Source: Candidatus Planktophila versatilis
GTDB taxonomy: Bacteria > Actinomycetota > Actinomycetes > Nanopelagicales > Nanopelagicaceae
Direction: 5' to 3'
Assembly (NCBI RefSeq): GCF_002288105.1
Contig: NZ_CP016774.1
Span: 124,001 to 188,000 of the forward strand
DNA: 64,000 nucleotides
Shown here: positions 1-64,000 of the stretch, piece by piece
How positions within the stretch are numbered: the first letter of the stretch is position 1
Layout: the number at the start of each line of letters is the position of its first letter
The notes under the pieces: generated by a model
The model's input: the letters and a program-made list of their open reading frames with translations, nothing else
Databases searched by the model: none
What the model was told of the DNA's origin: nothing
Translations under genes and position numbers: made by a program

Positions 1-1
1 T

Positions 2-262
2 TTAGTTGCCGCGCAGATTGCGCCATCGAATTTCGACCGCTATCTACGCGCCACCATCATCTCAAATAAATTATCTGGTGCTCTTGCAATGGGTGGAGTT
101 GCCGAAGCAGAGGTTCAGGCAAGGATCAGTGAGCTACTTCAGAAAAAGGCTGAGCAACTTAACGTCACAGTCAATCCTCGTTATGGCGTATGGGATGACG
201 CCTCAGGTGATTTGATTCCTGGAGATTCTGCTGGATCAGCAGTAGTTCCATCAAATAAGTAA
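2..262 (+). CDS. SurA-like protein, C-terminal end (partial)
   Basis: The reading frame is open from the window edge and stops at a TAA five bases before the mazG start. About 86 residues are visible: a charged helical stretch (QARISELLQKKAEQL) followed by a tail containing NPRYGVWDD and ending in VVPSNK. In many actinobacteria a SurA-type peptidyl-prolyl isomerase or chaperone lipoprotein lies between mfd and mazG and ends with a similar NPRYG tail. The assignment rests on that position and tail only; the catalytic and signal regions lie outside the window. Confidence 0.55.
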   Translation, partial: LVAAQIAPSNFDRYLRATIISNKLSGALAMGGVAEAEVQARISELLQKKAEQLNVTVNPRYGVWDDASGDLIPGDSAGSAVVPSNK

Positions 263-267
263 CGCTC

Positions 268-2266
<1,999 letters not shown>

Positions 2267-2275
2267 TAGCAAAAG

Positions 2276-2722
2276 ATGGCGCTCAAATCTAGTTCTGGAA
2301 AGCGAAAGAAAAGTTACCGTTCGCGGAATCTTAATTTCAATCGCCGCCAGGGATCTGGACGCTTGCTTGCTGTCACGGCAATCTTTTTTATGTTAGCCCT
2401 TTTCCTTGCACCTCCAATAAAGAATTACTTCGTTCAGCGCGCACAAATTAACGCTCTTGAATCACAGCTGAAGAGTGATAACTCAGCACTTGATGCAGCA
2501 CGCAAAGAATTACTGCTCTGGCAAGATCCTGAATATATCAAGTCTCAAGCGCGTGAACGGCTGCACTTCGTGCTGCCAGGTGAGCGGCAATACATTGTTA
2601 CCGGAACAGATGGCGAGAACTCTGACCAGCCTGCCCAGACCGATGTTGTGAGCAATCTTCCCGAAGGACAACCTTGGTATACCCGGATGATTGCCTCAAT
2701 TACCGAAGCAGGTAAAGGGTGA
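2276..2722 (+). CDS. ftsB: Septum formation initiator (FtsB/DivIC family)
   Basis: A 148-residue bitopic membrane protein. A basic N-terminal tail is followed by one membrane segment (about 30-48), a short coiled coil (about 52-85) and the conserved post-coil motif QARERLHFVLPGE (91-103). FtsB/DivIC proteins join FtsL and FtsQ in the divisome. It sits nine bases after eno and shares the GTGA overlap with the next gene, so eno, ftsB, DUF501 and ppx probably form one operon. The C-terminal tail is low in recognisable motifs. Confidence 0.9.
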   Translation: MALKSSSGKRKKSYRSRNLNFNRRQGSGRLLAVTAIFFMLALFLAPPIKNYFVQRAQINALESQLKSDNSALDAARKELLLWQDPEYIKSQARERLHFVLPGERQYIVTGTDGENSDQPAQTDVVSNLPEGQPWYTRMIASITEAGKG

Positions 2723-3219
2723 GCGCTGACAATCGCAAACCAACGGATGCAGATCTGGCTGTTATTGAAAATCAATTGGGGCGCACTCCCCGTGATGTAC
2801 ACGCTATTGCTTATCGCTGCCCCTGTGGAAAACCCGCTGTGGTTGAAACACCTCCACGTCTGAGTAACGGTGAACCGTTTCCTACTTTCTACTACGCAAC
2901 CTGCCCGCGTCTTACCGCAGCGATTTCAACTCTTGAAACAACCGGCATGATGGGTGCAATGCAAGCACGACTTGAAACCGATGCGGTATTAGCCGGTGAA
3001 TACGCAGCGGCGCACGATGATTACATTGCAGCTCGTTCTGCGCTACAGATAGATGTTCCAGAGGTAGAAAACGTATCGGCAGGTGGTATGCCCAATCGCG
3101 TCAAATGCCTGCACTCACTTATTGCTCATTCACTTTCTGCAGGACCGGGTGTAAACCCATTGGGCGATGAAGCACTTGCAGCGCTGCCCGAGTGGTGGAA
3201 GCACTTGTCATGCGAGTAG
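2719..3219 (+). CDS. DUF501 family protein
   Basis: A 166-residue protein of the DUF501 family, conserved in actinobacteria between ftsB and ppx/gppA. The region around 33-64 (RCPCGKPAVVETPPRL followed by FPTFYYATCP) holds the family's conserved cysteines, suggesting metal binding. The function is not known. It starts with GTG overlapping the ftsB stop and its end overlaps the exopolyphosphatase start, which indicates translational coupling. Confidence 0.88.
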   Translation: MSADNRKPTDADLAVIENQLGRTPRDVHAIAYRCPCGKPAVVETPPRLSNGEPFPTFYYATCPRLTAAISTLETTGMMGAMQARLETDAVLAGEYAAAHDDYIAARSALQIDVPEVENVSAGGMPNRVKCLHSLIAHSLSAGPGVNPLGDEALAALPEWWKHLSCE

Positions 3220-4118
3220 CCGCTATTGATTGCGGTACCAATTCAATTCGCTTACTGATTGCCGATATTGATGGTGCCAACTTTCGCGAAATACATCGCG
3301 AGATGGAGATTGTTCGCCTAGGCCAAGGCGTTGATAAGACCGGTCAATTTCATCCCGATGCAATCATTCGCACACTAGCTGCCGTAGATAAATTCGCAAT
3401 TGAAATAGCGAAGCGTGGCGTTGAAAAGATTCGCTTCTGTGCCACAAGTGCAACGCGCGATGCAACCAATAGAGACTTGTTTATCTATGGCGTTAAAGAA
3501 CGACTTGGTATCGGACCTGAAGTAATTCCAGGAGAAGTTGAAGCAGCGCTTTCCTTCCAGGGAGCCACGCGAGATTTCCCAGCCACAGACGGACCCTTTC
3601 TTGTCATTGATATTGGTGGGGGATCAACTGAGTTTGTCTTTGGCACCACAGATGTGGAATTTGCAAAGAGTATGAATATTGGTTGCGTCCGAATGACAGA
3701 GCGCCACTTCACTGGTGGAGATGCCAACCCGGGCCAAATTGCTGCAGCAATCGAAGATATCGATGAGGCAATTGCCCAAGCTGCCAAAATTGTTCCTATA
3801 ACTCAATCAAAGACTTTGATCGCAGTAGCTGGCACGGCAACTACTGTTGCAGCTGCTGCTCTAGAACTGCGCACCTATGACAGATATGCAATCCACCTCT
3901 CCCGAATCTCTGCCGAGAAGGTCCATGCAACTTCAAAGATGTTTCTTTCGAGCAAGCGAGAAGATCGCGAGGCACTTGGATATATGCACCCGGGTCGCGT
4001 TGATGTAATCGGTGCTGGTTCACTTGTTCTCTCACGCATCATGCTCGCAACCGGCGCTACCGAATTTGTTGCATCTGAATCAGATATTCTCGATGGAATG
4101 GCTTGGTCACTTGTATAA
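3210..4118 (+). CDS. ppx: Ppx/GppA family exopolyphosphatase
   Basis: A 302-residue phosphatase of the ASKHA fold, acting on polyphosphate and/or pppGpp. Visible motifs are the first phosphate loop DCGTNS (7-12) and the second loop VIDIGGGSTEFVFG (about 132-145). Length fits the short actinobacterial class, which lacks the C-terminal HD domain of E. coli Ppx. The ATG at 3210 lies inside the last codons of the DUF501 gene. An earlier in-frame GTG at 3192 is possible but would prefix residues not seen in the family. Confidence 0.92.
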   Translation: MRVAAIDCGTNSIRLLIADIDGANFREIHREMEIVRLGQGVDKTGQFHPDAIIRTLAAVDKFAIEIAKRGVEKIRFCATSATRDATNRDLFIYGVKERLGIGPEVIPGEVEAALSFQGATRDFPATDGPFLVIDIGGGSTEFVFGTTDVEFAKSMNIGCVRMTERHFTGGDANPGQIAAAIEDIDEAIAQAAKIVPITQSKTLIAVAGTATTVAAAALELRTYDRYAIHLSRISAEKVHATSKMFLSSKREDREALGYMHPGRVDVIGAGSLVLSRIMLATGATEFVASESDILDGMAWSLV

Positions 4119-4806
4119 GTCGATTGAATTACTTGATAAGGCAATTGTTAAATGCCATCAATGCCCTCGGTTAGTTGAGTGGCGCGAAGAAGTTGCAGTG
4201 GTAAAGCGTAAGTCATATGAAAACGAGACATACTGGGGAAAGCCAGTAACTGGATTTGGTTCAACAAAGCCCAAGATGCTCATCGTTGGGTTAGCACCCG
4301 GTGCCCACGGTGCCAACCGCACGGGGCGAATCTTCACCGGTGACTCTTCTGGTGATTGGCTCTACGGGTCATTACACCGAATCGGTATTGCAAAGATTGC
4401 AACATCTACTTCGCGCGATGATGGACAGGTACTCACAGAAACTCGAATCTCGATGGCTGTGCGTTGCGCTCCGCCAGGTAATAAACCCACCACTGAAGAG
4501 CGCGACACATGTGCACCCTATTTTGAAAACGAACTTCAACTGATTGCTCCCACAGTGAGATCTTTTGTCGCACTCGGCAACTTTGGCTGGCAGGTATTAA
4601 TCAAGTCGCTAAAGGCGCAAGGACATAAAATCCCAGCAACAAAGTTTGGACATGGATCTACGATTAAATATTCACACAACAAGATTGACTACTTAATCAT
4701 TGGTAGTTATCACCCAAGCCAACAGAACACTTTCACAGGCAAACTCACCAAGCCAATGCTCGATTCAGTGTTGAAGAAAGCAGCTAAGTTCGCGGGTATT
4801 AAGTAA
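4093..4806 (+). CDS. Family 5 (UdgB-type) uracil-DNA glycosylase
   Basis: About 237 residues, a uracil or deaminated-base DNA glycosylase with an iron-sulfur cluster. The active-site motif GLAPGAHGANRTG (about 67-79) with Ala in place of the usual acidic residue, and the HPSQQN motif near 216, mark the UdgB class. Cluster ligands fit CxxC at 21 and 24 plus two later cysteines (RCAPP and DTCAPY). The start is uncertain: ATG 4093 overlaps the ppx end, and a TTG at 4111 is also plausible. Confidence 0.85.
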   Translation: MEWLGHLYKSIELLDKAIVKCHQCPRLVEWREEVAVVKRKSYENETYWGKPVTGFGSTKPKMLIVGLAPGAHGANRTGRIFTGDSSGDWLYGSLHRIGIAKIATSTSRDDGQVLTETRISMAVRCAPPGNKPTTEERDTCAPYFENELQLIAPTVRSFVALGNFGWQVLIKSLKAQGHKIPATKFGHGSTIKYSHNKIDYLIIGSYHPSQQNTFTGKLTKPMLDSVLKKAAKFAGIK

Positions 4807-4838
4807 CTTTTCGCATAGTAGACTTCGCATCTCTATTG

Positions 4839-4911
4839 GCCCCCATAGTCCAATGGCAGAGACAGAGGACTTAAAATCCTTCCAGTATCGGTTCGAGTCC
4901 GATTGGGGGCA
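4839..4911 (+). tRNA. tRNA with anticodon UAA (Leu by codon), short variable loop
   Basis: A 73-nt cloverleaf: 7-bp acceptor stem (4839-4845 with 4904-4910), D-arm with GTC/GAC stem and GG in the loop, anticodon stem 4865-4869/4877-4881 with loop 4870-4876 and anticodon TAA at 4872-4874, T-stem 4887-4891/4899-4903 with TTCGAGT loop. CCA is not encoded. UAA reads leucine UUA, but the variable region is only 5 nt (4882-4886), so the molecule is class I in shape, unlike ordinary bacterial tRNA-Leu. It is the attachment site of the adjacent element, which restores its 3' part. Confidence 0.85.
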
Positions 4912-4912
4912 C
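4864..4912 (+). repeat. attL: left copy of 49-bp attachment repeat
   Basis: Runs from one base before the anticodon stem through the end of the tRNA plus one base. The identical sequence recurs at 12769-12817. On this side it completes the functional tRNA. Confidence 0.92.
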
Positions 4913-4914
4913 AG

Positions 4915-4940
4915 ATTCGTGCGTAAAGCGTTGCACGAAT
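4915..4940 (+). terminator. Hairpin after tRNA, possible terminator
   Basis: An 8-bp perfect stem (ATTCGTGC/GCACGAAT) with a 10-nt loop begins four bases after the tRNA. There is no proper T-run after it, so termination is weakly supported. The right half of this stem (GCACGAAT) also occurs shortly beyond attR (about 12845). Confidence 0.4.
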
Positions 4941-4968
4941 GAAGTTATTTATCAATCACCTGAATTAT

Positions 4969-4992
4969 GTATGCATACACAATGCATACACA
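4969..4992. promoter_or_regulatory. Putative integrase arm-type sites, left end
   Basis: Two adjacent copies of an ATGCATACAC motif, spaced about one helical turn apart. The same motif is present twice at 12671-12693 beside the integrase gene. Paired arm sites at both ends of an element are typical of tyrosine integrases; binding is inferred. Confidence 0.6.
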
Positions 4993-5017
4993 TTGCCTGA
5001 AGGATTTGAAGGCGATA

Positions 5018-5047
5018 ATCAGGTGCTCAGTGCCTTCCGCGCCTGAT
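5018..5047. other. Hairpin in element left end
   Basis: A 9-bp stem (ATCAGGTGC with GCGCCTGAT, one G-T pair) enclosing 12 nt. It lies in the gene-free 4913-5185 stretch, which otherwise holds only the arm sites and the inverted tRNA fragment. Confidence 0.4.
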
Positions 5048-5078
5048 CATCTGCGCTAGAGCAGGGCTCGACCTCCAT

Positions 5079-5104
5079 CTGTCTCTGCCATTGGACTATG
5101 GGGG
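5079..5104 (-). repeat. Inverted copy of the tRNA 5' half
   Basis: These 26 bases are an exact reverse complement of 4840-4865, that is tRNA nucleotides 2-27. The att repeat starts at tRNA nucleotide 26, so this fragment is almost exactly the part of the tRNA not contained in the att repeat. A plus-strand transcript across it would be antisense to the tRNA 5' half. Confidence 0.85.
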
Positions 5105-5185
5105 ACCCGGGGTTGTTAACTTTGAGCGTGCAGGTATCTGTACTACCTCTCTAGAAATATCTCCTAAATCGGATAGTCTAATAAG

Positions 5186-5668
5186 ATGAAGAGATCAGCA
5201 ACTTTAATTTCTATCTTGATTGTGATCTCGACGACAACTCACCTTCATTCTGCGAGTGCTGGAATTTTTGGTCCTAATTGCAAAAAAGTCCATCCGCAAG
5301 GAATCGACTTGAAGAATAAAATTGAGCGCAATTACAAGCTGATGATGATTCAAAAAAATCAAGGCAAAATTCAGAATGCATACACAACTTACAAAATTCT
5401 TAATAGACTCAATAATCAACTTGACGACCTAATGGGAAGTGATAAGAATTATCGGTGCTTCTTGGACGCTGAATACTCTCGGTCCACCTATGCCTGGAGC
5501 ACTGAATTTGCTGGCACGAAATATGGAGGACCTGTCAAGAATCTTTGCGCGCTTTGGGGGTACGGTTGTAAGGCGACGACAACCAAATATGCGAATCCGT
5601 GTGATGAATTCACTCTTCGCACCGATTATGTAGATTGCATCGAGGATCACGCTCGACCAACGGGTTAA
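5186..5668 (+). CDS. Hypothetical secreted protein
   Basis: 160 residues, not recognised. The N-terminus is a good Sec signal peptide: KR at 2-3, hydrophobic LISILIVIS, then a small-residue cleavage region SASAG near 22-26. The mature part has six cysteines, which could pair as disulfides after export. A third copy of the putative integrase arm motif (AATGCATACACAA) lies inside the gene at about 5375-5387. First cargo gene after the left end of the element. Confidence 0.6.
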   Translation: MKRSATLISILIVISTTTHLHSASAGIFGPNCKKVHPQGIDLKNKIERNYKLMMIQKNQGKIQNAYTTYKILNRLNNQLDDLMGSDKNYRCFLDAEYSRSTYAWSTEFAGTKYGGPVKNLCALWGYGCKATTTKYANPCDEFTLRTDYVDCIEDHARPTG

Positions 5669-5682
5669 TCACAGTGGCATCA

Positions 5683-6108
5683 ATGACAAAAGAGATTTCA
5701 ACCTTGTTTAGTGTTTTTTTCACGTCAATTCTGTTTCTCGCTGGATGTAGCAATTCTTCAAGCAATATTGGATCTAAGAATATGGCTTGTGCGTTTGTCG
5801 AGGGATATCTAGACAACAAAGCATTTGCTCTGAAAGACCTTGCTGAAGGTGGGAGTGCTAAAGAAAGTGTTGACTATTTTCTCAGCCCGCTATTGAAGGA
5901 GTTTGATGCTGACCTAGATTCCAAAGTGCTTTTTGGCGATTTTTTTGAAGCGATGATTTCTTGGGGGTCATCTGTTGATTTTGCACACGCGCAGAATAAT
6001 AGTGCGGCGATTACAAATGCAACCGTAGTCCTAGAGTCAGAAATGGATCAATTCGCGATTAGATGTGAAAACTTTGGTTGGAAATTTGAAAAAGACTATC
6101 GCCTATGA
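5683..6108 (+). CDS. Hypothetical lipoprotein
   Basis: About 141 residues, no recognised family. It begins with a lipoprotein signal: MTKEIS, a hydrophobic stretch and lipobox LAGC with the lipidated Cys at about residue 22. The frame is open upstream, but residues before 5683 would spoil the signal; a GTG at 5674 is a minor alternative. It follows the secreted-protein gene by 14 bases on the same strand, so the two may be co-expressed envelope proteins of the element. Confidence 0.6.
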   Translation: MTKEISTLFSVFFTSILFLAGCSNSSSNIGSKNMACAFVEGYLDNKAFALKDLAEGGSAKESVDYFLSPLLKEFDADLDSKVLFGDFFEAMISWGSSVDFAHAQNNSAAITNATVVLESEMDQFAIRCENFGWKFEKDYRL

Positions 6109-6125
6109 TGAAGAATTTTCAGAGA

Positions 6126-6407
6126 TTATTCAATCCAGGAAAGTAGTTCGCTCAGATTCTTAAAACCTTCATCCTCGGTCTCCAATCCTTTCATTAACAG
6201 ATCCCAAGTCCCCATTATCATCTCTAATCCAGCATCTGTTGGGGTTGCTAGACCCTCCGCGACCAAATATGCAAGTGGAACTCCGATGTCATTAAACTGA
6301 CAGAATTCTTCCCATAAGCCCTGATCTGTGTTTGCGTTATGGATTTCTCCAAGTATTTCGCAAATTGATTTGAAGTCGGTCATAATCTGAGAGTAGTTCA
6401 TTTCCAT
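6126..6407 (-). CDS. Hypothetical acidic protein
   Basis: 93 residues, strongly acidic, predicted mostly helical, no recognised domain. Its stop is 17 bases from the end of the lipoprotein gene on the other strand. Small acidic proteins on mobile elements can be antitoxins, immunity proteins or DNA mimics, but nothing here selects between these. Confidence 0.5.
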   Translation of the reverse strand: MEMNYSQIMTDFKSICEILGEIHNANTDQGLWEEFCQFNDIGVPLAYLVAEGLATPTDAGLEMIMGTWDLLMKGLETEDEGFKNLSELLSWIE

Positions 6408-6513
6408 TCAAAGGCAATACCCATTAATTGATGAATCGGGTATTTTTGGGGAGAGACGTACTCAAACGGCAGGAGGGGTAGACGCTAAGCCCAAAAAAAA
6501 CTAGATTTGTTTG

Positions 6514-6960
6514 ATGGGCTTCGAATTTAACGAACCAGCTTGGACCCCTCAGCAGGTTCTAGATTTTTGGGAAGGTGAGCACGGACCTTTATCTGATTCT
6601 TGGCGGAGAAAATTCTTGAGGGATATCTTTGTGTTAGAGATGTGCAATCAACATCCTGAACTCATTCGCGAGGCTATTGAAAAACGAAGAAAAGTTGAGA
6701 GAGCACTCGCGTACATTTATGCCACGCAAGATAGAAATATTCGAGCTGTAGAGAAGCTACTAGATGAACGTCATCCTGATCACGCGATTGGTATTGTCAA
6801 CGCTCATCACGGGAATAGAACAACTGACCCTTTTGATCCCAAGCGAGAAGATTTACTCTTTAAGTGCCAGGTGTGTAATCTGAAGCTATCCCTGCTTCGA
6901 AAATCAGAAGTAGACTTAGAAAACATCTGTAAGAGTTGCTCTGGCGAGGACGATAACTAA
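6514..6960 (+). CDS. Hypothetical protein with C-terminal zinc ribbon
   Basis: About 148 residues, family not recognised. The middle part is helical and basic (EKRRKVERALAYIY), followed by a segment rich in His and Asp. The C-terminus has CQVCN and CKSC, two CxxC pairs about 20 residues apart, which fit a zinc ribbon. A TTG precedes the ATG directly; the ATG is preferred. A GGAGGGG run at about 6472 is too far upstream to be its ribosome binding site, so the start is not firmly fixed. Confidence 0.5.
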   Translation: MGFEFNEPAWTPQQVLDFWEGEHGPLSDSWRRKFLRDIFVLEMCNQHPELIREAIEKRRKVERALAYIYATQDRNIRAVEKLLDERHPDHAIGIVNAHHGNRTTDPFDPKREDLLFKCQVCNLKLSLLRKSEVDLENICKSCSGEDDN

Positions 6961-6984
6961 ACCAGGAAGGGTTATTCTTTGATA

Positions 6985-7068
6985 ATGGAATCAAAAAAGA
7001 CGCTCTTTCGATGGGTTATTGGCTTTGCGATAGGTGCAGTTCTTTACGGAATCTTCTTGAATCTATAA
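6985..7068 (+). CDS. Putative 27-residue membrane microprotein
   Basis: A short ORF starting MESKKTLFRW, then one hydrophobic membrane-spanning stretch and ending FLNL. A purine-rich AGGAAGG lies about 15 bases upstream, longer than ideal spacing. It is followed by three more small membrane-protein ORFs on the same strand. Real expression is uncertain. Confidence 0.35.
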   Translation: MESKKTLFRWVIGFAIGAVLYGIFLNL

Positions 7069-7102
7069 CTTCCAAATTCTAATTTAGAAAAGGTTGTCAA
7101 TT

Positions 7103-7300
7103 ATGGGTGAAGCTGAAAATCGGGCAAGGCGAGAGGCCGAGTTTCTTAACGAGGAACTCCAAAATCAAAAAAACTATTACGAGGAAAGACTTAGACAACA
7201 AAAGGAAGCCTCGAAATTCTATAACCAAGATGGATTTTGGCTTGCTTTTTGGATAATCGGGCCGTTGATTTTACTCGCTTTAGGTTTTAACGTTGGTTAA
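7103..7300 (+). CDS. Hypothetical small membrane protein
   Basis: About 65 residues from the ATG: a charged, glutamate- and glutamine-rich coiled-coil-like N-terminal part (RARREAEFLNEELQNQ) and a single C-terminal membrane segment (FWLAFWIIGPLILLALGF). This layout suits a tail-anchored protein. The ORF also opens at a TTG at 7094; the ATG with an upstream AAAAGG is preferred. Unknown function. Confidence 0.45.
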   Translation: MGEAENRARREAEFLNEELQNQKNYYEERLRQQKEASKFYNQDGFWLAFWIIGPLILLALGFNVG

Positions 7301-7354
7301 CGAATATGGGCCAGACGAGGGTGGAAAAAGGTTAGCAATGAAACGTAAAGTCAT

Positions 7355-7573
7355 ATGAAATCAGAGAATCTAGATGAGTCCCATCAAGTTTATTCATCGG
7401 TGCGAGATTTGCTCGCAATATGGCTTTGGCGCATTTTTCTGATTCCAGTCTGGATTGGCGCAATAGGTTCATTTTTCGTAGGTTCATTGATCAGCAGTTT
7501 AGGAAGTCTTCTTTTCGCGACACTAATTACTGGCTTTATCTATTTGCACACATCTCGAAAGTTCGAGAAATGA
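7355..7573 (+). CDS. Hypothetical two-TM membrane protein
   Basis: 72 residues with two hydrophobic segments (IWLWRIFLIPVWIGAIG and a second after SLISSLGS). Its TGA stop overlaps the ATG of the next ORF in an ATGA, a sign of coupled translation. No family recognised. Confidence 0.5.
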   Translation: MKSENLDESHQVYSSVRDLLAIWLWRIFLIPVWIGAIGSFFVGSLISSLGSLLFATLITGFIYLHTSRKFEK

Positions 7574-7788
7574 CTAGTCAGAAACCGGATGACTATGACC
7601 ACGAAGTGAAATCAGTATTTGAGGGCGTCATCAAAGCGTTTTGGGGTCTTCTTTTTGGTATCGCTTGGGTTGGCGCAGTCTTGAATGCATTGATAAATGG
7701 CGCTTGGTTCGGAATAGTCTTTATGATCCCAGTCACTATTCTTTACTACTTTGTCCTAATCAAGAAGGATGCAATTTCTCGTTGGTAA
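7570..7788 (+). CDS. Hypothetical two-TM membrane protein
   Basis: 72 residues starting MTSQKPDDYDHEVKSVFEG, with two membrane segments (WGLLFGIAWVGAVLNALI and IVFMIPVTILYYFVLI). The frame is open upstream to 7420, but the ATGA overlap with the preceding gene points to 7570. Its length and layout match its neighbour's, so the two may form a hetero-oligomer or derive from duplication. No recognised family. Confidence 0.5.
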   Translation: MTSQKPDDYDHEVKSVFEGVIKAFWGLLFGIAWVGAVLNALINGAWFGIVFMIPVTILYYFVLIKKDAISRW

Positions 7789-7799
7789 TTGTCGTTGCC

Positions 7800-7858
7800 A
7801 AGAGATCGGATTGAACCTAAATTGAATGTACTCTTACTCCAACCCTCTGGATCGCCCA
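7800..7858 (-). pseudogene. Relic of a second zinc-finger/GIY-YIG gene C-terminus
   Basis: On the minus strand this stretch reads GDPEGWSKSTFNLGSIRSL, which aligns with GYSEAWSKSTFESKSIKEL near the end of the GIY-YIG protein at 9012-10562. At DNA level 7825-7842 and 9082-9099 are identical over 18 bases and similar beyond. No start or zinc-finger part remains, and the DUF6994 stop codon abuts it. Confidence 0.65.
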
Positions 7859-8587
7859 TTAACTAGTCTCATTCACTGACCATTCTCTTATGCGTTGGTT
7901 CCGTCGCCTGACGAACTCCAGAGTGCCCATTTTGTATTCGCGGTATTCGGCGGCAGTATCAGGAATTGGAGATCCCGCAAAAGCGTTTTTTGCCGCAGTG
8001 AAGAAATTGACTCTCTCGTAGCTGTTGTCAACGAGGTCCTGTAACAAGAAGAAGTCAACATAGCCTTGAAAGTCTTTGAAAAGGGAAAAGAAAAAGTTGT
8101 TAATGGGAGAACCAAAAGTATTCTCAAGTGGGTGTTCCAGTCTCTGGTAATGCAATCGAATACATTCCAAAGTTAAGTCAAATCTATCTGCAATCTTCCT
8201 ATTGAAACCTCTCGCACCATTTATTGTCATTCCTCCACCCTCTCTTTCCGAGGGAAAAATCAAATAACCACCTATTGTTGAACCCTTATCTCTAAATTCT
8301 TCAAATTCAGCTTGATTTATCTGACTATTTAAATGTGCGATCTTCTTTGTTCCTATATATGAGTTGGAGATGGAGTCGCTACCAAATTTGAGAGTTTGCA
8401 TATTGAATCTATATATGAGCGTTGAATTAATCTCTTCAATCTCAAACCTCTCGCCAATAGGCAATTGTTTTGACCACAGAAAGCGGTGATAGCTTCTCAA
8501 GGTAGGGCTGTAAGCATCGGGATCTTTGCCATTTGAGTCACTTCTAAAGTCAAACGATGTATCAATCTCCAAGTTTTGATGCCTCAA
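7859..8587 (-). CDS. DUF6994 family protein
   Basis: 242 residues resembling what I recall of the DUF6994 family: an N-terminal SFDFRSDSNGKDPDAYSP, then SYHRFLWSKQLP, TINGARGFNRKIADRFDLTL and a YVDFFLLQDLV segment. The family is small and without known function. Here it is the last gene of a minus-strand group that starts with the zinc-finger/GIY-YIG gene. It ends against a relic of a second copy of that nuclease, so it may have been inserted into or recombined with such a locus. Confidence 0.6.
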   Translation of the reverse strand: MRHQNLEIDTSFDFRSDSNGKDPDAYSPTLRSYHRFLWSKQLPIGERFEIEEINSTLIYRFNMQTLKFGSDSISNSYIGTKKIAHLNSQINQAEFEEFRDKGSTIGGYLIFPSEREGGGMTINGARGFNRKIADRFDLTLECIRLHYQRLEHPLENTFGSPINNFFFSLFKDFQGYVDFFLLQDLVDNSYERVNFFTAAKNAFAGSPIPDTAAEYREYKMGTLEFVRRRNQRIREWSVNETS

Positions 8588-8623
8588 ACTCTTCCGTCAA
8601 CCGCATTAATTGGTTAATTGCTG

Positions 8624-9028
8624 TCACCACCAATGTCTGTCACCAGGTTGATTGCGTAAATCTTCCATTGTTATTTCAATCGGCTCTAATGGTGACATTT
8701 CAGCCGGATCGGCCTTAACCTGTTTCGGCTTTTCTCTCATCTTACGACTTTCAAGTAAAGCATCTCTTTCAGCAACGTGTTTCAGAAATTCTTTCCGAAC
8801 TTCCTCGTCAACGGATAAATCCTGAATCACGGTATTTGCTTTGATGTCGTGAAGAACCTCTGACAATTTTCTGAACTTTTTCAATGATGGATATATAAAC
8901 TCAGAGTCATACCAAATAATCCTCGCTACAAGTGGATCACTTGTGAATACTGAATGCCACTCGGGTTCAAGTCGGCCCCATAAAACTTGCCAAGCCGCAA
9001 GTAAATCTTCGCTATCTAGTTTTGCCAT
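8624..9028 (-). CDS. Hypothetical protein overlapping the GIY-YIG gene
   Basis: 134 residues from ATG 9028 (a TTG at 9037 adds three). No recognised family. The N-terminal part is hydrophobic/aromatic and folded-looking (LLAAWQVLWGRLEPEW), and the C-terminal part is charged and probably disordered, with a proline-rich stretch. Its start lies inside the 3' end of the GIY-YIG gene, behind a GAGG at about 9045, which implies coupled translation and a functional link such as partner, inhibitor or immunity protein. Confidence 0.55.
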   Translation of the reverse strand: MAKLDSEDLLAAWQVLWGRLEPEWHSVFTSDPLVARIIWYDSEFIYPSLKKFRKLSEVLHDIKANTVIQDLSVDEEVRKEFLKHVAERDALLESRKMREKPKQVKADPAEMSPLEPIEITMEDLRNQPGDRHWW

Positions 9029-10562
9029 CAGATTCAAATTCCTCAGTTAGTCTCATCAATTCCTTGATTGATTTACTCTCAAATGTACTCTTACTCCAAG
9101 CCTCTGAATAGCCATCAAACTTTCCAGCAATCTTCTCATTGGATAAGTCGGCACCTTTTGCTTTGAGCATTCGAAGAATTGCAGTTTCCCACTCGACAGC
9201 GAGATTTCCGTCAATAGGACCTCGCACCTCAATCAGTTCCCATCCCTTTTTTTGGTGCTTAAATATGCGCTGTTCGGGAGAATTAGAGATGCCAATTTGG
9301 TACATCAACCATTCTGGATGACTTAAAAAATACAAATAGCCAGGAGTGGTTTGGTCATAGCCTGAATTGGCACAATTTGGACAGCCACTGATTCTCGCAC
9401 GGTTGTTTGTTGATGCAGACCAAATATGTTCAGGATTGTTCGAGCATTTCCATTTTTTCTTTGCCATTGAACCTGCTGTGACCGTAGTGGGATCCCATTC
9501 GAAAGCTTCACTTGCAATCTGGGGGTGAGTTGTCTTGAGATCGTTTTCACCTACTAAGATTTTTCTATTCGAACAGAAAGGACAGCCTGCAAGCGAATTG
9601 AGCTGGGCTCGCCAGAGGTGCTTTGGATTCTTCTTGCATTTCCAATTAAGTCGCTTGTTGCTACCTCGCGAATAAAGAGATGGGTCCCAGCCGTTAGCTA
9701 GTTCCGCAATTTCTGGATGAGTTGTTTCTAAATCATTAAAGCCGACAAGTACCTGATGCCCCGAGCAGTACGGACATCCTCGCCCATTAACTCTATTACC
9801 GGGAGTGTCTTTCCAGATATGATCCGCAGAAACCTTGCACTTCCAAGTTTGTAAAACACCACTAAAACTTCGAAATTGTGTTGGATCCCAATTATATGCC
9901 TCCGCAGCAATCTCAGGATGCTTGGTAGCTAAATCGTTTTGACCGGAGAAAACTTTGCGATGAGAACAGTAAGGGCAGCCACCCCCAGCTGTTCTTGCCG
10001 CAATAGTCGCAAACCAAATGTGGGAATTGTCTTTTGGGCAAATCCACTGAACTCTTTTCGAGCTACCCCGTGAGTACCGTGTAGGGTCAAATCCGGATGC
10101 CTGGAGCGCCAGTTCAGGAAACTCTGTTGCAAGGTCGTTCATTCCTGGAACTATTTTTCTGTTTGCACAGTATGGACAACCGGTTCCACTCGTTCGGTGC
10201 TTAATGCTCGCTTCCCAGATGTGCAACGAGTTTTTGGAGCAAATCCAAGAGACTCTTTTGTCACTCTTTGTTGAAAATCGCGACGGATCCCATCCATTGG
10301 CCTCCAAAGCCAACTCAGGGTAAACAGTCAGCAAATCCGTTTTACCTGATATGACTCTGTTTCCTGAACAGTAGGGGCAACCACGACCACTAGTTCTCTT
10401 ATTCGGTGAGGCTTCCCAGGAGTGTGTTTCGTCAGCTGAACATATCCAAGGAAGATTCTTGTTTACCCCAAAAGTAATTAATGAGGGATCCCATCCATCA
10501 GCTTCCTTAGCCAACTCAGGATGCGTTACAGAAAGTGGAAGCTTTTCCTTTTTACTAGGCAC
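9012..10562 (-). CDS. Six-repeat zinc-finger (DUF4379-like) protein with GIY-YIG-like nuclease domain
   Basis: 516 residues. Six tandem units of 64-67 residues (10-76, 77-143, 144-210, 211-277, 278-341, 342-407) each contain HPELA, a WDPS-type motif, W-x-C, a His before x-W, and GCPYC. This gives one C-H-C-C zinc site per unit, for example C41/H47/C62/C65. This matches the DUF4379 'probable zinc-ribbon' family. Residues 408-495 look like a T5orf172-type GIY-YIG nuclease: YLYFL, YQIGIS (421-426), R432, H436 and a Glu in VEWETAIL (E459). The start is a GTG with a TAATAT box just upstream, compatible with a leaderless mRNA. Likely a DNA-binding endonuclease; target and role unknown. Confidence 0.75.
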   Translation of the reverse strand: MPSKKEKLPLSVTHPELAKEADGWDPSLITFGVNKNLPWICSADETHSWEASPNKRTSGRGCPYCSGNRVISGKTDLLTVYPELALEANGWDPSRFSTKSDKRVSWICSKNSLHIWEASIKHRTSGTGCPYCANRKIVPGMNDLATEFPELALQASGFDPTRYSRGSSKRVQWICPKDNSHIWFATIAARTAGGGCPYCSHRKVFSGQNDLATKHPEIAAEAYNWDPTQFRSFSGVLQTWKCKVSADHIWKDTPGNRVNGRGCPYCSGHQVLVGFNDLETTHPEIAELANGWDPSLYSRGSNKRLNWKCKKNPKHLWRAQLNSLAGCPFCSNRKILVGENDLKTTHPQIASEAFEWDPTTVTAGSMAKKKWKCSNNPEHIWSASTNNRARISGCPNCANSGYDQTTPGYLYFLSHPEWLMYQIGISNSPEQRIFKHQKKGWELIEVRGPIDGNLAVEWETAILRMLKAKGADLSNEKIAGKFDGYSEAWSKSTFESKSIKELMRLTEEFESDGKTR

Positions 10563-10579
10563 CGCATAAGGATATTAGG

Positions 10580-10809
10580 CACGACTGACGTCGTGAAGGA
10601 GTGGGACTGCATCGAGTGCGAACGCTAGTGAGCCAACTGTTCGGGTGCTCCTTTCAGAGCCCCCTCATATCAACTGTCAGTCAGGCGACCTCTCGGTCGC
10701 ACTCCGATGCAGCCCTTTGTAGACCGAATCTTAAATCGTCGGTCTCCTACAGGTACTGGAACTAAGTTCCAATAGAGACACTTCCTCCTTGGTAATTAAC
10801 CCGAAGGGT
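10580..10809. other. Hairpin-rich non-coding segment (RNA or origin candidate)
   Basis: No ORF fits. Stems seen: 10580-10585/10590-10595 (6 bp, perfect); 10608-10621/10697-10711 (14 bp, one bulge) around an inner GGG(T)GCTC/GAGCCCC hairpin; 10685-10690/10695-10700 (6 bp), which competes with the 14-bp stem; 10718-10727/10739-10751 (10 bp with a 3-nt bulge); 10757-10762/10766-10771 (6 bp); 10799-10802/10806-10809. It lies between the GIY-YIG gene and the winged-helix gene, both on the minus strand. It may be a structured RNA or leader, or an origin next to an initiator gene. Confidence 0.5.
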
Positions 10810-11306
10810 CACTGATTCCGGCCCTTTTGTTCACCCCTTAATGAGTAAACAAAACCGCCGCAGCCCCAGTGCACCTTGCCAAGTGGACTAGAGGCGTATT
10901 CGCCACGACTCAGTTTCTTCGCGCAGGCAAAGCACCTTGCCACGATTTTTTTGTAAGGTTGTGCAACTTCATTCATTCGGCCCGAGTCCCAGCAAGCAAA
11001 CTGAATAAAGTACTTGATCCTTGCTTGTACTCCATTGGGGTACTTCACGGACTTGATGAATCCATATTCGTGAAGAACTTTCAATCCTTCACTCACCGAA
11101 CTTCTCCCCAACCCAGCCGCTTTCGCGATAGTTGTATAGCTTGGGAATACGGCGTTGTTGTTCTTGCCCATATATGAGACAAGTGCCAACAGCACCTTTT
11201 GTGCGTTGTATTGTTTGGCCCTTCCTAATACCTGATAAGCAGGTACTGGGAACGGTGTGTAGAGACTTCCTTTTGGTAGATGGAAGTTTCCATTTTCATT
11301 ATGCAT
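10809..11306 (-). CDS. Winged-helix zinc protein, possible replication initiator or regulator
   Basis: 165 residues. Residues 35-92 form a clear winged helix-turn-helix of the HTH_36 kind (AQKVLLALVSYM, FPSYTTIAKAAGLGRSSVSEG, LHEYGFI). The C-terminal part has CFAC (125-128) and HWGC (146-149), a probable zinc site. Proteins of this layout are common as replication initiators or regulators on phages and integrative plasmids. It sits between the integrase and the hairpin-rich segment, which fits either role; no direct evidence separates them. Confidence 0.6.
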   Translation of the reverse strand: MHNENGNFHLPKGSLYTPFPVPAYQVLGRAKQYNAQKVLLALVSYMGKNNNAVFPSYTTIAKAAGLGRSSVSEGLKVLHEYGFIKSVKYPNGVQARIKYFIQFACWDSGRMNEVAQPYKKIVARCFACAKKLSRGEYASSPLGKVHWGCGGFVYSLRGEQKGRNQ

Positions 11307-11442
11307 CGGTTACTCGTTTCTGTGTTTCCACATTAATCACAAGAACCCCAGCCTCGCAGAAGAAAATATATGTCTGATTTCGGAAACGACTCGGATAGCC
11401 ACGCATTCCCAAAATGAGATAAAAAGAACAAAAAAAGTTACT

Positions 11443-11471
11443 AAAAAAATGGGAAATTATTACCACTTCCC
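11443..11471 (-). terminator. Terminator of the integrase gene
   Basis: On the minus strand, 13 bases after the integrase stop, GGGAA pairs with TTCCC across an 11-nt loop, followed by a run of seven T (read from 11449 down). The rest of the gap to the winged-helix gene (11307-11442) is AT-rich with no feature seen. Confidence 0.7.
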
Positions 11472-11483
11472 GCCTTGAAATAC

Positions 11484-12611
11484 TCAGATTGAAAATAGGG
11501 CCCTATTCATCAAATTTGCTGCTTCAACTTGCGGTTTGAGAGCACTATGGACGTATAACTTTGATGTGATGGCGCTCGAAGAGTGCCCTAAAGCCCTGCT
11601 AATGACTTCTATGCCCACTCCCTGGCCATACATAAGGGTTGCCGCAGTATGGCGTGCATCGTGCAGCCTTCTTGGCTTGATTCCACAGAGCCTGAGTGTC
11701 CGCTTCCAATCATTGAAATCAATAGTGGATTGCTTGGGAGTTCCATCAGTCGCAGGAAACACCAAGTCATTTTCCTGCCATTGGCTACTGCATCCAGAGC
11801 GCATCTCATCTACTAGCTTCTTGTGAAATTTCAGGGACTCAACGGATCCTGAAGTCAGCACCAGCAAGCGCCTAGAGCGCTCAGTCTTCAAACCTGTTAG
11901 CTGTCGCTTCCCATCGATCATCTGAATCTGATTGCGAACTTCAAGTACTCCATTTACTAAATCAACATCCTGCCAGCGAAGCCCCAAAGCTTCGCCCTGC
12001 CTTAAACCACAGAGAAGTGCAATGTGAAGCCGAGCAGACATATAAGTCTCCTTGTATGTCTCTAGAAGTCGTTTCACCTCCTCAATAGTCAGAGGCTCGA
12101 TCTCTCGAGTCTTATTTACCGGAATCCGCACTTTCTTTACTGGATTACTTGGTATGTACTCATTGTTCTCAGCTTCACCAAGTGCCACTGATAAGAGTGC
12201 TCGAGCTTGTTGTTGAGATCGAGGGCTCTGTCCAGCCTCACGCATCGTTGTAAGTACAAATTGAATATTGCTAGGAACTATCTTGCGTAATGGTATCTGG
12301 CCGATTACCGGAACGATGTGATGGGTAGCTAGTGCTCGGTATCTCTTCCACGTTGAGTGAGCAATCTGATGCTTATGCTCTTCCTCTAACCACGTAAAGA
12401 GATAAGTACCGAGGGCAATCTTTGATTGTGGGAGAGCGTTCTTATTCCCCAGTAGCTTAGGGAGTTTTTCAATCTTCTCCTTGGCGCGTTGGCGAGAGAG
12501 CTGCGACGTCGGCGCCATCGCGGTAACAGATTGATCACCTCTGCGAATAACAGTTCTATATGACCTACCAACCTTGTACGTATAACCTTGACCATTTGCT
12601 TTGCGAGACAT
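11484..12611 (-). CDS. int: Tyrosine site-specific integrase
   Basis: 375 residues. It has an N-terminal AP2-like arm-binding part, a SAM-like core-binding domain (about 64-150) and a catalytic domain with the full set of active residues: R204 in CGLRQGEALGLRW, H317 and R320 in RRLHDARH, H343 in LGHSSSAITS, and the nucleophile Y353. It catalyses integration at, and with a partner excision from, the tRNA gene. The frame is open to 12689, but an AAGGA site precedes the ATG at 12611 and the longer start would overlap the arm sites. The gene lies at the attR end. Confidence 0.9.
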   Translation of the reverse strand: MSRKANGQGYTYKVGRSYRTVIRRGDQSVTAMAPTSQLSRQRAKEKIEKLPKLLGNKNALPQSKIALGTYLFTWLEEEHKHQIAHSTWKRYRALATHHIVPVIGQIPLRKIVPSNIQFVLTTMREAGQSPRSQQQARALLSVALGEAENNEYIPSNPVKKVRIPVNKTREIEPLTIEEVKRLLETYKETYMSARLHIALLCGLRQGEALGLRWQDVDLVNGVLEVRNQIQMIDGKRQLTGLKTERSRRLLVLTSGSVESLKFHKKLVDEMRSGCSSQWQENDLVFPATDGTPKQSTIDFNDWKRTLRLCGIKPRRLHDARHTAATLMYGQGVGIEVISRALGHSSSAITSKLYVHSALKPQVEAANLMNRALFSI

Positions 12612-12670
12612 TACACATTCCTTAGAACCACCACTTGCCGTATGCAAGTGTGGAACCGGTGCCATTTCAG

Positions 12671-12693
12671 AATGCATACATAAATGCATACAC
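12671..12693. promoter_or_regulatory. Putative integrase arm-type sites, right end
   Basis: Two copies of AATGCATACA about 12 bp apart, matching the pair at 4969-4992. They lie just upstream of the integrase gene, so bound integrase could also repress its own promoter. A 10-bp hairpin with one bulge follows at 12714-12741, between these sites and attR. Confidence 0.6.
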
Positions 12694-12768
12694 TCCTACA
12701 AGTTTCACAGAATCCAGATTCGATTCACGCTCGAAATCTGGTAATTCTGGAAACCTGGAAGTCCTTTA

Positions 12769-12817
12769 AGAGGACTTAAAATCCTTCCAGTATCGGTTCG
12801 AGTCCGATTGGGGGCAC
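12769..12817 (+). repeat. attR: right copy of 49-bp attachment repeat
   Basis: Identical to 4864-4912, a tRNA 3' fragment without its 5' half and so not a functional tRNA. It is preceded by a 7-bp inverted repeat (AAGTCCT/AGGACTT, 12759-12777) that overlaps its start and may be a core integrase site. Confidence 0.92.
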
Positions 12818-12919
12818 GTTGTGCAGGTTGTTTGGTTATCTTCGCGCACGAATTCTCTTGAATAATCGCTAGCGGGAAAGTAATATTTCCCAATTCAACC
12901 GAGACCAGGAGATCAAAAA

Positions 12920-13114
12920 ATGCTCGCTACTTATTCATGTGCCAAGTGTGAAATGTCTGTTAATGCAAGCTGTGCAAACTGCAACCTGCCTTTGGTCAAT
13001 GACTCTCTTGCCCTCCCTGATGGCAGCAATGTTCAAATTTCTCGTTGCCCACAGTGCGAAGGAAAGATTAAATCTCCAATGTGCTGCGGTTCTGATATGA
13101 GCTGCTCAATCTAA
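12920..13114 (+). CDS. Small multi-CxxC zinc-ribbon protein
   Basis: 64 residues with CAKC, CANC, CPQC and a C-terminal CCGSDMSC, enough for two zinc sites. A ribosome binding site AGGAG stands 7 bases before the ATG. It is the first chromosomal gene after attR and precedes cfa by 27 bases on the same strand, probably in one transcript. No specific family recognised. Confidence 0.7.
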   Translation: MLATYSCAKCEMSVNASCANCNLPLVNDSLALPDGSNVQISRCPQCEGKIKSPMCCGSDMSCSI

Positions 13115-13141
13115 CTTAAGAAATATTCTGTGGGTGATTAA

Positions 13142-14251
13142 ATGAGTAGCAAAGATCTCTGTCTTTCCATTCTGGAAAAAAGTAATGTGCCAATTAACTC
13201 CAGTGAGCCATGGAGCTTGCAGGTAAAGAATGAAAAACTATGGGATCGCGTTGCATCCCAGCATCAGCTTGGCCTGGGTGAGGCTTACATGGATGGCTGG
13301 TGGGAGTGCCAAGATATTGATGAGATGCTCACCAGGTTGTTAACTGTTGATGCAACATCCTTTCTCAAGCCTTCAATTCCTTTAGTTGCAAGTGCGTTGA
13401 AATCTAAGATTTTGAATATGCAGACTAAATCAAAAGCTGCAAAGAATGCTAAACATCATTACAACATCGGTAATGACCTATATACGCGAATGCTAGATAG
13501 TGAAATGGCCTATAGCTGCGGATATTGGCAAAATGCAAAAACGTTAGATGAGGCGCAGATAGCTAAGTTTGATTTAATCTGTCGCAAACTAAAACTTGAA
13601 AAAGGTATGACCCTGCTTGATATTGGAAGCGGTTGGGGAGGGCTCCTGCGCCATGCGGTAAGAAACTATGGCGTTATTGCAACCGGAATTTCTCCGGCAG
13701 ATCAACAGATCATCTTGGCACGAGAGAAGTCAGCCGGACTAGATATAAATTTTGTGCAGATGGATTATCGAGATCTAACCGGCCGATTTGACCGTATTGT
13801 TTCGGTAGGAATGATGGAGCATGTAGGGCCCAAAAACTTTAAAGAGTTCTTTACCAAGTGCGATGAACTGCTGGTCGATGACGGAATTATGTTGCACCAT
13901 CTCATATCAAGCACAGTTCCCCAGAGCAACACAGACCCATTCTTTAATCGATATATCTTCCCTGGGGGAGTAATTCCATCTCCTGGGCAGATTAGTAACG
14001 CGGCCGAAGGGCTCTTTGTCCTGGAGGACACTCACAATTTTGGACTCGATTACGAGACAACGCTGCTGCATTGGCACAAAAATATTAATTCCAAGTGGGA
14101 TGAGATTCCTCAATACGATCTGCGCTTTAGACGAATGTGGAACTACTACCTGCTAGCTTCAGCGGCAGGTTTTAAAGCTCGACATCTGCATCTGAACCAA
14201 TACGTGTTCCGTAAAGGTGGCGTGCTCGCCCCCTATCTTCCGGTTCGCTGA
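13142..14251 (+). CDS. cfa: Cyclopropane-fatty-acyl-phospholipid synthase family protein
   Basis: 369 residues. Adds a methylene (or methyl) group from S-adenosylmethionine to unsaturated acyl chains of membrane lipids. The SAM loop LLDIGSGWGG lies near 155-165, preceded by the family segment HHYNIGNDLYTRMLDSEMAYSC, and followed by VGMMEHVGPKNF. The C-terminal RRMWNYYLLASAAGF is typical. Length is close to the 380-residue E. coli enzyme. Confidence 0.93.
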   Translation: MSSKDLCLSILEKSNVPINSSEPWSLQVKNEKLWDRVASQHQLGLGEAYMDGWWECQDIDEMLTRLLTVDATSFLKPSIPLVASALKSKILNMQTKSKAAKNAKHHYNIGNDLYTRMLDSEMAYSCGYWQNAKTLDEAQIAKFDLICRKLKLEKGMTLLDIGSGWGGLLRHAVRNYGVIATGISPADQQIILAREKSAGLDINFVQMDYRDLTGRFDRIVSVGMMEHVGPKNFKEFFTKCDELLVDDGIMLHHLISSTVPQSNTDPFFNRYIFPGGVIPSPGQISNAAEGLFVLEDTHNFGLDYETTLLHWHKNINSKWDEIPQYDLRFRRMWNYYLLASAAGFKARHLHLNQYVFRKGGVLAPYLPVR

Positions 14252-14290
14252 GCGTATTTAGCCCCTAAAACTGGAAATTTTCCTGGTTTG

Positions 14291-14312
14291 CCGTACGTTA
14301 TACGTCGTACGG
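14291..14312. other. Perfect palindromic hairpin between cfa and BI-1 gene
   Basis: CCGTACG and CGTACGG flank an 8-nt centre that contains a smaller ACGT/ACGT element. There is no T-run. It lies 35 bases before the BI-1 start, so an operator or mRNA structure is as likely as a terminator. Confidence 0.45.
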
Positions 14313-14346
14313 GAGCTCGTTCTCGCACATATATAAGGAGAAATTA

Positions 14347-15078
14347 ATGCGCAGTTCTAACCCAGTCCTTAGCGGCCGCGGTTTCGCTCGTATCAAGGGT
14401 GATGCAGTCGGCACTCGCGACCTCAACACAATTGAGGCTCGCCCATCATCTGCACCAATGTCTATTGACGATGTCGTCATCAAGACCGCCGGACTCTTTG
14501 CTGTACTCGTTGTAGTCGGAGCCTTTGCTTGGCGTGCAAATAGTCCAGCACTTGCGCTCATCGGATTCATCGGCGGTTTTATTCTCGCGATGGTCAATTC
14601 ATTTTCAAAGAAAGTTCGTCCACCACTAGTTATCGCTTATGCCGCAGCCCAAGGTCTGGCACTCGGAACAATTAGCCGCATCTATAACGATTCCTATAAT
14701 GGAATCGTTGGCCAAGCTGTTATTGCAACAGCGTGTGCCTTCGGTGGAGTTCTCCTTGCCTATCGCAGTGGCAAGATTCGAGTAACACCAAAGTTCAGTC
14801 GCATCATGATGGGCTCACTCATTGGGTATGTCATCTTTGGCGTAGCAACAATCTTTATCGGCTTCCCAGGTGGAGCCCTCGGTCTACTTATTTCAGTAGG
14901 TGGAGTAGCGCTCGCATCAATGTTTATCGTGATGGATCTAGATCAGATTGAAAAGGCAGTTGCAGCTGGCGTTCCACAAGAGGAATCATGGCGCTGTGCA
15001 TTTGGCCTCATGGTTACCTTGGTCTGGCTCTATCTTGAAGTACTGCGACTGATTTCAATTCTTCGCAGTAATGATTAA
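14347..15078 (+). CDS. Bax inhibitor-1/YccA family membrane protein
   Basis: 243 residues. A soluble 45-residue N-terminus leads into seven hydrophobic segments, as in bacterial TMBIM/BI-1 proteins, which act as membrane leak or calcium channels in the few cases studied. The segment LVWLYLEVLRLISILRS at the C-terminus is characteristic of the actinobacterial subfamily. An AAGGAG site stands 6 bases before the ATG. Confidence 0.9.
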   Translation: MRSSNPVLSGRGFARIKGDAVGTRDLNTIEARPSSAPMSIDDVVIKTAGLFAVLVVVGAFAWRANSPALALIGFIGGFILAMVNSFSKKVRPPLVIAYAAAQGLALGTISRIYNDSYNGIVGQAVIATACAFGGVLLAYRSGKIRVTPKFSRIMMGSLIGYVIFGVATIFIGFPGGALGLLISVGGVALASMFIVMDLDQIEKAVAAGVPQEESWRCAFGLMVTLVWLYLEVLRLISILRSND

Positions 15079-15099
15079 TCAGTAGTCAGTAATCAAAAA

Positions 15100-16308
15100 T
15101 TACTGAGATTGCCCGAGATGCGAAGACCGCGTCTCGGGCAATTTTATTGATGCAAGAACCGCTGCTGCCATCATCACGGCGGTAAGCGCGAAAGCTGGTT
15201 GATACCCATAAGAATCTGCGATTGCACCAAGGAGCACAGGTGCAACCATCGCTCCGGCATCAGCAGACATTTGAAATAAGCCAATAACCTGACCGCCCTT
15301 ACCCTCAATCACATCGCCCACGACGGCCGCGGGAGTAGTGGAAAGGAAAGCTCCACCTATACCGACGATGGCGCTAGCAAGAAAGAACATCCAGGAGTTC
15401 ATGGTGAAGACAAGGGTGAGTGCAAAGAGCGCAGTGAGGGAAGTGCCCACAATGAGAGAAAATCGGCGCCCATTGATATCTGACATTCTTCCAGCTTTAA
15501 GAAGGAAGGCGCCTTGAATCAATGTGGTCAGCGTGAAACCGAAGCCCATCACTGCGGGAGATATTTTAAGATCTTCGACAATAAATAGCGGCAAGATTGA
15601 GCGACTCATTCCGAAGAATGTCCAAGCTGCACAAAACGAAACAAAGAGTGCGATTCGATATGGCTTCAGCGCTAAGGCAGATTTGAGAGTGACCACATCA
15701 TTTTGTTGGTCACCGCTCGGCTTGGCTGCAAGTGATGAGTGACGCAATAAAATTGCACCGGATGAGCTGGCACCGAGAAGGAATACTCCATAGATCAGCA
15801 GGGGAGCACGTAGTGAAAATGCGGAGAGTGCTCCACCTACTGCAGGTCCAGCAATCATTCCCAGCAGAAAGGTCCCGTTATAGAGTGACTGCACGCGTGC
15901 GCGGTGGTCGTCACCGACTGCTCGAACAAGAATTGAACCAGCTGCAACCGAGAACATAGAAGAACCGATTCCGCCCACTGCGCGAAAAATCAGTAATTGC
16001 TCGTAATTCCGAGCAAGGCCTGCAGCAAAAGAAGTCAGCGCTACGAAACCGATACCAACTGAATAAACCCATCTTTCACCGAATTTATCAACTAATTTTC
16101 CGGAGATAAGCCCCGATGCAAAACGTGCAAAAGCAAATGTCGAGACGATTGCACCCACTTGGGCGTGATTGACTCCGAATGATCTAGCAAAGAGTGGAAT
16201 CGTGGGAGCAATGATTCCGAAGCCCACTGCCACAAAGAATGAGGCAAAGACAATGACGCCAACCTCACGCGGAAACTCCGCAAAGGGATTGGTAAATTTA
16301 AATCGCAC
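15100..16308 (-). CDS. MFS transporter
   Basis: 402 residues with 12 predicted membrane segments and the MFS loop 2-3 motif GKLVDKFGERW (motif A) near 75. A second copy of that loop follows segment 8 (KAGRMSDINGRRFS). The overall pattern resembles drug or metabolite exporters of the DHA1 type; no substrate can be read from the sequence. Its last codons lie inside the terminator hairpin that serves the convergent BI-1 gene. Confidence 0.88.
   Translation of the reverse strand: MRFKFTNPFAEFPREVGVIVFASFFVAVGFGIIAPTIPLFARSFGVNHAQVGAIVSTFAFARFASGLISGKLVDKFGERWVYSVGIGFVALTSFAAGLARNYEQLLIFRAVGGIGSSMFSVAAGSILVRAVGDDHRARVQSLYNGTFLLGMIAGPAVGGALSAFSLRAPLLIYGVFLLGASSSGAILLRHSSLAAKPSGDQQNDVVTLKSALALKPYRIALFVSFCAAWTFFGMSRSILPLFIVEDLKISPAVMGFGFTLTTLIQGAFLLKAGRMSDINGRRFSLIVGTSLTALFALTLVFTMNSWMFFLASAIVGIGGAFLSTTPAAVVGDVIEGKGGQVIGLFQMSADAGAMVAPVLLGAIADSYGYQPAFALTAVMMAAAVLASIKLPETRSSHLGQSQ
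15108..15146 (+). terminator. Terminator of the BI-1 gene, inside the MFS gene 3' end
   Basis: A 15-bp stem (15108-15122 with 15128-15142, one G-T pair) with a 5-nt loop, followed by TTTT. The stem encodes the last residues of the convergent MFS protein. On the minus strand an A/T-rich tract (ATTTTTGATT) follows the stem at a distance, so it may work in both directions. Confidence 0.75.
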
Positions 16309-16387
16309 CTGCGCAGTCTAATGGGCTGCATTTGGCAAGATGTTACTGAGGGAGATTGCCCATTCAAAAATTTGGTAGGTTGGCCTG

Positions 16388-17371
16388 GTGAAATCAGTAA
16401 TTGCGCAAGACCTCGTTAAAACCTATGACAAAGGAAAAGTTCGAGCACTCGATGGCTTGAGCCTGGATGTTGAAGAAGGAACAGTTCTCAGCGTGCTTGG
16501 GCCCAATGGCGCAGGCAAAACTACCGTTGTAAGAATTCTGACAACATTATTGCGCGCTGATTCTGGAAATGCATCAGTTGCTGGCATTGATGTAATGAAA
16601 AATCCCGAGAAGGTACGCGAAGTCATTGGTTTATCGGGACAATATGCCGCAGTTGATGAAATTCTTACCGGATATGACAACTTAGTGATGTTCGGTGAGC
16701 TCTATCACCTAGGCAAGAAGAACGCAGTTCTTCGAGCAAATGAACTCCTTGAAAGATTTTCACTCACAGAGGCAGCCAGGCGCCCAATTAAGACTTATTC
16801 AGGTGGAATGCGCCGCCGTTTAGATTTAGCAGCATCTCTGATTGTTAAGCCAAAAGTTCTCTTCCTCGATGAACCCACTACTGGCCTTGATCCACGCGGT
16901 CGCCAGGAGATGTGGGGAGTTATCCAAGAGTTAGTTAAAGGCGGGGTAACGCTGCTGCTGACCACGCAATATCTGGAAGAAGCAGATCAATTAGCAGATG
17001 ACATCGTGGTAATTGATACTGGAAAAGTAATTGCTCGTGGAACATCAGATGCCTTGAAAAAACAGGTGGGCGGAGAACGGCTGGAAGTAGTTGTGGAACA
17101 AGCCCACGTTGCCAAGACTCTGGAAATAGTTGATGCGGTAAGTGATCATAAGGCGAGCCTCGATGAAGGTCTGCGCTTAATCTCGGCCCCAGTTTCTACT
17201 GGTTCAGCTGCCCTCTTTGAAGTTTTGAAATCACTCGACGCCGCCGGGATCCATGCACTCGACGTTGGTCTGAAGCGCCCATCACTTGACGATGTATTTC
17301 TTTCTTTGACTGGCCATGTGGCAGAGGAGAAGAAGGAAGAAGTGGCAGAAAAGAAGAGGGGCAGAAAATGA
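16388..17371 (+). CDS. ABC exporter ATPase (DrrA-like)
   Basis: 327 residues. Walker A GPNGAGKTT (38-46), signature YSGGMRRRLDLA (near 138), Walker B LFLDEPTTGLDP (near 158), then a C-terminal domain of the daunorubicin-resistance ATPase type. It energises the permease encoded next; their genes overlap by four bases. The tail ends in a Lys/Glu-rich stretch (EEKKEEVAEKKRGRK). Start is a GTG. The exported compound is unknown. Confidence 0.92.
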   Translation: MKSVIAQDLVKTYDKGKVRALDGLSLDVEEGTVLSVLGPNGAGKTTVVRILTTLLRADSGNASVAGIDVMKNPEKVREVIGLSGQYAAVDEILTGYDNLVMFGELYHLGKKNAVLRANELLERFSLTEAARRPIKTYSGGMRRRLDLAASLIVKPKVLFLDEPTTGLDPRGRQEMWGVIQELVKGGVTLLLTTQYLEEADQLADDIVVIDTGKVIARGTSDALKKQVGGERLEVVVEQAHVAKTLEIVDAVSDHKASLDEGLRLISAPVSTGSAALFEVLKSLDAAGIHALDVGLKRPSLDDVFLSLTGHVAEEKKEEVAEKKRGRK

Positions 17372-18159
17372 GTGCGATTAACGATGTAGCAATTATTACC
17401 CGCAGACAGTTACTGCTTCTTAGCCGTGTACCTGAAGTTCTCATCTTCTCAACAATTCAACCAGTGATGTTCGTACTTCTCTTCCGCTATGTATTTGGTG
17501 GCTCGATTGATACCGGCCAACCTGGCGGATATGTGCAGCTTCTAATGCCTGGAATCTTTGTGCAAACAGTCGCTTTTACCTTAGCTGGCACTGCCTCTGG
17601 CTTAGCCGAAGATATGAAGAAGGGGCTAATTGATAGATTTAGATCACTACCCATCTCACAATCTGCCCTCGTCATTGGTCGCACATTGGGAGATTCACTT
17701 CTTAATATCGTGGTGCTCGCCGTGATGGGCATTGCCGGTTATGTGGTCGGATGGCGTCCTTCTAGTGGCATTGGCAGCGTTGCCCTCGGATTTATCTTCT
17801 TACTCTGCTTTGGTTACGCACTCTCGTGGGTAGGAGTCCTGGTGGGACTTTCGGCATCCGATGCGCGCGTGGTGCAAAACGTCAGCTTCATCGTCACATT
17901 CCCACTGACTTTCTTATCTAACGCCTTTGCGCCCACAACCGGAATGCCACGCATCTTGCAGTACTTCGCAGAGTGGAATCCAGTCTCGACCATGGTGGCT
18001 GCCTGCCGCCAACTCTTTGGCCTAGAAAATCAATTTGGCGCAACCGCTGGCTCTTTTCCGAGTGAGAACCCGCTGATAACGTCGCTGATTTATATGCTCA
18101 TCATTATGGCGATATTTATTCCGTTAAGCGTTCGCAAATACCGCAACTACGCAGATTAA
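17368..18159 (+). CDS. ABC-2 type exporter permease
   Basis: 263 residues, six membrane segments of the ABC-2 family, with the conserved region LPISQSALVIGRTLGDSLLN in the middle and the FPLTFLSNAFAPTTGMP segment near the last helices. Forms an exporter with the preceding ATPase. The gene end overlaps that of greA on the opposite strand by four bases. Confidence 0.9.
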   Translation: MSAINDVAIITRRQLLLLSRVPEVLIFSTIQPVMFVLLFRYVFGGSIDTGQPGGYVQLLMPGIFVQTVAFTLAGTASGLAEDMKKGLIDRFRSLPISQSALVIGRTLGDSLLNIVVLAVMGIAGYVVGWRPSSGIGSVALGFIFLLCFGYALSWVGVLVGLSASDARVVQNVSFIVTFPLTFLSNAFAPTTGMPRILQYFAEWNPVSTMVAACRQLFGLENQFGATAGSFPSENPLITSLIYMLIIMAIFIPLSVRKYRNYAD

Positions 18160-18635
18160 CTGTAGAACTCGGCGCTCTTAATCTCTACCTTGATATCGCG
18201 CCCATTGGGTGCGGTGTATGAAACGGTCGCTCCAATTTCTGCACCTAATACGGCAGCGCCCAGTGGTGATTTCTCGGAATACACATCGAGATCACCGGAT
18301 GCGATTTCGCGCGAACCAAGTAAGAACTTCATCTCATCGCCTGCGATAGATGCGGTGACAACCATGCCTGCTCCCACTTTTCCATCAGCGCTAGCTGGCG
18401 GCGTTCCGATATGAGCATTTTCTAACATCTGCTTTATCTGGCGAATACGCGCTTCCATCTTGCCTTGTTCATCGCGCGCTGCGTGATAGCCGCCGTTCTC
18501 TTTCAGATCTCCTTCAGCGCGCGCTGCCTCAATCTTTGCCGTAATTTCTTTCCGTCCCGGACCTTCTAGGCTCGCCAGTTCGCCAGCTAAACGATCAGCT
18601 GCTTCTTGGGTAAGCCAGGTCTGTTGGGAAGTCAT
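18156..18635 (-). CDS. greA: Transcription elongation factor GreA
   Basis: 159 residues. N-terminal coiled coil with LTQEAADRLAGELASLEG and the acidic tip motif EARAEGDLKENGGYHAARDEQG, which enters the RNA polymerase secondary channel and stimulates transcript cleavage. A C-terminal FKBP-like domain follows. Start chosen at MTSQQTW; the open frame upstream (to 18665) overlaps the DUF4307 gene and is not conserved. Confidence 0.94.
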   Translation of the reverse strand: MTSQQTWLTQEAADRLAGELASLEGPGRKEITAKIEAARAEGDLKENGGYHAARDEQGKMEARIRQIKQMLENAHIGTPPASADGKVGAGMVVTASIAGDEMKFLLGSREIASGDLDVYSEKSPLGAAVLGAEIGATVSYTAPNGRDIKVEIKSAEFYS

Positions 18636-18646
18636 AGAGGGCAATC

Positions 18647-19042
18647 TTAGGGCAGAGTGCGACAACGTGAAATGCCCACATTGACCGCATCTGCGCGGGT
18701 AGGAACGATATATCTTGGCTCGAGATAGGTCTTACCGGCTGCGATGGTGATGTCGATTTGTCCCACCACATTCTTCTCATAATCGCGCGCGACGAGTGTG
18801 CATTGAACTTCTTGTGTGCCATCGGCTCTTTGCACCAAGAATCGAATCTCTGGGTTGCGCGGATCTTCATTTGAAAAAGAGATAAGTTCATAACGAAGCG
18901 CCGGGTTGGCTTGATGTAGGCCGGCCCAGAGTAACCACGCTCCGCCAACAATTGCGAAGCCAGCTGCGTACTTCACCCACCCGCGCGCAGGAGTGATTCC
19001 ATATCGATCGCTAAAATCGAATTGGTCGTTTTCTACCGGCAT
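18647..19042 (-). CDS. DUF4307 family membrane protein
   Basis: 131 residues with a short cytoplasmic N-terminus (FSDRYG motif), one membrane segment (about 26-44) and an extracytoplasmic domain of beta character ending in two conserved cysteines (CTLVAR and CRTL). DUF4307 proteins are found in actinobacteria upstream of greA, as here. Function unknown. Confidence 0.85.
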   Translation of the reverse strand: MPVENDQFDFSDRYGITPARGWVKYAAGFAIVGGAWLLWAGLHQANPALRYELISFSNEDPRNPEIRFLVQRADGTQEVQCTLVARDYEKNVVGQIDITIAAGKTYLEPRYIVPTRADAVNVGISRCRTLP

Positions 19043-19056
19043 GGGAGAATCTTCTC

Positions 19057-19209
19057 ATGGCAAAAGACGTTGAAGTAGGTGTCGCTGGCTCGCTGACAAT
19101 GATTGCCCTTTTCTCGACCATTGCGTTTTTGCTTCGTAATTTCTATAAGCGCTATAACCGGATGCAAGAACGTGAGCAATTACGCCAGGAGAATGAGGGC
19201 GAGAATTAA
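19057..19209 (+). CDS. Small membrane protein (50 residues)
   Basis: Begins MAKDVEVGVAGSL, has one hydrophobic segment (about 13-26) and a basic/glutamine-rich tail (KRYNRMQEREQLRQE). It lies divergent to DUF4307 and its end overlaps the SURF1 start by 17 bases, as in a coupled pair. The codon pattern and overlap support a real gene, but no family is recognised. It resembles the small proteins found beside respiratory assembly factors. Confidence 0.6.
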   Translation: MAKDVEVGVAGSLTMIALFSTIAFLLRNFYKRYNRMQEREQLRQENEGEN

Positions 19210-19906
19210 GAAGTCACCCATCCAGCGATTAGGCGCAGGCCTTCTCGTTCTTTTTCTGGTGACTATCTTGATTGGACTTGGGCTCTGGCAGCTTGACCGG
19301 GCCAATGAGATGCGCAATCCGGCTGTTGTGCCCATTGATCGCACAATTTATCCACTCACAGAACTAGCAACTCCCACGGGCACAATCCCACCCACAAGTG
19401 TTGGCAAACAAGTGCGCACCGCCGGCAACTACATCGCCAACTACAAAGCTCCCAACCAAATTGATGGCAATGGCAAAGTGAGCGACTGGGAAGTGGCGCT
19501 GCTGCAAAACGAGACTGATACCGCAATTCTTGTGGTGCGCGGACTATGGAAAGAGCGGTTGCAATCACCAGAAATCGCGATGTCGACCAGAGTTGAAATC
19601 ACTGGCACCTTGATGCCGCGCCAATTCGATGATCGCGCGGCAAACACACCGTCGCAACTCGCGCGACTAGATAGCAGCATTCTGGTTTCCGCAACCGACT
19701 ACCAGCTCTATGACGGTTTCATTTTAGAAAAAAGTGAGCAGACTCGAGCCGGTGAGATTTCACGGACCAGAATTCTGGAACCCAAACTGACGTCGGGTGT
19801 GCCCGGCTACTACTGGCAACACATTTCTTATGTGGTGGTGTGGTGGTTCATGGCTGGGCTGGTGTTATATGCCCCCTTCTATCAGCGCCGCGAAGAAAAG
19901 TTATAG
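19193..19906 (+). CDS. SURF1 family cytochrome oxidase assembly protein
   Basis: 237 residues. Two membrane segments, one near the N-terminus (LLVLFLVTILIGLGLWQLDRA) and one at the C-terminus (HISYVVVWWFMAGLVLYAPF), enclose an extracytoplasmic domain with the WQLDRA and VRGLW motifs of SURF1. SURF1 assists haem insertion into cytochrome c oxidase subunit I. The start ATG 19193 is inside the preceding small gene. Confidence 0.9.
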   Translation: MRARIKKSPIQRLGAGLLVLFLVTILIGLGLWQLDRANEMRNPAVVPIDRTIYPLTELATPTGTIPPTSVGKQVRTAGNYIANYKAPNQIDGNGKVSDWEVALLQNETDTAILVVRGLWKERLQSPEIAMSTRVEITGTLMPRQFDDRAANTPSQLARLDSSILVSATDYQLYDGFILEKSEQTRAGEISRTRILEPKLTSGVPGYYWQHISYVVVWWFMAGLVLYAPFYQRREEKL

Positions 19907-19916
19907 AGTTCTACCT

Positions 19917-20240
19917 ATGACAGAGACGACATCGACCGGGGCGCTGACCCGCTTTCGCCTGCTCGCTGTGCTCTGCGGCGTAAATCTGCTCTTGCTCGTC
20001 TTTGGCTACATGCCAGCTAAATACATCTTCGATGCCCTGGAAAACAATGGCTGGATCATCTTCATTCCGATCGCCCACGGCTACCTCTACATCGTTTACA
20101 TCCTGACCGTCCTTCAAATTGGCGTTCAGAAGCGGATGAAATTCCTGACCATTATTGCCCTGATTGCCGCTGGAACACTGCCAGTTGCATCATTTATTGC
20201 AGAGCGCAGAATCACGAAGAAGTACGGCCCAGCTAGGTAA
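19917..20240 (+). CDS. DUF3817 family membrane protein
   Basis: 107 residues, three membrane segments. The motif PIAHGYLYIVYILTV in the centre and the C-terminal PFxxER-like SFIAERRI are typical of DUF3817, a family often next to SURF1 in actinobacteria. Function unknown. It starts ten bases after the SURF1 stop and is likely cotranscribed. Confidence 0.85.
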   Translation: MTETTSTGALTRFRLLAVLCGVNLLLLVFGYMPAKYIFDALENNGWIIFIPIAHGYLYIVYILTVLQIGVQKRMKFLTIIALIAAGTLPVASFIAERRITKKYGPAR

Positions 20241-20371
20241 ACGTTGCATTACATCTCAACCATTAATGGCGTGTCGCACCAATAGTCCATTTCTTTCGTT
20301 CTATCTTTTGCAAGTCAGAAGCACCACCCAGTCTCTTCCCCATGACTACAACTACAGAGAATGGTTAGGCC

Positions 20372-21691
20372 TTGGCTACTTCAAAGAAGAGCACTTCCGC
20401 CCGTAAAACCTATGTTTTAGATACCTCAGTACTCCTGGCAGACCCCGGGGCAATGTCCCGATTTGAAGAACATGAAGTCATTATTCCAATCGCTGTGATT
20501 GGCGAATTAGAGACCAAGCGCGACCATCCGGAACTCGGCTACTTTGCCCGCGCCGCACTTCGCGCACTTGATGATCTTCGCATTGAACATGGTCGCCTTG
20601 ATTCAGCTCTGACAATTACACCTGAAGGTGGAACGCTCTCGGTCGAACTTAACCACACAGATTTAAGCACCTTGCCCCACGGCTTCTTGCGCGATGGCAC
20701 CAATGATTCGCGCATCCTGGCTATTGCCAAGAACCTGATGTCTGATGGAAAGAACGTGGTTCTTGTGACCAAAGATCTTCCATTGCGAGTGAAGGCATCA
20801 TCGGTGGGAGTCGAAGCCCAAGAGTATTTAGCAGAACTTGTCTCTAATAGCGGCTGGACTGGCATTGAAGAAGTATCTGTTGGCCACAGCACCATCGATG
20901 AGCTCTACTCATCTGATCGAGCAGACCACGAATGTGCTCATAAGTTTCCGGTTCACACCGGAATCGTGCTGCACTCGGAAAAAGGAAGCGCACTTGCCCG
21001 GGTGACTGAGAGCAAGCAACTGCAATTAGTGCGCGGTGACCGCCAAGCTTTTGGTCTTCATGGTCGTAGCGCCGAACAACGCATTGCACTAGATCTGCTC
21101 CTTGATGAATCAATTGGCATCGTCTCATTAGGGGGACGAGCCGGAACTGGTAAGTCAGCGCTGGCTCTCTGCGCCGGACTTGAAGCGGTGATGGAAAAAC
21201 GCCTTCATAAGAAAGTTGTCATCTTCCGCCCGCTCTATCCGGTCGGCGGACAAGAGCTTGGCTACTTGCCGGGCAGTGAAGGCGAAAAGATGTCGCCCTG
21301 GGCGCAAGCAGTCTTCGACACCTTAGGCGCCCTTGTGAGCCAAGCAGTCATTGATGAAATTATTGCTCGAGGTCTGATTGAAGTTCTGCCGCTGACCCAC
21401 ATCCGCGGGCGCTCGCTGCATGACTCCTTTGTCATTGTCGATGAAGCCCAATCACTAGAACGGGGAGTTCTGCTCACCGTCCTGTCCAGAATTGGCCAGG
21501 CATCACGGGTAGTTCTCACCCATGACGTTGCCCAACGCGATAACTTGCGCGTGGGCCGCCACGATGGCGTGGTCGCGGTGGTGGAAACGCTCAAAGGCCA
21601 CCCGCTCTTTGCCCATGTGACCCTGACTCGATCAGAGCGCTCACCGATAGCTGCGCTGGTCACTGAACTGCTGGAAGGTCCGCAAAGCTAA
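20372..21691 (+). CDS. PIN-PhoH family protein (PhoH2 type)
   Basis: 439 residues. An N-terminal PIN nuclease domain ([11 protein letters not shown] near 13-23, TNDSRILA with its acidic metal ligands near 110) is fused to a PhoH ATPase domain with Walker [10 protein letters not shown] (near 252) and Walker [11 protein letters not shown] (near 352). PhoH2 proteins act as ATP-dependent RNA helicase/RNases. TTG is the only suitable start. A weak hairpin (GCCC/GGGC at 21752-21769, then TTTTA) may end the transcript. Confidence 0.92.
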
Positions 21692-21801
21692 GCCGGGTGT
21701 TTTTACCTCTATTTAAATCTCACAGTAACAAATCGGACATATAGGACTTTGCCCTAGCTGACCTGGGCTTTTACCTATCCACAACTACCCCTTTCTCTGT
21801 G

Positions 21802-21838
21802 AATTTGCGACCCACGCAGGATTAAATTTGCGACCCAC
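21802..21838. repeat. Tandem 14-bp direct repeat upstream of the transglycosylase gene
   Basis: AATTTGCGACCCAC occurs at 21802-21815 and 21825-21838, 23 bp apart start to start (about two helical turns). An ACCTCA/TGAGGT inverted repeat follows at about 21882-21897. Position and spacing suit a regulator binding site. Apart from these and the weak hairpin after phoH, the 21692-21951 gap shows nothing else. Confidence 0.5.
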
Positions 21839-21951
21839 CCCCTGACTAGACACGATTAAGCCCTTCCCTTAAGTCATAACCTCATTTTGAGGTCATGGCG
21901 CCATGGGCAAAGAAGGTCAGAGATGACCAGAGGATGAAAGGAGTACCGAAG

Positions 21952-22569
21952 ATGAGATCAGAGCTGCGTGCATTCTTCGCCGCCCTTGCCTCCTTTACCG
22001 GCGGGCGAGTCACCAAGCCTGCGCTCTGGGCGACCGTTGCTTCGATGCTCCTGCTCGCCGTGGCCCAGCCAAGTGCCTACGGTCTGGATTTTCCAATGAC
22101 TAGCCGGCTGGCTCTACCTGATTCAGTAAATCTGACCAGTCAGAATCCGATGGCAAAAAATCTTAGGGTCACCAGCGGACTACCGATGGCATCTCTTTCT
22201 GGCCAGATCTCTGAGATGGCGATCGTTGCCAACTTAAGTCGTCAGGTTGAAATGGCCCGCACCATCGTTGGCGCCAAAAATGTAACTAAGGCGATCATGG
22301 CCGATGAATATGGTTGGGAGGGCGAGCAGTATCGCTGCCTGAATAACTTATGGACCAAAGAAAGCCATTGGAATTACAAAGCACATAACTACCGCTCTGG
22401 CGCCCATGGAATTCCACAAGCCCTACCTGCCTCCAAGATGGATCTGATCGCCGATGATTGGCGCACCAATCCGGTGACCCAGATTCGTTGGGGACTTCGC
22501 TACATCGAAGGACGTTATGACACACCATGTGGCGCTTGGTCTAAATTCAAGCGCAGTCGTTACTACTAG
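21952..22569 (+). CDS. Secreted lytic transglycosylase-like protein
   Basis: 205 residues. A membrane/signal segment (TVASMLLLAVAQPSAYG) is followed by a linker and a C-terminal domain of the aggregation-promoting-factor/SLT type: CLNNLWTKESHWNYKAHN with the catalytic Glu, SGAHGIPQALP, and WGLRYIEGRYDTPCGAW. It probably cleaves peptidoglycan glycan strands. The ATG at 21952 has AAAGGAG 8 bases upstream; the frame extends to 21895 without a better site. No c-di-AMP riboswitch was seen in its leader. Confidence 0.85.
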   Translation: MRSELRAFFAALASFTGGRVTKPALWATVASMLLLAVAQPSAYGLDFPMTSRLALPDSVNLTSQNPMAKNLRVTSGLPMASLSGQISEMAIVANLSRQVEMARTIVGAKNVTKAIMADEYGWEGEQYRCLNNLWTKESHWNYKAHNYRSGAHGIPQALPASKMDLIADDWRTNPVTQIRWGLRYIEGRYDTPCGAWSKFKRSRYY

Positions 22570-22572
22570 AAG

Positions 22573-24225
22573 TTAAGGCTTAACCCCGATAGTTAACGGG
22601 CGCATCGTCTCGGCAAAGAAATCATTTCCCTTGTCGTCAACGACAATAAATGCTGGGAAATCAACGACATCAATCTTCCAGACCGCTTCCATGCCAAGAT
22701 CTGCAAAATCTAGAACTTCCACCTTCTTGATGCAATCTTGGGCCAGGCGTGCTGCCGGTCCGCCGATGGAACCGAGATAGAAACCCTTATGTGTATTACA
22801 GGCATCGGTGACAGCCTTAGATCGATTTCCCTTTGCCAACATGACAAGTGATCCACCTGCTGCTTGAAATTGATCCACATAAGAATCCATTCGGCCAGCA
22901 GTGGTGGGGCCAAATGAACCAGAGGCCATCCCAGTTGGTGTCTTTGCCGGACCTGCGTAATAAACGGCGTGCTTCTTTAAGTATTCCGGCATCTCTTTAC
23001 CGGCATCCAGCATCTCTTTGATTCGAGAGTGTGCCAAATCGCGCGCCACCACAATGGTGCCACTTAATGACAGACGAGTCTTTACCGGGTACTTAGAAAG
23101 CTCGGCCCGAATAGCATCCATCGATTGATTGAGATCAACTTTTACTACGTTGTCAGCTAAATGTTCATCGGTAGTTTCTGGCAAGAAATGTGCTGGCTCA
23201 GTCTCTAACTGCTCAATGAAAATTCCATCTTTGGTGATCTTCGCCTTTGCTTGGCGATCTGCCGAACAGGAGACTGCAATAGCAATCGGCAGTGATGCTC
23301 CGTGGCGAGGCAGGCGCACAACTCGCACATCGTGACAGAAGTACTTGCCGCCAAACTGGGCGCCAATACCTAACTTCTGCGTGAGTTTAAAGACTTCTTC
23401 TTCCAGGGCTAGATCGCGAAAGCCATGGCCTGACACGCCATCTCCGGAAGTAGGTAAGTTATCGAGGTAATGGGTGCTGGCGAGCTTTGAGGTCTTAACT
23501 GTGTATTCGGCACTGGTGCCACCAATAGCTATAGCTAAGTGATACGGGGGACAAGCTGCGGTGCCAATCGAGCGGAGCTTTTCATCTAACCAATTTAAAA
23601 ATGAGGTTGGGTTTAAAACTGCCTTGGTCTCTTGATAGAGGAAAGATTTGTTGGCACTGCCGCCGCCTTTGGCGATAAATAAGAAGTTGTACTCATCAGG
23701 GTGCTCACTATCGGCAAATATCTCAATTTGGGCCGGCAGGTTATTGCCGGTGTTCTTCTCTTCCCAGGTTGTGGTGGGAGCCATCTGTGAATATCGCAGA
23801 TTTAACTTGGTAAATGCGTCATACACACCTTGGGCAAGTGCGACTTCATCTTTTGAACTAGTTAATACGTATTGCCCCTTCTTGCCCATGATCAGAGCCG
23901 TTCCGGTGTCTTGGCACATCGGCAAGATTCCACCGGCTGCAATATTGGCATTTTTAAGTAAGTCCAGTGCGACGAAGCGATCATTAGCCGAGGCTTCTGG
24001 ATCAGAAAGTATCTTGGAGAGTTGTTGTAGATGCTCACTGCGCAGGTAGTGCGAAATATCATGTATTGCTGTCTCGGTGAGCAGGGTGATTGCTTCGGCT
24101 GTCACGTGAAGAAATTGCTTATCGCCTATTTTCTCAACGCTCACACCTTCTTTGGTCAGAAGTCGATACTTGGTTGTGTCCGGTCCAATGGGAAGCATGT
24201 CGGTGTATGAAAAAGTTGGAGCCAC
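22573..24225 (-). CDS. fumA: Fumarate hydratase, class I (iron-sulfur)
   Basis: 550 residues, two-domain class I fumarase interconverting fumarate and malate in the TCA cycle. Cluster cysteines appear in [17 protein letters not shown]-like AVSCSADRQ, and DACNTHKGF. The C-terminal domain has [15 protein letters not shown] and [20 protein letters not shown]. Class I enzymes are oxygen-sensitive, which fits with the superoxide defence genes elsewhere in the window. Its stop faces the transglycosylase stop four bases away. Confidence 0.95.
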
Positions 24226-24447
24226 TTACTTCTCCTCAGACTTGGTAGAACTCTTTGCCGCATCAAGCTTCTTCTTGGCGCCATCGAGCCATTGCTGACA
24301 GATCTTGGCTAGCTCTTCTCCGCGCTCCCATAACTTCAGTGACTCTTCTAGGGTTGCGCTGCCGTCTTCTAGTGATTCAACTATCTCGGCGAGCTCATCA
24401 CGAGCGGCTTCATAGGAGGGCTGTGCATCTTTAGCGGCCATGAGCAC
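24226..24447 (-). CDS. xseB: Exodeoxyribonuclease VII small subunit
   Basis: 73 residues with the family motif YEAARDELAEIVESLEDGSA and LEESLKLWERGEELAK. Small subunits coat the long helix of XseA and regulate nuclease activity. It follows xseA by 17 bases and its stop abuts the fumarase start. Confidence 0.95.
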   Translation of the reverse strand: MLMAAKDAQPSYEAARDELAEIVESLEDGSATLEESLKLWERGEELAKICQQWLDGAKKKLDAAKSSTKSEEK

Positions 24448-24464
24448 AATCTACTCTCTTGTAG

Positions 24465-25670
24465 TTATTCGGGAGAACTAACGGTGGCTGCGGTCTCACC
24501 TTTTGCCACGCGAATGCGCAAACGAGTGCCCACCTTCACCTTTGTGGCATCGCGCAGGATTGCGCCATCTGCTAACTGCACCACCGAATACCCGCGGTCC
24601 ATCGTTGATTGTGGTGAGAGCGAACGCAGGTGGGCTTTAACACCCGCTAACTCCTTCTTCTCAATTTCAATAATCGATGCAAAGCTGCGAATAGATCTAT
24701 CTCGCAGCGCCTTTATCTCATCGCGGCGGGAGGTAACCATCAGCTGCGGGTCTTTCATCACCGGGCGATTTCGTAGTTGAGCAATCAAATTGATCTCATA
24801 GCCAATAGTGGAGACCAGCGTTCGATACATGCGATCTCGAATCTTTTCGATATCACTAATTTCTTGCGCAATATCTGGCACCACGCGCTTGGCCGCATCT
24901 GTGGGAGTAGATGCGCGATAGTCGGCGACATAGTCAAGAAGGGGTGCATCTTTCTCGTGGCCGATGGCGCTGACAATCGGTGTCGTGCATTCTGAAGCAA
25001 GGCGAACCAGTGACTCATCACTGAAGGGCAGGAGATCTTCAAAGGAGCCACCACCACGAGTAATGATGATGACATCTACATCCGGGTCATCCTCAAGCTC
25101 CTTTAGCGCTGCTGACACTTCCACAACAGCGGCGGCGCCTTGCACTGCAACTTCTCGAATTTCAAATTCAACTGCTGGCCAGCGCCGGCGGGCATTTTCC
25201 ACCACATCTTTTTCAGCATCGGTATTGCGACCACAGATCAAGCCAACTTTTCGCGGAAGTCTTGGTAGTGCAATCTTTCTATCAGCGCTAAACAATCCTT
25301 CGGCAGCTAACTTCTCTTTCAGTGCTTCCAGACGTGCAAGAAGTTCGCCCACACCCACTTGGCTAATCTCTTTGGCAGACATTGTCAGTGAGCCGTTTTT
25401 AGTAAACCACGAAGGTTTGGCATGGATCACAACGCGCGCATTTGCCGGCAGTGGTTGCACGCTGGCTAATACTGATTTGTGACACATCACAGAAAGGCTC
25501 ATATCTGCACTGGTATCGCGCAGTCGCATAAATGCCATGCCACCGCTGCGTTCATTAAGTTCTGAAATCTCGCCCTCAATCCAGATTGGGCCAAGTCGAT
25601 CCACATACTCTTTTATCGCTTCTGAGACCACGCGCACTGGCGCCGGGGCTTCACGTGAAGTTTCGAACAT
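24465..25670 (-). CDS. xseA: Exodeoxyribonuclease VII large subunit
   Basis: 401 residues. N-terminal OB fold ([21 protein letters not shown]), catalytic domain with [33 protein letters not shown] and [18 protein letters not shown], then a long coiled coil. Degrades single-stranded DNA to oligonucleotides in repair. Divergent from ispH, with 26 bases between the two starts. Confidence 0.96.
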
Positions 25671-25696
25671 GGGGTGAGCCTATTAGACTGGACCTT

Positions 25697-26647
25697 ATGA
25701 GTAGAAGAGTTCTCTTAGCCGCGCCTCGTGGTTATTGCGCCGGCGTTGATCGCGCAGTGATTGCCGTTGAAAAATCACTGGAACTCTATGGCGCTCCGGT
25801 CTATGTCCGTAAAGAAATTGTCCACAACAAGCATGTGGTCTCAACTCTGGAAAAGCGCGGCGTCATCTTTGTTAATGAAACCGATGAAGTGCCAGAGGGT
25901 GCCACAGTTGTATTTTCCGCCCATGGCGTATCACCTGCCGTGCACGAACAGGCTGCTGCCCGAAACCTTAAAACTATCGATGCCACCTGCCCCTTGGTAA
26001 CTAAGGTGCATAATGAAGTAAAGCGTTTCGCCGATGATGAAACTGAAATTCTTCTGATTGGTCATATTGGACACGAAGAAGTTGAAGGAACTGCTGGTGA
26101 AGCACCAGGCAAGGTGCGCGTTGTCGACGGTCTGGATGAAGCTCGCACCATCATTCCCACACCAGGTAAAAAACTAGTCTGGCTCACCCAGACCACGCTC
26201 TCAGTTGATGAAACTATGCAATCTGTTGCAATTCTTAAAGAACGTTTCCCAGAAATTGCTAACCCACCATCAGATGACATTTGTTATGCCACCCAAAATC
26301 GTCAAGAAGCAATTAAGGCAATTGCCCCACAGGCAGATCTGGTTATCGTTGTGGGTTCGACAAACTCATCGAACTCCGTGCGCCTAGTTGAGGTGGCTTT
26401 GGAATATGGCGCAAAGGCTGCCTATCTTGTTGATTATGCAACTGAGGTAAAAGATGAGTGGTTTGAAGGCGTTGAGGTCATTGGTGTGACAAGTGGTGCA
26501 TCTGTTCCGGAAATCCTTGTCAATGACTTACTTAAGCATTTAGATGAGCATGGCTATAGCGATGTGGAAGAAGTTCGATCATCGGAGGAGACGCTGCTCT
26601 TTGCACTACCGAAAGAGCTACGCGCTGATTTAAAGGCTGCTAAGTAG
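25697..26647 (+). CDS. ispH: 4-hydroxy-3-methylbut-2-enyl diphosphate reductase
   Basis: 316 residues; last step of the MEP isoprenoid pathway, giving IPP and DMAPP. The 4Fe-4S ligands are in [24 protein letters not shown] and [10 protein letters not shown]. EFxxHGVS-type [12 protein letters not shown] and [10 protein letters not shown], also family motifs, are intact. The start ATG 25697 gives the standard N-terminus; the longer frame overlaps xseA. Confidence 0.97.
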
Positions 26648-26673
26648 AAAATTTCACCGCCCACAAGGATTAT

Positions 26674-27765
26674 CTATAATTCTCGTTTTTCGATCTCAGG
26701 TACGACTTTCTCAAGCCACTCGTCGTAACTGATTTTAAATTGCTTTTCAAAGGCAACTTTCCACTTCTCACTGTCTTGACCAGGTGTATTAACAATAGCT
26801 TTCGTAAAAGATAAAAGTGCTTCATGGCCGAATTGATAAATAAGTTGTTCTACAAGTAGCCGACCTGCCTCATATCCACCCTCTTGGGAGCCGCAGGCAA
26901 CACCGCTAAATCCAGTTCCAAGTCGCTTGGCGGCAGTCATGAGATCCTCTTTTTTAAACCTTTTGTGCCAAGAAAAAACTTCTTTGAACTCCGAGAAATT
27001 TTTGGCTGTTCCAAGCACACTGCCGTAATAAACCTGTTGACCCTCGTTCAGCCAACAAGGCAGTAGCTCGTCCCGCTTTTCTGACCAAACTCGTTGCATG
27101 TGGCCAACTACCTCATGCTCAACAATAGTTTTCCAAACAATATCTCGTGGATTGGTGCAATCATTTGGATAAAGAGTGAATTGAAGTAATGCAGAACCAT
27201 CTGACGTACCCATACTACCGGCGTTCGACAACTTGCAACGATTACCGCTATTTAGATTACCTTTGAACCAAGCTCCCCATTCAGCATGGCCTCCTGCATT
27301 TGCTGGATCTGCTTTAGTAAATTCTTGTACCATCCATGCAGTATTCTCATTATCTCCAATTACGATATGGAAATTAATGCTTGCTGCTTCGTCTCCAAAA
27401 AATTTGAGAACATTAGTTGTACGATTTCCTATTTCACTAACTTCTGACTGCTTAACTGAAGAATGTGAGATTATTTGAATATCATTTTTAGGTGAATAAT
27501 CCTTATTTGCATTATAGATAAGCCGTACACTGTTATATGCCTGTTCTCTTGCATCCATGTTTTTCCCAGGAGATTGCGAAGCTCCCTTATTCCAAACCAG
27601 CTTCTTTCCAGTTTTGATGCAGGTATATTTCTTGCCGAGAACCACTTCTGTGTTACCTGCTTGAGTGCACTTAGCGCCTGCTTTGGCAGCAGCGTTTGCT
27701 GGCAGAAGGGGAATTGATAGGAAGAGAGAAAGTATTGATAAGAATGCAATGAGCTTCTTAGCCAT
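26674..27765 (-). CDS. Secreted zinc metallopeptidase-like protein
   Basis: 363 residues. Sec signal peptide with cleavage near ANAAAKA (about 24-28), followed by a short Cys-flanked segment (C33 to C49, with GKKYTCIKTGKKLVW) that looks like a cell-surface repeat. The main domain has HEVVGH (217-222) and WLNEG (238-242), the HExxH plus downstream Glu pattern of gluzincins. It probably hydrolyses peptides outside the cell. No named family is recognised. The local DNA looks AT-richer than the genes around it, which may signal a recent arrival. Confidence 0.65.
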   Translation of the reverse strand: MAKKLIAFLSILSLFLSIPLLPANAAAKAGAKCTQAGNTEVVLGKKYTCIKTGKKLVWNKGASQSPGKNMDAREQAYNSVRLIYNANKDYSPKNDIQIISHSSVKQSEVSEIGNRTTNVLKFFGDEAASINFHIVIGDNENTAWMVQEFTKADPANAGGHAEWGAWFKGNLNSGNRCKLSNAGSMGTSDGSALLQFTLYPNDCTNPRDIVWKTIVEHEVVGHMQRVWSEKRDELLPCWLNEGQQVYYGSVLGTAKNFSEFKEVFSWHKRFKKEDLMTAAKRLGTGFSGVACGSQEGGYEAGRLLVEQLIYQFGHEALLSFTKAIVNTPGQDSEKWKVAFEKQFKISYDEWLEKVVPEIEKREL

Positions 27766-27845
27766 ATGAAAAGCCTATGCGGGAATTAAGTTATTACAAG
27801 AGGGCATTTGCCCGTATTTGACCTTTATTTGTTCAGTAATTAACC

Positions 27846-28238
27846 CTAGGCAGCAGCTGCGCGCTTAGAAGGGCGGTTCTTTGCCTTCTCATTTAAGAAC
27901 ATAAACCAGGCATAGAGCGCGCTGAGAAGTAGATACGGTGCAACGCTGGCGAGGGAACCGATGAAATCGATGCCGACTCTGGATATCGAAAGGCCGTCAC
28001 TGAGAATAGTCAGAATAAGAACTGTTGCCCCATAGGCAAGTGGTGGCGTGACAGCTGCAACATAACGAGTTCCGGTGCGACCATAAGCAACACCGCCATA
28101 GGTAACTAGGGCGATGATCAGACCAGAGATGATTCCAGGACCAGAGCGAATCCAGATTTCAAGTGATGTGAAGATAAAGATAAACAGTGCTTGCAGAAAT
28201 ACCACACCTTGTTTTTTTAGTCCGGGGCCTTTCATCAC
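27846..28238 (-). CDS. DUF6542-like membrane protein
   Basis: 130 residues with four hydrophobic segments and a basic, alanine-rich tail (RPSKRAAAA). Position between the rmuC/ychF region and ispH/xseA matches the actinobacterial DUF6542 family; the assignment is from layout and context. Its start abuts the rmuC stop. Function unknown. Confidence 0.6.
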   Translation of the reverse strand: MMKGPGLKKQGVVFLQALFIFIFTSLEIWIRSGPGIISGLIIALVTYGGVAYGRTGTRYVAAVTPPLAYGATVLILTILSDGLSISRVGIDFIGSLASVAPYLLLSALYAWFMFLNEKAKNRPSKRAAAA

Positions 28239-29441
28239 TTACTCCTCTACTACTTCAACATCGATGAAATCATCGGGTGCATCTAAATCTAGGCTATCTA
28301 AGTCTGGGTTATTTAGCGCCCTTACATCTGCCGGAGATTCCGGATATTCAATTGCCAGCTTATCTTTATCGCCAGCTACACCTAGTTTATTGATTCGACG
28401 AGCGGGTGCAAGGACCGTCTTTTCCGCTGTGGGAATGAGATCTTCATATGCTTTAGATGTCTGATTAATTGCCTTACCCACCGCAACAATCTTGGTATGT
28501 AAGAGTGTGACATTTTTTAGAAAAGTTGCTGCCACCTTTGTGATGTCATCAGCGTTTTCAGCCAACTTGTTGCGGGTGAAGATATGGCCCACGGTGCGCA
28601 GCAGCGCCATCATTGATGTGGGAGTTGCCAGTGTGACCCCGACTTTAAATGCTTTCTCAAGCAAGAGCGGATCAAGGCGAAGTGATTCTGCCAGCAGCGT
28701 CTCAAAGGGAAGAAAGAGCACAACAAAGTCAGGGGAGTTCTGCGATTTGTGATAGCCACGCTTAGCGAGCGCATCGACATGCTTGAGTAAATCCTTGGTA
28801 TGTAGCAAGAGCAGTTCATCGCGCTGCGCTTGGTCTTCTGTGCCAAAGGCTTCTAGGAAGCGATCAAAGGGAAACTTGGAGTCGATAAAGAGCTTGGAAC
28901 CCCCAGGCATTGCCACGGTGATATCAGGAATACCAGATGAATCTGAATCGGTGGTGGAACGCTGTGCCACATACTCATGGCCTTCACGAAGCCCTGCTTG
29001 TTCTAGGAGAAGTTCTAATTGTGCTTCCCCAAATTTTCCACGAGTCTGCGAACTAGCAAGTGCGCCGGCAATTTTCTTTGTCTCATCAAAGAAGGTAGTC
29101 GATGCTTTGCGCATCTCATCGATAGTTCCGACCAATTGCACTTCAGATGCAATTCTCTTCTCCGATGCTTCTTGTGCTTGCAAACGCATCCGTTCGACAG
29201 TTGCTTTCATCTCTTCCATCTGCGTTGCAATCTTTGTTTCGTTCTCACTTTTGGCTTCTGCTGCCTTCAGGCGATCATCAGATGCCTTAAGCAGCACCTT
29301 CACATCGTTGAGTTCTTGGCTCATCGTTGATGTATTGCCACCGTTTGCGCCAGATTTAATTCTAGAAATCCACAGACCAAGTGCGAGACCAAGAAAGAGG
29401 CCGAGAATGAGAGTTATTAAGGTCACCACTGTGCTGGACAT
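28239..29441 (-). CDS. rmuC: DNA recombination protein RmuC
   Basis: 400 residues. N-terminal membrane anchor (LITLILGLFLGLALGLWI), long coiled coil (about 40-125), and the RmuC nuclease-like domain with GKFGEAQLELLLEQAGL, IDSKFPFDRFLEAF and DFVVLFLPFE. The acidic C-terminus is typical of actinobacterial members. Limits inversion between repeats in E. coli; the precise activity is unsettled. Divergent from ychF. Confidence 0.93.
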   Translation of the reverse strand: MSSTVVTLITLILGLFLGLALGLWISRIKSGANGGNTSTMSQELNDVKVLLKASDDRLKAAEAKSENETKIATQMEEMKATVERMRLQAQEASEKRIASEVQLVGTIDEMRKASTTFFDETKKIAGALASSQTRGKFGEAQLELLLEQAGLREGHEYVAQRSTTDSDSSGIPDITVAMPGGSKLFIDSKFPFDRFLEAFGTEDQAQRDELLLLHTKDLLKHVDALAKRGYHKSQNSPDFVVLFLPFETLLAESLRLDPLLLEKAFKVGVTLATPTSMMALLRTVGHIFTRNKLAENADDITKVAATFLKNVTLLHTKIVAVGKAINQTSKAYEDLIPTAEKTVLAPARRINKLGVAGDKDKLAIEYPESPADVRALNNPDLDSLDLDAPDDFIDVEVVEE

Positions 29442-29492
29442 GGGGCAATCGTGGCAGGAGGGACTGACAATCCCCCGTAGGCTGTCCTACTT

Positions 29493-30566
29493 ATGAGCCT
29501 CTCAATTGGAATCGTCGGCCTGCCGAATGTCGGAAAGTCGACCCTCTTTAATGCTCTGACCAAGAACAATGTCTTAGCCGCCAACTATCCCTTTGCCACG
29601 ATCGAGCCCAATGTCGGTGTTGTGGGCGTTCCGGATGAGCGTTTAGCAAAGCTGGCCACAATCTTTGGTTCTGAAAAGCTACTTCCAGCTGCCTTGTCCT
29701 TCGTTGATATCGCCGGCATTGTGAAGGGCGCCTCCGAAGGTGCTGGCCTCGGAAATAAGTTTCTTGCCAATATTCGCGAGACCGATGCCATCTGCCAAGT
29801 TATCCGCGTCTTTACCGATGGCGATGTGGTTCACGTCGATGGTCGCATCGATCCTGCTAGTGACATGGAAACAATCAACATGGAACTTGCGCTCGCAGAT
29901 CTACAGACAATTGAAAAGGCAATTCCGCGACTTGAGAAGGAAGCGCGCGTTGCGAAAGAGAAGGCCCCCGTTTTAGCGGCGGTCAAGGAAGCCAATGAGT
30001 GGTTGCAATCAGGAAAGCCACTTTCCCAGTCAAAGATTGATCGCGAACTTTTGCATGAACTTCACCTGCTCACTGCAAAACCATTTCTTTATGTCTTTAA
30101 CGTTGATGCCGCCGAACTTGCTGACCTTGAACTGCGCACGAAGTTATCAGCCCTAGTTGCACCAGCTGAAGCAATCTTTCTCGATGCTAAGACTGAGGCC
30201 GAACTTGCTGAACTCTCTGATGAGGACGCACTCGAACTCTTGCAAGCAATCGGACTTTCTGAACCAGGGCTAGCTACTCTTGCCCGAGTTGGTTTTGCTA
30301 CCTTAGGACTACAAACTTATTTAACTGCCGGTCCAAAAGAGACGCGCGCTTGGACCATTCATAAAGGTGACACCGCACCGATGGCGGCCGGTGTCATTCA
30401 CACAGATTTCCAAAAAGGTTTCATTAAAGCTGAAATCGTCTCTTTTACCGACTTGGTAGAAGCGGGCACAATGACGGAAGCGAAAGCTAAAGGCAAAGTG
30501 CGGATGGAAGGTAAGGAATACATCATGCAAGACGGAGACGTAGTGGAGTTCAGATTCAATGTCTAA
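29493..30566 (+). CDS. ychF: Redox-regulated ATPase YchF
   Basis: 357 residues, Obg-family P-loop protein that prefers ATP. G1 [14 protein letters not shown] (9-22), switch region [11 protein letters not shown]3 [17 protein letters not shown], and the C-terminal TGS domain ending in [11 protein letters not shown]. The gene end overlaps the typA start by eight bases, so the two are coupled. Confidence 0.96.
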
Positions 30567-32487
30567 TAGCCCAGCACTTAATACCGCCAGAGCACGCCTT
30601 AATCAGGCTCACCTCAAGGATCTTCCAAAGAAGACCCGTGACAACCTTCGCAACGTTGCGATCATTGCTCACGTTGACCATGGAAAGACCACACTCGTTG
30701 ATGCGATGTTGTGGCAATCCGGAGCTTTCGCTGCTTATAAGAAGCAAGAAGAAGGCCAAGACCGCATGATGGATTCAATGGATCTAGAACGCGAAAAGGG
30801 CATCACGATTCTTGCCAAGAACACTTCGGTAAGACGTGGTGACACCATCATCAACATCATTGACACACCAGGCCACGCAGATTTCGGTGGCGAAGTTGAA
30901 CGTGGTCTAGAGATGGTCGATGGCGTTATCTTGCTCGTCGATGCCTCTGAAGGCCCACTGCCACAAACACGTTTTGTATTGCGCAAAGCACTACAAAAGA
31001 ATCTTCCAGTCATTCTCCTTATTAATAAGGTGGACCGCCCGGATTCACGAATTGCTGAAGTTGTCGATGAGGCATACGCGCTCTTTCTAGATCTTGATGC
31101 TAATGAAGAACAAATTGAGTTCCCCGTTGTCTATGCATCAGCTAAGGCAGGACGTGCTTCCCTGACACGTCCCGCAGATGGTGGAATGCCGGTAGAAGAA
31201 AACCTTGATGTTCTATTTGACACCATCTTCGCCACAATTCCAGCACCTGTTTATCACGAAGGCGCACCCCTTCAGGCACACGTGACAAACCTTGACTCAT
31301 CACCGTTCCTTGGACGTTTGGCGCTATGCCGCGTGCACGAAGGTGTGATTAAGAAAGGTCAAACTGTTTCTTGGATTAAAACCGATGGCAGCATTGAACG
31401 GGTAAAGATTTCTGAGTTGCTGATGACTGAAGCACTCGAGCGCGTTCCAGCACTGGAAGCCCACCCCGGAGACATCATTGCCGTTGCTGGTATTGAGACA
31501 ATTACCTTGGGTGAAACACTGGCAGATCTAGAAAACCCACATCAATTACCTCTTATTACCGTCGATGAGCCATCAATTTCTATGACTATCGGTATCAACA
31601 CATCACCACTAGCGGGCAAGAGCGGCAAGATGCTTACTGCGCGCCAAGTGAAAGATCGTCTTGATAAAGAGCTGGTCGGTAACGTTTCACTGCGTGTTCT
31701 TAATACCGAACGTCCTGATACGTGGGAAGTTCAAGGCCGCGGTGAACTACAGCTGGCTGTGCTAGTTGAAATCATGAAGCGCGAAAGTTTTGAACTCACC
31801 GTGGGTAAGCCACAGGTAGTTACCAAGATGATTGATGGAAAACTTCACGAACCAATGGAGCGCTTATCTATCGATGCCCCAGAAGATTACTTGGGTGTGC
31901 TCACCCAGTTGATGGCACTTCGTAAGGGTCGCATGGAACAGATGGTCAATCACGGAACCGGTTGGATTCGACTTGATTACAAAGTTCCATCACGTGGTCT
32001 GATTGGTTTCCGTACTGAGTTCCTTACTGAAACTCGCGGAACAGGACTGCTGCACCATGTATTTGATTCATACGAGCCATGGTTTGGTGAACTTCGTACC
32101 CGTGGCACAGGTTCGCTTGTCTCAGATCGCATCGGCGCTGTGACTTCATATGCACTAGCTGGAATTCAGGAACGCGGATCAATCTTCGTTGAACCCGGTG
32201 ATGAAGTCTATGAAGGCATGGTTATCGGTGAGAACTCACGTTCTGATGATATGGATGTCAACTGTGTGCGTGAAAAGAAACTTACCAATATGCGTGCTTC
32301 CGGTACTGATGATTCAGAGAAGTTGATTCCACCGAAGAAGCTCAATATGGAAGGCGCCCTTGAGTACTGCCGCGAAGATGAATGCGTGGAGGTAACTCCA
32401 GCAGTTGTTCGTATTCGTAAAGTGGTGCTCGACGGGGCAGAGCGCGCTCGAGCCACATCTCGAGCAAAGAAGAATAACCAGAACTAA
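30559..32487 (+). CDS. typA: Ribosome-associated GTPase TypA/BipA
   Basis: 642 residues. The N-terminus has an extra 25 residues before the G domain; G1 AHVDHGKTTLVDAM, G3 DTPGHADFGGEVER, G4 NKVDRPD. EF-G-like domains and the TypA-specific C-terminus (ENSRSDDMDVNCVREKKLTN) follow. Assists 50S assembly and stress growth. The ATG 30559 lies within ychF and suits the N-terminal extension. Confidence 0.95.
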   Translation: MSNSPALNTARARLNQAHLKDLPKKTRDNLRNVAIIAHVDHGKTTLVDAMLWQSGAFAAYKKQEEGQDRMMDSMDLEREKGITILAKNTSVRRGDTIINIIDTPGHADFGGEVERGLEMVDGVILLVDASEGPLPQTRFVLRKALQKNLPVILLINKVDRPDSRIAEVVDEAYALFLDLDANEEQIEFPVVYASAKAGRASLTRPADGGMPVEENLDVLFDTIFATIPAPVYHEGAPLQAHVTNLDSSPFLGRLALCRVHEGVIKKGQTVSWIKTDGSIERVKISELLMTEALERVPALEAHPGDIIAVAGIETITLGETLADLENPHQLPLITVDEPSISMTIGINTSPLAGKSGKMLTARQVKDRLDKELVGNVSLRVLNTERPDTWEVQGRGELQLAVLVEIMKRESFELTVGKPQVVTKMIDGKLHEPMERLSIDAPEDYLGVLTQLMALRKGRMEQMVNHGTGWIRLDYKVPSRGLIGFRTEFLTETRGTGLLHHVFDSYEPWFGELRTRGTGSLVSDRIGAVTSYALAGIQERGSIFVEPGDEVYEGMVIGENSRSDDMDVNCVREKKLTNMRASGTDDSEKLIPPKKLNMEGALEYCREDECVEVTPAVVRIRKVVLDGAERARATSRAKKNNQN

Positions 32488-32552
32488 TTCATCAGCGTTA
32501 ATTCACCTTTGGCTCACGTGACTTGTCACCGCCGTAGGGTTAAATAGCAACT

Positions 32553-35500
32553 ATGAGTAAGCAGAACCCTTCATCACCGCTTCGCCTAGTGCGAAGTCAC
32601 GATGAGGGGTTTTTGCCTTTCGCACAGGCTCATCAACTCAGCGCAGAACAGCAAGCTGCAGTTGCTCACCGCGGCAGCCCGCTGATAATCACTGGCGCAA
32701 CTGGCACCGGTAAGACCACAGTTGTTATTGAAGCAGCGCTTTCCCGAATTGCCGCAGGACAAAGCCCCGACTCAATTTTGATTATTGCCTACGGGCGCGA
32801 ACGTGCCTCTGAAATTCGCGATGCCATTGTTACTCGATCAGCAAAGACTGCACATGAACCACTAGCACGAACATTTCACTCACTTGCTTATTCGATTCTT
32901 AAGATGCGCACGGCAGAGAATGTGCGCGAGATTATTCTGTTATCGGGCTCCGAACAAGAAACTTTTATCGCACAGTTACTAGCAGGTGATATCGAAGATG
33001 GCTATCAACAATGGCATGCCGACTTACAGCGCACCGAGCAATCACTCGGTGAGCCACTGCAGACGCAAGGATTTGTGCGCGAGCTACGCGATCTCATTAT
33101 GCGCGCCAATGAACGTGGAGTTACTCCAGATGAGTTAGAGACTCGCGGCAAACAACTTGGTGAGAAGTATTGGCCGGGGGCGGCCCAATTCTGGAAGCGC
33201 TATTTAGGTGCCATGACGCTGCAAGAAGTGCTGGCCGGTGATGCCAAGGTGCGCATTGATCCATCTGAAATCATTAACACTGCAATTAATTATCTCCGCA
33301 GTAACTCAGAACTTTTGACTGAGCTGCGCGCACGATTTAGCACCATCATTGTTGATGAATTCCAAGAAAGTGATCCCGCCCAGCGAAACTTATTGCACCT
33401 ACTTGCCGGACAAGACCTCGTGATCATCGCTAATGCAGCTAGTGCGGTGGGAAGATTTCGAGGCGCAGACCCGGAAGGTGTTGGCGCTGTAATTGATTCT
33501 TATGTGGCAAAGGGTGCGAAGAAGATTGAACTCACCACAAATTTTCGTGGCACACCTGGCACACAAGCTGTCCGACTCTTTTCTGAATCTGAGGAAGGGC
33601 AATACATTGCTTATCAATTTAAGCGGGCTCATCTCATGGGCGGGGTCGCCTATTCGCAGATGGCAGTGATTGTGCGCTCACATGGACAGAGCGCCGCAGC
33701 TATTCGCAGAGCCTTTGCCCAAGTTGGTATTCCCACCGCCGGTGATGTGGAAGCGATCGCGAATAACGCTGCCATTGCGCCATTTCTACTGGCGGCACGA
33801 GTGGCAACTGGAACGCAACCACTAAACCTTGATACGGCAGAGAAGTTACTCACCAGCGAATTTGGCGGAGCAACTTCGGTTTCACTGCGGCGCACACGTG
33901 CGGCGCTACTCGCTGCGCGCGATGAAGTGCTAGATAAGCGTTCTGGCACACAACTTATTCTCGATGCCATCACTACTGGTGATGTTGCCATTGAAGACTC
34001 AGCCGAACTATTACGTATTCACGAACTCTTAGCGGCAGCAAAGAAATCAATTGCCAAGAAGAGCGCCACGATTCACGACCTATTGTGGGCAATCTGGAAT
34101 AACGCTGTTACCAGCGAGAATGTGAAGATTTCCGAATCATGGCGCACAGCAGCACTTAAAGGTGGCTCCCGAGGAGCTGCAGCTGATCGAGATCTCGATG
34201 CCATGATTCAACTCTTTGATTCTGCAGCCCGCCATATTGAACGTTTTCCAGGTGCTAAACCAGAGCTCTTTTTACAAGAGATTGAGAATGAAACCATTGT
34301 TTCAGACCTCATTACTTCGCGTGGAGTGCGCCCTGATGTTGTTGAAATACTTACTGTGCATTCGGCAAAGGGACGACAGTGGAGCCATGTTGCAGTTGCA
34401 GGTGTGCAAGAAGGCACCTGGCCGAATCTAAAGCAACGAAGTTCTTTATTAGGCGCCGAACGATTGGTCGAGCGGGTGCGACATGGTGATGAACTTGCTC
34501 AAACTACGCTGGATATGATTGCTGCAGATTCACTAGCCCAAGATGAAGCACGTTTATTTCATGTCGCAACAACACGTGCCTCAGAGTCACTGCTTGTTAC
34601 AGCAGTTGCGCGCGAAGATCTCACGCCATCTATCTTCTTTGAAGATTTTGCGCACTCATGTGGGGCATCTGATGCAACAATTGAAATTCCAAGACCACTG
34701 ACGGCGCCGGCACTTGTTGCCACCTTGCGCCGGGAGGTAACTCTTTCCGGGAACACCGATGCAGCTGCGCTACTTAAGACTTTGAGCGCTAATGGAATAC
34801 ATCTAGCTGCGCCTTCGCAATGGCTGGGAGCAGTGCCCATCACTACCGATGCGCCAGTCATCGATGCTGGTGCACCTGTGCCAGTTTCACCATCGGGGGC
34901 AGAGAACTTCACTGAGTGCGGACTGAAATGGTTTCTGGAAAAGAGCGGTGGCACCGATGGCGATTCCACAGCGCAGCTATTAGGTTCTGTCATTCACGAA
35001 TTTGCTCGCCTTAAAGTCGATGAACCGGCAATTACTGATGAGCAATTGCAGCACAAACTCCTTGAGTCATGGCCGCTGATTGATGATAGTCAGGGCTGGA
35101 TAAGCCATGCCGCCCTTGCGCGCGCACAAAAGATGTTGGAGCGATTCTCGGTGTTTCACAGTAAGTCATTGGCTGATAACAACCGAAGCGTTGCTGGAGT
35201 TGAGCGGAGTTTTGAAATCACGGTAGGTCGAGCGGTGATTCGAGGAAATGTGGATCGGATTGAAGTCGATAGCGATGGCAAGCATTACATTATTGATTTT
35301 AAGACTGGTAAGAAAGAGATTTCTGGCGATGATGCCAAAACAAACTTGCAACTTGCTTGTTACCAGCTCGGTGTTGTTCTAGATGGCTTTGCTGAGAAGT
35401 TAACATCAACTGCTGTCTCTGGCGCCCAGCTTGTCTATCTGGCAAGTAAGAATAAGAGCTACAGCACCCGCGAACAAGATGCGCTCGTGGATGTTGAGGC

Positions 35501-35639
35501 CACCCAAACTATTCTGGAAGAGATTGCCGTTGGTATGGGCGGTGCCACATTTACTGCACGCAAGAACGATATGTGTAAGGGTTGCAAGGTCAAACCTTCA
35601 TGTCCGCTCTATCTTGAAGGCAAGGCGGTGCATCAATGA
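32553..35639 (+). CDS. adnA: AdnA-like helicase-nuclease subunit
   Basis: 1028 residues. UvrD-like motor with Walker A TGATGTGKTT (47-56) and Walker B TIIVDEFQESD; C-terminal PD-(D/E)xK nuclease with IIDFKTGK (DxK core) and cysteines CKGCKVKPSC plus an upstream ECGLKW that fit the AddB-type iron-sulfur cluster. Together with the next protein it matches mycobacterial AdnAB (Rv3202c/Rv3201c), which resects double-strand breaks. Its end overlaps the adnB start by four bases. Confidence 0.9.
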   Translation: MSKQNPSSPLRLVRSHDEGFLPFAQAHQLSAEQQAAVAHRGSPLIITGATGTGKTTVVIEAALSRIAAGQSPDSILIIAYGRERASEIRDAIVTRSAKTAHEPLARTFHSLAYSILKMRTAENVREIILLSGSEQETFIAQLLAGDIEDGYQQWHADLQRTEQSLGEPLQTQGFVRELRDLIMRANERGVTPDELETRGKQLGEKYWPGAAQFWKRYLGAMTLQEVLAGDAKVRIDPSEIINTAINYLRSNSELLTELRARFSTIIVDEFQESDPAQRNLLHLLAGQDLVIIANAASAVGRFRGADPEGVGAVIDSYVAKGAKKIELTTNFRGTPGTQAVRLFSESEEGQYIAYQFKRAHLMGGVAYSQMAVIVRSHGQSAAAIRRAFAQVGIPTAGDVEAIANNAAIAPFLLAARVATGTQPLNLDTAEKLLTSEFGGATSVSLRRTRAALLAARDEVLDKRSGTQLILDAITTGDVAIEDSAELLRIHELLAAAKKSIAKKSATIHDLLWAIWNNAVTSENVKISESWRTAALKGGSRGAAADRDLDAMIQLFDSAARHIERFPGAKPELFLQEIENETIVSDLITSRGVRPDVVEILTVHSAKGRQWSHVAVAGVQEGTWPNLKQRSSLLGAERLVERVRHGDELAQTTLDMIAADSLAQDEARLFHVATTRASESLLVTAVAREDLTPSIFFEDFAHSCGASDATIEIPRPLTAPALVATLRREVTLSGNTDAAALLKTLSANGIHLAAPSQWLGAVPITTDAPVIDAGAPVPVSPSGAENFTECGLKWFLEKSGGTDGDSTAQLLGSVIHEFARLKVDEPAITDEQLQHKLLESWPLIDDSQGWISHAALARAQKMLERFSVFHSKSLADNNRSVAGVERSFEITVGRAVIRGNVDRIEVDSDGKHYIIDFKTGKKEISGDDAKTNLQLACYQLGVVLDGFAEKLTSTAVSGAQLVYLASKNKSYSTREQDALVDVEATQTILEEIAVGMGGATFTARKNDMCKGCKVKPSCPLYLEGKAVHQ

Positions 35640-38600
35640 TTGAAAAATACACACCTGATGAAGTAGCGAAGATGATTATCTCGATTGATCCCACATTTCA
35701 TCTTCCATCTGATGAGCAACGTCCCATCATCTCTATCTTTGATAATCCACTTGAGCCAGCTGTTGTTATCGCTGGCGCCGGCTCTGGCAAGACTGAGACC
35801 ATGGCTGCGCGCGTTGTGTATTTAGTGGCCAATGGTTTCGCTCGCCCTGATCAAATTCTTGGACTTACCTTCACCCGCAAGGCCGCTGGCGAACTCAATA
35901 CCCGAATTCGAAAGCGCCTACGCCAGTTTCAGCAGGCGGCAGATAAGCAAGGAATAGAGCGCACTTTTAGCAGCCTTGAGACTGCAGTTACTACTTATCA
36001 CTCCTATGCCGGGCGGTTGCTCAGTGAACATGCAATTCGTTATGGCATCGATGCCGATGTGCAGCCACTGGGTGAAGCAGCGCTCTGGATGTCTGCCAAC
36101 AAGTTGGTCCGCGAGTGGGATGACGGCATTTTTAACACAAATGATGCAGCAAGTACCGTTGTGAAAGATTTACTGGGCCTCACCTCAATGGTCTTAGAAC
36201 ATCGCGTGAGCGTTGATCAGATAAGAAGTGCGGATGAAAAAGTCCTTGAGGAACTCGCACAGATGACGGGTGCAACTAACGAAGAGACACGTAAGGTGGC
36301 AAAAGTACTCAACCAACGCATTGCAATGCTGCCAATGATGCAAGCATTTTTGGAGGAACGCAGAAAGTCAGGTGAACTCTCATTTGATGATCAGATAGCA
36401 CTGGCTGCAGATATTGCAGTTAACTTTGCAGATGTCGGGGTATTGGAGCGCGCTAAGTATCCCGTCGTACTTCTTGATGAATATCAAGATACTTCCCAAT
36501 CTCAGGTGCGTTTGCTTTCGGCCCTCTTCGGTGGCGGCCATCCGGTTACCGCCGTCGGTGACCCTTGCCAATCTATCTATACCTGGCGCGGTGCATCCTC
36601 TGGAACGATTAGCGCATTTAATGCAAACTTTCCAAAGGCCGAGGGTGCTACCGGTAAGAAGGTATATGAATTACTGACCACCTACCGAAACGATAAATCA
36701 ATTCTCGCACTTGCAAATGAAATTTCAGCAGGTGTGCGCGAACTTGAAGGCATTAACGTTGCTGCGCTAAAGCCACACGAACATGCAGGTGCTGGTGATC
36801 TCACCTGCGGGATCTTTGAAAACGTTGATGCAGAGGCAGCTGCAATTGCTGAATACTTCACACCGCTTTGGAATAACCCAAGTCGCTTACAACCGCACCT
36901 AAAAGTTCCCCGCACCTTCGCCGTACTGGTGCGAAAGCGGGCGCAGATAGCTCTCATTCAAGAGGCGCTAGCAAAGGCGGGAATTCCTTCGGAAGTCCTT
37001 GGTTTAGGCGGACTTGTGCATGTTCCGGAAATTGCAGATTTAGTGGCAATGCTGAAAATTATTAACAACCCCAGCGCTGGTGCATCACTGATGCGTCACT
37101 TAACCGGAGCGCGCATAAACTTAGGTCCGCGCGATATTGCCGCCCTTGGTCGCTTTGCACGCTCGCGATCAGAGGCGCTCTCATCTGATAGTCGCAGCAT
37201 TGTGAAGAACATTGTTGCCGGAAACCCAGCATCGGCTGAAGCCGATGATCAATTTATTGGAAGTGTGATTGACGCCCTGGATGAAATCGAGAGGTGCGAC
37301 AAATCTAAGTTCAGCAGCGCTGGCTACCAACGACTTGCATCTTTTGCATCCGACCTACGTCGCCTGCGTTCTCGTGCATCTGCACCCATTACTGATCTCA
37401 TCGTTGAAATCGAGCGCTATCTGAACTTAGAAAGTGAAGTGATGTTACGAGATGGTGGCACACATGGCCGGCGCCACCTTGATCGCTTTATGGATGAAGC
37501 AGCTAAGTTTGCGCGAAGCGGTGGCTCACTTTCTGCCTTCTTGCAATGGCTCGATGTTGCAAGTGAAGAAGAAGGTGGACTCAAAGCTGGGGCGCCAGAG
37601 GCCGATGCCAGTGTGGTTCAGATTCTCACCGTGCATATGGCAAAAGGCGCCGAATGGGATGTTGTTGCAGTTCCAGGGTTAGCGCAGGGGACATTTCCTG
37701 GAGCCAATGCAAGTGATCCTGATAACTGGATTACCAATGAACGCCATATTCCATTTTCACTGCGCGGAGATGCTGACATCTTGCCAACGTTTTCTTGGAA
37801 TGCATCAACAACTAATGCGCAAGCTAAAAAAGCAATCGATGCATTTGCGCAAGAGTGCGTTGACTTTAAGATGCGGGAAGAGATTCGCCTTGGCTATGTT
37901 GCCATTACACGTGCTCGCACACACTTATTCTGTTCGACTTCGTTCTGGCGCGATGGCGCAAAACCTGTTCAACCATCTGTGCTTTATGAGAAGGTGCAAC
38001 AGATCGCAAGTCAGTGCGGCACAGTGCTCAGCGCCCCCACTGCACCAGAGAGCACGGATCGAAACCCAGCCAAAGATATTGAGATCACAGCGCAGTGGCC
38101 ACAAGATCCACTCGGAGACAAGCGGGCAGCTTTTGATCGCACCGTGGCACTTGTTGAATCAGCTGCGCCGTTAAACCTAGACGCACCTGCACCGGCAGAA
38201 CTGGCAGAGCTAGTTGAGGATGCCCGGGCAATAATTGCTGAATTTGAAGAGTTTAAGTTAGGTGCGCGCGATGTTGCATTGCCACCGCGTCTTTCTACCT
38301 CCACACTCATTGCACTGCATGAAGATCCAGTAGAACTTGCTCGCAACATTCGCCGCCCAATGCCGCGAGCTATGGATGAATACTCACATCGCGGAACGGC
38401 ATTTCACTTATGGATTGAGAACCATTTCAATGCCAAAACGCTCTTTGATGATGAAGACTTTGATTTGATCACACCTTTTGAGCAAGACCAGAAACTGGAA
38501 GACCTGAAAACGAAGTGGCTGGCATCTGAGTGGGCGAAGTTGCAACCGTATGCGGTAGAAGTTCCTTTTGAAACCGTTATTGCTGGCGTGCTTGTGCGCG

Positions 38601-38848
38601 GTCGCATCGACGCTGTTTATCAGACCAGTAACGGTTTTGAAGTAGTCGACTGGAAGACTGGCTCGAAGACTTTAGGTGAATCATCTGCGGTGCAGCTAGC
38701 TGTCTATCGACTTGCCTGGGCTAAGTTGCAGTCAATTGCAGTTGAGCAGGTCTCGGCCGCTTTTTATTATGTGCCGATAAATAAAACAGATCGGCGAGCA
38801 AATCTTCTGAGTGAAGATGAGCTCACCGACCTGTTATTACTTAAGTAA
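35636..38848 (+). CDS. adnB: AdnB-like helicase-nuclease subunit
   Basis: 1070 residues. Walker A AGAGSGKTET (46-55), Walker B VLLDEYQDTS, helicase motifs LTFTRKAAGEL and TVHMAKGAEWD, and a C-terminal RecB-like nuclease with GRIDAVYQ and EVVDWKTGS. Partner of AdnA; each subunit brings a motor and a nuclease. The stop is one base away from the katG stop on the other strand. Confidence 0.92.
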   Translation: MIEKYTPDEVAKMIISIDPTFHLPSDEQRPIISIFDNPLEPAVVIAGAGSGKTETMAARVVYLVANGFARPDQILGLTFTRKAAGELNTRIRKRLRQFQQAADKQGIERTFSSLETAVTTYHSYAGRLLSEHAIRYGIDADVQPLGEAALWMSANKLVREWDDGIFNTNDAASTVVKDLLGLTSMVLEHRVSVDQIRSADEKVLEELAQMTGATNEETRKVAKVLNQRIAMLPMMQAFLEERRKSGELSFDDQIALAADIAVNFADVGVLERAKYPVVLLDEYQDTSQSQVRLLSALFGGGHPVTAVGDPCQSIYTWRGASSGTISAFNANFPKAEGATGKKVYELLTTYRNDKSILALANEISAGVRELEGINVAALKPHEHAGAGDLTCGIFENVDAEAAAIAEYFTPLWNNPSRLQPHLKVPRTFAVLVRKRAQIALIQEALAKAGIPSEVLGLGGLVHVPEIADLVAMLKIINNPSAGASLMRHLTGARINLGPRDIAALGRFARSRSEALSSDSRSIVKNIVAGNPASAEADDQFIGSVIDALDEIERCDKSKFSSAGYQRLASFASDLRRLRSRASAPITDLIVEIERYLNLESEVMLRDGGTHGRRHLDRFMDEAAKFARSGGSLSAFLQWLDVASEEEGGLKAGAPEADASVVQILTVHMAKGAEWDVVAVPGLAQGTFPGANASDPDNWITNERHIPFSLRGDADILPTFSWNASTTNAQAKKAIDAFAQECVDFKMREEIRLGYVAITRARTHLFCSTSFWRDGAKPVQPSVLYEKVQQIASQCGTVLSAPTAPESTDRNPAKDIEITAQWPQDPLGDKRAAFDRTVALVESAAPLNLDAPAPAELAELVEDARAIIAEFEEFKLGARDVALPPRLSTSTLIALHEDPVELARNIRRPMPRAMDEYSHRGTAFHLWIENHFNAKTLFDDEDFDLITPFEQDQKLEDLKTKWLASEWAKLQPYAVEVPFETVIAGVLVRGRIDAVYQTSNGFEVVDWKTGSKTLGESSAVQLAVYRLAWAKLQSIAVEQVSAAFYYVPINKTDRRANLLSEDELTDLLLLK

Positions 38849-38849
38849 T

Positions 38850-41075
<2,226 letters not shown>

Positions 41076-41129
41076 CTACAAATAGACTGACTAGATACGA
41101 GCACAGGCTAGCCGAAGTGAGAAAAATTG

Positions 41130-41963
41130 TTAATTCGAAAGCTGGATACCGATAGGCAGATGGTCACTTAACCCGGTGTGTGAGATGTCCATCACGGAGA
41201 ATTCACCCGGATGTAAATCTTTGGCGAGCAGATAGTCGAACTTAATCGAGGCTCCCCAGCTGGGGTAGGTGTTGCCTGGGGCCAATGAATTCCAGGGGGA
41301 GAAGACGGTAGGCAGATTCATAGGCAAGTTCAGATCACCCATAACTATCGCGCGGGTGCCACTTTCTTCTGCAAGCCGTAGCGCCCACATTTTGACTCTA
41401 CGCAGTTGTCGCAAATTCAATCCTGGCACAAAAGAGAGATGGGTATTCACAACTGTCCAACCATTTTCCAGCACCGCAGCAATTGCAAGACGTGGTTCAT
41501 CTTTGACGTAGATAAAACGTGGTCTTCCTTTTCCGGTTTCATCACCAGGAACAATGAGAGGTAACCCAAGTAAGGAACGACCTAGATCTAATCTATGCCA
41601 TGACTTCACCGGTATCTTTGAAACAATTCCAATTCCATAACACCCATGCATGAGTTCTGAATGCGAACTCTTATCTGTAATCAACGCAGGTTCGTGCTCG
41701 TGTAATTTTCGCCATGACTCACCGGGTGTTCCAATCACACTGGGACCCATCGCCCAATCGCGCGCACCAACGCTCTCTGCGATTTCGCGAATCTGCGGAC
41801 GAGACTGCGACCGTGGCAAGAAGTGATCGACTTCCTGAAAGCCCATCACATCCGAGTTCAATGACCGCACGGCAGCGGCAAGTTCGGCGGCCGAATCGGG
41901 TGAATTCCTAGGTGGGATTGAGATTCCATGCAGGAGATTCCATGAGGTGATGCGCACCCCCAC
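41130..41963 (-). CDS. Endonuclease/exonuclease/phosphatase family protein
   Basis: 277 residues of the EEP fold. Visible motifs: SWNLLHG near the N-terminus, MGFQEVDHF with the metal-binding Glu, VVNTHLSF, VMGDLNLP and the C-terminal GLSDHLPI with catalytic Asp-His. Could act on DNA or on phosphoesters; no signal peptide. Its start is 19 bases from the divergent nudC start. Confidence 0.9.
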   Translation of the reverse strand: MGVRITSWNLLHGISIPPRNSPDSAAELAAAVRSLNSDVMGFQEVDHFLPRSQSRPQIREIAESVGARDWAMGPSVIGTPGESWRKLHEHEPALITDKSSHSELMHGCYGIGIVSKIPVKSWHRLDLGRSLLGLPLIVPGDETGKGRPRFIYVKDEPRLAIAAVLENGWTVVNTHLSFVPGLNLRQLRRVKMWALRLAEESGTRAIVMGDLNLPMNLPTVFSPWNSLAPGNTYPSWGASIKFDYLLAKDLHPGEFSVMDISHTGLSDHLPIGIQLSN

Positions 41964-41982
41964 ACACTAGTAACCTGCACCA

Positions 41983-42912
41983 GTGAGCGCGATAAACCAA
42001 CACACCTCCCGCATTGATCGTGCAGGTGAACTTCGGGTGAACCAAGAAACACTTGATCAATTGTGGCAACGCGCACAAATCTTGCAGATTGCAGAAGGCC
42101 GCATTGCAGCAGTTGATTCAAAATTGAGCCTCATCAACGCCGAACAAGTGGCGGCGAATATTGCCGCACACACTTTTACTGAAGGAAGTCGCTACTTCTT
42201 AGGTTTAGATCTGCACACCAAGGCGCCTTTCTTTGCATGGGATACCGAGTGGGTTGGCACGATCGCAGATGAAGTCAAAGAAGTCGGATTCTCCACTGTT
42301 CGTGAGATTGGCTCACTACTGAGTGAGCAAGAGTTAGAAATTTCATTACATGCCATGGGGTTAAGTAATTGGCATCGTGCACATCCACGTTGCCCAAGAT
42401 GTGGTGGCGCAACTCGAGTGGATCTTGGTGGAGCAGCGCGCACGTGCGATGCAGATGGCAGCCAACACCACCCGCGCACCGATTCTGCGGTGATTGTGCT
42501 TGTCAAAGATCGCAGTGATCGCATTTTGCTTGGACATCAACCAATCTGGCCAGAAGGTCGTTTCTCCACCTTTGCTGGTTTTCTTGAACCGGGTGAAACA
42601 TTTGAACAATGCGTTGCGCGCGAAGTTTTAGAAGAATCAGCAGTTGTTGTAACAGAGTTGAACTACTTGGGATCACAACCGTGGCCATTTCCGGCCAGCA
42701 TCATGATTGCATTTGAAGCAGTGACAGATAATCCAGAGCGCGCACAAGGTGATGGGCAAGAAATCACAGAAGTGAAATGGTTTACCCGCGCGCAATTATT
42801 GGCTGCGGCTAAAGATGGTTCGCTCTTGCTCCCACCATCAATTTCAGTTGCCCGCAAGATGATTGAACGCTGGTTGGGTGAGAGCGCACCCGGCGGCCAG
42901 ACATGGCGATAG
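41983..42912 (+). CDS. nudC: NAD(+)/NADH diphosphatase NudC
   Basis: 309 residues. Zinc ribbon with CPRCGG and a following TCDADG, Nudix box beginning GFLEPGETFEQ and ending REVLEESAV, and the NADH-pyrophosphatase signature SQPWPFPAS. Hydrolyses NAD(H) to NMN(H) and AMP and may remove NAD caps from RNA. GTG start. The first zinc pair is complete (CPRC); the second pair seems reduced to one Cys, so zinc binding may be altered. Confidence 0.92.
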   Translation: MSAINQHTSRIDRAGELRVNQETLDQLWQRAQILQIAEGRIAAVDSKLSLINAEQVAANIAAHTFTEGSRYFLGLDLHTKAPFFAWDTEWVGTIADEVKEVGFSTVREIGSLLSEQELEISLHAMGLSNWHRAHPRCPRCGGATRVDLGGAARTCDADGSQHHPRTDSAVIVLVKDRSDRILLGHQPIWPEGRFSTFAGFLEPGETFEQCVAREVLEESAVVVTELNYLGSQPWPFPASIMIAFEAVTDNPERAQGDGQEITEVKWFTRAQLLAAAKDGSLLLPPSISVARKMIERWLGESAPGGQTWR

Positions 42913-44555
42913 AAGACTCAATACTTGCAGCCCTTGATCCTGATCAAAGGGCGGTAGCACTTGCTACACGTGGTCCGGTCTGTGTCATTGCAGGTGCTGG
43001 CACCGGAAAAACTCGCGCAATCACACATCGCATTGCCTATGCAGCAGCGATTGGCACGATGGATCCGCAGAAAGTATTGGCGCTGACCTTTACTGCAAAA
43101 GCTGCTGGTGAAATGCGAGCCCGACTTCGCACACTTGGCGTGCCGACCGTTGCCGCTCGCACGATTCACTCTGCTGCCCTTAAGCAGCTGCTCTACTTTT
43201 GGCCCTCAGTATTCGGTGGTCGCACACCAGATCTGATGACAACCAAGACTGGCTTTCTTACCGAAGCAATTAATCGCGCGGGGCTAAGTGGCTCGCTGCG
43301 TGCTACCAACCGCGAATTGATGCGAGATATTGCCGCTGAGATTGAATGGGCGAAGGTTTCTCAAGTCGGACCCACTGATTACATCGATGAAGTAAGTAAG
43401 CGAATGCAGAAGCCGCGCGTTACGCCAGAGCAGATGGTTCAGGTCTATACCGCCTATGAATCAATTAAGAAGCAAGAGCTTGCCATTGATTTCGAAGATG
43501 TACTTCTCTTATGTTCTGCGATGTTAGAAGAAGAGCGCGATGTGCGCGAGCGAGTGCAAGACCAATATCGGTATTTCACTATCGATGAGTACCAGGATAT
43601 TTCTCCCATTCAACAGCGACTGATTAATGCTTGGCTTGGAACGCGCACCGATATCTGTGTCGTTGGTGATCCCGCCCAAACTATTTATTCATTTGCTGGC
43701 GCTACCCCGGTATTCCTTAATTCATTTACGCAACGTTTTCCGGAGGCCGAAGTTATCCGTTTAACAACTGGATACCGCTCCACTCCTGAAATCACTTTTG
43801 CCGCCAATGCGCTCTTGCGTCACGGAACTATGGGTCAGGAACTTGTTGCCTTTAATAGCCATGGCTCGAAACCAATTGTCACCGGCTATGGCGATGAACC
43901 GGCAGAGATTCGCGGAGTCATGGCGCAAATCAATGCTCTCTTAGTAAACGGCACCCAGCCACAAGAGGTTGCGATCTTGGCTAGAACTAATGCACAACTT
44001 AAAGGTGCAGAGAAAGCAATGCTGGCGCAGAAGATTCCATATCAAGTGCGAAATACAGAAAGATTCTTTGAACGCCGCGAAGTGCGTGATTTCCTCAAGC
44101 AAGTGCGGCAAGCATCGGTTATTCCGGCTGAAGGCCAAGGATGGATCGATGAACTACGCTCCCTCGCCCAGCCTTATTTAACAGGTGAAGCAATCGATGG
44201 AATTGCAGCGCTACTGCATTTAGCGCGTGAACTAGATGACGATGATAATTTCACTCCAAAAACTCTGCGCACATATCTGCGTGAAGTAGAAGACCGGGTG
44301 CAACAGAACAATCCACCGACCATGCCGGTTGTCACACTGGCAACGCTGCATGCAGCTAAAGGTCTGGAATGGGAGCGGGTATTTCTGATCGGTGCATCAG
44401 ATGGCCAATTGCCGCTGACTAATAGTTCAGGTGAGGCCGTTATCGAAGAGGAGCGAAGGCTCTTTTATGTGGGAATCACCCGCGCCAAGGCTGATCTGCA
44501 TATCTCTTATCGGGGCAATCCAAGCCAATTCCTGCGTGAATCTGGCCTTATTTAA
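42903..44555 (+). CDS. uvrD2: UvrD2-type DNA helicase, short form
   Basis: 550 residues. Walker A AGAGTGKTRA, LTFTAKAAGEMRARL, Walker B TIDEYQDISP, GDPAQTIYSFAGA, GYRSTPEI, and LHAAKGLEWERV are complete for a superfamily 1A helicase. Mycobacterial UvrD2 has about 700 residues with a tetracysteine linker and HRDC domain at the C-terminus; here the protein ends soon after motif VI, so both are absent. The start overlaps nudC. Position upstream of whiB7 matches actinobacterial order. Confidence 0.9.
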   Translation: MAIEDSILAALDPDQRAVALATRGPVCVIAGAGTGKTRAITHRIAYAAAIGTMDPQKVLALTFTAKAAGEMRARLRTLGVPTVAARTIHSAALKQLLYFWPSVFGGRTPDLMTTKTGFLTEAINRAGLSGSLRATNRELMRDIAAEIEWAKVSQVGPTDYIDEVSKRMQKPRVTPEQMVQVYTAYESIKKQELAIDFEDVLLLCSAMLEEERDVRERVQDQYRYFTIDEYQDISPIQQRLINAWLGTRTDICVVGDPAQTIYSFAGATPVFLNSFTQRFPEAEVIRLTTGYRSTPEITFAANALLRHGTMGQELVAFNSHGSKPIVTGYGDEPAEIRGVMAQINALLVNGTQPQEVAILARTNAQLKGAEKAMLAQKIPYQVRNTERFFERREVRDFLKQVRQASVIPAEGQGWIDELRSLAQPYLTGEAIDGIAALLHLARELDDDDNFTPKTLRTYLREVEDRVQQNNPPTMPVVTLATLHAAKGLEWERVFLIGASDGQLPLTNSSGEAVIEEERRLFYVGITRAKADLHISYRGNPSQFLRESGLI

Positions 44556-44621
44556 TTGCCTTGCACGAAGCAATGACCATCTTGTACCCTTAGAGTTCGA
44601 AAACACGGAAGGGGATTGAAA

Positions 44622-44813
44622 ATGGCAAATGTCATGACTTCAATCATCACAGCAGGCGCATGCGCTGCTGCACCTTCTGCTGCCTTCACACATTCAACAG
44701 CTTCTGCAACCAAGCGTTCACATAAGCGAACAGTTTGGCCCACAGCTACAAAGTCAGCGTTTTACGCCAACTTTTATGCAGTGGATGAGGCTACTGGAGT
44801 ACTAATCGGATAA
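44622..44813 (+). CDS. 63-residue leader peptide of whiB7
   Basis: Starts MANVMTSII after a strong GGAAGGGG site; alanine/threonine/serine-rich and basic in the middle (TKRSHKRTVWP). It ends 18 bases before a strong terminator and lies in the position of the whiB7 leader uORF. Codons 54-57 (GTG GAT GAG GCT) can pair with the terminator's 5' arm, which suggests that ribosome position on this ORF controls read-through. A separate protein function cannot be excluded. A TTGCAC box at about 44563-44568 may belong to its promoter. Confidence 0.7.
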   Translation: MANVMTSIITAGACAAAPSAAFTHSTASATKRSHKRTVWPTATKSAFYANFYAVDEATGVLIG

Positions 44814-44871
44814 AACCGAACAGTCCCACAAGGGCCTCAAATCCACTCGATGGATTTGGAGGTCCTTTTTT
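44781..44871 (+). promoter_or_regulatory. whiB7 attenuator (terminator with alternative pairing)
   Basis: Terminator: 44832-44845 pairs with 44851-44865 (14 bp, one bulged G, 5-nt loop), followed by six T. Antiterminator: GTGGA at 44781-44785 pairs with TCCAC at 44842-44846, and GAGGC at 44787-44791 with GCCTC at 44834-44838; both use the terminator's 5' arm. The upstream partners lie in the last codons of the leader ORF. A ribosome reading to the ORF end would cover them and allow termination; one stalled earlier would leave them free to block it. Confidence 0.7.
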
Positions 44872-44949
44872 ATTACCCAAATCAAAGAAGAAATCAAAAA
44901 GAGATAACAAGAGCAAGACCAACTAGAGAGATAACAGGGGGTGAGGACG

Positions 44950-45321
44950 ATGAGCGTTCTCTTCAGCGAACTACAGGTACCAGGCTGGGCAGAGACCGGC
45001 GAAAAGATTGGCCTAAACGATGTGACATTCACATACGACAACGCCAAGGCTTTCACCCTGCCATGCCATCAAGCTGACCCTGAACTCTTCTACTCAGAGA
45101 CAGATCAGGGAATTGCAGAGGCGAAGGCGCTCTGTGGCACATGTCCGGTGCGCAACAAGTGTCTCGATGGTGCGCTCTCACGCCAAGAACCATGTGGTGT
45201 GTGGGGCGGACAGCTCATCGAAGATGGCGTGATCATTGAACGTAAGCGTCGTGCCGGGAGACCGCCACGTCAGGTGATTGCAGCTGCTCGCATTGTTCAG
45301 AACGAGCAAGCGCTAGCTTAA
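44950..45321 (+). CDS. whiB7: Transcription factor WhiB7
   Basis: 123 residues. Four iron-sulfur cysteines (C39, C62, C65, C71), the G[VI]WGG turn (GVWGG) for sigma-factor contact, and a C-terminal basic AT-hook-like RRAGRPPR, the mark of WhiB7. It activates intrinsic antibiotic-resistance and redox genes in mycobacteria. ATG 44950 is preferred over an in-frame GTG at 44941, with a purine-rich region upstream. An A-rich tract (about 44880-44925) precedes the gene. Confidence 0.9.
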   Translation: MSVLFSELQVPGWAETGEKIGLNDVTFTYDNAKAFTLPCHQADPELFYSETDQGIAEAKALCGTCPVRNKCLDGALSRQEPCGVWGGQLIEDGVIIERKRRAGRPPRQVIAAARIVQNEQALA

Positions 45322-45340
45322 GTCAGGTAATTGGCTTAAC

Positions 45341-46480
45341 TTAAAAGGCACACCCACAGAGTGGGTGGCGAGGGATCGCCACCACCTGTGGGTAGGCAAG
45401 TAATTGATAGTCAATTGAAATAGCTATTCCGAGCAGCGCTGAAAAGTCGGCCGCCGTATCTGTCTGATTAGCGACAGTGGTGGCATCACAAAATTGCACA
45501 ATCAATGAAGCCGCCATCGCCGCAATAAAGTGAGCGGCAATTTGTGGATATTCCTTTGCAACATCTGGTGTGAAATCAAGGTGGTCTACTACGCCACGTT
45601 GTTCCCTGGATGAAAGCTCATAGCAACGCAGGCAGGGACTCACACCCGGAATTACCAAGGGACCAATCAGCGCACTATCTGCGCGTGGAGAAGGAATGAT
45701 GAGAAATTTTTCGCCAGAGCTCATCCAGAGTGAAAGAGTTTCCGGATTAATATCACCGCAATGAATACGTAAATCAGGAGTTGATACCTCATCAAGATAA
45801 TTCTCATGGCGATCAAGGGGAAATAGCGCAAGTTCTCTTCTCATCATCTCGCAATGGCTCTTAAAGGCGGTTCCAGTATCTGATTGCCGGAATGTCGAAA
45901 GTGCCATATCGATATCACTGATGAGTGGATATGCCCCACGCGATGCTGGTGTGAAGCGCACTTGCGAAAGTCCACTTGCAAGTAGAAGCGAGTAGAGAAG
46001 TGTGGCAACTCGATTGTTTCCCGAAATTTCGCAGAGATAATTTTGCCGGGAACTTAACATTTCAACACCACCATCGATGACACCGGTAATCCAATTTGTT
46101 TGGTTTAACTCAGGTGCGCACCTGCGTTGTAACTGTTGGACTCCAGCATCAAATGTGGGTCTACTATTTTTCTTCACTCGGTTATCTAATTTGGAGACAA
46201 AACGTTGGGAAACTCTGAGCACACCTTGCTCGTGGTTGATTAATTCTTCTTCTTCGAGTTGAGCTAAGAGCGTGCTCACCGTTGCATCTAGTACGTTAGG
46301 TGTTTGTAGGATTTCTTTCTCAGACTTTCCGAGTGCCAGCGCGAGGGCAATCACTTTCTCTTCCGGGGTGGAGATCCGAATGACTCGCTTCAGGGTTCCG
46401 AGGAAGTATTGGCCGGGTGTAGTGCTCTGACTTAGTGCAACTCCGCGTTTGAGTTCTCTCATGTGGCAAAGGATGCGCAC
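45341..46480 (-). CDS. ThiF/E1-like degenerate protein (Rv3196-like)
   Basis: 379 residues. An N-terminal winged-helix-like segment (about 38-95) is followed by a region resembling the E1/ThiF fold without a clear nucleotide-binding GxGxxG motif. C-terminal cysteines PCLRCYE and HPLCGC fit a zinc site as in E1-like and TOMM-leader-binding proteins. The homologous neighbourhood in mycobacteria carries a similar gene. No peptide-precursor gene is seen nearby. GTG 46480 (after GAGGTAA) or ATG 46462 may be the start. Confidence 0.6.
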   Translation of the reverse strand: MRILCHMRELKRGVALSQSTTPGQYFLGTLKRVIRISTPEEKVIALALALGKSEKEILQTPNVLDATVSTLLAQLEEEELINHEQGVLRVSQRFVSKLDNRVKKNSRPTFDAGVQQLQRRCAPELNQTNWITGVIDGGVEMLSSRQNYLCEISGNNRVATLLYSLLLASGLSQVRFTPASRGAYPLISDIDMALSTFRQSDTGTAFKSHCEMMRRELALFPLDRHENYLDEVSTPDLRIHCGDINPETLSLWMSSGEKFLIIPSPRADSALIGPLVIPGVSPCLRCYELSSREQRGVVDHLDFTPDVAKEYPQIAAHFIAAMAASLIVQFCDATTVANQTDTAADFSALLGIAISIDYQLLAYPQVVAIPRHPLCGCAF

Positions 46481-46569
46481 TTACCTCGGCCTGAACTTGC
46501 CGGCGCCGGCGCCGCTGTGTGCAAGGCGAGTGTTTTCTCACCCTATGAGTGCAGGGGAGTACTGCGCGT

Positions 46570-46606
46570 AAAAAAATAACCCCCGCTCAGTGAGCGAGGG
46601 TTATTT
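46570..46606 (-). terminator. Terminator of the DUF5679 gene
   Basis: On the minus strand: a 15-bp stem with one mismatch and a tiny loop, then six T (plus-strand A at 46571-46576). The AAATAAC/GTTATTT arms also give A and T tracts on both sides, so it may work in both directions. Confidence 0.8.
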
Positions 46607-46624
46607 CTACGTATATGTGGTGAC

Positions 46625-46795
46625 TTATTCTGGCTTCTTGCCGAGAATGCGATTTACCTTGGTGCCACACACTGGGCAAATACCCTGTGCCATGCGACGA
46701 CCAGACTCGGAGATCTTTACTGTTCCTTCGAAATCACGCTTTGCTTTGCACTTAACGCAGTAAGCGTCACCCTTGTATGTCTCTACCTCTGACAT
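46625..46795 (-). CDS. DUF5679 zinc-ribbon protein
   Basis: 56 residues with AYCVKCKAKR and GICPVCGTK, two CxxC pairs of a zinc ribbon, and a basic C-terminus (NRILGKKPE). DUF5679 is a small actinobacterial family of unknown function. A GGAGG site stands 6 bases before the ATG. Confidence 0.85.
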   Translation of the reverse strand: MSEVETYKGDAYCVKCKAKRDFEGTVKISESGRRMAQGICPVCGTKVNRILGKKPE

Positions 46796-46926
46796 TTTTG
46801 CCTCCGTTCGACCCATGAGCTAGGCGCCATGCGTACTGGTCAAAATAGTACTCTGCGCCACGCTCAAAATCGGGGAAATCACGCGTAGATTCCCTTACAT
46901 CTTTATTTCCAAGATTATCAAAGGAA

Positions 46927-47634
46927 TTAGGGCAGTTTCGAGAGTTCTGTAGGGGCAAGAAGGGCGCGTTCGGCCGCCTCATAGCCATCCAGATAGGCAG
47001 TTGCTAGCTCAGAGTCCTCAAAACGGGATAAAACCTTGGTGAATCCTTCGCCGTGGTCGAAGAATTGAAGGTGGATGGCTTCATGGAAGAGCACATAATC
47101 CCGGGCGTATTCTGGAGCGAGCTTCAAACGGTCTGAGATTCTGATGGTGCGATCAACGCTTGTGCATGAGCCCCAACGCTCGCGCATCGGCCTCCATGTA
47201 ACTGAAATGGGGCGGATAGTAATTTCTGGAGCCAACTCAGTGAGTAATTCATCGATGCGCCGCGCCAAATCTGCCTCACCAGGGGTTTGGGACTGTTCTT
47301 GGCTGCGAATCTTGGCAATCATCTCGGGCACGATCACTCGTTCGTCAGCTTTGCTTAAGCGCGCTGGAATAGAGATGACAATTCTTCCACCCTGTCGATA
47401 GGCAGAGATACTTTTCTTTCGCCGAGCAGAGCGAATGACGATGATTTCGCCTTCGCCGAGCCCCGGCAGAGTCTCTTCTTCAAATTCACCCGGAAACCCT
47501 GAAGTTGTCATTGAGGAAATGTAATAGAAAAAGTCTTCAATTGAAGAGGAATCTAGATTTCTTGACAAGAAAATTTTCTTGTGTCTTAGTGATTTACATT
47601 TGATTCCGGTAAAAAAGTCTCGTACTTTGCGCAT
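46927..47634 (-). CDS. YgjP/DUF45-type M48-like metallopeptidase
   Basis: 235 residues from ATG 47634. The DUF45 core is clear: RERWGSC, RISDRLKLAPEYARDYV, HEAIHL (184-189) with the HExxH zinc motif and FDHGEGF after it. ATG 47634 has GAGGA 6 bases upstream; that site lies in one arm of a nested hairpin at 47636-47707. ATG 47511 would remove an unusual 41-residue extension but has no clear binding site, so the start is open. Confidence 0.8.
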   Translation of the reverse strand: MRKVRDFFTGIKCKSLRHKKIFLSRNLDSSSIEDFFYYISSMTTSGFPGEFEEETLPGLGEGEIIVIRSARRKKSISAYRQGGRIVISIPARLSKADERVIVPEMIAKIRSQEQSQTPGEADLARRIDELLTELAPEITIRPISVTWRPMRERWGSCTSVDRTIRISDRLKLAPEYARDYVLFHEAIHLQFFDHGEGFTKVLSRFEDSELATAYLDGYEAAERALLAPTELSKLP

Positions 47635-47635
47635 A

Positions 47636-47707
47636 CGAAGTCCTCGGATAACCGTTTGATATCTGCAAGGGGAAGGCAGATATTAAAATGTGCGCCCGGG
47701 GACTTCG
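47636..47707 (-). promoter_or_regulatory. Nested hairpins before the metallopeptidase gene
   Basis: An outer 8-bp pair (CGAAGTCC 47636-47643 with GGACTTCG 47700-47707) encloses an inner 8-bp hairpin (47659-47666 with 47676-47683, 9-nt loop). On the minus strand the outer stem overlaps the GAGGA ribosome binding site of ATG 47634. It may set translation of that gene or end the upstream transcript. Confidence 0.5.
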
Positions 47708-47725
47708 CTTTTCTTTTAGGGCTAT

Positions 47726-49039
47726 TTAGAGCAGGCCGCTGAGGTCATCTGGAATCTGGGCAGATTTCATGAATTTTTCAGGATCAAGTAACTCCTGGGC
47801 ACTTGGCAAAATGCCACTCCAGATCTGATCGCGAGCTGCAATATCTTTTACTTCACGAATCTTCTGCCAGAAAGCGCTCGCTTCTCGCGCTAGTCGAGGA
47901 GTTACCTGCAATCCAAGAAGTGACGAGAAGAGTTGTTGTGATGGTGCACTCGTTGCGCGTTGGCGCCGGTAGATCTCGCGAAGTTGGGCAAGTGCCGGCA
48001 AACGATCCCCGGCTGCTTGTGTGGTGACTTCATCTGCCCAACCATCGACAAGTGCAAGTACGGTTTCTAGTTTAGAAAGAGCGGCACGTTGTGCTGGTGT
48101 TTCCTCCGGTGTAAAGATCCCTTTATTAAGCGCAATCGAGAATGAATTCTCGCCAGATTCCGGATTCATCTGGGAAGGATCAAAGTTCTGCATTGCATCT
48201 TCGGCTTGACGTTGAATTGCATCCATATCGATATGAATTCCGCGACCATAATCAACAATGGCGCTGCGAATGTAGGCAACGATCCAAGGATTATGTTCAA
48301 ATAATCTTGCTACCGAAGCTTCCCGAAGTGCGTGAAAGATATAGACCTCACTCTTTGGGATCTCAAGATCGGTGCTCCACTTTTCAATGTTTTCTGGGAT
48401 CAATACTGGGTGGGCTGGGGTAAGCAATGGCAGCCCTACATCGTGCACACCTGTGGCCGAGGCTGAAATAGAGCCAATGGCTTGGCCCAACTGAGTGGCA
48501 ATCATGGAACCGATAAACGTGCGCAAGAGACCAGTGATGGCGCCCATGGAGTTGGCCATCTCTTCTGAGCTTCCTGATGCTTCATCTAGTAGCCCTGAGA
48601 TTGCAGTGGAGAGTCCAGTAGCAAGTGGCTCCATTGTCTGGTGCCAGCCATCGAGTGTGAGATCCACCCAATCGAGTCGGCTCACGGCGCGTGGGGAAGA
48701 AGAGGATTGCGTTGCTGGAAAGTGTGTTGCTTCATTGAGCCAGAGATCAGAAATTTCAAAAGCGCTAGCAACCACACTGACATCTTTAGTGCCGATTGGT
48801 TCTGACCCTTGCACTTGCACAAATTTCTTTGCCGTGTCTCGCACGACGTTCTTGGGAAGTGCATCTGTGCTACCACCAGCAAAGGCGGCAAAAGGATTGA
48901 TAAAACCTGCTGGGTTTATTCCCATCTGTTCAAATTGTTTCTGAATTTGTTCCTGCATTTGGCGCATCATCGCGGAAAAATCTTCCGGCTTCTTACCTTC
49001 TTCATCTCCATCATCTGGAGTAAATCCAAAAGGTGACAT
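47726..49039 (-). CDS. DUF2342 zincin-like protein (Rv3195-like)
   Basis: 437 residues of the family often named zinc-dependent metalloprotease (DUF2342, coenzyme F420 biosynthesis-associated in some annotations). The acidic, glutamine-rich N-terminus and a hydrophobic central segment (LLRTFIGSMIATQLGQAIG) precede the conserved HALREASVARLFEHNPWI. A standard HExxH is not present there, so protease activity is not shown by sequence. Context (PDZ-type Lon-like gene, UPF0182) is the same as in mycobacteria. Confidence 0.82.
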   Translation of the reverse strand: MSPFGFTPDDGDEEGKKPEDFSAMMRQMQEQIQKQFEQMGINPAGFINPFAAFAGGSTDALPKNVVRDTAKKFVQVQGSEPIGTKDVSVVASAFEISDLWLNEATHFPATQSSSSPRAVSRLDWVDLTLDGWHQTMEPLATGLSTAISGLLDEASGSSEEMANSMGAITGLLRTFIGSMIATQLGQAIGSISASATGVHDVGLPLLTPAHPVLIPENIEKWSTDLEIPKSEVYIFHALREASVARLFEHNPWIVAYIRSAIVDYGRGIHIDMDAIQRQAEDAMQNFDPSQMNPESGENSFSIALNKGIFTPEETPAQRAALSKLETVLALVDGWADEVTTQAAGDRLPALAQLREIYRRQRATSAPSQQLFSSLLGLQVTPRLAREASAFWQKIREVKDIAARDQIWSGILPSAQELLDPEKFMKSAQIPDDLSGLL

Positions 49040-49193
49040 GTGTAACCCTCTTTTCTCTTTCCGCGCCGCGCTGTCTTCTGGTTCGAGTCTATTCAGATGT
49101 ATCGAAATGAGCAGTCTGAATATCTAATACATCTAGATTTACTGCAACCATGAGAGTCAGCACTTTCTTCCCAGAAAGGGTAGGCTCTTTTCT

Positions 49194-49472
49194 ATGGATC
49201 TCCTCGGCAATAGCTCTGCAATAGTCGCGGGCAGTAGCACTTTTGCCGCCTTGATTTGGTGGGTAGTACCGATAAGCGCTCTCATCGGCGGAATTGGCTA
49301 CGTCCTGTGGATCTCAAAATTTAAAGGAAAATTCGAATCCGAAACAACGCGATCAGTAGGAAACTTTCAGCGTTTTCAAGACTCTTTTCGCACCGAAACT
49401 CAAGCACCGGTAACCCAGGTGCCTCAAGTCCAGGTGCCAGAGGAACAAGTCCCAGAACATCGAGATAACTAG
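49194..49472 (+). CDS. Hypothetical single-TM membrane protein
   Basis: 92 residues: one or two hydrophobic segments near 17-44 (LIWWVVPISALIGGIGYVLW), then a charged helix and a proline/valine/glutamine-rich tail with short VPQVQVPEEQVP repeats. It precedes the Lon-like protease gene by ten bases and may be coexpressed. No family recognised. Confidence 0.65.
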   Translation: MDLLGNSSAIVAGSSTFAALIWWVVPISALIGGIGYVLWISKFKGKFESETTRSVGNFQRFQDSFRTETQAPVTQVPQVQVPEEQVPEHRDN

Positions 49473-49482
49473 CACGTAATTT

Positions 49483-50325
49483 ATGCACATTCCTCGAATT
49501 CCACTTCTTCGAGTGCCGCGCGCGCTTGCTAGAACAGGTTATAGACGGACTTCTAGGATCACCAGAATTCTTATCTCTCTTTTTCTTATCGCGCCCCTCG
49601 TTCTTCCTGTTAATTTCGTGTTGATTAATCCTGGCGAAGGAAATCCACTCTTTCCAAAGATGCTCAAAGTTAATTCAGTAAAAACTTATCCCGTCGATGG
49701 TCAGATGTTTCTCCTATCTATCTGGGTCACTAACCCCCAAACGCTGGTGCTGGGATTTCAAGTTCTTCACTGTTGGATTAAGCCGACATGTGTAGTCACC
49801 CCACGTTCGGTTATCTACCCCAAAGTAACTGATGACAAGGCTGAATTAGCCGAAGGTGCGAAAGAGATGAAGCAATCGCAAAATTCAGCGATTGTGGCAA
49901 CGAAGAAACTCTTTGCAAAAAAGTATCCAGAGCTCAACCTTGCTGAGCTTACCGATGCATCCCTGAAAGTATCCTTGAAAAATACTGGTGGTCCAAGTGG
50001 AGGGCTGATTTTTTCACTTGGTCTAGTAGAACTACTAGCACCTGAGAATCTTTTGCAAGGAAGAAAGATTGCAGCCACCGGAACAATCTCAAAGTCAGGT
50101 GCGGTGGGGGCAATTGGTGGCGTTCAAGAGAAGATTGTGGCGGCGCGCGCAGCTGGCGTAGAGCTACTTTTCATCTCCCGGAAAAACTGCGATGAGATCT
50201 CGGGTGAGGTAGATGGATTGAAAGTGATTGCCGTCTCAACGCTAGAAGAGGCCTATCTGGCGCTTAAAGGTGGGGGAAATTCCGATTTTCGAGGGGTCCA
50301 GGGGTGCACTAATCTATCGGCATGA
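49483..50325 (+). CDS. Lon-like (S16) membrane protease, PDZ domain missing
   Basis: 280 residues. Membrane anchor (ISLFLIAPLVLPVNFVLI), N-terminal extracytoplasmic region, then a Lon-type domain with GGPSGGLIFSLG carrying the catalytic Ser and GTISKSGAVGAIGGVQEKIVA carrying the Lys. The usual YlbL/Rv3194c protein is about 340 residues with a PDZ domain between these parts; here EMKQSQNSAIVATKKL runs directly into the protease domain, so the PDZ domain is absent. The end overlaps the next gene by four bases. Confidence 0.82.
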   Translation: MHIPRIPLLRVPRALARTGYRRTSRITRILISLFLIAPLVLPVNFVLINPGEGNPLFPKMLKVNSVKTYPVDGQMFLLSIWVTNPQTLVLGFQVLHCWIKPTCVVTPRSVIYPKVTDDKAELAEGAKEMKQSQNSAIVATKKLFAKKYPELNLAELTDASLKVSLKNTGGPSGGLIFSLGLVELLAPENLLQGRKIAATGTISKSGAVGAIGGVQEKIVAARAAGVELLFISRKNCDEISGEVDGLKVIAVSTLEEAYLALKGGGNSDFRGVQGCTNLSA

Positions 50326-53126
50326 ATAGAAATCGTAGCCCGCTCGTCATTACTGCTGGAATATTGGTTGCACTAGCAGCTGCAACTCTTTACTTCAGCA
50401 GCTTCTATATCGACTGGCTCTGGTTTAAATCTGTAGATTTCACATCCGTCTGGACAACAGTTCTTGTCACAAAGATTCAGCTCTTTTTTCTGATCGGGTT
50501 AATTACCTCCTTCGTAATCTCACTCAATATCTTTATTGCATATAGAACTCGTCCGCTCTATGTCCCAGCAAGTATTGAAGTCAACGGCCTTGAGCGTTTA
50601 CGCGCACAGATTGAACCGATTCGGCTCTTAGTCTTTGCCGGAATCTGTCTGGTCCTTATTTATTTTGCTGGATCTTCCGGAATGGCGTTCTGGCGCCAGT
50701 GGTTACTCTTTAGAAACTCAACTGAATTTGGCGTTAAGGATCCTCAGTTCAATCTTGATATCTCCTTCTTTGCTTTTAAACTCCCAATTTTCCAGGCCCT
50801 GATTGGTTGGGGAATTTCAACCCTTATCTTGGCAGCACTTGCGAGTGCATTCGTTCATTACATGTATGGCGGAATTCGTACAGCTGTGCAAACTGATCGA
50901 ACAACGGTTGCAGCCAGAGTTCAGATTTCGATCTTGCTCGGACTCATTGTTCTACTCAAAGCTGTTGCTTACTGGTTTGATCGCTTTGCCCTCGCACTTA
51001 AAGAGAGCACACTCATCACCGGACTTAAGTTCGCAGATGTCAATGCTTTGCTACCCGCGAAAGCAATCCTGTCCGCTATCGCTGTGGTTTGCTCACTCCT
51101 CTTCTTTGCAAATATCGTTCGTCGCTCATGGCTATTGCCAGCAGCAGGCACAGCCTTACTTGTTATCTCTTCAGTTCTCATCGCTGGTCTGTATCCAGCG
51201 GCGATTCAGCAATTCCAAGTAAAGCCATCTGAATCATCTAAGGAAGCTCCCTATATTGAGCGCAATATTGAAGCTACCCGCGCCGCTTATGATCTAGACG
51301 GAGTTGAGATTCAGGATTACAACGCAACGCTATCTACCAGCGCCGGGCAACTTGCCAAGGATGCGGCGACAATTGCCAACATCCGATTGATGGATCCCAA
51401 TGTAATTTCTGCAACCTTCCGCCAGCTTCAGCAGATTAAGCCTTATTACACATTCCCACAGTCACTAGATATTGATCGTTACACAATCGATGGAGTTTCT
51501 CGTGATGCTGTTGTAGCTGTTCGCGAACTTAATATCGAAGGTAACCCAAGTCGAAATTGGATTAATGATCACTTGGTATATACACACGGCTTCGGTTATG
51601 TCGCAGCCTATGCAAATACTGTAGATGCAGATGGAAAGCCAAGTTTTGCAGTCGGCGATCTTCCGCCAACTAAAGGCTTAGGCGAGTTCCAGCCCCGTAT
51701 CTACTTTGGTGAGAATGTTCCTGACTACTCAATTATTGGTGGAAAGAAGACTGAATCTCCAGTTGAATTCGACTATCCAGATGATAGTTCTGCAAATGGT
51801 CAGAAGAATTACACATACACAGGAACCGGTGGTGTTGCCGTTGGTAGCACCATTAATAAGTTGCTCTTTGCAATTAAGTATCAAGAGCAACGCATCTTGC
51901 TTTCTAACCTCATTAATGCTGATTCCAAGATTCTCTACAACCGTTCACCTCGTGAGCGCGTAGCGAAGGTTGCTCCATGGCTTACTCTCGATGGAGATCC
52001 ATATCCATCCATTGTCGATGGCAAAGTTATGTGGATTATCGATGGTTACACAACAAGTGCTGGCTATCCATATGCTCAAACCACATCACTTTCCACAGCA
52101 ACTGCTGATGCGCTGACAGCGAATTCAACTTCAATTACAGCTCAGACAAATACGAAGGTGAACTACATTCGAAACTCTGTCAAAGCAACTGTCGATGCCT
52201 ACAACGGAAGCGTCACGCTCTATGAGTGGGATGAGAAAGACCCTGTCCTTAAGACCTGGATGAAGGCATTTCCAAATACAGTAAAGGCAAAGAGCACCAT
52301 GTCTAAGGGGCTACTGGAGCATGTTCGCTACCCAGAAGATATGTTCCGTGTTCAACGCGACATCCTAAGTTCGTATCATGTGAATAACGCAGCTGCCTTC
52401 TACGGTGGACAAGATTTCTGGCGTGTGCCGCGCGATCCCTCTACTTTTGGAGCAAATGCTGGTGCGCAGCCGCCGTACTACATGACTGTGCAGATGCCAG
52501 GTTCAAAGACACCGGCGTACTCGCTAACAACTCCATTTGTGCCACGAGGTGGACGTGAAAACCTTTCTGCATTTGCTGCCGTGAATTCAACAGCGGGTCC
52601 GGATTATGGAAAAATTACTGTCCTGCAATTACCGCGCAGTACAGCGATCGCAGGACCATCTCAAGTTGCATCGAACTTCGAAGCCAAGCCAGAAGTTGCA
52701 AATGCACTCTCGCTTCTGCGACAAGGTGGATCTGATGTTGTGCTTGGTAATTTGCTCACACTTCCAGTTGGAAATGGCCTGCTCTACGTGCAACCGGTCT
52801 ATGTGTTAGCGACTGCTAACTCGGCTGCCTACCCACTACTTCAGAAAGTGTTGGTCTCATTTGGAGATGTGATTGGTTTTGATAGTTCGCTCAAGGGTGC
52901 ACTGGATCAAGTATTCGGTGGCAACTCTGGTACGACTTCATCAACAGCAAATCCAACAACGAGCAATAGTTCTGCTGATCTTGCAAGTGCGCTACAAAGT
53001 GCTAAGCAAGCAATTGCAGATGGACAAGCCGCACTTGCTAAGGGCGACTTCTCAGCTTATGGTCGCGCACAAGATCGACTCAAGTCAGCTATCGCTGCTG
53101 CTCTCGCTGCACAATCGCGCAAGTAG
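50322..53126 (+). CDS. UPF0182 family membrane protein (Rv3193c-like)
   Basis: 934 residues. About seven membrane segments in the first 300 residues (including FYIDWLWFKS), then a large extracytoplasmic domain (about 310-880) with HGFGYVAAYAN and RVPRDPS, and a low-complexity tail rich in Ser/Thr/Ala ending in an Ala/Lys-rich helix. Family of unknown function, always next to the Lon-like protease in actinobacteria. Start ATG lies within the previous gene. Confidence 0.92.
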   Translation: MNRNRSPLVITAGILVALAAATLYFSSFYIDWLWFKSVDFTSVWTTVLVTKIQLFFLIGLITSFVISLNIFIAYRTRPLYVPASIEVNGLERLRAQIEPIRLLVFAGICLVLIYFAGSSGMAFWRQWLLFRNSTEFGVKDPQFNLDISFFAFKLPIFQALIGWGISTLILAALASAFVHYMYGGIRTAVQTDRTTVAARVQISILLGLIVLLKAVAYWFDRFALALKESTLITGLKFADVNALLPAKAILSAIAVVCSLLFFANIVRRSWLLPAAGTALLVISSVLIAGLYPAAIQQFQVKPSESSKEAPYIERNIEATRAAYDLDGVEIQDYNATLSTSAGQLAKDAATIANIRLMDPNVISATFRQLQQIKPYYTFPQSLDIDRYTIDGVSRDAVVAVRELNIEGNPSRNWINDHLVYTHGFGYVAAYANTVDADGKPSFAVGDLPPTKGLGEFQPRIYFGENVPDYSIIGGKKTESPVEFDYPDDSSANGQKNYTYTGTGGVAVGSTINKLLFAIKYQEQRILLSNLINADSKILYNRSPRERVAKVAPWLTLDGDPYPSIVDGKVMWIIDGYTTSAGYPYAQTTSLSTATADALTANSTSITAQTNTKVNYIRNSVKATVDAYNGSVTLYEWDEKDPVLKTWMKAFPNTVKAKSTMSKGLLEHVRYPEDMFRVQRDILSSYHVNNAAAFYGGQDFWRVPRDPSTFGANAGAQPPYYMTVQMPGSKTPAYSLTTPFVPRGGRENLSAFAAVNSTAGPDYGKITVLQLPRSTAIAGPSQVASNFEAKPEVANALSLLRQGGSDVVLGNLLTLPVGNGLLYVQPVYVLATANSAAYPLLQKVLVSFGDVIGFDSSLKGALDQVFGGNSGTTSSTANPTTSNSSADLASALQSAKQAIADGQAALAKGDFSAYGRAQDRLKSAIAAALAAQSRK

Positions 53127-53141
53127 TCAATTACACCTACG

Positions 53142-53164
53142 CACATCACCGATTTGGTGATGTG
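53142..53164 (+). terminator. Hairpin after the UPF0182 gene
   Basis: A 9-bp perfect stem (CACATCACC/GGTGATGTG) with a 5-nt loop, 15 bases after the stop. Only a short TTGT follows, so termination efficiency is uncertain. Confidence 0.55.
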
Positions 53165-53194
53165 TTGTAGTTGCGCTTATGATTGCGCTTCCGA

Positions 53195-53271
<77 letters not shown>

Positions 53272-53296
53272 ATGAAGTGACTGAGTTTTGTGCTTG

Positions 53297-55588
53297 TTAT
53301 CTAATTCTCAGTGAGTGCGTAACGACAAATAGGCTGCTGATAGCCATGGCAGCTGCTGCATACATAGGTGAAGCAAAACCAACTGCGGCAATTGGAATCC
53401 CAATCACGTTATAGGCAAATGCCCAGGTGAGGTTTCCTTTGATGGTTGAAAGTGTGCGCTTTGATAAATCAAGGGCATCAATGACACCCATCAGTGCTGG
53501 TCGCATCACCGTAATGTCAGCGGTGGAAATTGCAACGTCGGTTCCGGTACCCATGGCAATACTGAGATCAGCAGCAGCCAAAGCTGCGGCATCGTTAACG
53601 CCATCACCAATCATCAACACTCGGTGACCAGCGCTTTGTAGTGATGAAACCTTTGCCAACTTATCTTCCGGCAGCACCTGGGCGAGCACTCGATCAGTAC
53701 TAATTCCCACTTGCTGGGCAACCGATGCTGCACTTTCAGCGTTATCTCCTGTGAGTAACCACGTTGTAATTCCACGCGATTCAAGTGCTGCAATAGTTGT
53801 GGCCGAATCGCGCTTAATCTGATCTCCTGATGCAAAGACAGCAAGTGCAACGCCATCCCATGCAAGTACTGAGACTGCCTGCGAATTACTCTCAGCACGC
53901 GATATTGCCTCAGAAATCTGGCTATCAAATTCAACACAGCTATGTGCAATTGAAGCTGGCGAACCAATCAGTACAACTGGTGACTTCGGACCAACATTAA
54001 CGCGAGCAGCAACACCGGCTCCAGGTGTTTGGGTAAATTCGGTAACGGGTAACTGTGTTGCATGATGTGCAAGTGCGTAAGCGGTGATTGCTTGCGCAGT
54101 GGGATGATCGCTCTGGCTTTCCAGGGTTAAGGCAGTTGAGAGAATTTTGCCTTCAGTTAATAAGCCGGCAAACTCACTTCCCAGAACTTTCTGTGCTGAT
54201 ACTGGAATAACTACCTCGCGAATATGCATGGAACCATCGGTGAGAGTTCCAGTCTTATCTAGCACTGCCACATCAATGCTTTGAGATATCTCAAGTGCTT
54301 GTGGGTTGCGAATAACGATGCCTCGCAGCGCTCCGCGGCCCGATGCCACTAAGAGGGCAACAGGAGTGGCTAATCCGAGTGCGCATGGGCAAGCAATCAC
54401 CAGGACCGTGATTGCCGTGGATATTGAGAACGAGAGGGATTTGTCTGCGATGAAATACCAATATCCAAATGTTGCTAGTGAAAGGGCGGTAACGACCGGA
54501 ACGAAGATTGATGCAATCTTATCTGCGAGTTTTTGAATTGGCGCTTTACTTCCTTGCGCAGTGACAACCATTGCAGTGATGCGTGCTAATTCGGTATCGC
54601 TACCAATGCGGGTAGCGCGAACGATAATTCGTCCGTTGTTATTCATCGCAGAACCAATGACGCGAGATCCTGGTGAAACTTCAACTGGGGCAGATTCGCC
54701 AGTAATGAGTGAATTATCAACCGAACTTTGTCCTGAAATGATTATTCCATCTGTTGCGATACGCCCACCTGGCTTGACCACAAATTCATCGCCTATGACC
54801 AGATGAGATATCGGAATGAGAACTTCAACTCCAGCGCGTACAACAGAAACTTCTTTCGCACTGAGTGCCAAGAGGGAAGAGAGGGCGCTGCTGGCGTTGC
54901 GCTTAGCGCGTGATTCAAGATAACGCCCGAGAATGACAAAGAAGAGAACGCCGGCAGCAACTTCGGTATAGACATCGCCCTCATTCGTATACGTTGCATA
55001 GATTGACCACGCATATGCACTCATTGATCCAAGTGAAATCAAAGTATCCATCGTGGGATGAATGATGTTGCGAATAGCTGCTCTATGAATAGGCCAGGCA
55101 ACAAAGACAATGAGCGGGGTAGTAATAGCAAGAACTAGCCAAGATACGAAGAGATGATCGGCGTGTGGAGGTTGCGCAATCCCGTAATCTTCAAAAAGTG
55201 AAATAAGCCAATCATTGATCGGTTGGTGCCAGCTCATCACCATCGAAATTGCTACCGCAGGAATAGCCAATAGTGTTGCGAAGAAGAGAGCTCGGGCGGC
55301 GCCTTTGCGATGTAGAGCAGGGTCAGAGTTATCTGTGAGCAGAGTTGCCGAATAACCAGCAGATTTCACTTGTCTGATGATTTCATCCGGTGATAAATCA
55401 GATGGTCCAAGAACGTGCACTGTCTCTGAAGCGAAATTAACGGAGGCAGATACTCCAGGCAGCTCATTGAGTTTGCTCTCAATGGTGTTGACACATGAAG
55501 AACACGTCATCCCACTGATAGCGAAAGTTTGCGCTACCAGAGCGTTCTTCTGGAGCGAGCTATCTGAATCTGACATTTTCTGGCTCAT
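53297..55588 (-). CDS. copA: Copper-type heavy-metal P1B ATPase
   Basis: 763 residues. N-terminal metal-binding domain with GMTCSSCV, eight membrane segments, CPCALG in the sixth, phosphorylation site DKTGTLTDG, TGES and GDGVNDAAAL. The CPC motif with a single MxCxxC domain suggests Cu(I) export. No CsoR repressor or copper chaperone gene is adjacent. It is 12 bases downstream of hisN. Confidence 0.93.
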   Translation of the reverse strand: MSQKMSDSDSSLQKNALVAQTFAISGMTCSSCVNTIESKLNELPGVSASVNFASETVHVLGPSDLSPDEIIRQVKSAGYSATLLTDNSDPALHRKGAARALFFATLLAIPAVAISMVMSWHQPINDWLISLFEDYGIAQPPHADHLFVSWLVLAITTPLIVFVAWPIHRAAIRNIIHPTMDTLISLGSMSAYAWSIYATYTNEGDVYTEVAAGVLFFVILGRYLESRAKRNASSALSSLLALSAKEVSVVRAGVEVLIPISHLVIGDEFVVKPGGRIATDGIIISGQSSVDNSLITGESAPVEVSPGSRVIGSAMNNNGRIIVRATRIGSDTELARITAMVVTAQGSKAPIQKLADKIASIFVPVVTALSLATFGYWYFIADKSLSFSISTAITVLVIACPCALGLATPVALLVASGRGALRGIVIRNPQALEISQSIDVAVLDKTGTLTDGSMHIREVVIPVSAQKVLGSEFAGLLTEGKILSTALTLESQSDHPTAQAITAYALAHHATQLPVTEFTQTPGAGVAARVNVGPKSPVVLIGSPASIAHSCVEFDSQISEAISRAESNSQAVSVLAWDGVALAVFASGDQIKRDSATTIAALESRGITTWLLTGDNAESAASVAQQVGISTDRVLAQVLPEDKLAKVSSLQSAGHRVLMIGDGVNDAAALAAADLSIAMGTGTDVAISTADITVMRPALMGVIDALDLSKRTLSTIKGNLTWAFAYNVIGIPIAAVGFASPMYAAAAMAISSLFVVTHSLRIR

Positions 55589-55600
55589 CTTGCTACTACC

Positions 55601-56407
55601 TTATGCGTTCTTCAGGCGAAGAGATTGAACTGCATAGTCGTGTAGGGCTGAATTTGTGGAAAGCCCATTACCACCGTGAGAACCATTTTTTCCATCGAGA
55701 TTGCTAAATTGCCCACCAGCTTCACGAACAATAATGTCGAGTGCTGCCATATCCCATAGCGCTAGTGATGGCTCAGCAGCAATATCTACTGCACCTTCTG
55801 CCACCAACATATGCGACCAGAAATCACCATGGGCTCTGGTGCGCCAAGCACTTTGTAGTAAGTGTTGGAAATTCTCTAACCGATTTCCCCACCCGATTAA
55901 GTCTGAGTAGGAAATTGAGGCATCTTCAATCTTTGCAACTTTTGAAACCGAGATTTTTTTTGGCGTTTGGCCATTAACAATGACGAAGGCTCCACCGCCG
56001 ACAGTTGCATACCAACGGCGAAAGAGTGCAGGTGCACTGACTACTCCTGCTACGACGACTTCACTTCCATCTTCCTGTTTTTCCATCAATGCGATGAGTG
56101 TTGCCCATGTGGGCACACCACGCATGAAATTCTTTGTGCCATCGATGGGATCAATAACCCAGTAACGATCTCTTTCTAACCCTTGGGTTCCAAACTCTTC
56201 ACCGACAATTCCATCATCCGGCCGATCTCTATCAAGCATCGCGCGAATTGCAGATTCTGCAGATTTATCGGCATCGGTGACCGGAGTGTTATCCGGTTTA
56301 GTTGTAATTGTTAAATCAAGTGCTTGATATCGAGCCAGTGTGATGGCATCTGCAGCATCTGCTAAACGGTGTGCAAGTGCTAAATCTTCACCGTAATGAG
56401 TGCTCAT
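55601..56407 (-). CDS. hisN: Inositol-phosphatase family protein, probable histidinol-phosphatase
   Basis: 268 residues. IMPase motifs PDNTPVTDADKSAE, GEEFG, DPIDGTKNFMRGVP (metal-binding Asp residues) and LWDMAALDIIVREAGG. The RGVPTW version of the segment after DGT is that of actinobacterial HisN histidinol-phosphatases, and the neighbours aroA and rsgA support it. An inositol-phosphatase role remains possible. Confidence 0.82.
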   Translation of the reverse strand: MSTHYGEDLALAHRLADAADAITLARYQALDLTITTKPDNTPVTDADKSAESAIRAMLDRDRPDDGIVGEEFGTQGLERDRYWVIDPIDGTKNFMRGVPTWATLIALMEKQEDGSEVVVAGVVSAPALFRRWYATVGGGAFVIVNGQTPKKISVSKVAKIEDASISYSDLIGWGNRLENFQHLLQSAWRTRAHGDFWSHMLVAEGAVDIAAEPSLALWDMAALDIIVREAGGQFSNLDGKNGSHGGNGLSTNSALHDYAVQSLRLKNA

Positions 56408-56416
56408 ATGCCCAGT

Positions 56417-57427
56417 CTAACCCTCGTCCTCGGCGAGCTTGACTTCAAGCAACGAGCGAAGACTGCTGACTCTCCTTAAACGCTCGACCTGTAACGAAGG
56501 GTCGGATTCAATCCAAGGATTAAGCGAACAGGAAATTTCATGGTGTGAGCAGTTAGGCATGCAGGTTTGCGTCACTTGATAAATATCTGGGAAGGATTCA
56601 ATAATGCGATCTTTATTTAGATGAGATAGTCCAAAGGCGCGAATACCAGGAGTATCAATAATCCAGCCACCATTTTCAAGAGGTAGTGCAATCGCACTTG
56701 ATGAGGTGTGGCGGCCGCGCCCAGTGACATCATTAACATCGCCAGTCATTCGATCTGAATTGGGAACCAAGTCATTGATAAGTGTGGATTTTCCAACGCC
56801 AGAATGTCCAACAAGAACCGAAATCTTGTCATCGAGAATATCCAAAATAGCTGCAATATCTTGTGTGCGAGACTCGGTCTTTGAAGATGTTGTAATAATG
56901 TCAACGCCCAGCGCCTTGTACTCTTGAATGAATTCAGGAACTGGCGAGACATCAACTTTCGTCACAATAATAATGGGCTTAATAGATTCGTGGAAAGCGC
57001 TGACAAGGAATCTATCAATGAGCCCGCGACGTGGTTCAGGATTTGCTGATGCAACCACAATCAGTAGCTGATCGATATTTGCAACAATCGTGCGCTCAAC
57101 ACGTGCGACATCATCTACCGTTCTGCTAAGAGAATTTGTACGTTCATTAACAACAACTATTCGTGCAAGTGAGCCTTCACTACCAGTGACATCTCCAACG
57201 ATTTCAACGAGATCGCCCACTACAACTGATTTAGGTCCAAGCTCGCGAGCTTTCATGGCTGTGATGATTACACCTTCATCAGTTACGCAGGTGGTGCGAC
57301 CACGATCAACTGTGGTGACAAATGCTGTGATTGAATCTGAATGAGAAGGTCGATCTTTTGTACGCCTGCGAGTAGTGCGAGATGGCCGAATGCGAGCGTC
57401 GGATTCGTCGTATTCGCGAGGACTCAT
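56417..57427 (-). CDS. rsgA: Ribosome small subunit GTPase RsgA
   Basis: 336 residues. Circularly permuted GTPase order is visible: G4 TKVD before G1 GHSGVGKSTLIND and G3 DTPGIRAF; an OB domain precedes and a zinc-finger CMPNCSHHEISC follows. Checks 30S subunit maturation. Its start overlaps the aroA stop by four bases. Confidence 0.95.
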   Translation of the reverse strand: MSPREYDESDARIRPSRTTRRRTKDRPSHSDSITAFVTTVDRGRTTCVTDEGVIITAMKARELGPKSVVVGDLVEIVGDVTGSEGSLARIVVVNERTNSLSRTVDDVARVERTIVANIDQLLIVVASANPEPRRGLIDRFLVSAFHESIKPIIIVTKVDVSPVPEFIQEYKALGVDIITTSSKTESRTQDIAAILDILDDKISVLVGHSGVGKSTLINDLVPNSDRMTGDVNDVTGRGRHTSSSAIALPLENGGWIIDTPGIRAFGLSHLNKDRIIESFPDIYQVTQTCMPNCSHHEISCSLNPWIESDPSLQVERLRRVSSLRSLLEVKLAEDEG

Positions 57428-58701
57428 AGAACCAAACTCTTCCAGAGCCCTGGGAAATCGGGCAGCGTCTTACGTGTTGTGGCGACATTTTCAATCATGA
57501 CATCGGGTGTAACAAGGCCAATGACAGCGCCAGCCGTTGCTAATCGATGATCGTCATATGTGTGAAATGTTCCACCATGAAGTGGGGCTGGGGTGATGTG
57601 TAGTGCAGTCTCTTCTTCTACAACGCTTCCACCGAGTGCGTTGATTTCTCGCGTCAGTGCTGCCAAACGATCAGTTTCGTGCAGACGAAGGTGACCGATA
57701 CCGCGCAGATGAGAAGGTGAATCTGCAAGGGCGGCCAGGGCTGCGATAGATGGAGTGAGTTCACCAACATCATGGAGATCTATATCGATTCCATGAATTG
57801 AATCACCGCCAGTCAGAGTTAACCCACTAGCGTCTAATTCAACCCGTGCACCCATCTTTGTAAATATCTCGCGCAAATGATCTCCAGGTTGTGTAGTTTC
57901 CTTTGGCCAATCTGCAATCGTGATACTGCCACCGCAGACCATCGCAATAGATAAGAATGGTGCTGCGTTAGAAAGATCTGGCTCAATGACTAAATCTTGC
58001 CCTGTGAGATATCCAGCCTTCACACTCCAGCTTTGGCTTGCTTTATCAACTTCAACTTCGGCACCAAAATCGCGGAGCATCTGAACCGTCATATCAATAT
58101 GTGGCATTGAGGGAAGTGAACTTCCATTGTGAGTAACAGTAATTCCTTTTTTCATACTTGGTCCTACAAGTAAGAGCGCTGACAAAAATTGGCTCGACTT
58201 ACTTGCATCGATTGTTAATTTTCCGCCAGGGATGACACCAGTTCCCTTAATCACCATCGGTAGGGAGTATCGACCTTGATGGTCTATCTCAATTCCAAGT
58301 TCTTCTAAAGCCTTAATGACTGGTCCAATAGGTCTTTCATACGAACGTGAATCTCCATCAAAACTGATTTCACCTTGTGCAAGTGCGGCAAGCGGAGGTA
58401 AGAACCGCATCACTGTTCCGGCGTTTCCCACATCAATTAGTGCCGGGCCCTTAAGAGGTGCTGGTGTAATTCGCCAGCTCTGATTGTCACCTTGATCATG
58501 AATACCGACACCGAGTGAAACAAGACCGGCAGACATTAACTCTGAATCACGTGAGATCAGTGGCTTGCGAATAATTGAGGGCGAGGTTGCCTGGGCAGCA
58601 AGAATCAGCGCGCGATTAGTCACCGATTTTGATCCAGGGATGGTTACCTGAGATGAAATCGGCTTTCGTCCGCGAAAAGGTGCGGGCCAGAGTTCGTGCA
58701 T
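57424..58701 (-). CDS. aroA: 3-phosphoshikimate 1-carboxyvinyltransferase
   Basis: 425 residues. EPSP synthase of the shikimate pathway: PGSKSVTNRALILAA, NAGTVMRFLPPLAAL, DGDSRSYERPIGPV, DASKSSQFLSALLL and RLHETDRLAAL are all present. The NAGT(V)MRF variant matches the actinobacterial type. Divergent from the SRAP gene, with which it shares about 70 bases of promoter space. Confidence 0.95.
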   Translation of the reverse strand: MHELWPAPFRGRKPISSQVTIPGSKSVTNRALILAAQATSPSIIRKPLISRDSELMSAGLVSLGVGIHDQGDNQSWRITPAPLKGPALIDVGNAGTVMRFLPPLAALAQGEISFDGDSRSYERPIGPVIKALEELGIEIDHQGRYSLPMVIKGTGVIPGGKLTIDASKSSQFLSALLLVGPSMKKGITVTHNGSSLPSMPHIDMTVQMLRDFGAEVEVDKASQSWSVKAGYLTGQDLVIEPDLSNAAPFLSIAMVCGGSITIADWPKETTQPGDHLREIFTKMGARVELDASGLTLTGGDSIHGIDIDLHDVGELTPSIAALAALADSPSHLRGIGHLRLHETDRLAALTREINALGGSVVEEETALHITPAPLHGGTFHTYDDHRLATAGAVIGLVTPDVMIENVATTRKTLPDFPGLWKSLVL

Positions 58702-58772
58702 ATGCAGAGTCTAACGCGTGCGTAGGGCGCGAGGAGACGGAGAAAACCTGTAACAAAGTTAGAATTATCAGT

Positions 58773-59495
58773 ATGTGTGGAAGATATGCGCAATCACTGG
58801 GCGCAGAAGAGTTAGTCGAGAGCTTTGATTTAGCAGGCTCCACACTCGATCAATCATTGCCGTTGAATTGGAATATTGCGCCGACCAATGAGATTTATAT
58901 TGTGCGAAGTGAATCCGATTCACGAATCCTCGATTCTGCATCTTGGGGAATCATCGCCCCGTGGCAGAAGAATTTAGCTGATGCACGTGCTTCTCAATCA
59001 CATGCAATTAATGCACGGAGTGAATCGATCCACGAGAAGCCAACATTTAGACATGCATTTAGAACTTCACGGTGTCTTATTCCTGCAAGTGGCTACTACG
59101 AATGGGCAACTTCACTTGGCAAATATTCGCCGAAACAGCCTTTCTATATTTCACACACAAGCGGTGAACAACTTTCTATCGCAGGAATTTGGAGTTCTTG
59201 GCAGAGCGAGAAAGGTGTGGTGATTCAGAGCGCAGCGATTATTACCCGGGAAGCAGTGGGAGAGTTGGCAACGATTCATAGCCGGATGCCGGTATTTATG
59301 CCGCGTAAGCGCTGGCAAGGTTGGCTTGATACAGAGGCACGAGATATCAACCGGCTGCTTAAGTTGATGGAGGTAGACGAGCCGGATGCGGGGCTGATTG
59401 CACAACCTATTTCGCCTCGCGTAAACCTGGTTGCTAACAACGGAGCGGAATTGATTGTTCCCATCGAGCTTGGCGAGCCCGAAACCCTTTTCTAA
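58773..59495 (+). CDS. SRAP domain protein (YedK/HMCES family)
   Basis: 240 residues. The second residue is the catalytic Cys (MCGRYAQ), which forms a thiazolidine crosslink with abasic sites in single-stranded DNA; Asn (NIAPT), Glu (GYYEWAT) and His (IHSRMPV) complete the active site. The frame is open upstream to 58629, but the Cys must follow the start Met, which fixes ATG 58773. Confidence 0.93.
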   Translation: MCGRYAQSLGAEELVESFDLAGSTLDQSLPLNWNIAPTNEIYIVRSESDSRILDSASWGIIAPWQKNLADARASQSHAINARSESIHEKPTFRHAFRTSRCLIPASGYYEWATSLGKYSPKQPFYISHTSGEQLSIAGIWSSWQSEKGVVIQSAAIITREAVGELATIHSRMPVFMPRKRWQGWLDTEARDINRLLKLMEVDEPDAGLIAQPISPRVNLVANNGAELIVPIELGEPETLF

Positions 59496-59510
59496 TATAA
59501 CCTTGCATCA

Positions 59511-60137
59511 ATGACATCGAAGGATTTAGTTCTAGAAAGCGCCGCCGATCGCACTACTCGGTTTGAGCGCGATGCTTTGGTGTTCACAAATCAGCTCTAT
59601 GCAGCAGCACTTCGTTATACAAAAAATCCAGAAGATGCGCGCGATTTAGTGCAAGACACATACCTCAAGGCTTTCACCTCTTTTCATCAATTTGAAGAAG
59701 GTACCAATCTACGTGCCTGGCTCTACCGAGTACTGACAACTACATTTATCAACTCCTATCGCAAAGGACAACGCCAACCACTGATTGCTGATAATGAACT
59801 TGAAGACTGGCAAGTGGCTAAAGCCCAAAGTCATACAAGTGATCAAGGGAAATCTGCTGAAACTGTTGCTCTTGAATCCTTACCTGATAGCGATATCAAA
59901 CGTGCACTACAAGAGATTCCGGAAGAGTTTCGCATGGTTGTCTATTTAGCCGACGTTGAAGGTTTTTCCTATAAAGAGATAGCAGAGATTGTGGGAGCAC
60001 CTGCAGGCACAGTCATGTCACGTTTGCACAGAGGTCGCAAACAGCTACGTGAGAAACTCACCGACTATGCAAAGGAACTTGGCTATTCAACAGAGTCTTC
60101 AGATAAGCCTTCTAGTAAGAAGGGGGGCAGCAAATGA
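59511..60137 (+). CDS. sigH: ECF sigma factor SigH/SigR
   Basis: 208 residues. Sigma-70 region 2 ([26 protein letters not shown]) and region 4 ([34 protein letters not shown]). The length, order with the zinc anti-sigma factor and the SRAP neighbour match mycobacterial SigH and Streptomyces SigR, which control thiol-oxidative stress genes. The stop overlaps the anti-sigma start. Confidence 0.92.
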
Positions 60138-60532
60138 GTTTCATCGAGATTCAATGTAGTGAAGTTCTCTCTTCCGTGATTTTCATCATCGAAGATGAAT
60201 TAGAGACCGTGCCGCAAGCGGCGCAAATTAACTCCCACTTAACTCACTGCGCTCCCTGCACGGCTGAAATTGAACATGAGCGTCTCATGCACCAGATGCT
60301 TGCCGATGTTTTAAAGCGTTCGTGTAATGAGCAAGCCCCGGAGGAACTTCGCCAGAATATTCATCGCCAAATTCGCGAGCAGATGGGTAACTACGCAGGT
60401 GCGACCGAAGTGGTCACCCAGTTCAGCATGACTGAAATTTCTATTGAGGTCGATGAGTTCGGAAATATCGAACACCGCGAGATTCAAATCGAACAGACGC
60501 ACATCCAACACTTCATCGACGACGAGGACTAG
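60134..60532 (+). CDS. rsrA: Zinc anti-sigma factor RsrA/RshA
   Basis: 132 residues. C8, H35, C39 and C42 correspond to the redox-switch zinc ligands of RsrA (Cys11, His37, Cys41, Cys44 there). Oxidation of these cysteines releases the sigma factor. The C-terminal part (about 92-132) is an extra acidic stretch, longer than in the roughly 105-residue Streptomyces RsrA. Coupled to sigH by an overlap of four bases. Confidence 0.9.
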
Positions 60533-60542
60533 CCTTCGAAGC

Positions 60543-60950
60543 ATGAAATCGGCGGATGAAGTCCTGGGAGCGGTTGGCTTCTCTGTGATGACAGTTCGCC
60601 CCGGAGATACCTGCGTAACTATGGGTGTCTCTGATCTTCCAGTTGTTGCGCCATCTCATTACTTAACTCTGATGGAGAATGCGTGTGTGGCATCACTCTC
60701 GGAATATCTTGACTCCGGTGAAACAACATTTCTGACACATTCAGCTCTTGAAATTGTTGGCTCTGCAACTGCTGGTGCTGAGATCCGTGCTAATTCACGT
60801 CTCATTGAAATTGATGGCCGCCAACTCACCTTTACCTGCGATGTTTATGATGGCGAGCGACATTTAGCGCAAGCGCAAATAAAAAGAGCGACAGTTGAGC
60901 GATTATCTTTCCTCGCTCGAACTGCCGCTCAATCACTCATTAATGAGTGA
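60543..60950 (+). CDS. Thioesterase-like hotdog protein (FlK type)
   Basis: 135 residues. Reads as a hotdog-fold protein of the thioesterase/FlK-like group: VRPGDTCVTMG, PSHYLTLMENACVASL, and LEIVGSATAGAEIRANSRL. Substrate unknown. It starts ten bases after rsrA, so it may be in the SigH operon. The open frame upstream (to 60444) is rejected because it overlaps rsrA. Confidence 0.8.
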   Translation: MKSADEVLGAVGFSVMTVRPGDTCVTMGVSDLPVVAPSHYLTLMENACVASLSEYLDSGETTFLTHSALEIVGSATAGAEIRANSRLIEIDGRQLTFTCDVYDGERHLAQAQIKRATVERLSFLARTAAQSLINE

Positions 60951-60965
60951 AATTTAAGTCAGCGT

Positions 60966-61364
60966 TTAGGCCTTCTTAGTTGCCCAGAAGATTTCAGCAA
61001 TCTCATCAATTTTTGCAATGAGTTGATCTGCAACCTTTACATCCTGAGTTCCCTTAGTTCCTGCAGCACCTGCAAGCTTTGTTGCATCATTAAAGAGTGA
61101 GTGCAACTGTGGGTAGGCCTCGAAATGTGGAGCCTTGAAGTAATCAGTCCAGAGAACCCAGAGGTGCTCTTTAACTTGGTGTGAACGCTCTTCTTTAATT
61201 GCAACAGAACGTGAACGGAAATCTGCATCTGTATTTGCTGCGTACTTCTCCATGCAAGCTTTTACTGAGAGAGCCTCAATCTTTGCTTGTGCTGGATCGT
61301 AAACGCCACATGGAAGATCGCAGTGTGCGTGAACAGTGACTTTAGGTGTAAGAAAGTTTCTCAT
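60966..61364 (-). CDS. sodN: Nickel superoxide dismutase
   Basis: 132 residues including a 13-residue propeptide (MRNFLTPKVTVHA). After its removal the nickel-hook HCDLPCGVY is at the new N-terminus: His1, Cys2 and Cys6 bind nickel. The four-helix bundle body with WVLWTDYFK follows. ATG 61364 is chosen because it gives the usual propeptide length; the frame opens further upstream. Divergent from sodX with 42 bases between starts. Confidence 0.95.
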   Translation of the reverse strand: MRNFLTPKVTVHAHCDLPCGVYDPAQAKIEALSVKACMEKYAANTDADFRSRSVAIKEERSHQVKEHLWVLWTDYFKAPHFEAYPQLHSLFNDATKLAGAAGTKGTQDVKVADQLIAKIDEIAEIFWATKKA

Positions 61365-61406
61365 AAGCGGCAGGGTACTCCATTGCTTAAGTCGGTGCAT
61401 CCTAAG

Positions 61407-61793
61407 ATGACCACTATGGCTAAGTATGCGAGCGTTCGGGTTGAGGGAAACTCGATGGTCCCGACTTATAACGACGGTGACTGGCTGATGGCGCGATGGG
61501 CAGATTATTCACTGGCCCACAATCATCTTAGAAAGCTACTGCATCGCCTTCGCCTGCTGAGCACAATCGCTGTGGCAGATGTCGTAGTCATTGAAAGAGA
61601 AGAACAACCCGGAATTTATTATGTGAAACGTATTGCAGATGTGCGAGAGCCGGAGTGCGAACTTCCGATGATCTATGTTCTTAGTGATAACCCAGAAGGA
61701 ACAGATTCACGCACGTGGGGCTGGCTACCAATACATTACGTAAAGGCACGAGTTGAATTCAGGGTTAAGAAAGTGAAGCCAACTTCTCCTTAA
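61407..61793 (+). CDS. sodX: Nickel SOD maturation protease SodX
   Basis: 128 residues. Signal-peptidase S26 fold with EGNSMVPTY (catalytic Ser) and VVVIEREEQPGIYYVKRI (catalytic Lys). It removes the SodN propeptide. No membrane anchor is seen, as in other SodX proteins. ATG 61407 or 61416 may be the start. Its 3' end overlaps the mycoredoxin gene by 29 bases in opposite direction. Confidence 0.92.
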   Translation: MTTMAKYASVRVEGNSMVPTYNDGDWLMARWADYSLAHNHLRKLLHRLRLLSTIAVADVVVIEREEQPGIYYVKRIADVREPECELPMIYVLSDNPEGTDSRTWGWLPIHYVKARVEFRVKKVKPTSP

Positions 61794-62034
61794 CCGCAAT
61801 CACTGATGGATTTGTTAACGAACTTCCATCAGAGAAGAGCAAGGTAGGAACAACTCGATTGCCACTGTTAACTTGCTCCACAAAATCGGCTGAGTCTGGC
61901 TCTTGCTCGACATTAATTTCTCGAAAAGTAATTCCTACTTCACCAAGTTGGCTCTTCAGTCTCTTGCAATATCCACACCAATCAGTACTAAACATCACAA
62001 ACTCTTGACCGGTTAAATCAACTGAGTAAGTCAT
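61765..62034 (-). CDS. Mycoredoxin-like glutaredoxin
   Basis: 89 residues, thioredoxin fold with active site CGYC (20-23) and cis-Pro loop VVPTLLF. CGYC is typical of actinobacterial mycoredoxin, which reduces mycothiol-protein disulfides; such genes are often under SigH/SigR control, and sigH is in this window. Its start overlaps the kgd stop (ATGA), so it is coupled to the gene upstream. Confidence 0.85.
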   Translation of the reverse strand: MTYSVDLTGQEFVMFSTDWCGYCKRLKSQLGEVGITFREINVEQEPDSADFVEQVNSGNRVVPTLLFSDGSSLTNPSVIAVKEKLASLS

Positions 62035-64000
62035 CGTGTAAATGCCTCATCTAGTAAAGCCTTTGCTTCATCTTCGTGCAGGTGATGACTTCCGGTTGCA
62101 GGAGATGCCGCTGCGCGACGAGAGATGCGACGCAATACTCGTGAATCAACACCAGTTCCGCCAATTGATTCAGTCGTGCTTAAGGCAACATGTGGCCAGG
62201 CACCTTGATTTGCAGGCTCATCTTGCACCCAGAGCAAGTTAGCATTTGGATGCTTCTTCGCTTCAACTTCCATCTGGGCAACGGGGAATGGATATAAACG
62301 CTCAACTCGAACTATTGCAGTGCTGCTGTCATTTAAGCGATTGCGCTCTGCAACGAGGTCGTGATAAATCTTTCCGGAACAGAAAATTATACGAGAAGCA
62401 TTATTAACGGTTGGATCGCCGATGACTGGCAAGAAAGTTCCCGATGTGAAGTCACTGATAGATGAGGCAGCTGCCTTCAGACGTAACATCGACTTTGGTG
62501 TGAAGACAACCATTGGCCGACGCTTTGGATTCGCTGCGTGAAAACGCAGAAGGTGGAAGTAAGAGGCAGGAGTTGATGGTTGGGCCACAGTCATATTCTT
62601 CTCGGCACAAAGTGCCAGGAATCGCTCGATACGAGCAGATGAGTGATCCGGGCCTTGGCCTTCATATCCGTGTGGAAGTAAGAGCACTACAGATGAACGC
62701 TCACCCCACTTTTGAAGTGCTGATGAGATGAACTCATCGATGATTGTCTGCGCACCATTTGCGAAGTCTCCGAACTGGCCTTCCCACAGGACAAGAGCAT
62801 CTTCGCGAACAACGGAGTATCCGTATTCAAATCCCATTGCTGCATATTCACTGAGCAATGAATCAACAACAAAGAACTGATTAGCATCTGAAATTAGTGA
62901 ACGTAGTGGGGTCCACTCACTGCCATTTTCTTTATCAATAATGACAGCGTGACGATTTGAGAATGTTCCGCGACGTGAATCTTGTCCCGCTAACCGAACT
63001 GGGTGACCTTCTTTAAGAAGTGAACCGAAGGCGAGCATTTCACCCGTAGACCAGTCGATAGTTCCATCGTTGATGGACTCTGCCCGCTTTTGAAGCTGTG
63101 GCAGCAGTTTTGGATGGATATGGAATCCTTCTGGTACCGCAGTTTGGGTTGCTGCAATTTCGCGAACTAGCTGCTCAGAGATAAAGGTTGGTACATCTTC
63201 TGCATTGGGAACAATAGGGACTACGAAGTTTGGATCGCTATGTTCTTCATAGTTAGCAACGGATGCAAAGACCTCTTCGAGTTGGACCTGGTAATCGCGA
63301 GCAATTTCATCTGCCTCTTCTGGAGTGATATCTCCACGACCAACGAGAGCTTCGGTATATAAAGTACGTGTGGTGCGCTTGGCATCTATGAGCTTGTACA
63401 TCAACGGCTGTGTAAAGCTTGGCTCATCACCTTCGTTGTGACCACGTCTGCGGTAACAGACCATGTCAATGACAATATCTTTATTAAATGCTTGGCGATA
63501 TTCAAATGCCATACGTGCAACACGCACACAAGCCTCGGGATCATCACCATTAACGTGAAGAACCGGTGCTTCGATTAACTTAGCAACATCTGTTGAATAA
63601 CGAGATGTACGTGAAGCATGAGGCGAGGTAGTAAATCCAACTTGGTTGTTAACAACGATATGAATAGTTCCACCCGTGCGATAGCCCGGAAGTTGCGATA
63701 GCTGAAGTGTTTCAGCGTTGATACCTTGACCAGCAAATGATGCATCACCATGGAGCAGTATTGGCAAGACTGTGTAAGCACCCTTTGTATTTAAGCGATC
63801 TTGCTTAGCGCGAACAATTCCCTCGAGTACTGGGTTAACCGCTTCCAGGTGTGATGGGTTTGCAGCTAAATAAATCTTGGTCTTTGCACCAGATTCTGTT
63901 GTGAAGATTCCTTCCGTACCTAAGTGGTACTTCACATCTCCTGAACCATGTACTTGGTTCTCGGCATAGTGCCCTTGGAATTCCTGGAAAATTTGACCGA
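62031..64000 (-). CDS. kgd: 2-oxoglutarate dehydrogenase/decarboxylase E1 (Kgd), 5' end outside window
   Basis: About 655 C-terminal residues are visible; the frame remains open to the window edge, reading GQIFQEFQGHYAEN and GSGDVKYHLG. Motifs: LAANPSHLEAVNPV, ILLHGDASFAGQG, CYRRRGHNEGDEPSFTQP, and LVLWEGQFGDFANGAQ. The full actinobacterial Kgd carries an N-terminal acyltransferase domain beyond this window. The nearest in-frame start codon (GTG 63935) is only internal. TCA-cycle enzyme using thiamine diphosphate. Confidence 0.95.
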   Translation of the reverse strand, partial: GQIFQEFQGHYAENQVHGSGDVKYHLGTEGIFTTESGAKTKIYLAANPSHLEAVNPVLEGIVRAKQDRLNTKGAYTVLPILLHGDASFAGQGINAETLQLSQLPGYRTGGTIHIVVNNQVGFTTSPHASRTSRYSTDVAKLIEAPVLHVNGDDPEACVRVARMAFEYRQAFNKDIVIDMVCYRRRGHNEGDEPSFTQPLMYKLIDAKRTTRTLYTEALVGRGDITPEEADEIARDYQVQLEEVFASVANYEEHSDPNFVVPIVPNAEDVPTFISEQLVREIAATQTAVPEGFHIHPKLLPQLQKRAESINDGTIDWSTGEMLAFGSLLKEGHPVRLAGQDSRRGTFSNRHAVIIDKENGSEWTPLRSLISDANQFFVVDSLLSEYAAMGFEYGYSVVREDALVLWEGQFGDFANGAQTIIDEFISSALQKWGERSSVVLLLPHGYEGQGPDHSSARIERFLALCAEKNMTVAQPSTPASYFHLLRFHAANPKRRPMVVFTPKSMLRLKAAASSISDFTSGTFLPVIGDPTVNNASRIIFCSGKIYHDLVAERNRLNDSSTAIVRVERLYPFPVAQMEVEAKKHPNANLLWVQDEPANQGAWPHVALSTTESIGGTGVDSRVLRRISRRAAASPATGSHHLHEDEAKALLDEAFTR

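Follow-up and report, generated by a model that had tools for sequence, protein, structure and literature searches.

A DUF4379 zinc-finger array joined to a GIY-YIG-like nuclease domain recurs on small integrative elements in the genus of Candidatus Planktophila versatilis

Results

The nuclease gene and its domains

The window, i.e., the whole stretch of 64,000 nt from Candidatus Planktophila versatilis analysed here, contains at 9012..10562 (-) a gene with a GTG start that encodes 516 aa, characterized via its ORF, Pfam, PHROG and a structural model. Residues 1-400 (9363..10562, -) comprise six DUF4379 zinc-finger units, identified by Pfam and ligand alignment, and residues 408-495 (9078..9341, -) form a GIY-YIG-like nuclease domain. 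DUF4379 (PF14311) matches the protein six times (E 6.9e-69; 228.4 bits vs. a cut-off of 24.5) with a unit spacing of 192-201 nt, i.e., 64-67 residues. The C-H-C-C ligands are unchanged in all 101 units of 16 family proteins (window protein included), which carry 4-9 units each. The six tandem C-H-C-C units described in the initial annotation are thus real. The PHROG family phrog_681 ('endonuclease') spans repeats and nuclease (residues 239-491, E 1.4e-44). Since the nuclease domain alone, when used as query, has relatives in 17/135 genomes of the genus (best E outside the own genome 8e-54), the ORF is no chance product, and the array plus nuclease architecture proposed from the sequence is borne out.

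Whether the array reads DNA in a modular way, as the initial annotation proposed, is a different matter. Judged from the sequences, unit-by-unit reading would be plausible but is unproven, and the variability of the units is also compatible with ordinary surface variation. Hypervariable unit positions were rejected as proof of a DNA code because alternating exposed strand positions produce the same pattern. In structural comparison (Foldseek E 1.9e-3, Z up to 8.8), the zinc unit resembles mt-SAF33, an assembly factor of the trypanosome mitoribosome whose database entry names it a DUF4379 protein, and the solved DUF4379-like folds that we found are mitoribosomal proteins only. The unit fold is therefore by itself no proof of DNA binding, and binding of RNA or protein by the array is possible.

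The C-terminal 116 residues are 48-71% identical to genus relatives. YLYFL, YQIGIS, R432, H436 and E459 all lie where the initial annotation had placed them. Among 16 aligned sequences, Y411 (the Tyr of YLYFL), R432, H436 and E459 are invariant, such that the catalytic Tyr (GIY), Arg and Glu of the GIY-YIG superfamily are present (Y411, R432, E459). The second motif of these sequences reads QIG in place of YIG, with an invariant Q (QLG in one member). The window protein has a Y one residue before QIG, where relatives show Y/F/M/L/H. A one-residue shift of the second motif is usual for T5orf172 domains.

An AlphaFold2 model of the last DUF4379 unit plus C-terminus, computed with 16 sequences, reaches a mean pLDDT of 84 (core about 90) and shows the GIY-YIG order of elements (model residues: strand 88-95, strand 100-106, helix 109-117, strand 122-130, helix 132-148). 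Structural alignment of model residues 84-191 yields Slx1 (Z 5.3), HIGLE (Z 5.1) and UPF0213 (Z 3.6); these Z values are modest, and the top rows for the nuclease domain are all GIY-YIG proteins, ahead of unrelated ones. Such proteins surfaced only in this second-look alignment: the Foldseek search against the PDB returned no GIY-YIG protein among the matches listed, and the nuclease-domain profile had no match among the sequences of solved structures. Weak Pfam matches to GIY-YIG (9/10 members, best E 1.6e-4) and T5orf172 (7/10, best E 1.3e-4) occur across the family, while the window domain itself stays below both cut-offs, i.e., 15.0 bits vs. 22.6 for GIY-YIG and 13.3 bits vs. 20 for T5orf172 (PF10544, E 0.12). 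We thus call the domain T5orf172-like only. Taken with the confident model and the alignments to Slx1, HIGLE and UPF0213, the previously suggested GIY-YIG-like nuclease fold is supported as a prediction; R432 and E459 would, given this fold, be expected in one pocket.

These observations bear on the explanation in which the array is an RNA or protein binder and the GIY-YIG-like domain inactive. The mitoribosomal proteins as nearest solved folds and the degenerate second motif (QIG) speak for it. Yet the catalytic Y, R, H and E are invariant and phage relatives insert in the manner of homing endonucleases (see below), which makes this explanation highly improbable.

The integrated element

The gene is part of a mobile element (4864..12817) bounded by a 49-bp perfect direct repeat. 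One att repeat is the 3' part (4864-4912) of the tRNA-Leu(TAA) gene used as integration site (4839..4912, +; ARAGORN), and the other, found by repeat search, is a second tRNA-Leu 3' end (12769..12817, +). A same-species genome provides the empty site: there, the element flanks are contiguous and their overlap is exactly the 49 bp. It follows that 7,905 bp were inserted, counted between the att repeat starts.

Beside the nuclease gene, the element encodes a tyrosine integrase that adjoins the att repeat (11484..12689, -; PF00589 E 3.5e-25), a winged-helix HTH_36 protein that is replication-initiator-like (10809..11306, -; PF13730 E 1.5e-11; phrog_270), a 134-aa protein, a DUF6994 gene regarded as cargo (7859..8587, -; PF22507 E 1.1e-77) and small proteins. 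The genome holds three PF00589 genes including the element's integrase; the other two are presumably XerC/XerD. None of four proteins (nuclease, 134-aa protein, DUF6994, ORF 6511-6960) matches a PADLOC family, and no recognised defence genes are found among the nuclease's neighbours in the element.

Directly past DUF6994, a 32-nt stretch (7825..7856, -; encoding GDPEGWSKST) is 91% identical to 9082-9113. It is a 3'-end remnant of a nuclease gene, left by an earlier copy or by recombination in this segment. At 5078-5104, within the element and 211 nt downstream, a 27-bp stretch repeats the 5' part of the tRNA-Leu gene (4840-4866) exactly and in inverted orientation. Furthermore, both tRNA-Leu elements encode at their tRNA end a small secreted protein and, after it, one resembling a lipoprotein (5186-6108, +, in the window and 2094-2919, +, in locus L034), a likeness judged by eye and with no BLAST match.

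The 134-aa gene (8624..9028, -) starts within the nuclease gene with a 17-nt overlap and was initially annotated as a co-translated partner or inhibitor. We find no conserved link. The gene is absent beside the nuclease paralogue upstream of prfB in the same genome (71% identical nuclease) and beside all other nuclease relatives with readable flanks. The proposed partnership is thus not supported. Relatives of the 134-aa protein within the genus are limited to one G007 protein, whose surroundings (3 kb read) contain no nuclease gene, and, via that protein, to ORF 6511-6960. The latter (6511..6960, +) encodes a small Zn-ribbon protein of the same element whose N-terminal region is common to the 134-aa protein family. 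No relative was found in phages, plasmids or viral contigs, and the protein's structural model is of low confidence (pLDDT 63). We rejected the role of nuclease inhibitor given that its relatives are only distant and away from nucleases; the gene is best seen as element cargo.

Promoter palindrome and structured upstream region

The palindrome CACGACGTCAGTCGTG lies in the promoter region of the nuclease gene (10580..10595), 17 nt upstream of its GTG start. It has two sites in the genome, each preceding a nuclease gene of this family, and four sites across 135 genomes, all upstream of such genes. Both nuclease genes of the genome have about 117 bp in common at 90% identity, covering promoter and first codons and including CACGACGTCAGTCGTG. 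A search of viral contigs for palindrome plus promoter found none, using a narrow pattern that required a C before AATAT, which is absent from the window copy. The nuclease promoter is probably controlled at this site. The HTH gene occurs in 3/135 genomes, and these are the same three that carry the palindrome; from this co-occurrence we infer that the HTH protein may be its binder, although common descent of the elements is another possible cause of the linkage.

Between the HTH and nuclease genes lies a structured intergenic region 5' of the nuclease gene (10563..10808, -; fold of 10540-10812 with an MFE of -104.5 kcal/mol, z -4.7). Part of it, including a palindromic GGAACTTAGTTCC, recurs in the G155 element, such that two sequences are well alignable. 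Possible roles of the region are an origin or a regulatory RNA. Group I/II introns and other known RNAs were discarded as candidates, as there is no Rfam match; likewise, Rfam revealed no known RNA around the nuclease gene of phage JD001.

These features raise the possibility that the nuclease serves the element's own cycle, either by nicking 10563-10808 for replication or excision or by acting at the palindrome as a repressor of its own promoter, in the manner of I-TevI. The strong predicted fold immediately upstream, the replication-initiator-like HTH protein and the restriction of the palindrome to these nuclease genes would agree with such a role. However, the second nuclease copy of the genome keeps the palindrome while structured region and integrase are missing, the HTH protein is by co-occurrence the better candidate for the palindrome, and palindrome as well as HTH homologue are missing from other elements. 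We therefore deem a role in the element's own cycle quite improbable.

Further elements and the second copy

Another five loci in the genus, 6.3-7.5 kb long and bounded by repeats, each contain an integrase together with an array nuclease. Two lie at tRNA-Arg (6,320 and 7,449 bp), one at tRNA-Leu (7,354 bp) and one at tRNA-Val (7,454 bp, with a pair of nuclease genes); the fifth measures 6,561 bp and has shorter repeats. Besides integrase and nuclease, we found no genes common to the elements, except for the HTH gene in 2 of the 5. In total, six elements with different integrases each carry a nuclease copy, which is open in 5/6 (one stop in the G134 match). Within the genus, the nuclease is hence an accessory gene that appears repeatedly on integrase-driven elements of 6-8 kb. 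In the tRNA-Val element, the two array nuclease genes form a tandem pair with overlapping ends (L036 2147-5204, -). A protein of the G134 element weakly matches the filamentous-phage replication protein G2P (L035 3490-4785, +; E 0.0066), hinting at a possible rolling-circle replication of that element.

The paralogue in the same genome (copy 2) is located upstream of prfB, where a same-species genome has other DNA. Since no integrase is found near copy 2, the nuclease gene is independent of the element. At the respective place (L009 5077-7172), the same-species locus L051 has about 5 kb of tad/Flp-pilus-like genes; the reading of L051 3809-8762 (TadA-like ATPase, TadB/C-like, pilin-like) was done by eye.

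Solo copy 2, the tandem pair and the 3' remnant at 7825-7856, as well as the phage relatives with gene-splitting insertions described below, would suit a plain selfish homing endonuclease that moves alone between element and chromosome sites, hitch-hikes on elements and gives no benefit. On the other hand, all six elements retain a copy despite their different integrases, open in all but one, and in three elements the nuclease is accompanied by palindrome and HTH gene. Plain selfish homing thus has a real but minor chance of being correct.

Phage relatives

Relatives are found in 82 phage and 74 plasmid records. In the Klebsiella phages JD001 and BUCT791, the array/GIY-YIG gene sits between two DNA polymerase pieces. 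Using an intact polymerase from a related phage, we mapped the split in four phages after residue 504 of 704 (pieces 1-504 and 509/510-704). The same polymerase site holds a T5orf172 nuclease in FZ14 and an HNH nuclease in BUCT_49532, i.e., three nuclease types occur in the gap. At least 80% of a joined junction query is covered by 682 records, and among the matches listed most are in one piece. Such a polymerase split at a shared codon is, for the phage relatives, the classic footprint of a homing endonuclease as far as sequence comparison can tell. This homing-type insertion is observed in relatives and not for the window gene; in contrast to the phages, a nuclease inside a protein-coding gene is not seen in these bacteria.

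Discussion

The initial annotation considered the locus an undescribed defence, homing or competition module. This does not hold for the architecture: a 2023 paper had already described phage homing endonucleases of the T5orf172 type that carry CapR/DUF723/DUF4379 fingers in repeats (PMC10448857). Fingers of the CapR, DUF723 or DUF4379 type, often repeated, are present in most T5orf172 homing endonucleases; finger repeats recombine and domains are swapped among these enzymes (PMC10448857). An array akin to DUF4379 is also known with a Vsr-like nuclease from phage group II introns (PMC12350094). What is new is the setting, i.e., a small tRNA-inserted element of a freshwater actinobacterium that recurs in the genus. 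Homing is favoured by the phage insertions and the published families (PMC10448857), while defence is disfavoured by the lack of a PADLOC match and of defence neighbours.

The published phage homing endonucleases and the window protein agree in having a presumed DNA-binding finger array at one end and a GIY-YIG-type nuclease at the other, in variable unit numbers, in exchanged units and nuclease domains and in links to tRNA-integrated satellites (PMC10448857). Here, in contrast, the gene is chromosomal and found repeatedly on integrative elements (6-8 kb) of a freshwater actinobacterium, with 4-9 DUF4379 units, a promoter palindrome in a subset and a domain below Pfam cut-offs. The group II intron enzymes also place repeats (three to five of about 60 aa, CapR/DUF4379/DUF723-like) before the nuclease but are intron-borne and of EDxHD/Vsr fold (PMC12350094). 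Odn of phage ICP1 resembles the window protein in its T5orf172-type nuclease with exchangeable DNA-binding domain aimed at a mobile element, and differs in that it is phage-encoded rather than element-encoded and has a RepA_N domain and no finger array (PMC8263062). CapR of PLE satellites is likewise a zinc-finger protein related to such arrays on a small integrative element, but a repressor without nuclease domain (PMC10448857).

We consider it likely that the gene encodes a homing-derived, array-directed DNA endonuclease kept by small integrative elements for spread or competition. The six N-terminal treble-clef zinc fingers would position the protein by binding an extended DNA target, and the GIY-YIG-like domain at the C-terminus would cut close to the array-bound site. 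Cleavage of competitor DNA, i.e., of a rival element, a phage or the element-free allele, would let the element spread or protect it. Expression would be controlled at the promoter palindrome, most likely via the element's HTH protein.

A dedicated anti-phage nuclease, whose array reads a conserved phage site such that the element shields its host as satellite effectors do, appears unlikely. It could draw on the HEG-derived domains used in phage-satellite conflict, i.e., the CapR repressor of PLE and Odn of ICP1 (PMC10448857, PMC8263062), on the small tRNA-integrated carriers and on arrays whose ends are conserved and whose middle parts have diverged. But PADLOC and the element's gene neighbourhood, as noted above, lend it no support, and its phage target is still only hypothetical. 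We put forward, as a rather speculative extension of the preferred reading, that the loci may represent a so far undescribed group of 6-8 kb tRNA-integrating elements in freshwater actinobacteria of the Planktophila type, for which the array nuclease with its swappable units might be the signature weapon against phages or rivals, in some cases with a dedicated HTH protein and operator.

Finger-array homing endonucleases were known mainly from phages, and here a gene of this architecture is common to small elements in streamlined freshwater bacteria. As members of this one nuclease family occur on elements, alone and in phages, these three situations can be cleanly compared. If the units read DNA singly, natural arrays with constant ends and their targets would make the recognition rule derivable by comparison.

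The four palindrome-bearing genes are instructive in this regard: their N-terminal 23 residues show 78-96% identity, the arrays 44-50% and the nuclease domains 50-79%. The arrays are out of register past the first unit, and units are no closer within one protein than between proteins (likeness 0.461 vs. 0.455). This fits recognition units being exchanged while the ends stay constant, as suggested by the aligned sequences, with the code itself unproven. One relative has CapR-like units plus one DUF4379 unit ahead of the same nuclease. CapR-like zinc-unit arrays with a GIY-YIG-like domain are also observed in other genomes of the genus (loci L043, L044, L045, L025-L028 and L031).

Follow-up and report, generated by a model that had tools for sequence, protein, structure and literature searches.

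PICIs carry their replication origin directly 3′ of rep (PMC6092414), and the oriV of SGI1, an integrated island, is located directly downstream of rep (PMC7433901). PICIs are further marked by an integrase with a specific att site, by two sets of iterons around an AT-rich stretch, by a primase and a terminase small subunit, and by phage-induced excision and packaging in helper particles, and the SGI1 oriV contains four 17-bp iterons and a DnaA box. Two other kinds of element bear comparison, i.e., RepL-type small plasmids (PF05732 and relatives), whose initiator is a small winged-helix protein, and homing nucleases, either free-standing or carried by introns, that have treble-clef-like repeats (cf. 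PMC12350094) and in which DUF4379/CapR-like repeats precede the nuclease domain and spread is cassette-like.

The element that we analyze here, from Candidatus Planktophila versatilis, resembles the PICI/SaPI elements in being small and integrase bearing and in having a conserved cis region immediately after an initiator-like gene (PMC6092414), and it has an integrase, a 49-bp att site and an empty counterpart site. However, in place of the two iteron sets around an AT-rich stretch described in that paper, it has a GC-rich segment with a conserved hairpin, and neither a primase nor a terminase small subunit was recognized in its scanned genes. It likewise resembles SGI1 in being an integrated element with a cis region directly downstream of a rep-like gene, but has neither the iterons nor the DnaA box given for oriV in PMC7433901. 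RepL plasmids share the small winged-helix initiator, but the seven compared show no structured stretch in common after rep, with fold z scores of −3 or lower in two of seven. The homing nucleases share the repeat architecture and manner of spread, but there is no Rfam intron match here, and the nuclease gene is part of an element that encodes its own integrase. The literature covered, including passages of PMC10872708, PMC12350094, PMC6092414, and PMC7433901, and with subscription journals thinly represented, describes neither elements nor RNAs of this kind for this bacterial group.

Results

The window, i.e., the whole 64,000-nucleotide stretch analyzed (G000:C1:124001-188000), belongs to a 1.33-Mb genome in one contig, and the hairpin-rich segment lies within a 7.9-kb element (4913-12817) integrated in a tRNA-Leu gene. 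The left att repeat (4864-4912, 49 bp) is located in the true tRNA-Leu gene (4839-4912) and is identical to the right att repeat (12769-12817), the second att copy and the right end of the element. These borders follow from G335, another genome of the same species, which contains an empty site with the same 49 bp and joins window positions 1-4912 directly to 12769 onward, so that the flanks are contiguous and the 49-bp overlap is identical at both ends and at the empty site. ARAGORN also calls a tRNA-Leu at 12729-12817, where Rfam gives no match, and this call is read as a displaced copy of the tRNA-Leu. Elsewhere in the window, 26650-27583 is unalignable to G335 between well-aligned flanks, a gene replacement within the species.

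Four parts of the element follow one another on the minus strand: a tyrosine integrase gene (11484-12689; PF00589, 3.5e-25; phrog_1, 9.2e-62), a winged-helix (wH) gene (10809-11306), the hairpin segment, and a nuclease gene (9012-10562). The element also carries as cargo a DUF6994 gene at 7859-8587 (1.1e-77). No terminase, capsid, or relaxase was recognized among the element proteins scanned. A second element with defined ends, of 5.9 kb and bounded by 44-bp tRNA-Lys att repeats, is present in G264 (L055:3842-9780), and contains an integrase gene, a wH gene, a hairpin locus, a small ORF, and a nuclease gene.

The wH gene encodes a replication-initiator-like protein (HTH_36; PF13730, 1.5e-11) that resembles phage replication initiators (phrog_270 at 2.7e-8, plus others), and plasmid RepL proteins match it at best at 2e-5, with 33-47% identity over 31-55% of the protein among the matches listed. 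The sequence-only reading was right that the segment adjoins a replication-initiator-like gene. The protein scores 14 bits against PF05732, the family of RepL plasmid initiators, where the cut-off is 20.3, and so falls outside it. Its predicted structure is of middling confidence (pLDDT 66), and the fold matches are generic winged helices, regulators above all; on this model, matches to the initiators 4pt7, 4pta, 5kbj, and DnaD 2v79 do not rise above those to unrelated winged helices.

The wH gene is rare. It occurs in 7 of 296 family genomes, i.e., the window copy and those in G086, G106, G207, G264, G290, and G365, and a second search of the family genomes returned the same seven. In 394 genomes of the class, matches were limited to two of these known carriers, and a scan of genome contigs found only the loci already known in G086, G207, and G365. 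The named relatives of the gene are in actinobacterial metagenome-assembled genomes. Neither relatives nor motifs were found in the viral contigs searched, and phages gave two weak matches, neither covering 80% of the query, and none with the G264 protein as query.

The gap between the wH gene and the nuclease gene is non-coding and its flanking genes are co-directed. On the minus strand, 10563-10808 folds as RNA at −97.5 kcal/mol (z −4.64, with 0 of 200 shuffles as good), and on the plus strand at z −2.71 (2 of 200). When the window was tiled, with 20 shuffles per stretch, the 230 nt at 10580-10809 gave a minus-strand z of −5.8, and only 1 of the 277 other minus-strand stretches was lower. 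That stretch, 38760-38989 (z −6.3), lies where two convergent genes meet and is probably a shared terminator. The segment had been described as densely structured with mutually exclusive stems, and as an observation this holds: it folds far better than its shuffles, and the stems named earlier are present. Among them are the stem of 14 bp, interrupted by one bulge (10608-10621/10697-10711), and the GCGACC/GGTCGC hairpin of 6 bp (10685-10690/10695-10700), both exactly as given and with bases in common. The idea that the two compete is nevertheless weakened by G086, the closest relative. There the 6-bp hairpin is present, unchanged and hence without covariation, but the 14-bp stem is not conserved: part of one strand survives, yet the counterpart of the stem reaches only −9.2 kcal/mol versus −24.2 in the window, to whose copy this stem is specific.

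Comparison of the elements showed that the segment consists of two modules, A behind the wH gene and B at the start of the nuclease gene, and that only part of it is conserved; what is left of the 230 nt is a hairpin-bearing spacer of low conservation, together with the nuclease gene's 5′ end. Module A (10773-10710, minus strand) lies directly behind the wH gene and comprises a 27-nt conserved motif, ATTGGAACTTAGTTCCAGTACCTGTAG (10747-10773), and a hairpin, P1 (10710-10758; 5′ arm 10758-10739, 3′ arm 10727-10710), with the 3′ end of the motif forming the 5′ arm of P1. A motif-like sequence (consensus ATTGGTACTTACTTaCAGTaTCTSTAG) follows the wH stop codon in all seven elements, at distances of 38 nt in the window, 55 in G086, 72 in G106, 1 in G207, 19 in G264, 23 in G290, and 41 in G365, with 16 of 27 columns invariant in the five of the seven that were aligned. 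The G264 motif keeps only the 3′ core, and the G106 copy is weak, recognized by eye from GGTATTTACTT alone. A 24-mer pattern allowing up to two mismatches was found in 6 of 296 family genomes, five of them wH genomes in which the match immediately follows the wH gene; the remaining genome, G273, matches with two mismatches, and a reversed-pattern control matches four genomes. The conserved region is longer in G207 and G264 than in the window, as these two (L052:5948-6420 and L055:5412-5900) share extra pieces around AGTTCAAA, TAGGGGCAGC, and GGGTCAAAC..TTGACC, and have a small ORF behind module A.

The 3′ arm of P1 varies among elements yet fits its own 5′ arm. MAFFT does not align these 3′ arms, so pairs were counted by hand in place of a covariance model: in six of the seven elements (G106 omitted because its arm differs, and 3′ arms chosen by eye), 60 of 63 cells are paired, with changes on both sides at 4 of 12 positions. 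More trustworthy than these counts is a permutation test that used all seven elements with no selection, and in which the duplex of each 5′ arm with its own downstream 100 nt was summed and set against permutations of the arms. On the sense strand, only 6 of 5040 permutations did as well with a 12-nt arm, 19 of 5040 with a 20-nt arm, and 49 of 5040 with a 20-nt arm starting 8 nt earlier. Four of five shifted-arm controls (8/24, 117/120, 70/720, and 645/5040) were not notable, and a shift of +40 gave 127/5040. When each arm was tested singly against shuffled downstream sequence, p was 0.60 for the window, 0.17 for G086, 0.75 for G106, 0.0005 for G207, 0.069 for G365, 0.0035 for G290, and 0.068 for G264, with a combined p of 1e-4; P1 is therefore supported across the set, but not by the window copy taken by itself. 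Covariation in homologs, the check proposed in the sequence-only reading, thus revealed compensatory change in P1 but none in the 14-bp stem.

This strand-specific signal bears on the main rival reading, in which module A, while not the origin, would be a 3′-UTR element or an independent small RNA derived from the wH transcript that controls the initiator or the element's copy number. A sense bias speaks for it, as the hand-aligned P1 contains six G.U pairs versus one A.C on the sense strand, and the permutation test gave weaker antisense values (85/5040 for the 12-nt arm and 524/5040 for the 20-nt arm). Over the 220 nt behind the wH stop, the sense z is also lower than the antisense z in six of seven elements (sense/antisense: window −5.0/−3.2, G086 −4.0/−3.8, G106 −3.6/−3.4, G207 −5.6/−3.4, G365 −9.0/−8.0, G290 −5.0/−2.3, and G264 −1.3/−1.9). 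However, neither a promoter-like site nor an Rfam relative was found, the structure beyond P1 differs among elements, and the single-arm test is not significant in the window, G086, or G106, and we regard such an RNA as possible though doubtful. The sequence-only reading had recognized no known RNA family in the segment, and the Rfam covariance search bears this out, as 10400-11000 and the G264 region gave nothing even at E ≤ 10. A group I/II intron or HEARO-like RNA before a homing nuclease was rejected for want of a match at that threshold. At gathering score, the window and the six other loci gave only tRNAs. Seven sub-threshold matches occur in the G207 region, and the best, RefA1, is taken as chance at 28 bits against a cut-off of 94.

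Module B (10500-10597, minus strand) comprises the hairpin CACGAC-GTCA-GTCGTG and the conserved start of the nuclease gene, which encodes DUF4379 treble-clef repeats with a GIY-YIG-like C-terminus (PF14311, 6.9e-69; phrog_681 endonuclease, 1.4e-44); the GIY-YIG match is weak, below cut-off, and seen only in the homologs L011 and L012. The sequence TTCACGACGTCAGTCGTG occurs exactly at four places in the 199 genomes searched (the window, a second place in the same genome, G086, and G106), and at all four it continues into the beginning of a gene for a DUF4379 nuclease, with both ends of these genes close at the DNA level and the middle different. The second place in the same genome, outside the window (L010:3140-5119, G000:C1:191139-193118), is another treble-clef/GIY-YIG-like nuclease gene that starts with the module B hairpin and has neither a wH gene nor module A. 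It is flanked by a membrane-protein gene and by prfB, which adjoin in G018 with ~330 nt between the aligned parts, and it looks like a mobile cassette. Because module B is conserved at all four nuclease genes, including the one without module A, it belongs to the nuclease cassette.

One might therefore suppose that the segment serves this cassette, as a regulatory leader or a mobilization end, and both the DNA conservation of module B and the L010 cassette, which begins at the module B hairpin outside any wH element, agree with this. Such a role accounts only for 10597 and below, since only the last ~20 nt of the segment and the gene start belong to the nuclease gene, and four of the seven elements (G207, G365, G290, and G264) have no co-directed nuclease gene directly downstream of module A. 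We consider it improbable, and of the roles first proposed for the segment, an origin and an RNA remain live while a nuclease-gene leader is not supported for the conserved hairpin. The nuclease gene is a recurrent cargo: nucleases of one broad family are present in six of seven elements (assigned by phrog_681 in the window, G207, G365, and G264, and by alignment to the window in G086 and G106), in varied places and directions, and no nuclease gene was seen in G290 before the contig end. A P0001-like nuclease was absent from all five searched genomes that lack the element (G335 included) and present in both of those that have it. That six of seven elements carry a nuclease of this broad family hints at a role of the nuclease in element or anti-phage biology.

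A packaging or transfer site (cos/pac or oriT) of a satellite or mobilizable element would suit an element that is small and in which no structural or transfer genes were recognized, and the module B hairpin is followed by TATCCT-like bases, which we take to be reminiscent of P-type nic regions. The same lack of a recognized terminase, capsid, or relaxase counts against such a site, however, and replication better explains the invariable association with the wH gene, making this the least probable of the readings.

Discussion

We tentatively favor module A as a cis-acting replication locus (an origin, or an RNA tied to one) in a small integrative element, and our best reading is that such elements form a new group. 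The replication locus is our first choice because the wH protein is initiator-like and because PICIs and SGI1 offer precedents for an origin 3′ of rep. What is firm in this reading is that the element exists, with att sites and an empty site, that the motif keeps its position behind the wH gene, and that P1 shows compensatory change. Beyond this, we infer that the wH protein is an initiator that acts at module A, and that the circle replicates. The integrase would excise a 7.9-kb circle, the wH protein would act at the locus immediately 3′ of its gene's stop codon, initiating or licensing replication, and in the course of this the strand-specific hairpin would become exposed as a single strand or a transcript. 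Against a replication locus stand the lack of iterons, of a DnaA box, and of an AT-rich stretch (below), the RepL plasmids, in which a structured stretch right after rep is not the rule, the generic matches of the mid-confidence wH model, and the strand bias, which favors an RNA.

An iteron-type origin is rejected, since the window copy has no iterons, no DnaA box was matched within one mismatch in 10500-11500, and there is no AT-rich stretch. At 52.4% GC, against 48.1% for the window, the segment offers no melting region. Repeats behind the wH gene occur only in G086 (two 16-bp copies) and G290 (two 28-bp copies), the latter an exact tandem repeat (L054:5430-5485) and the most iteron-like feature seen.

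A more specific proposal, which we hold to be rather unlikely as it stands, is that the wH initiator and the covarying strand-specific hairpin behind its stop codon form a new iteron-free unit, in which the hairpin, as RNA or single-stranded DNA, serves to start the replication of a new group of minimal integrative elements (integrase, initiator, hairpin locus, and treble-clef nuclease) of streamlined freshwater actinobacteria. The analysis provides an exactly delimited cis locus, open to testing, for the replication of small tRNA-integrated elements in bacteria with very small genomes, and the hairpin, if it acts as RNA or as a single strand, would amount to a replication signal linked to the initiator and free of iterons.
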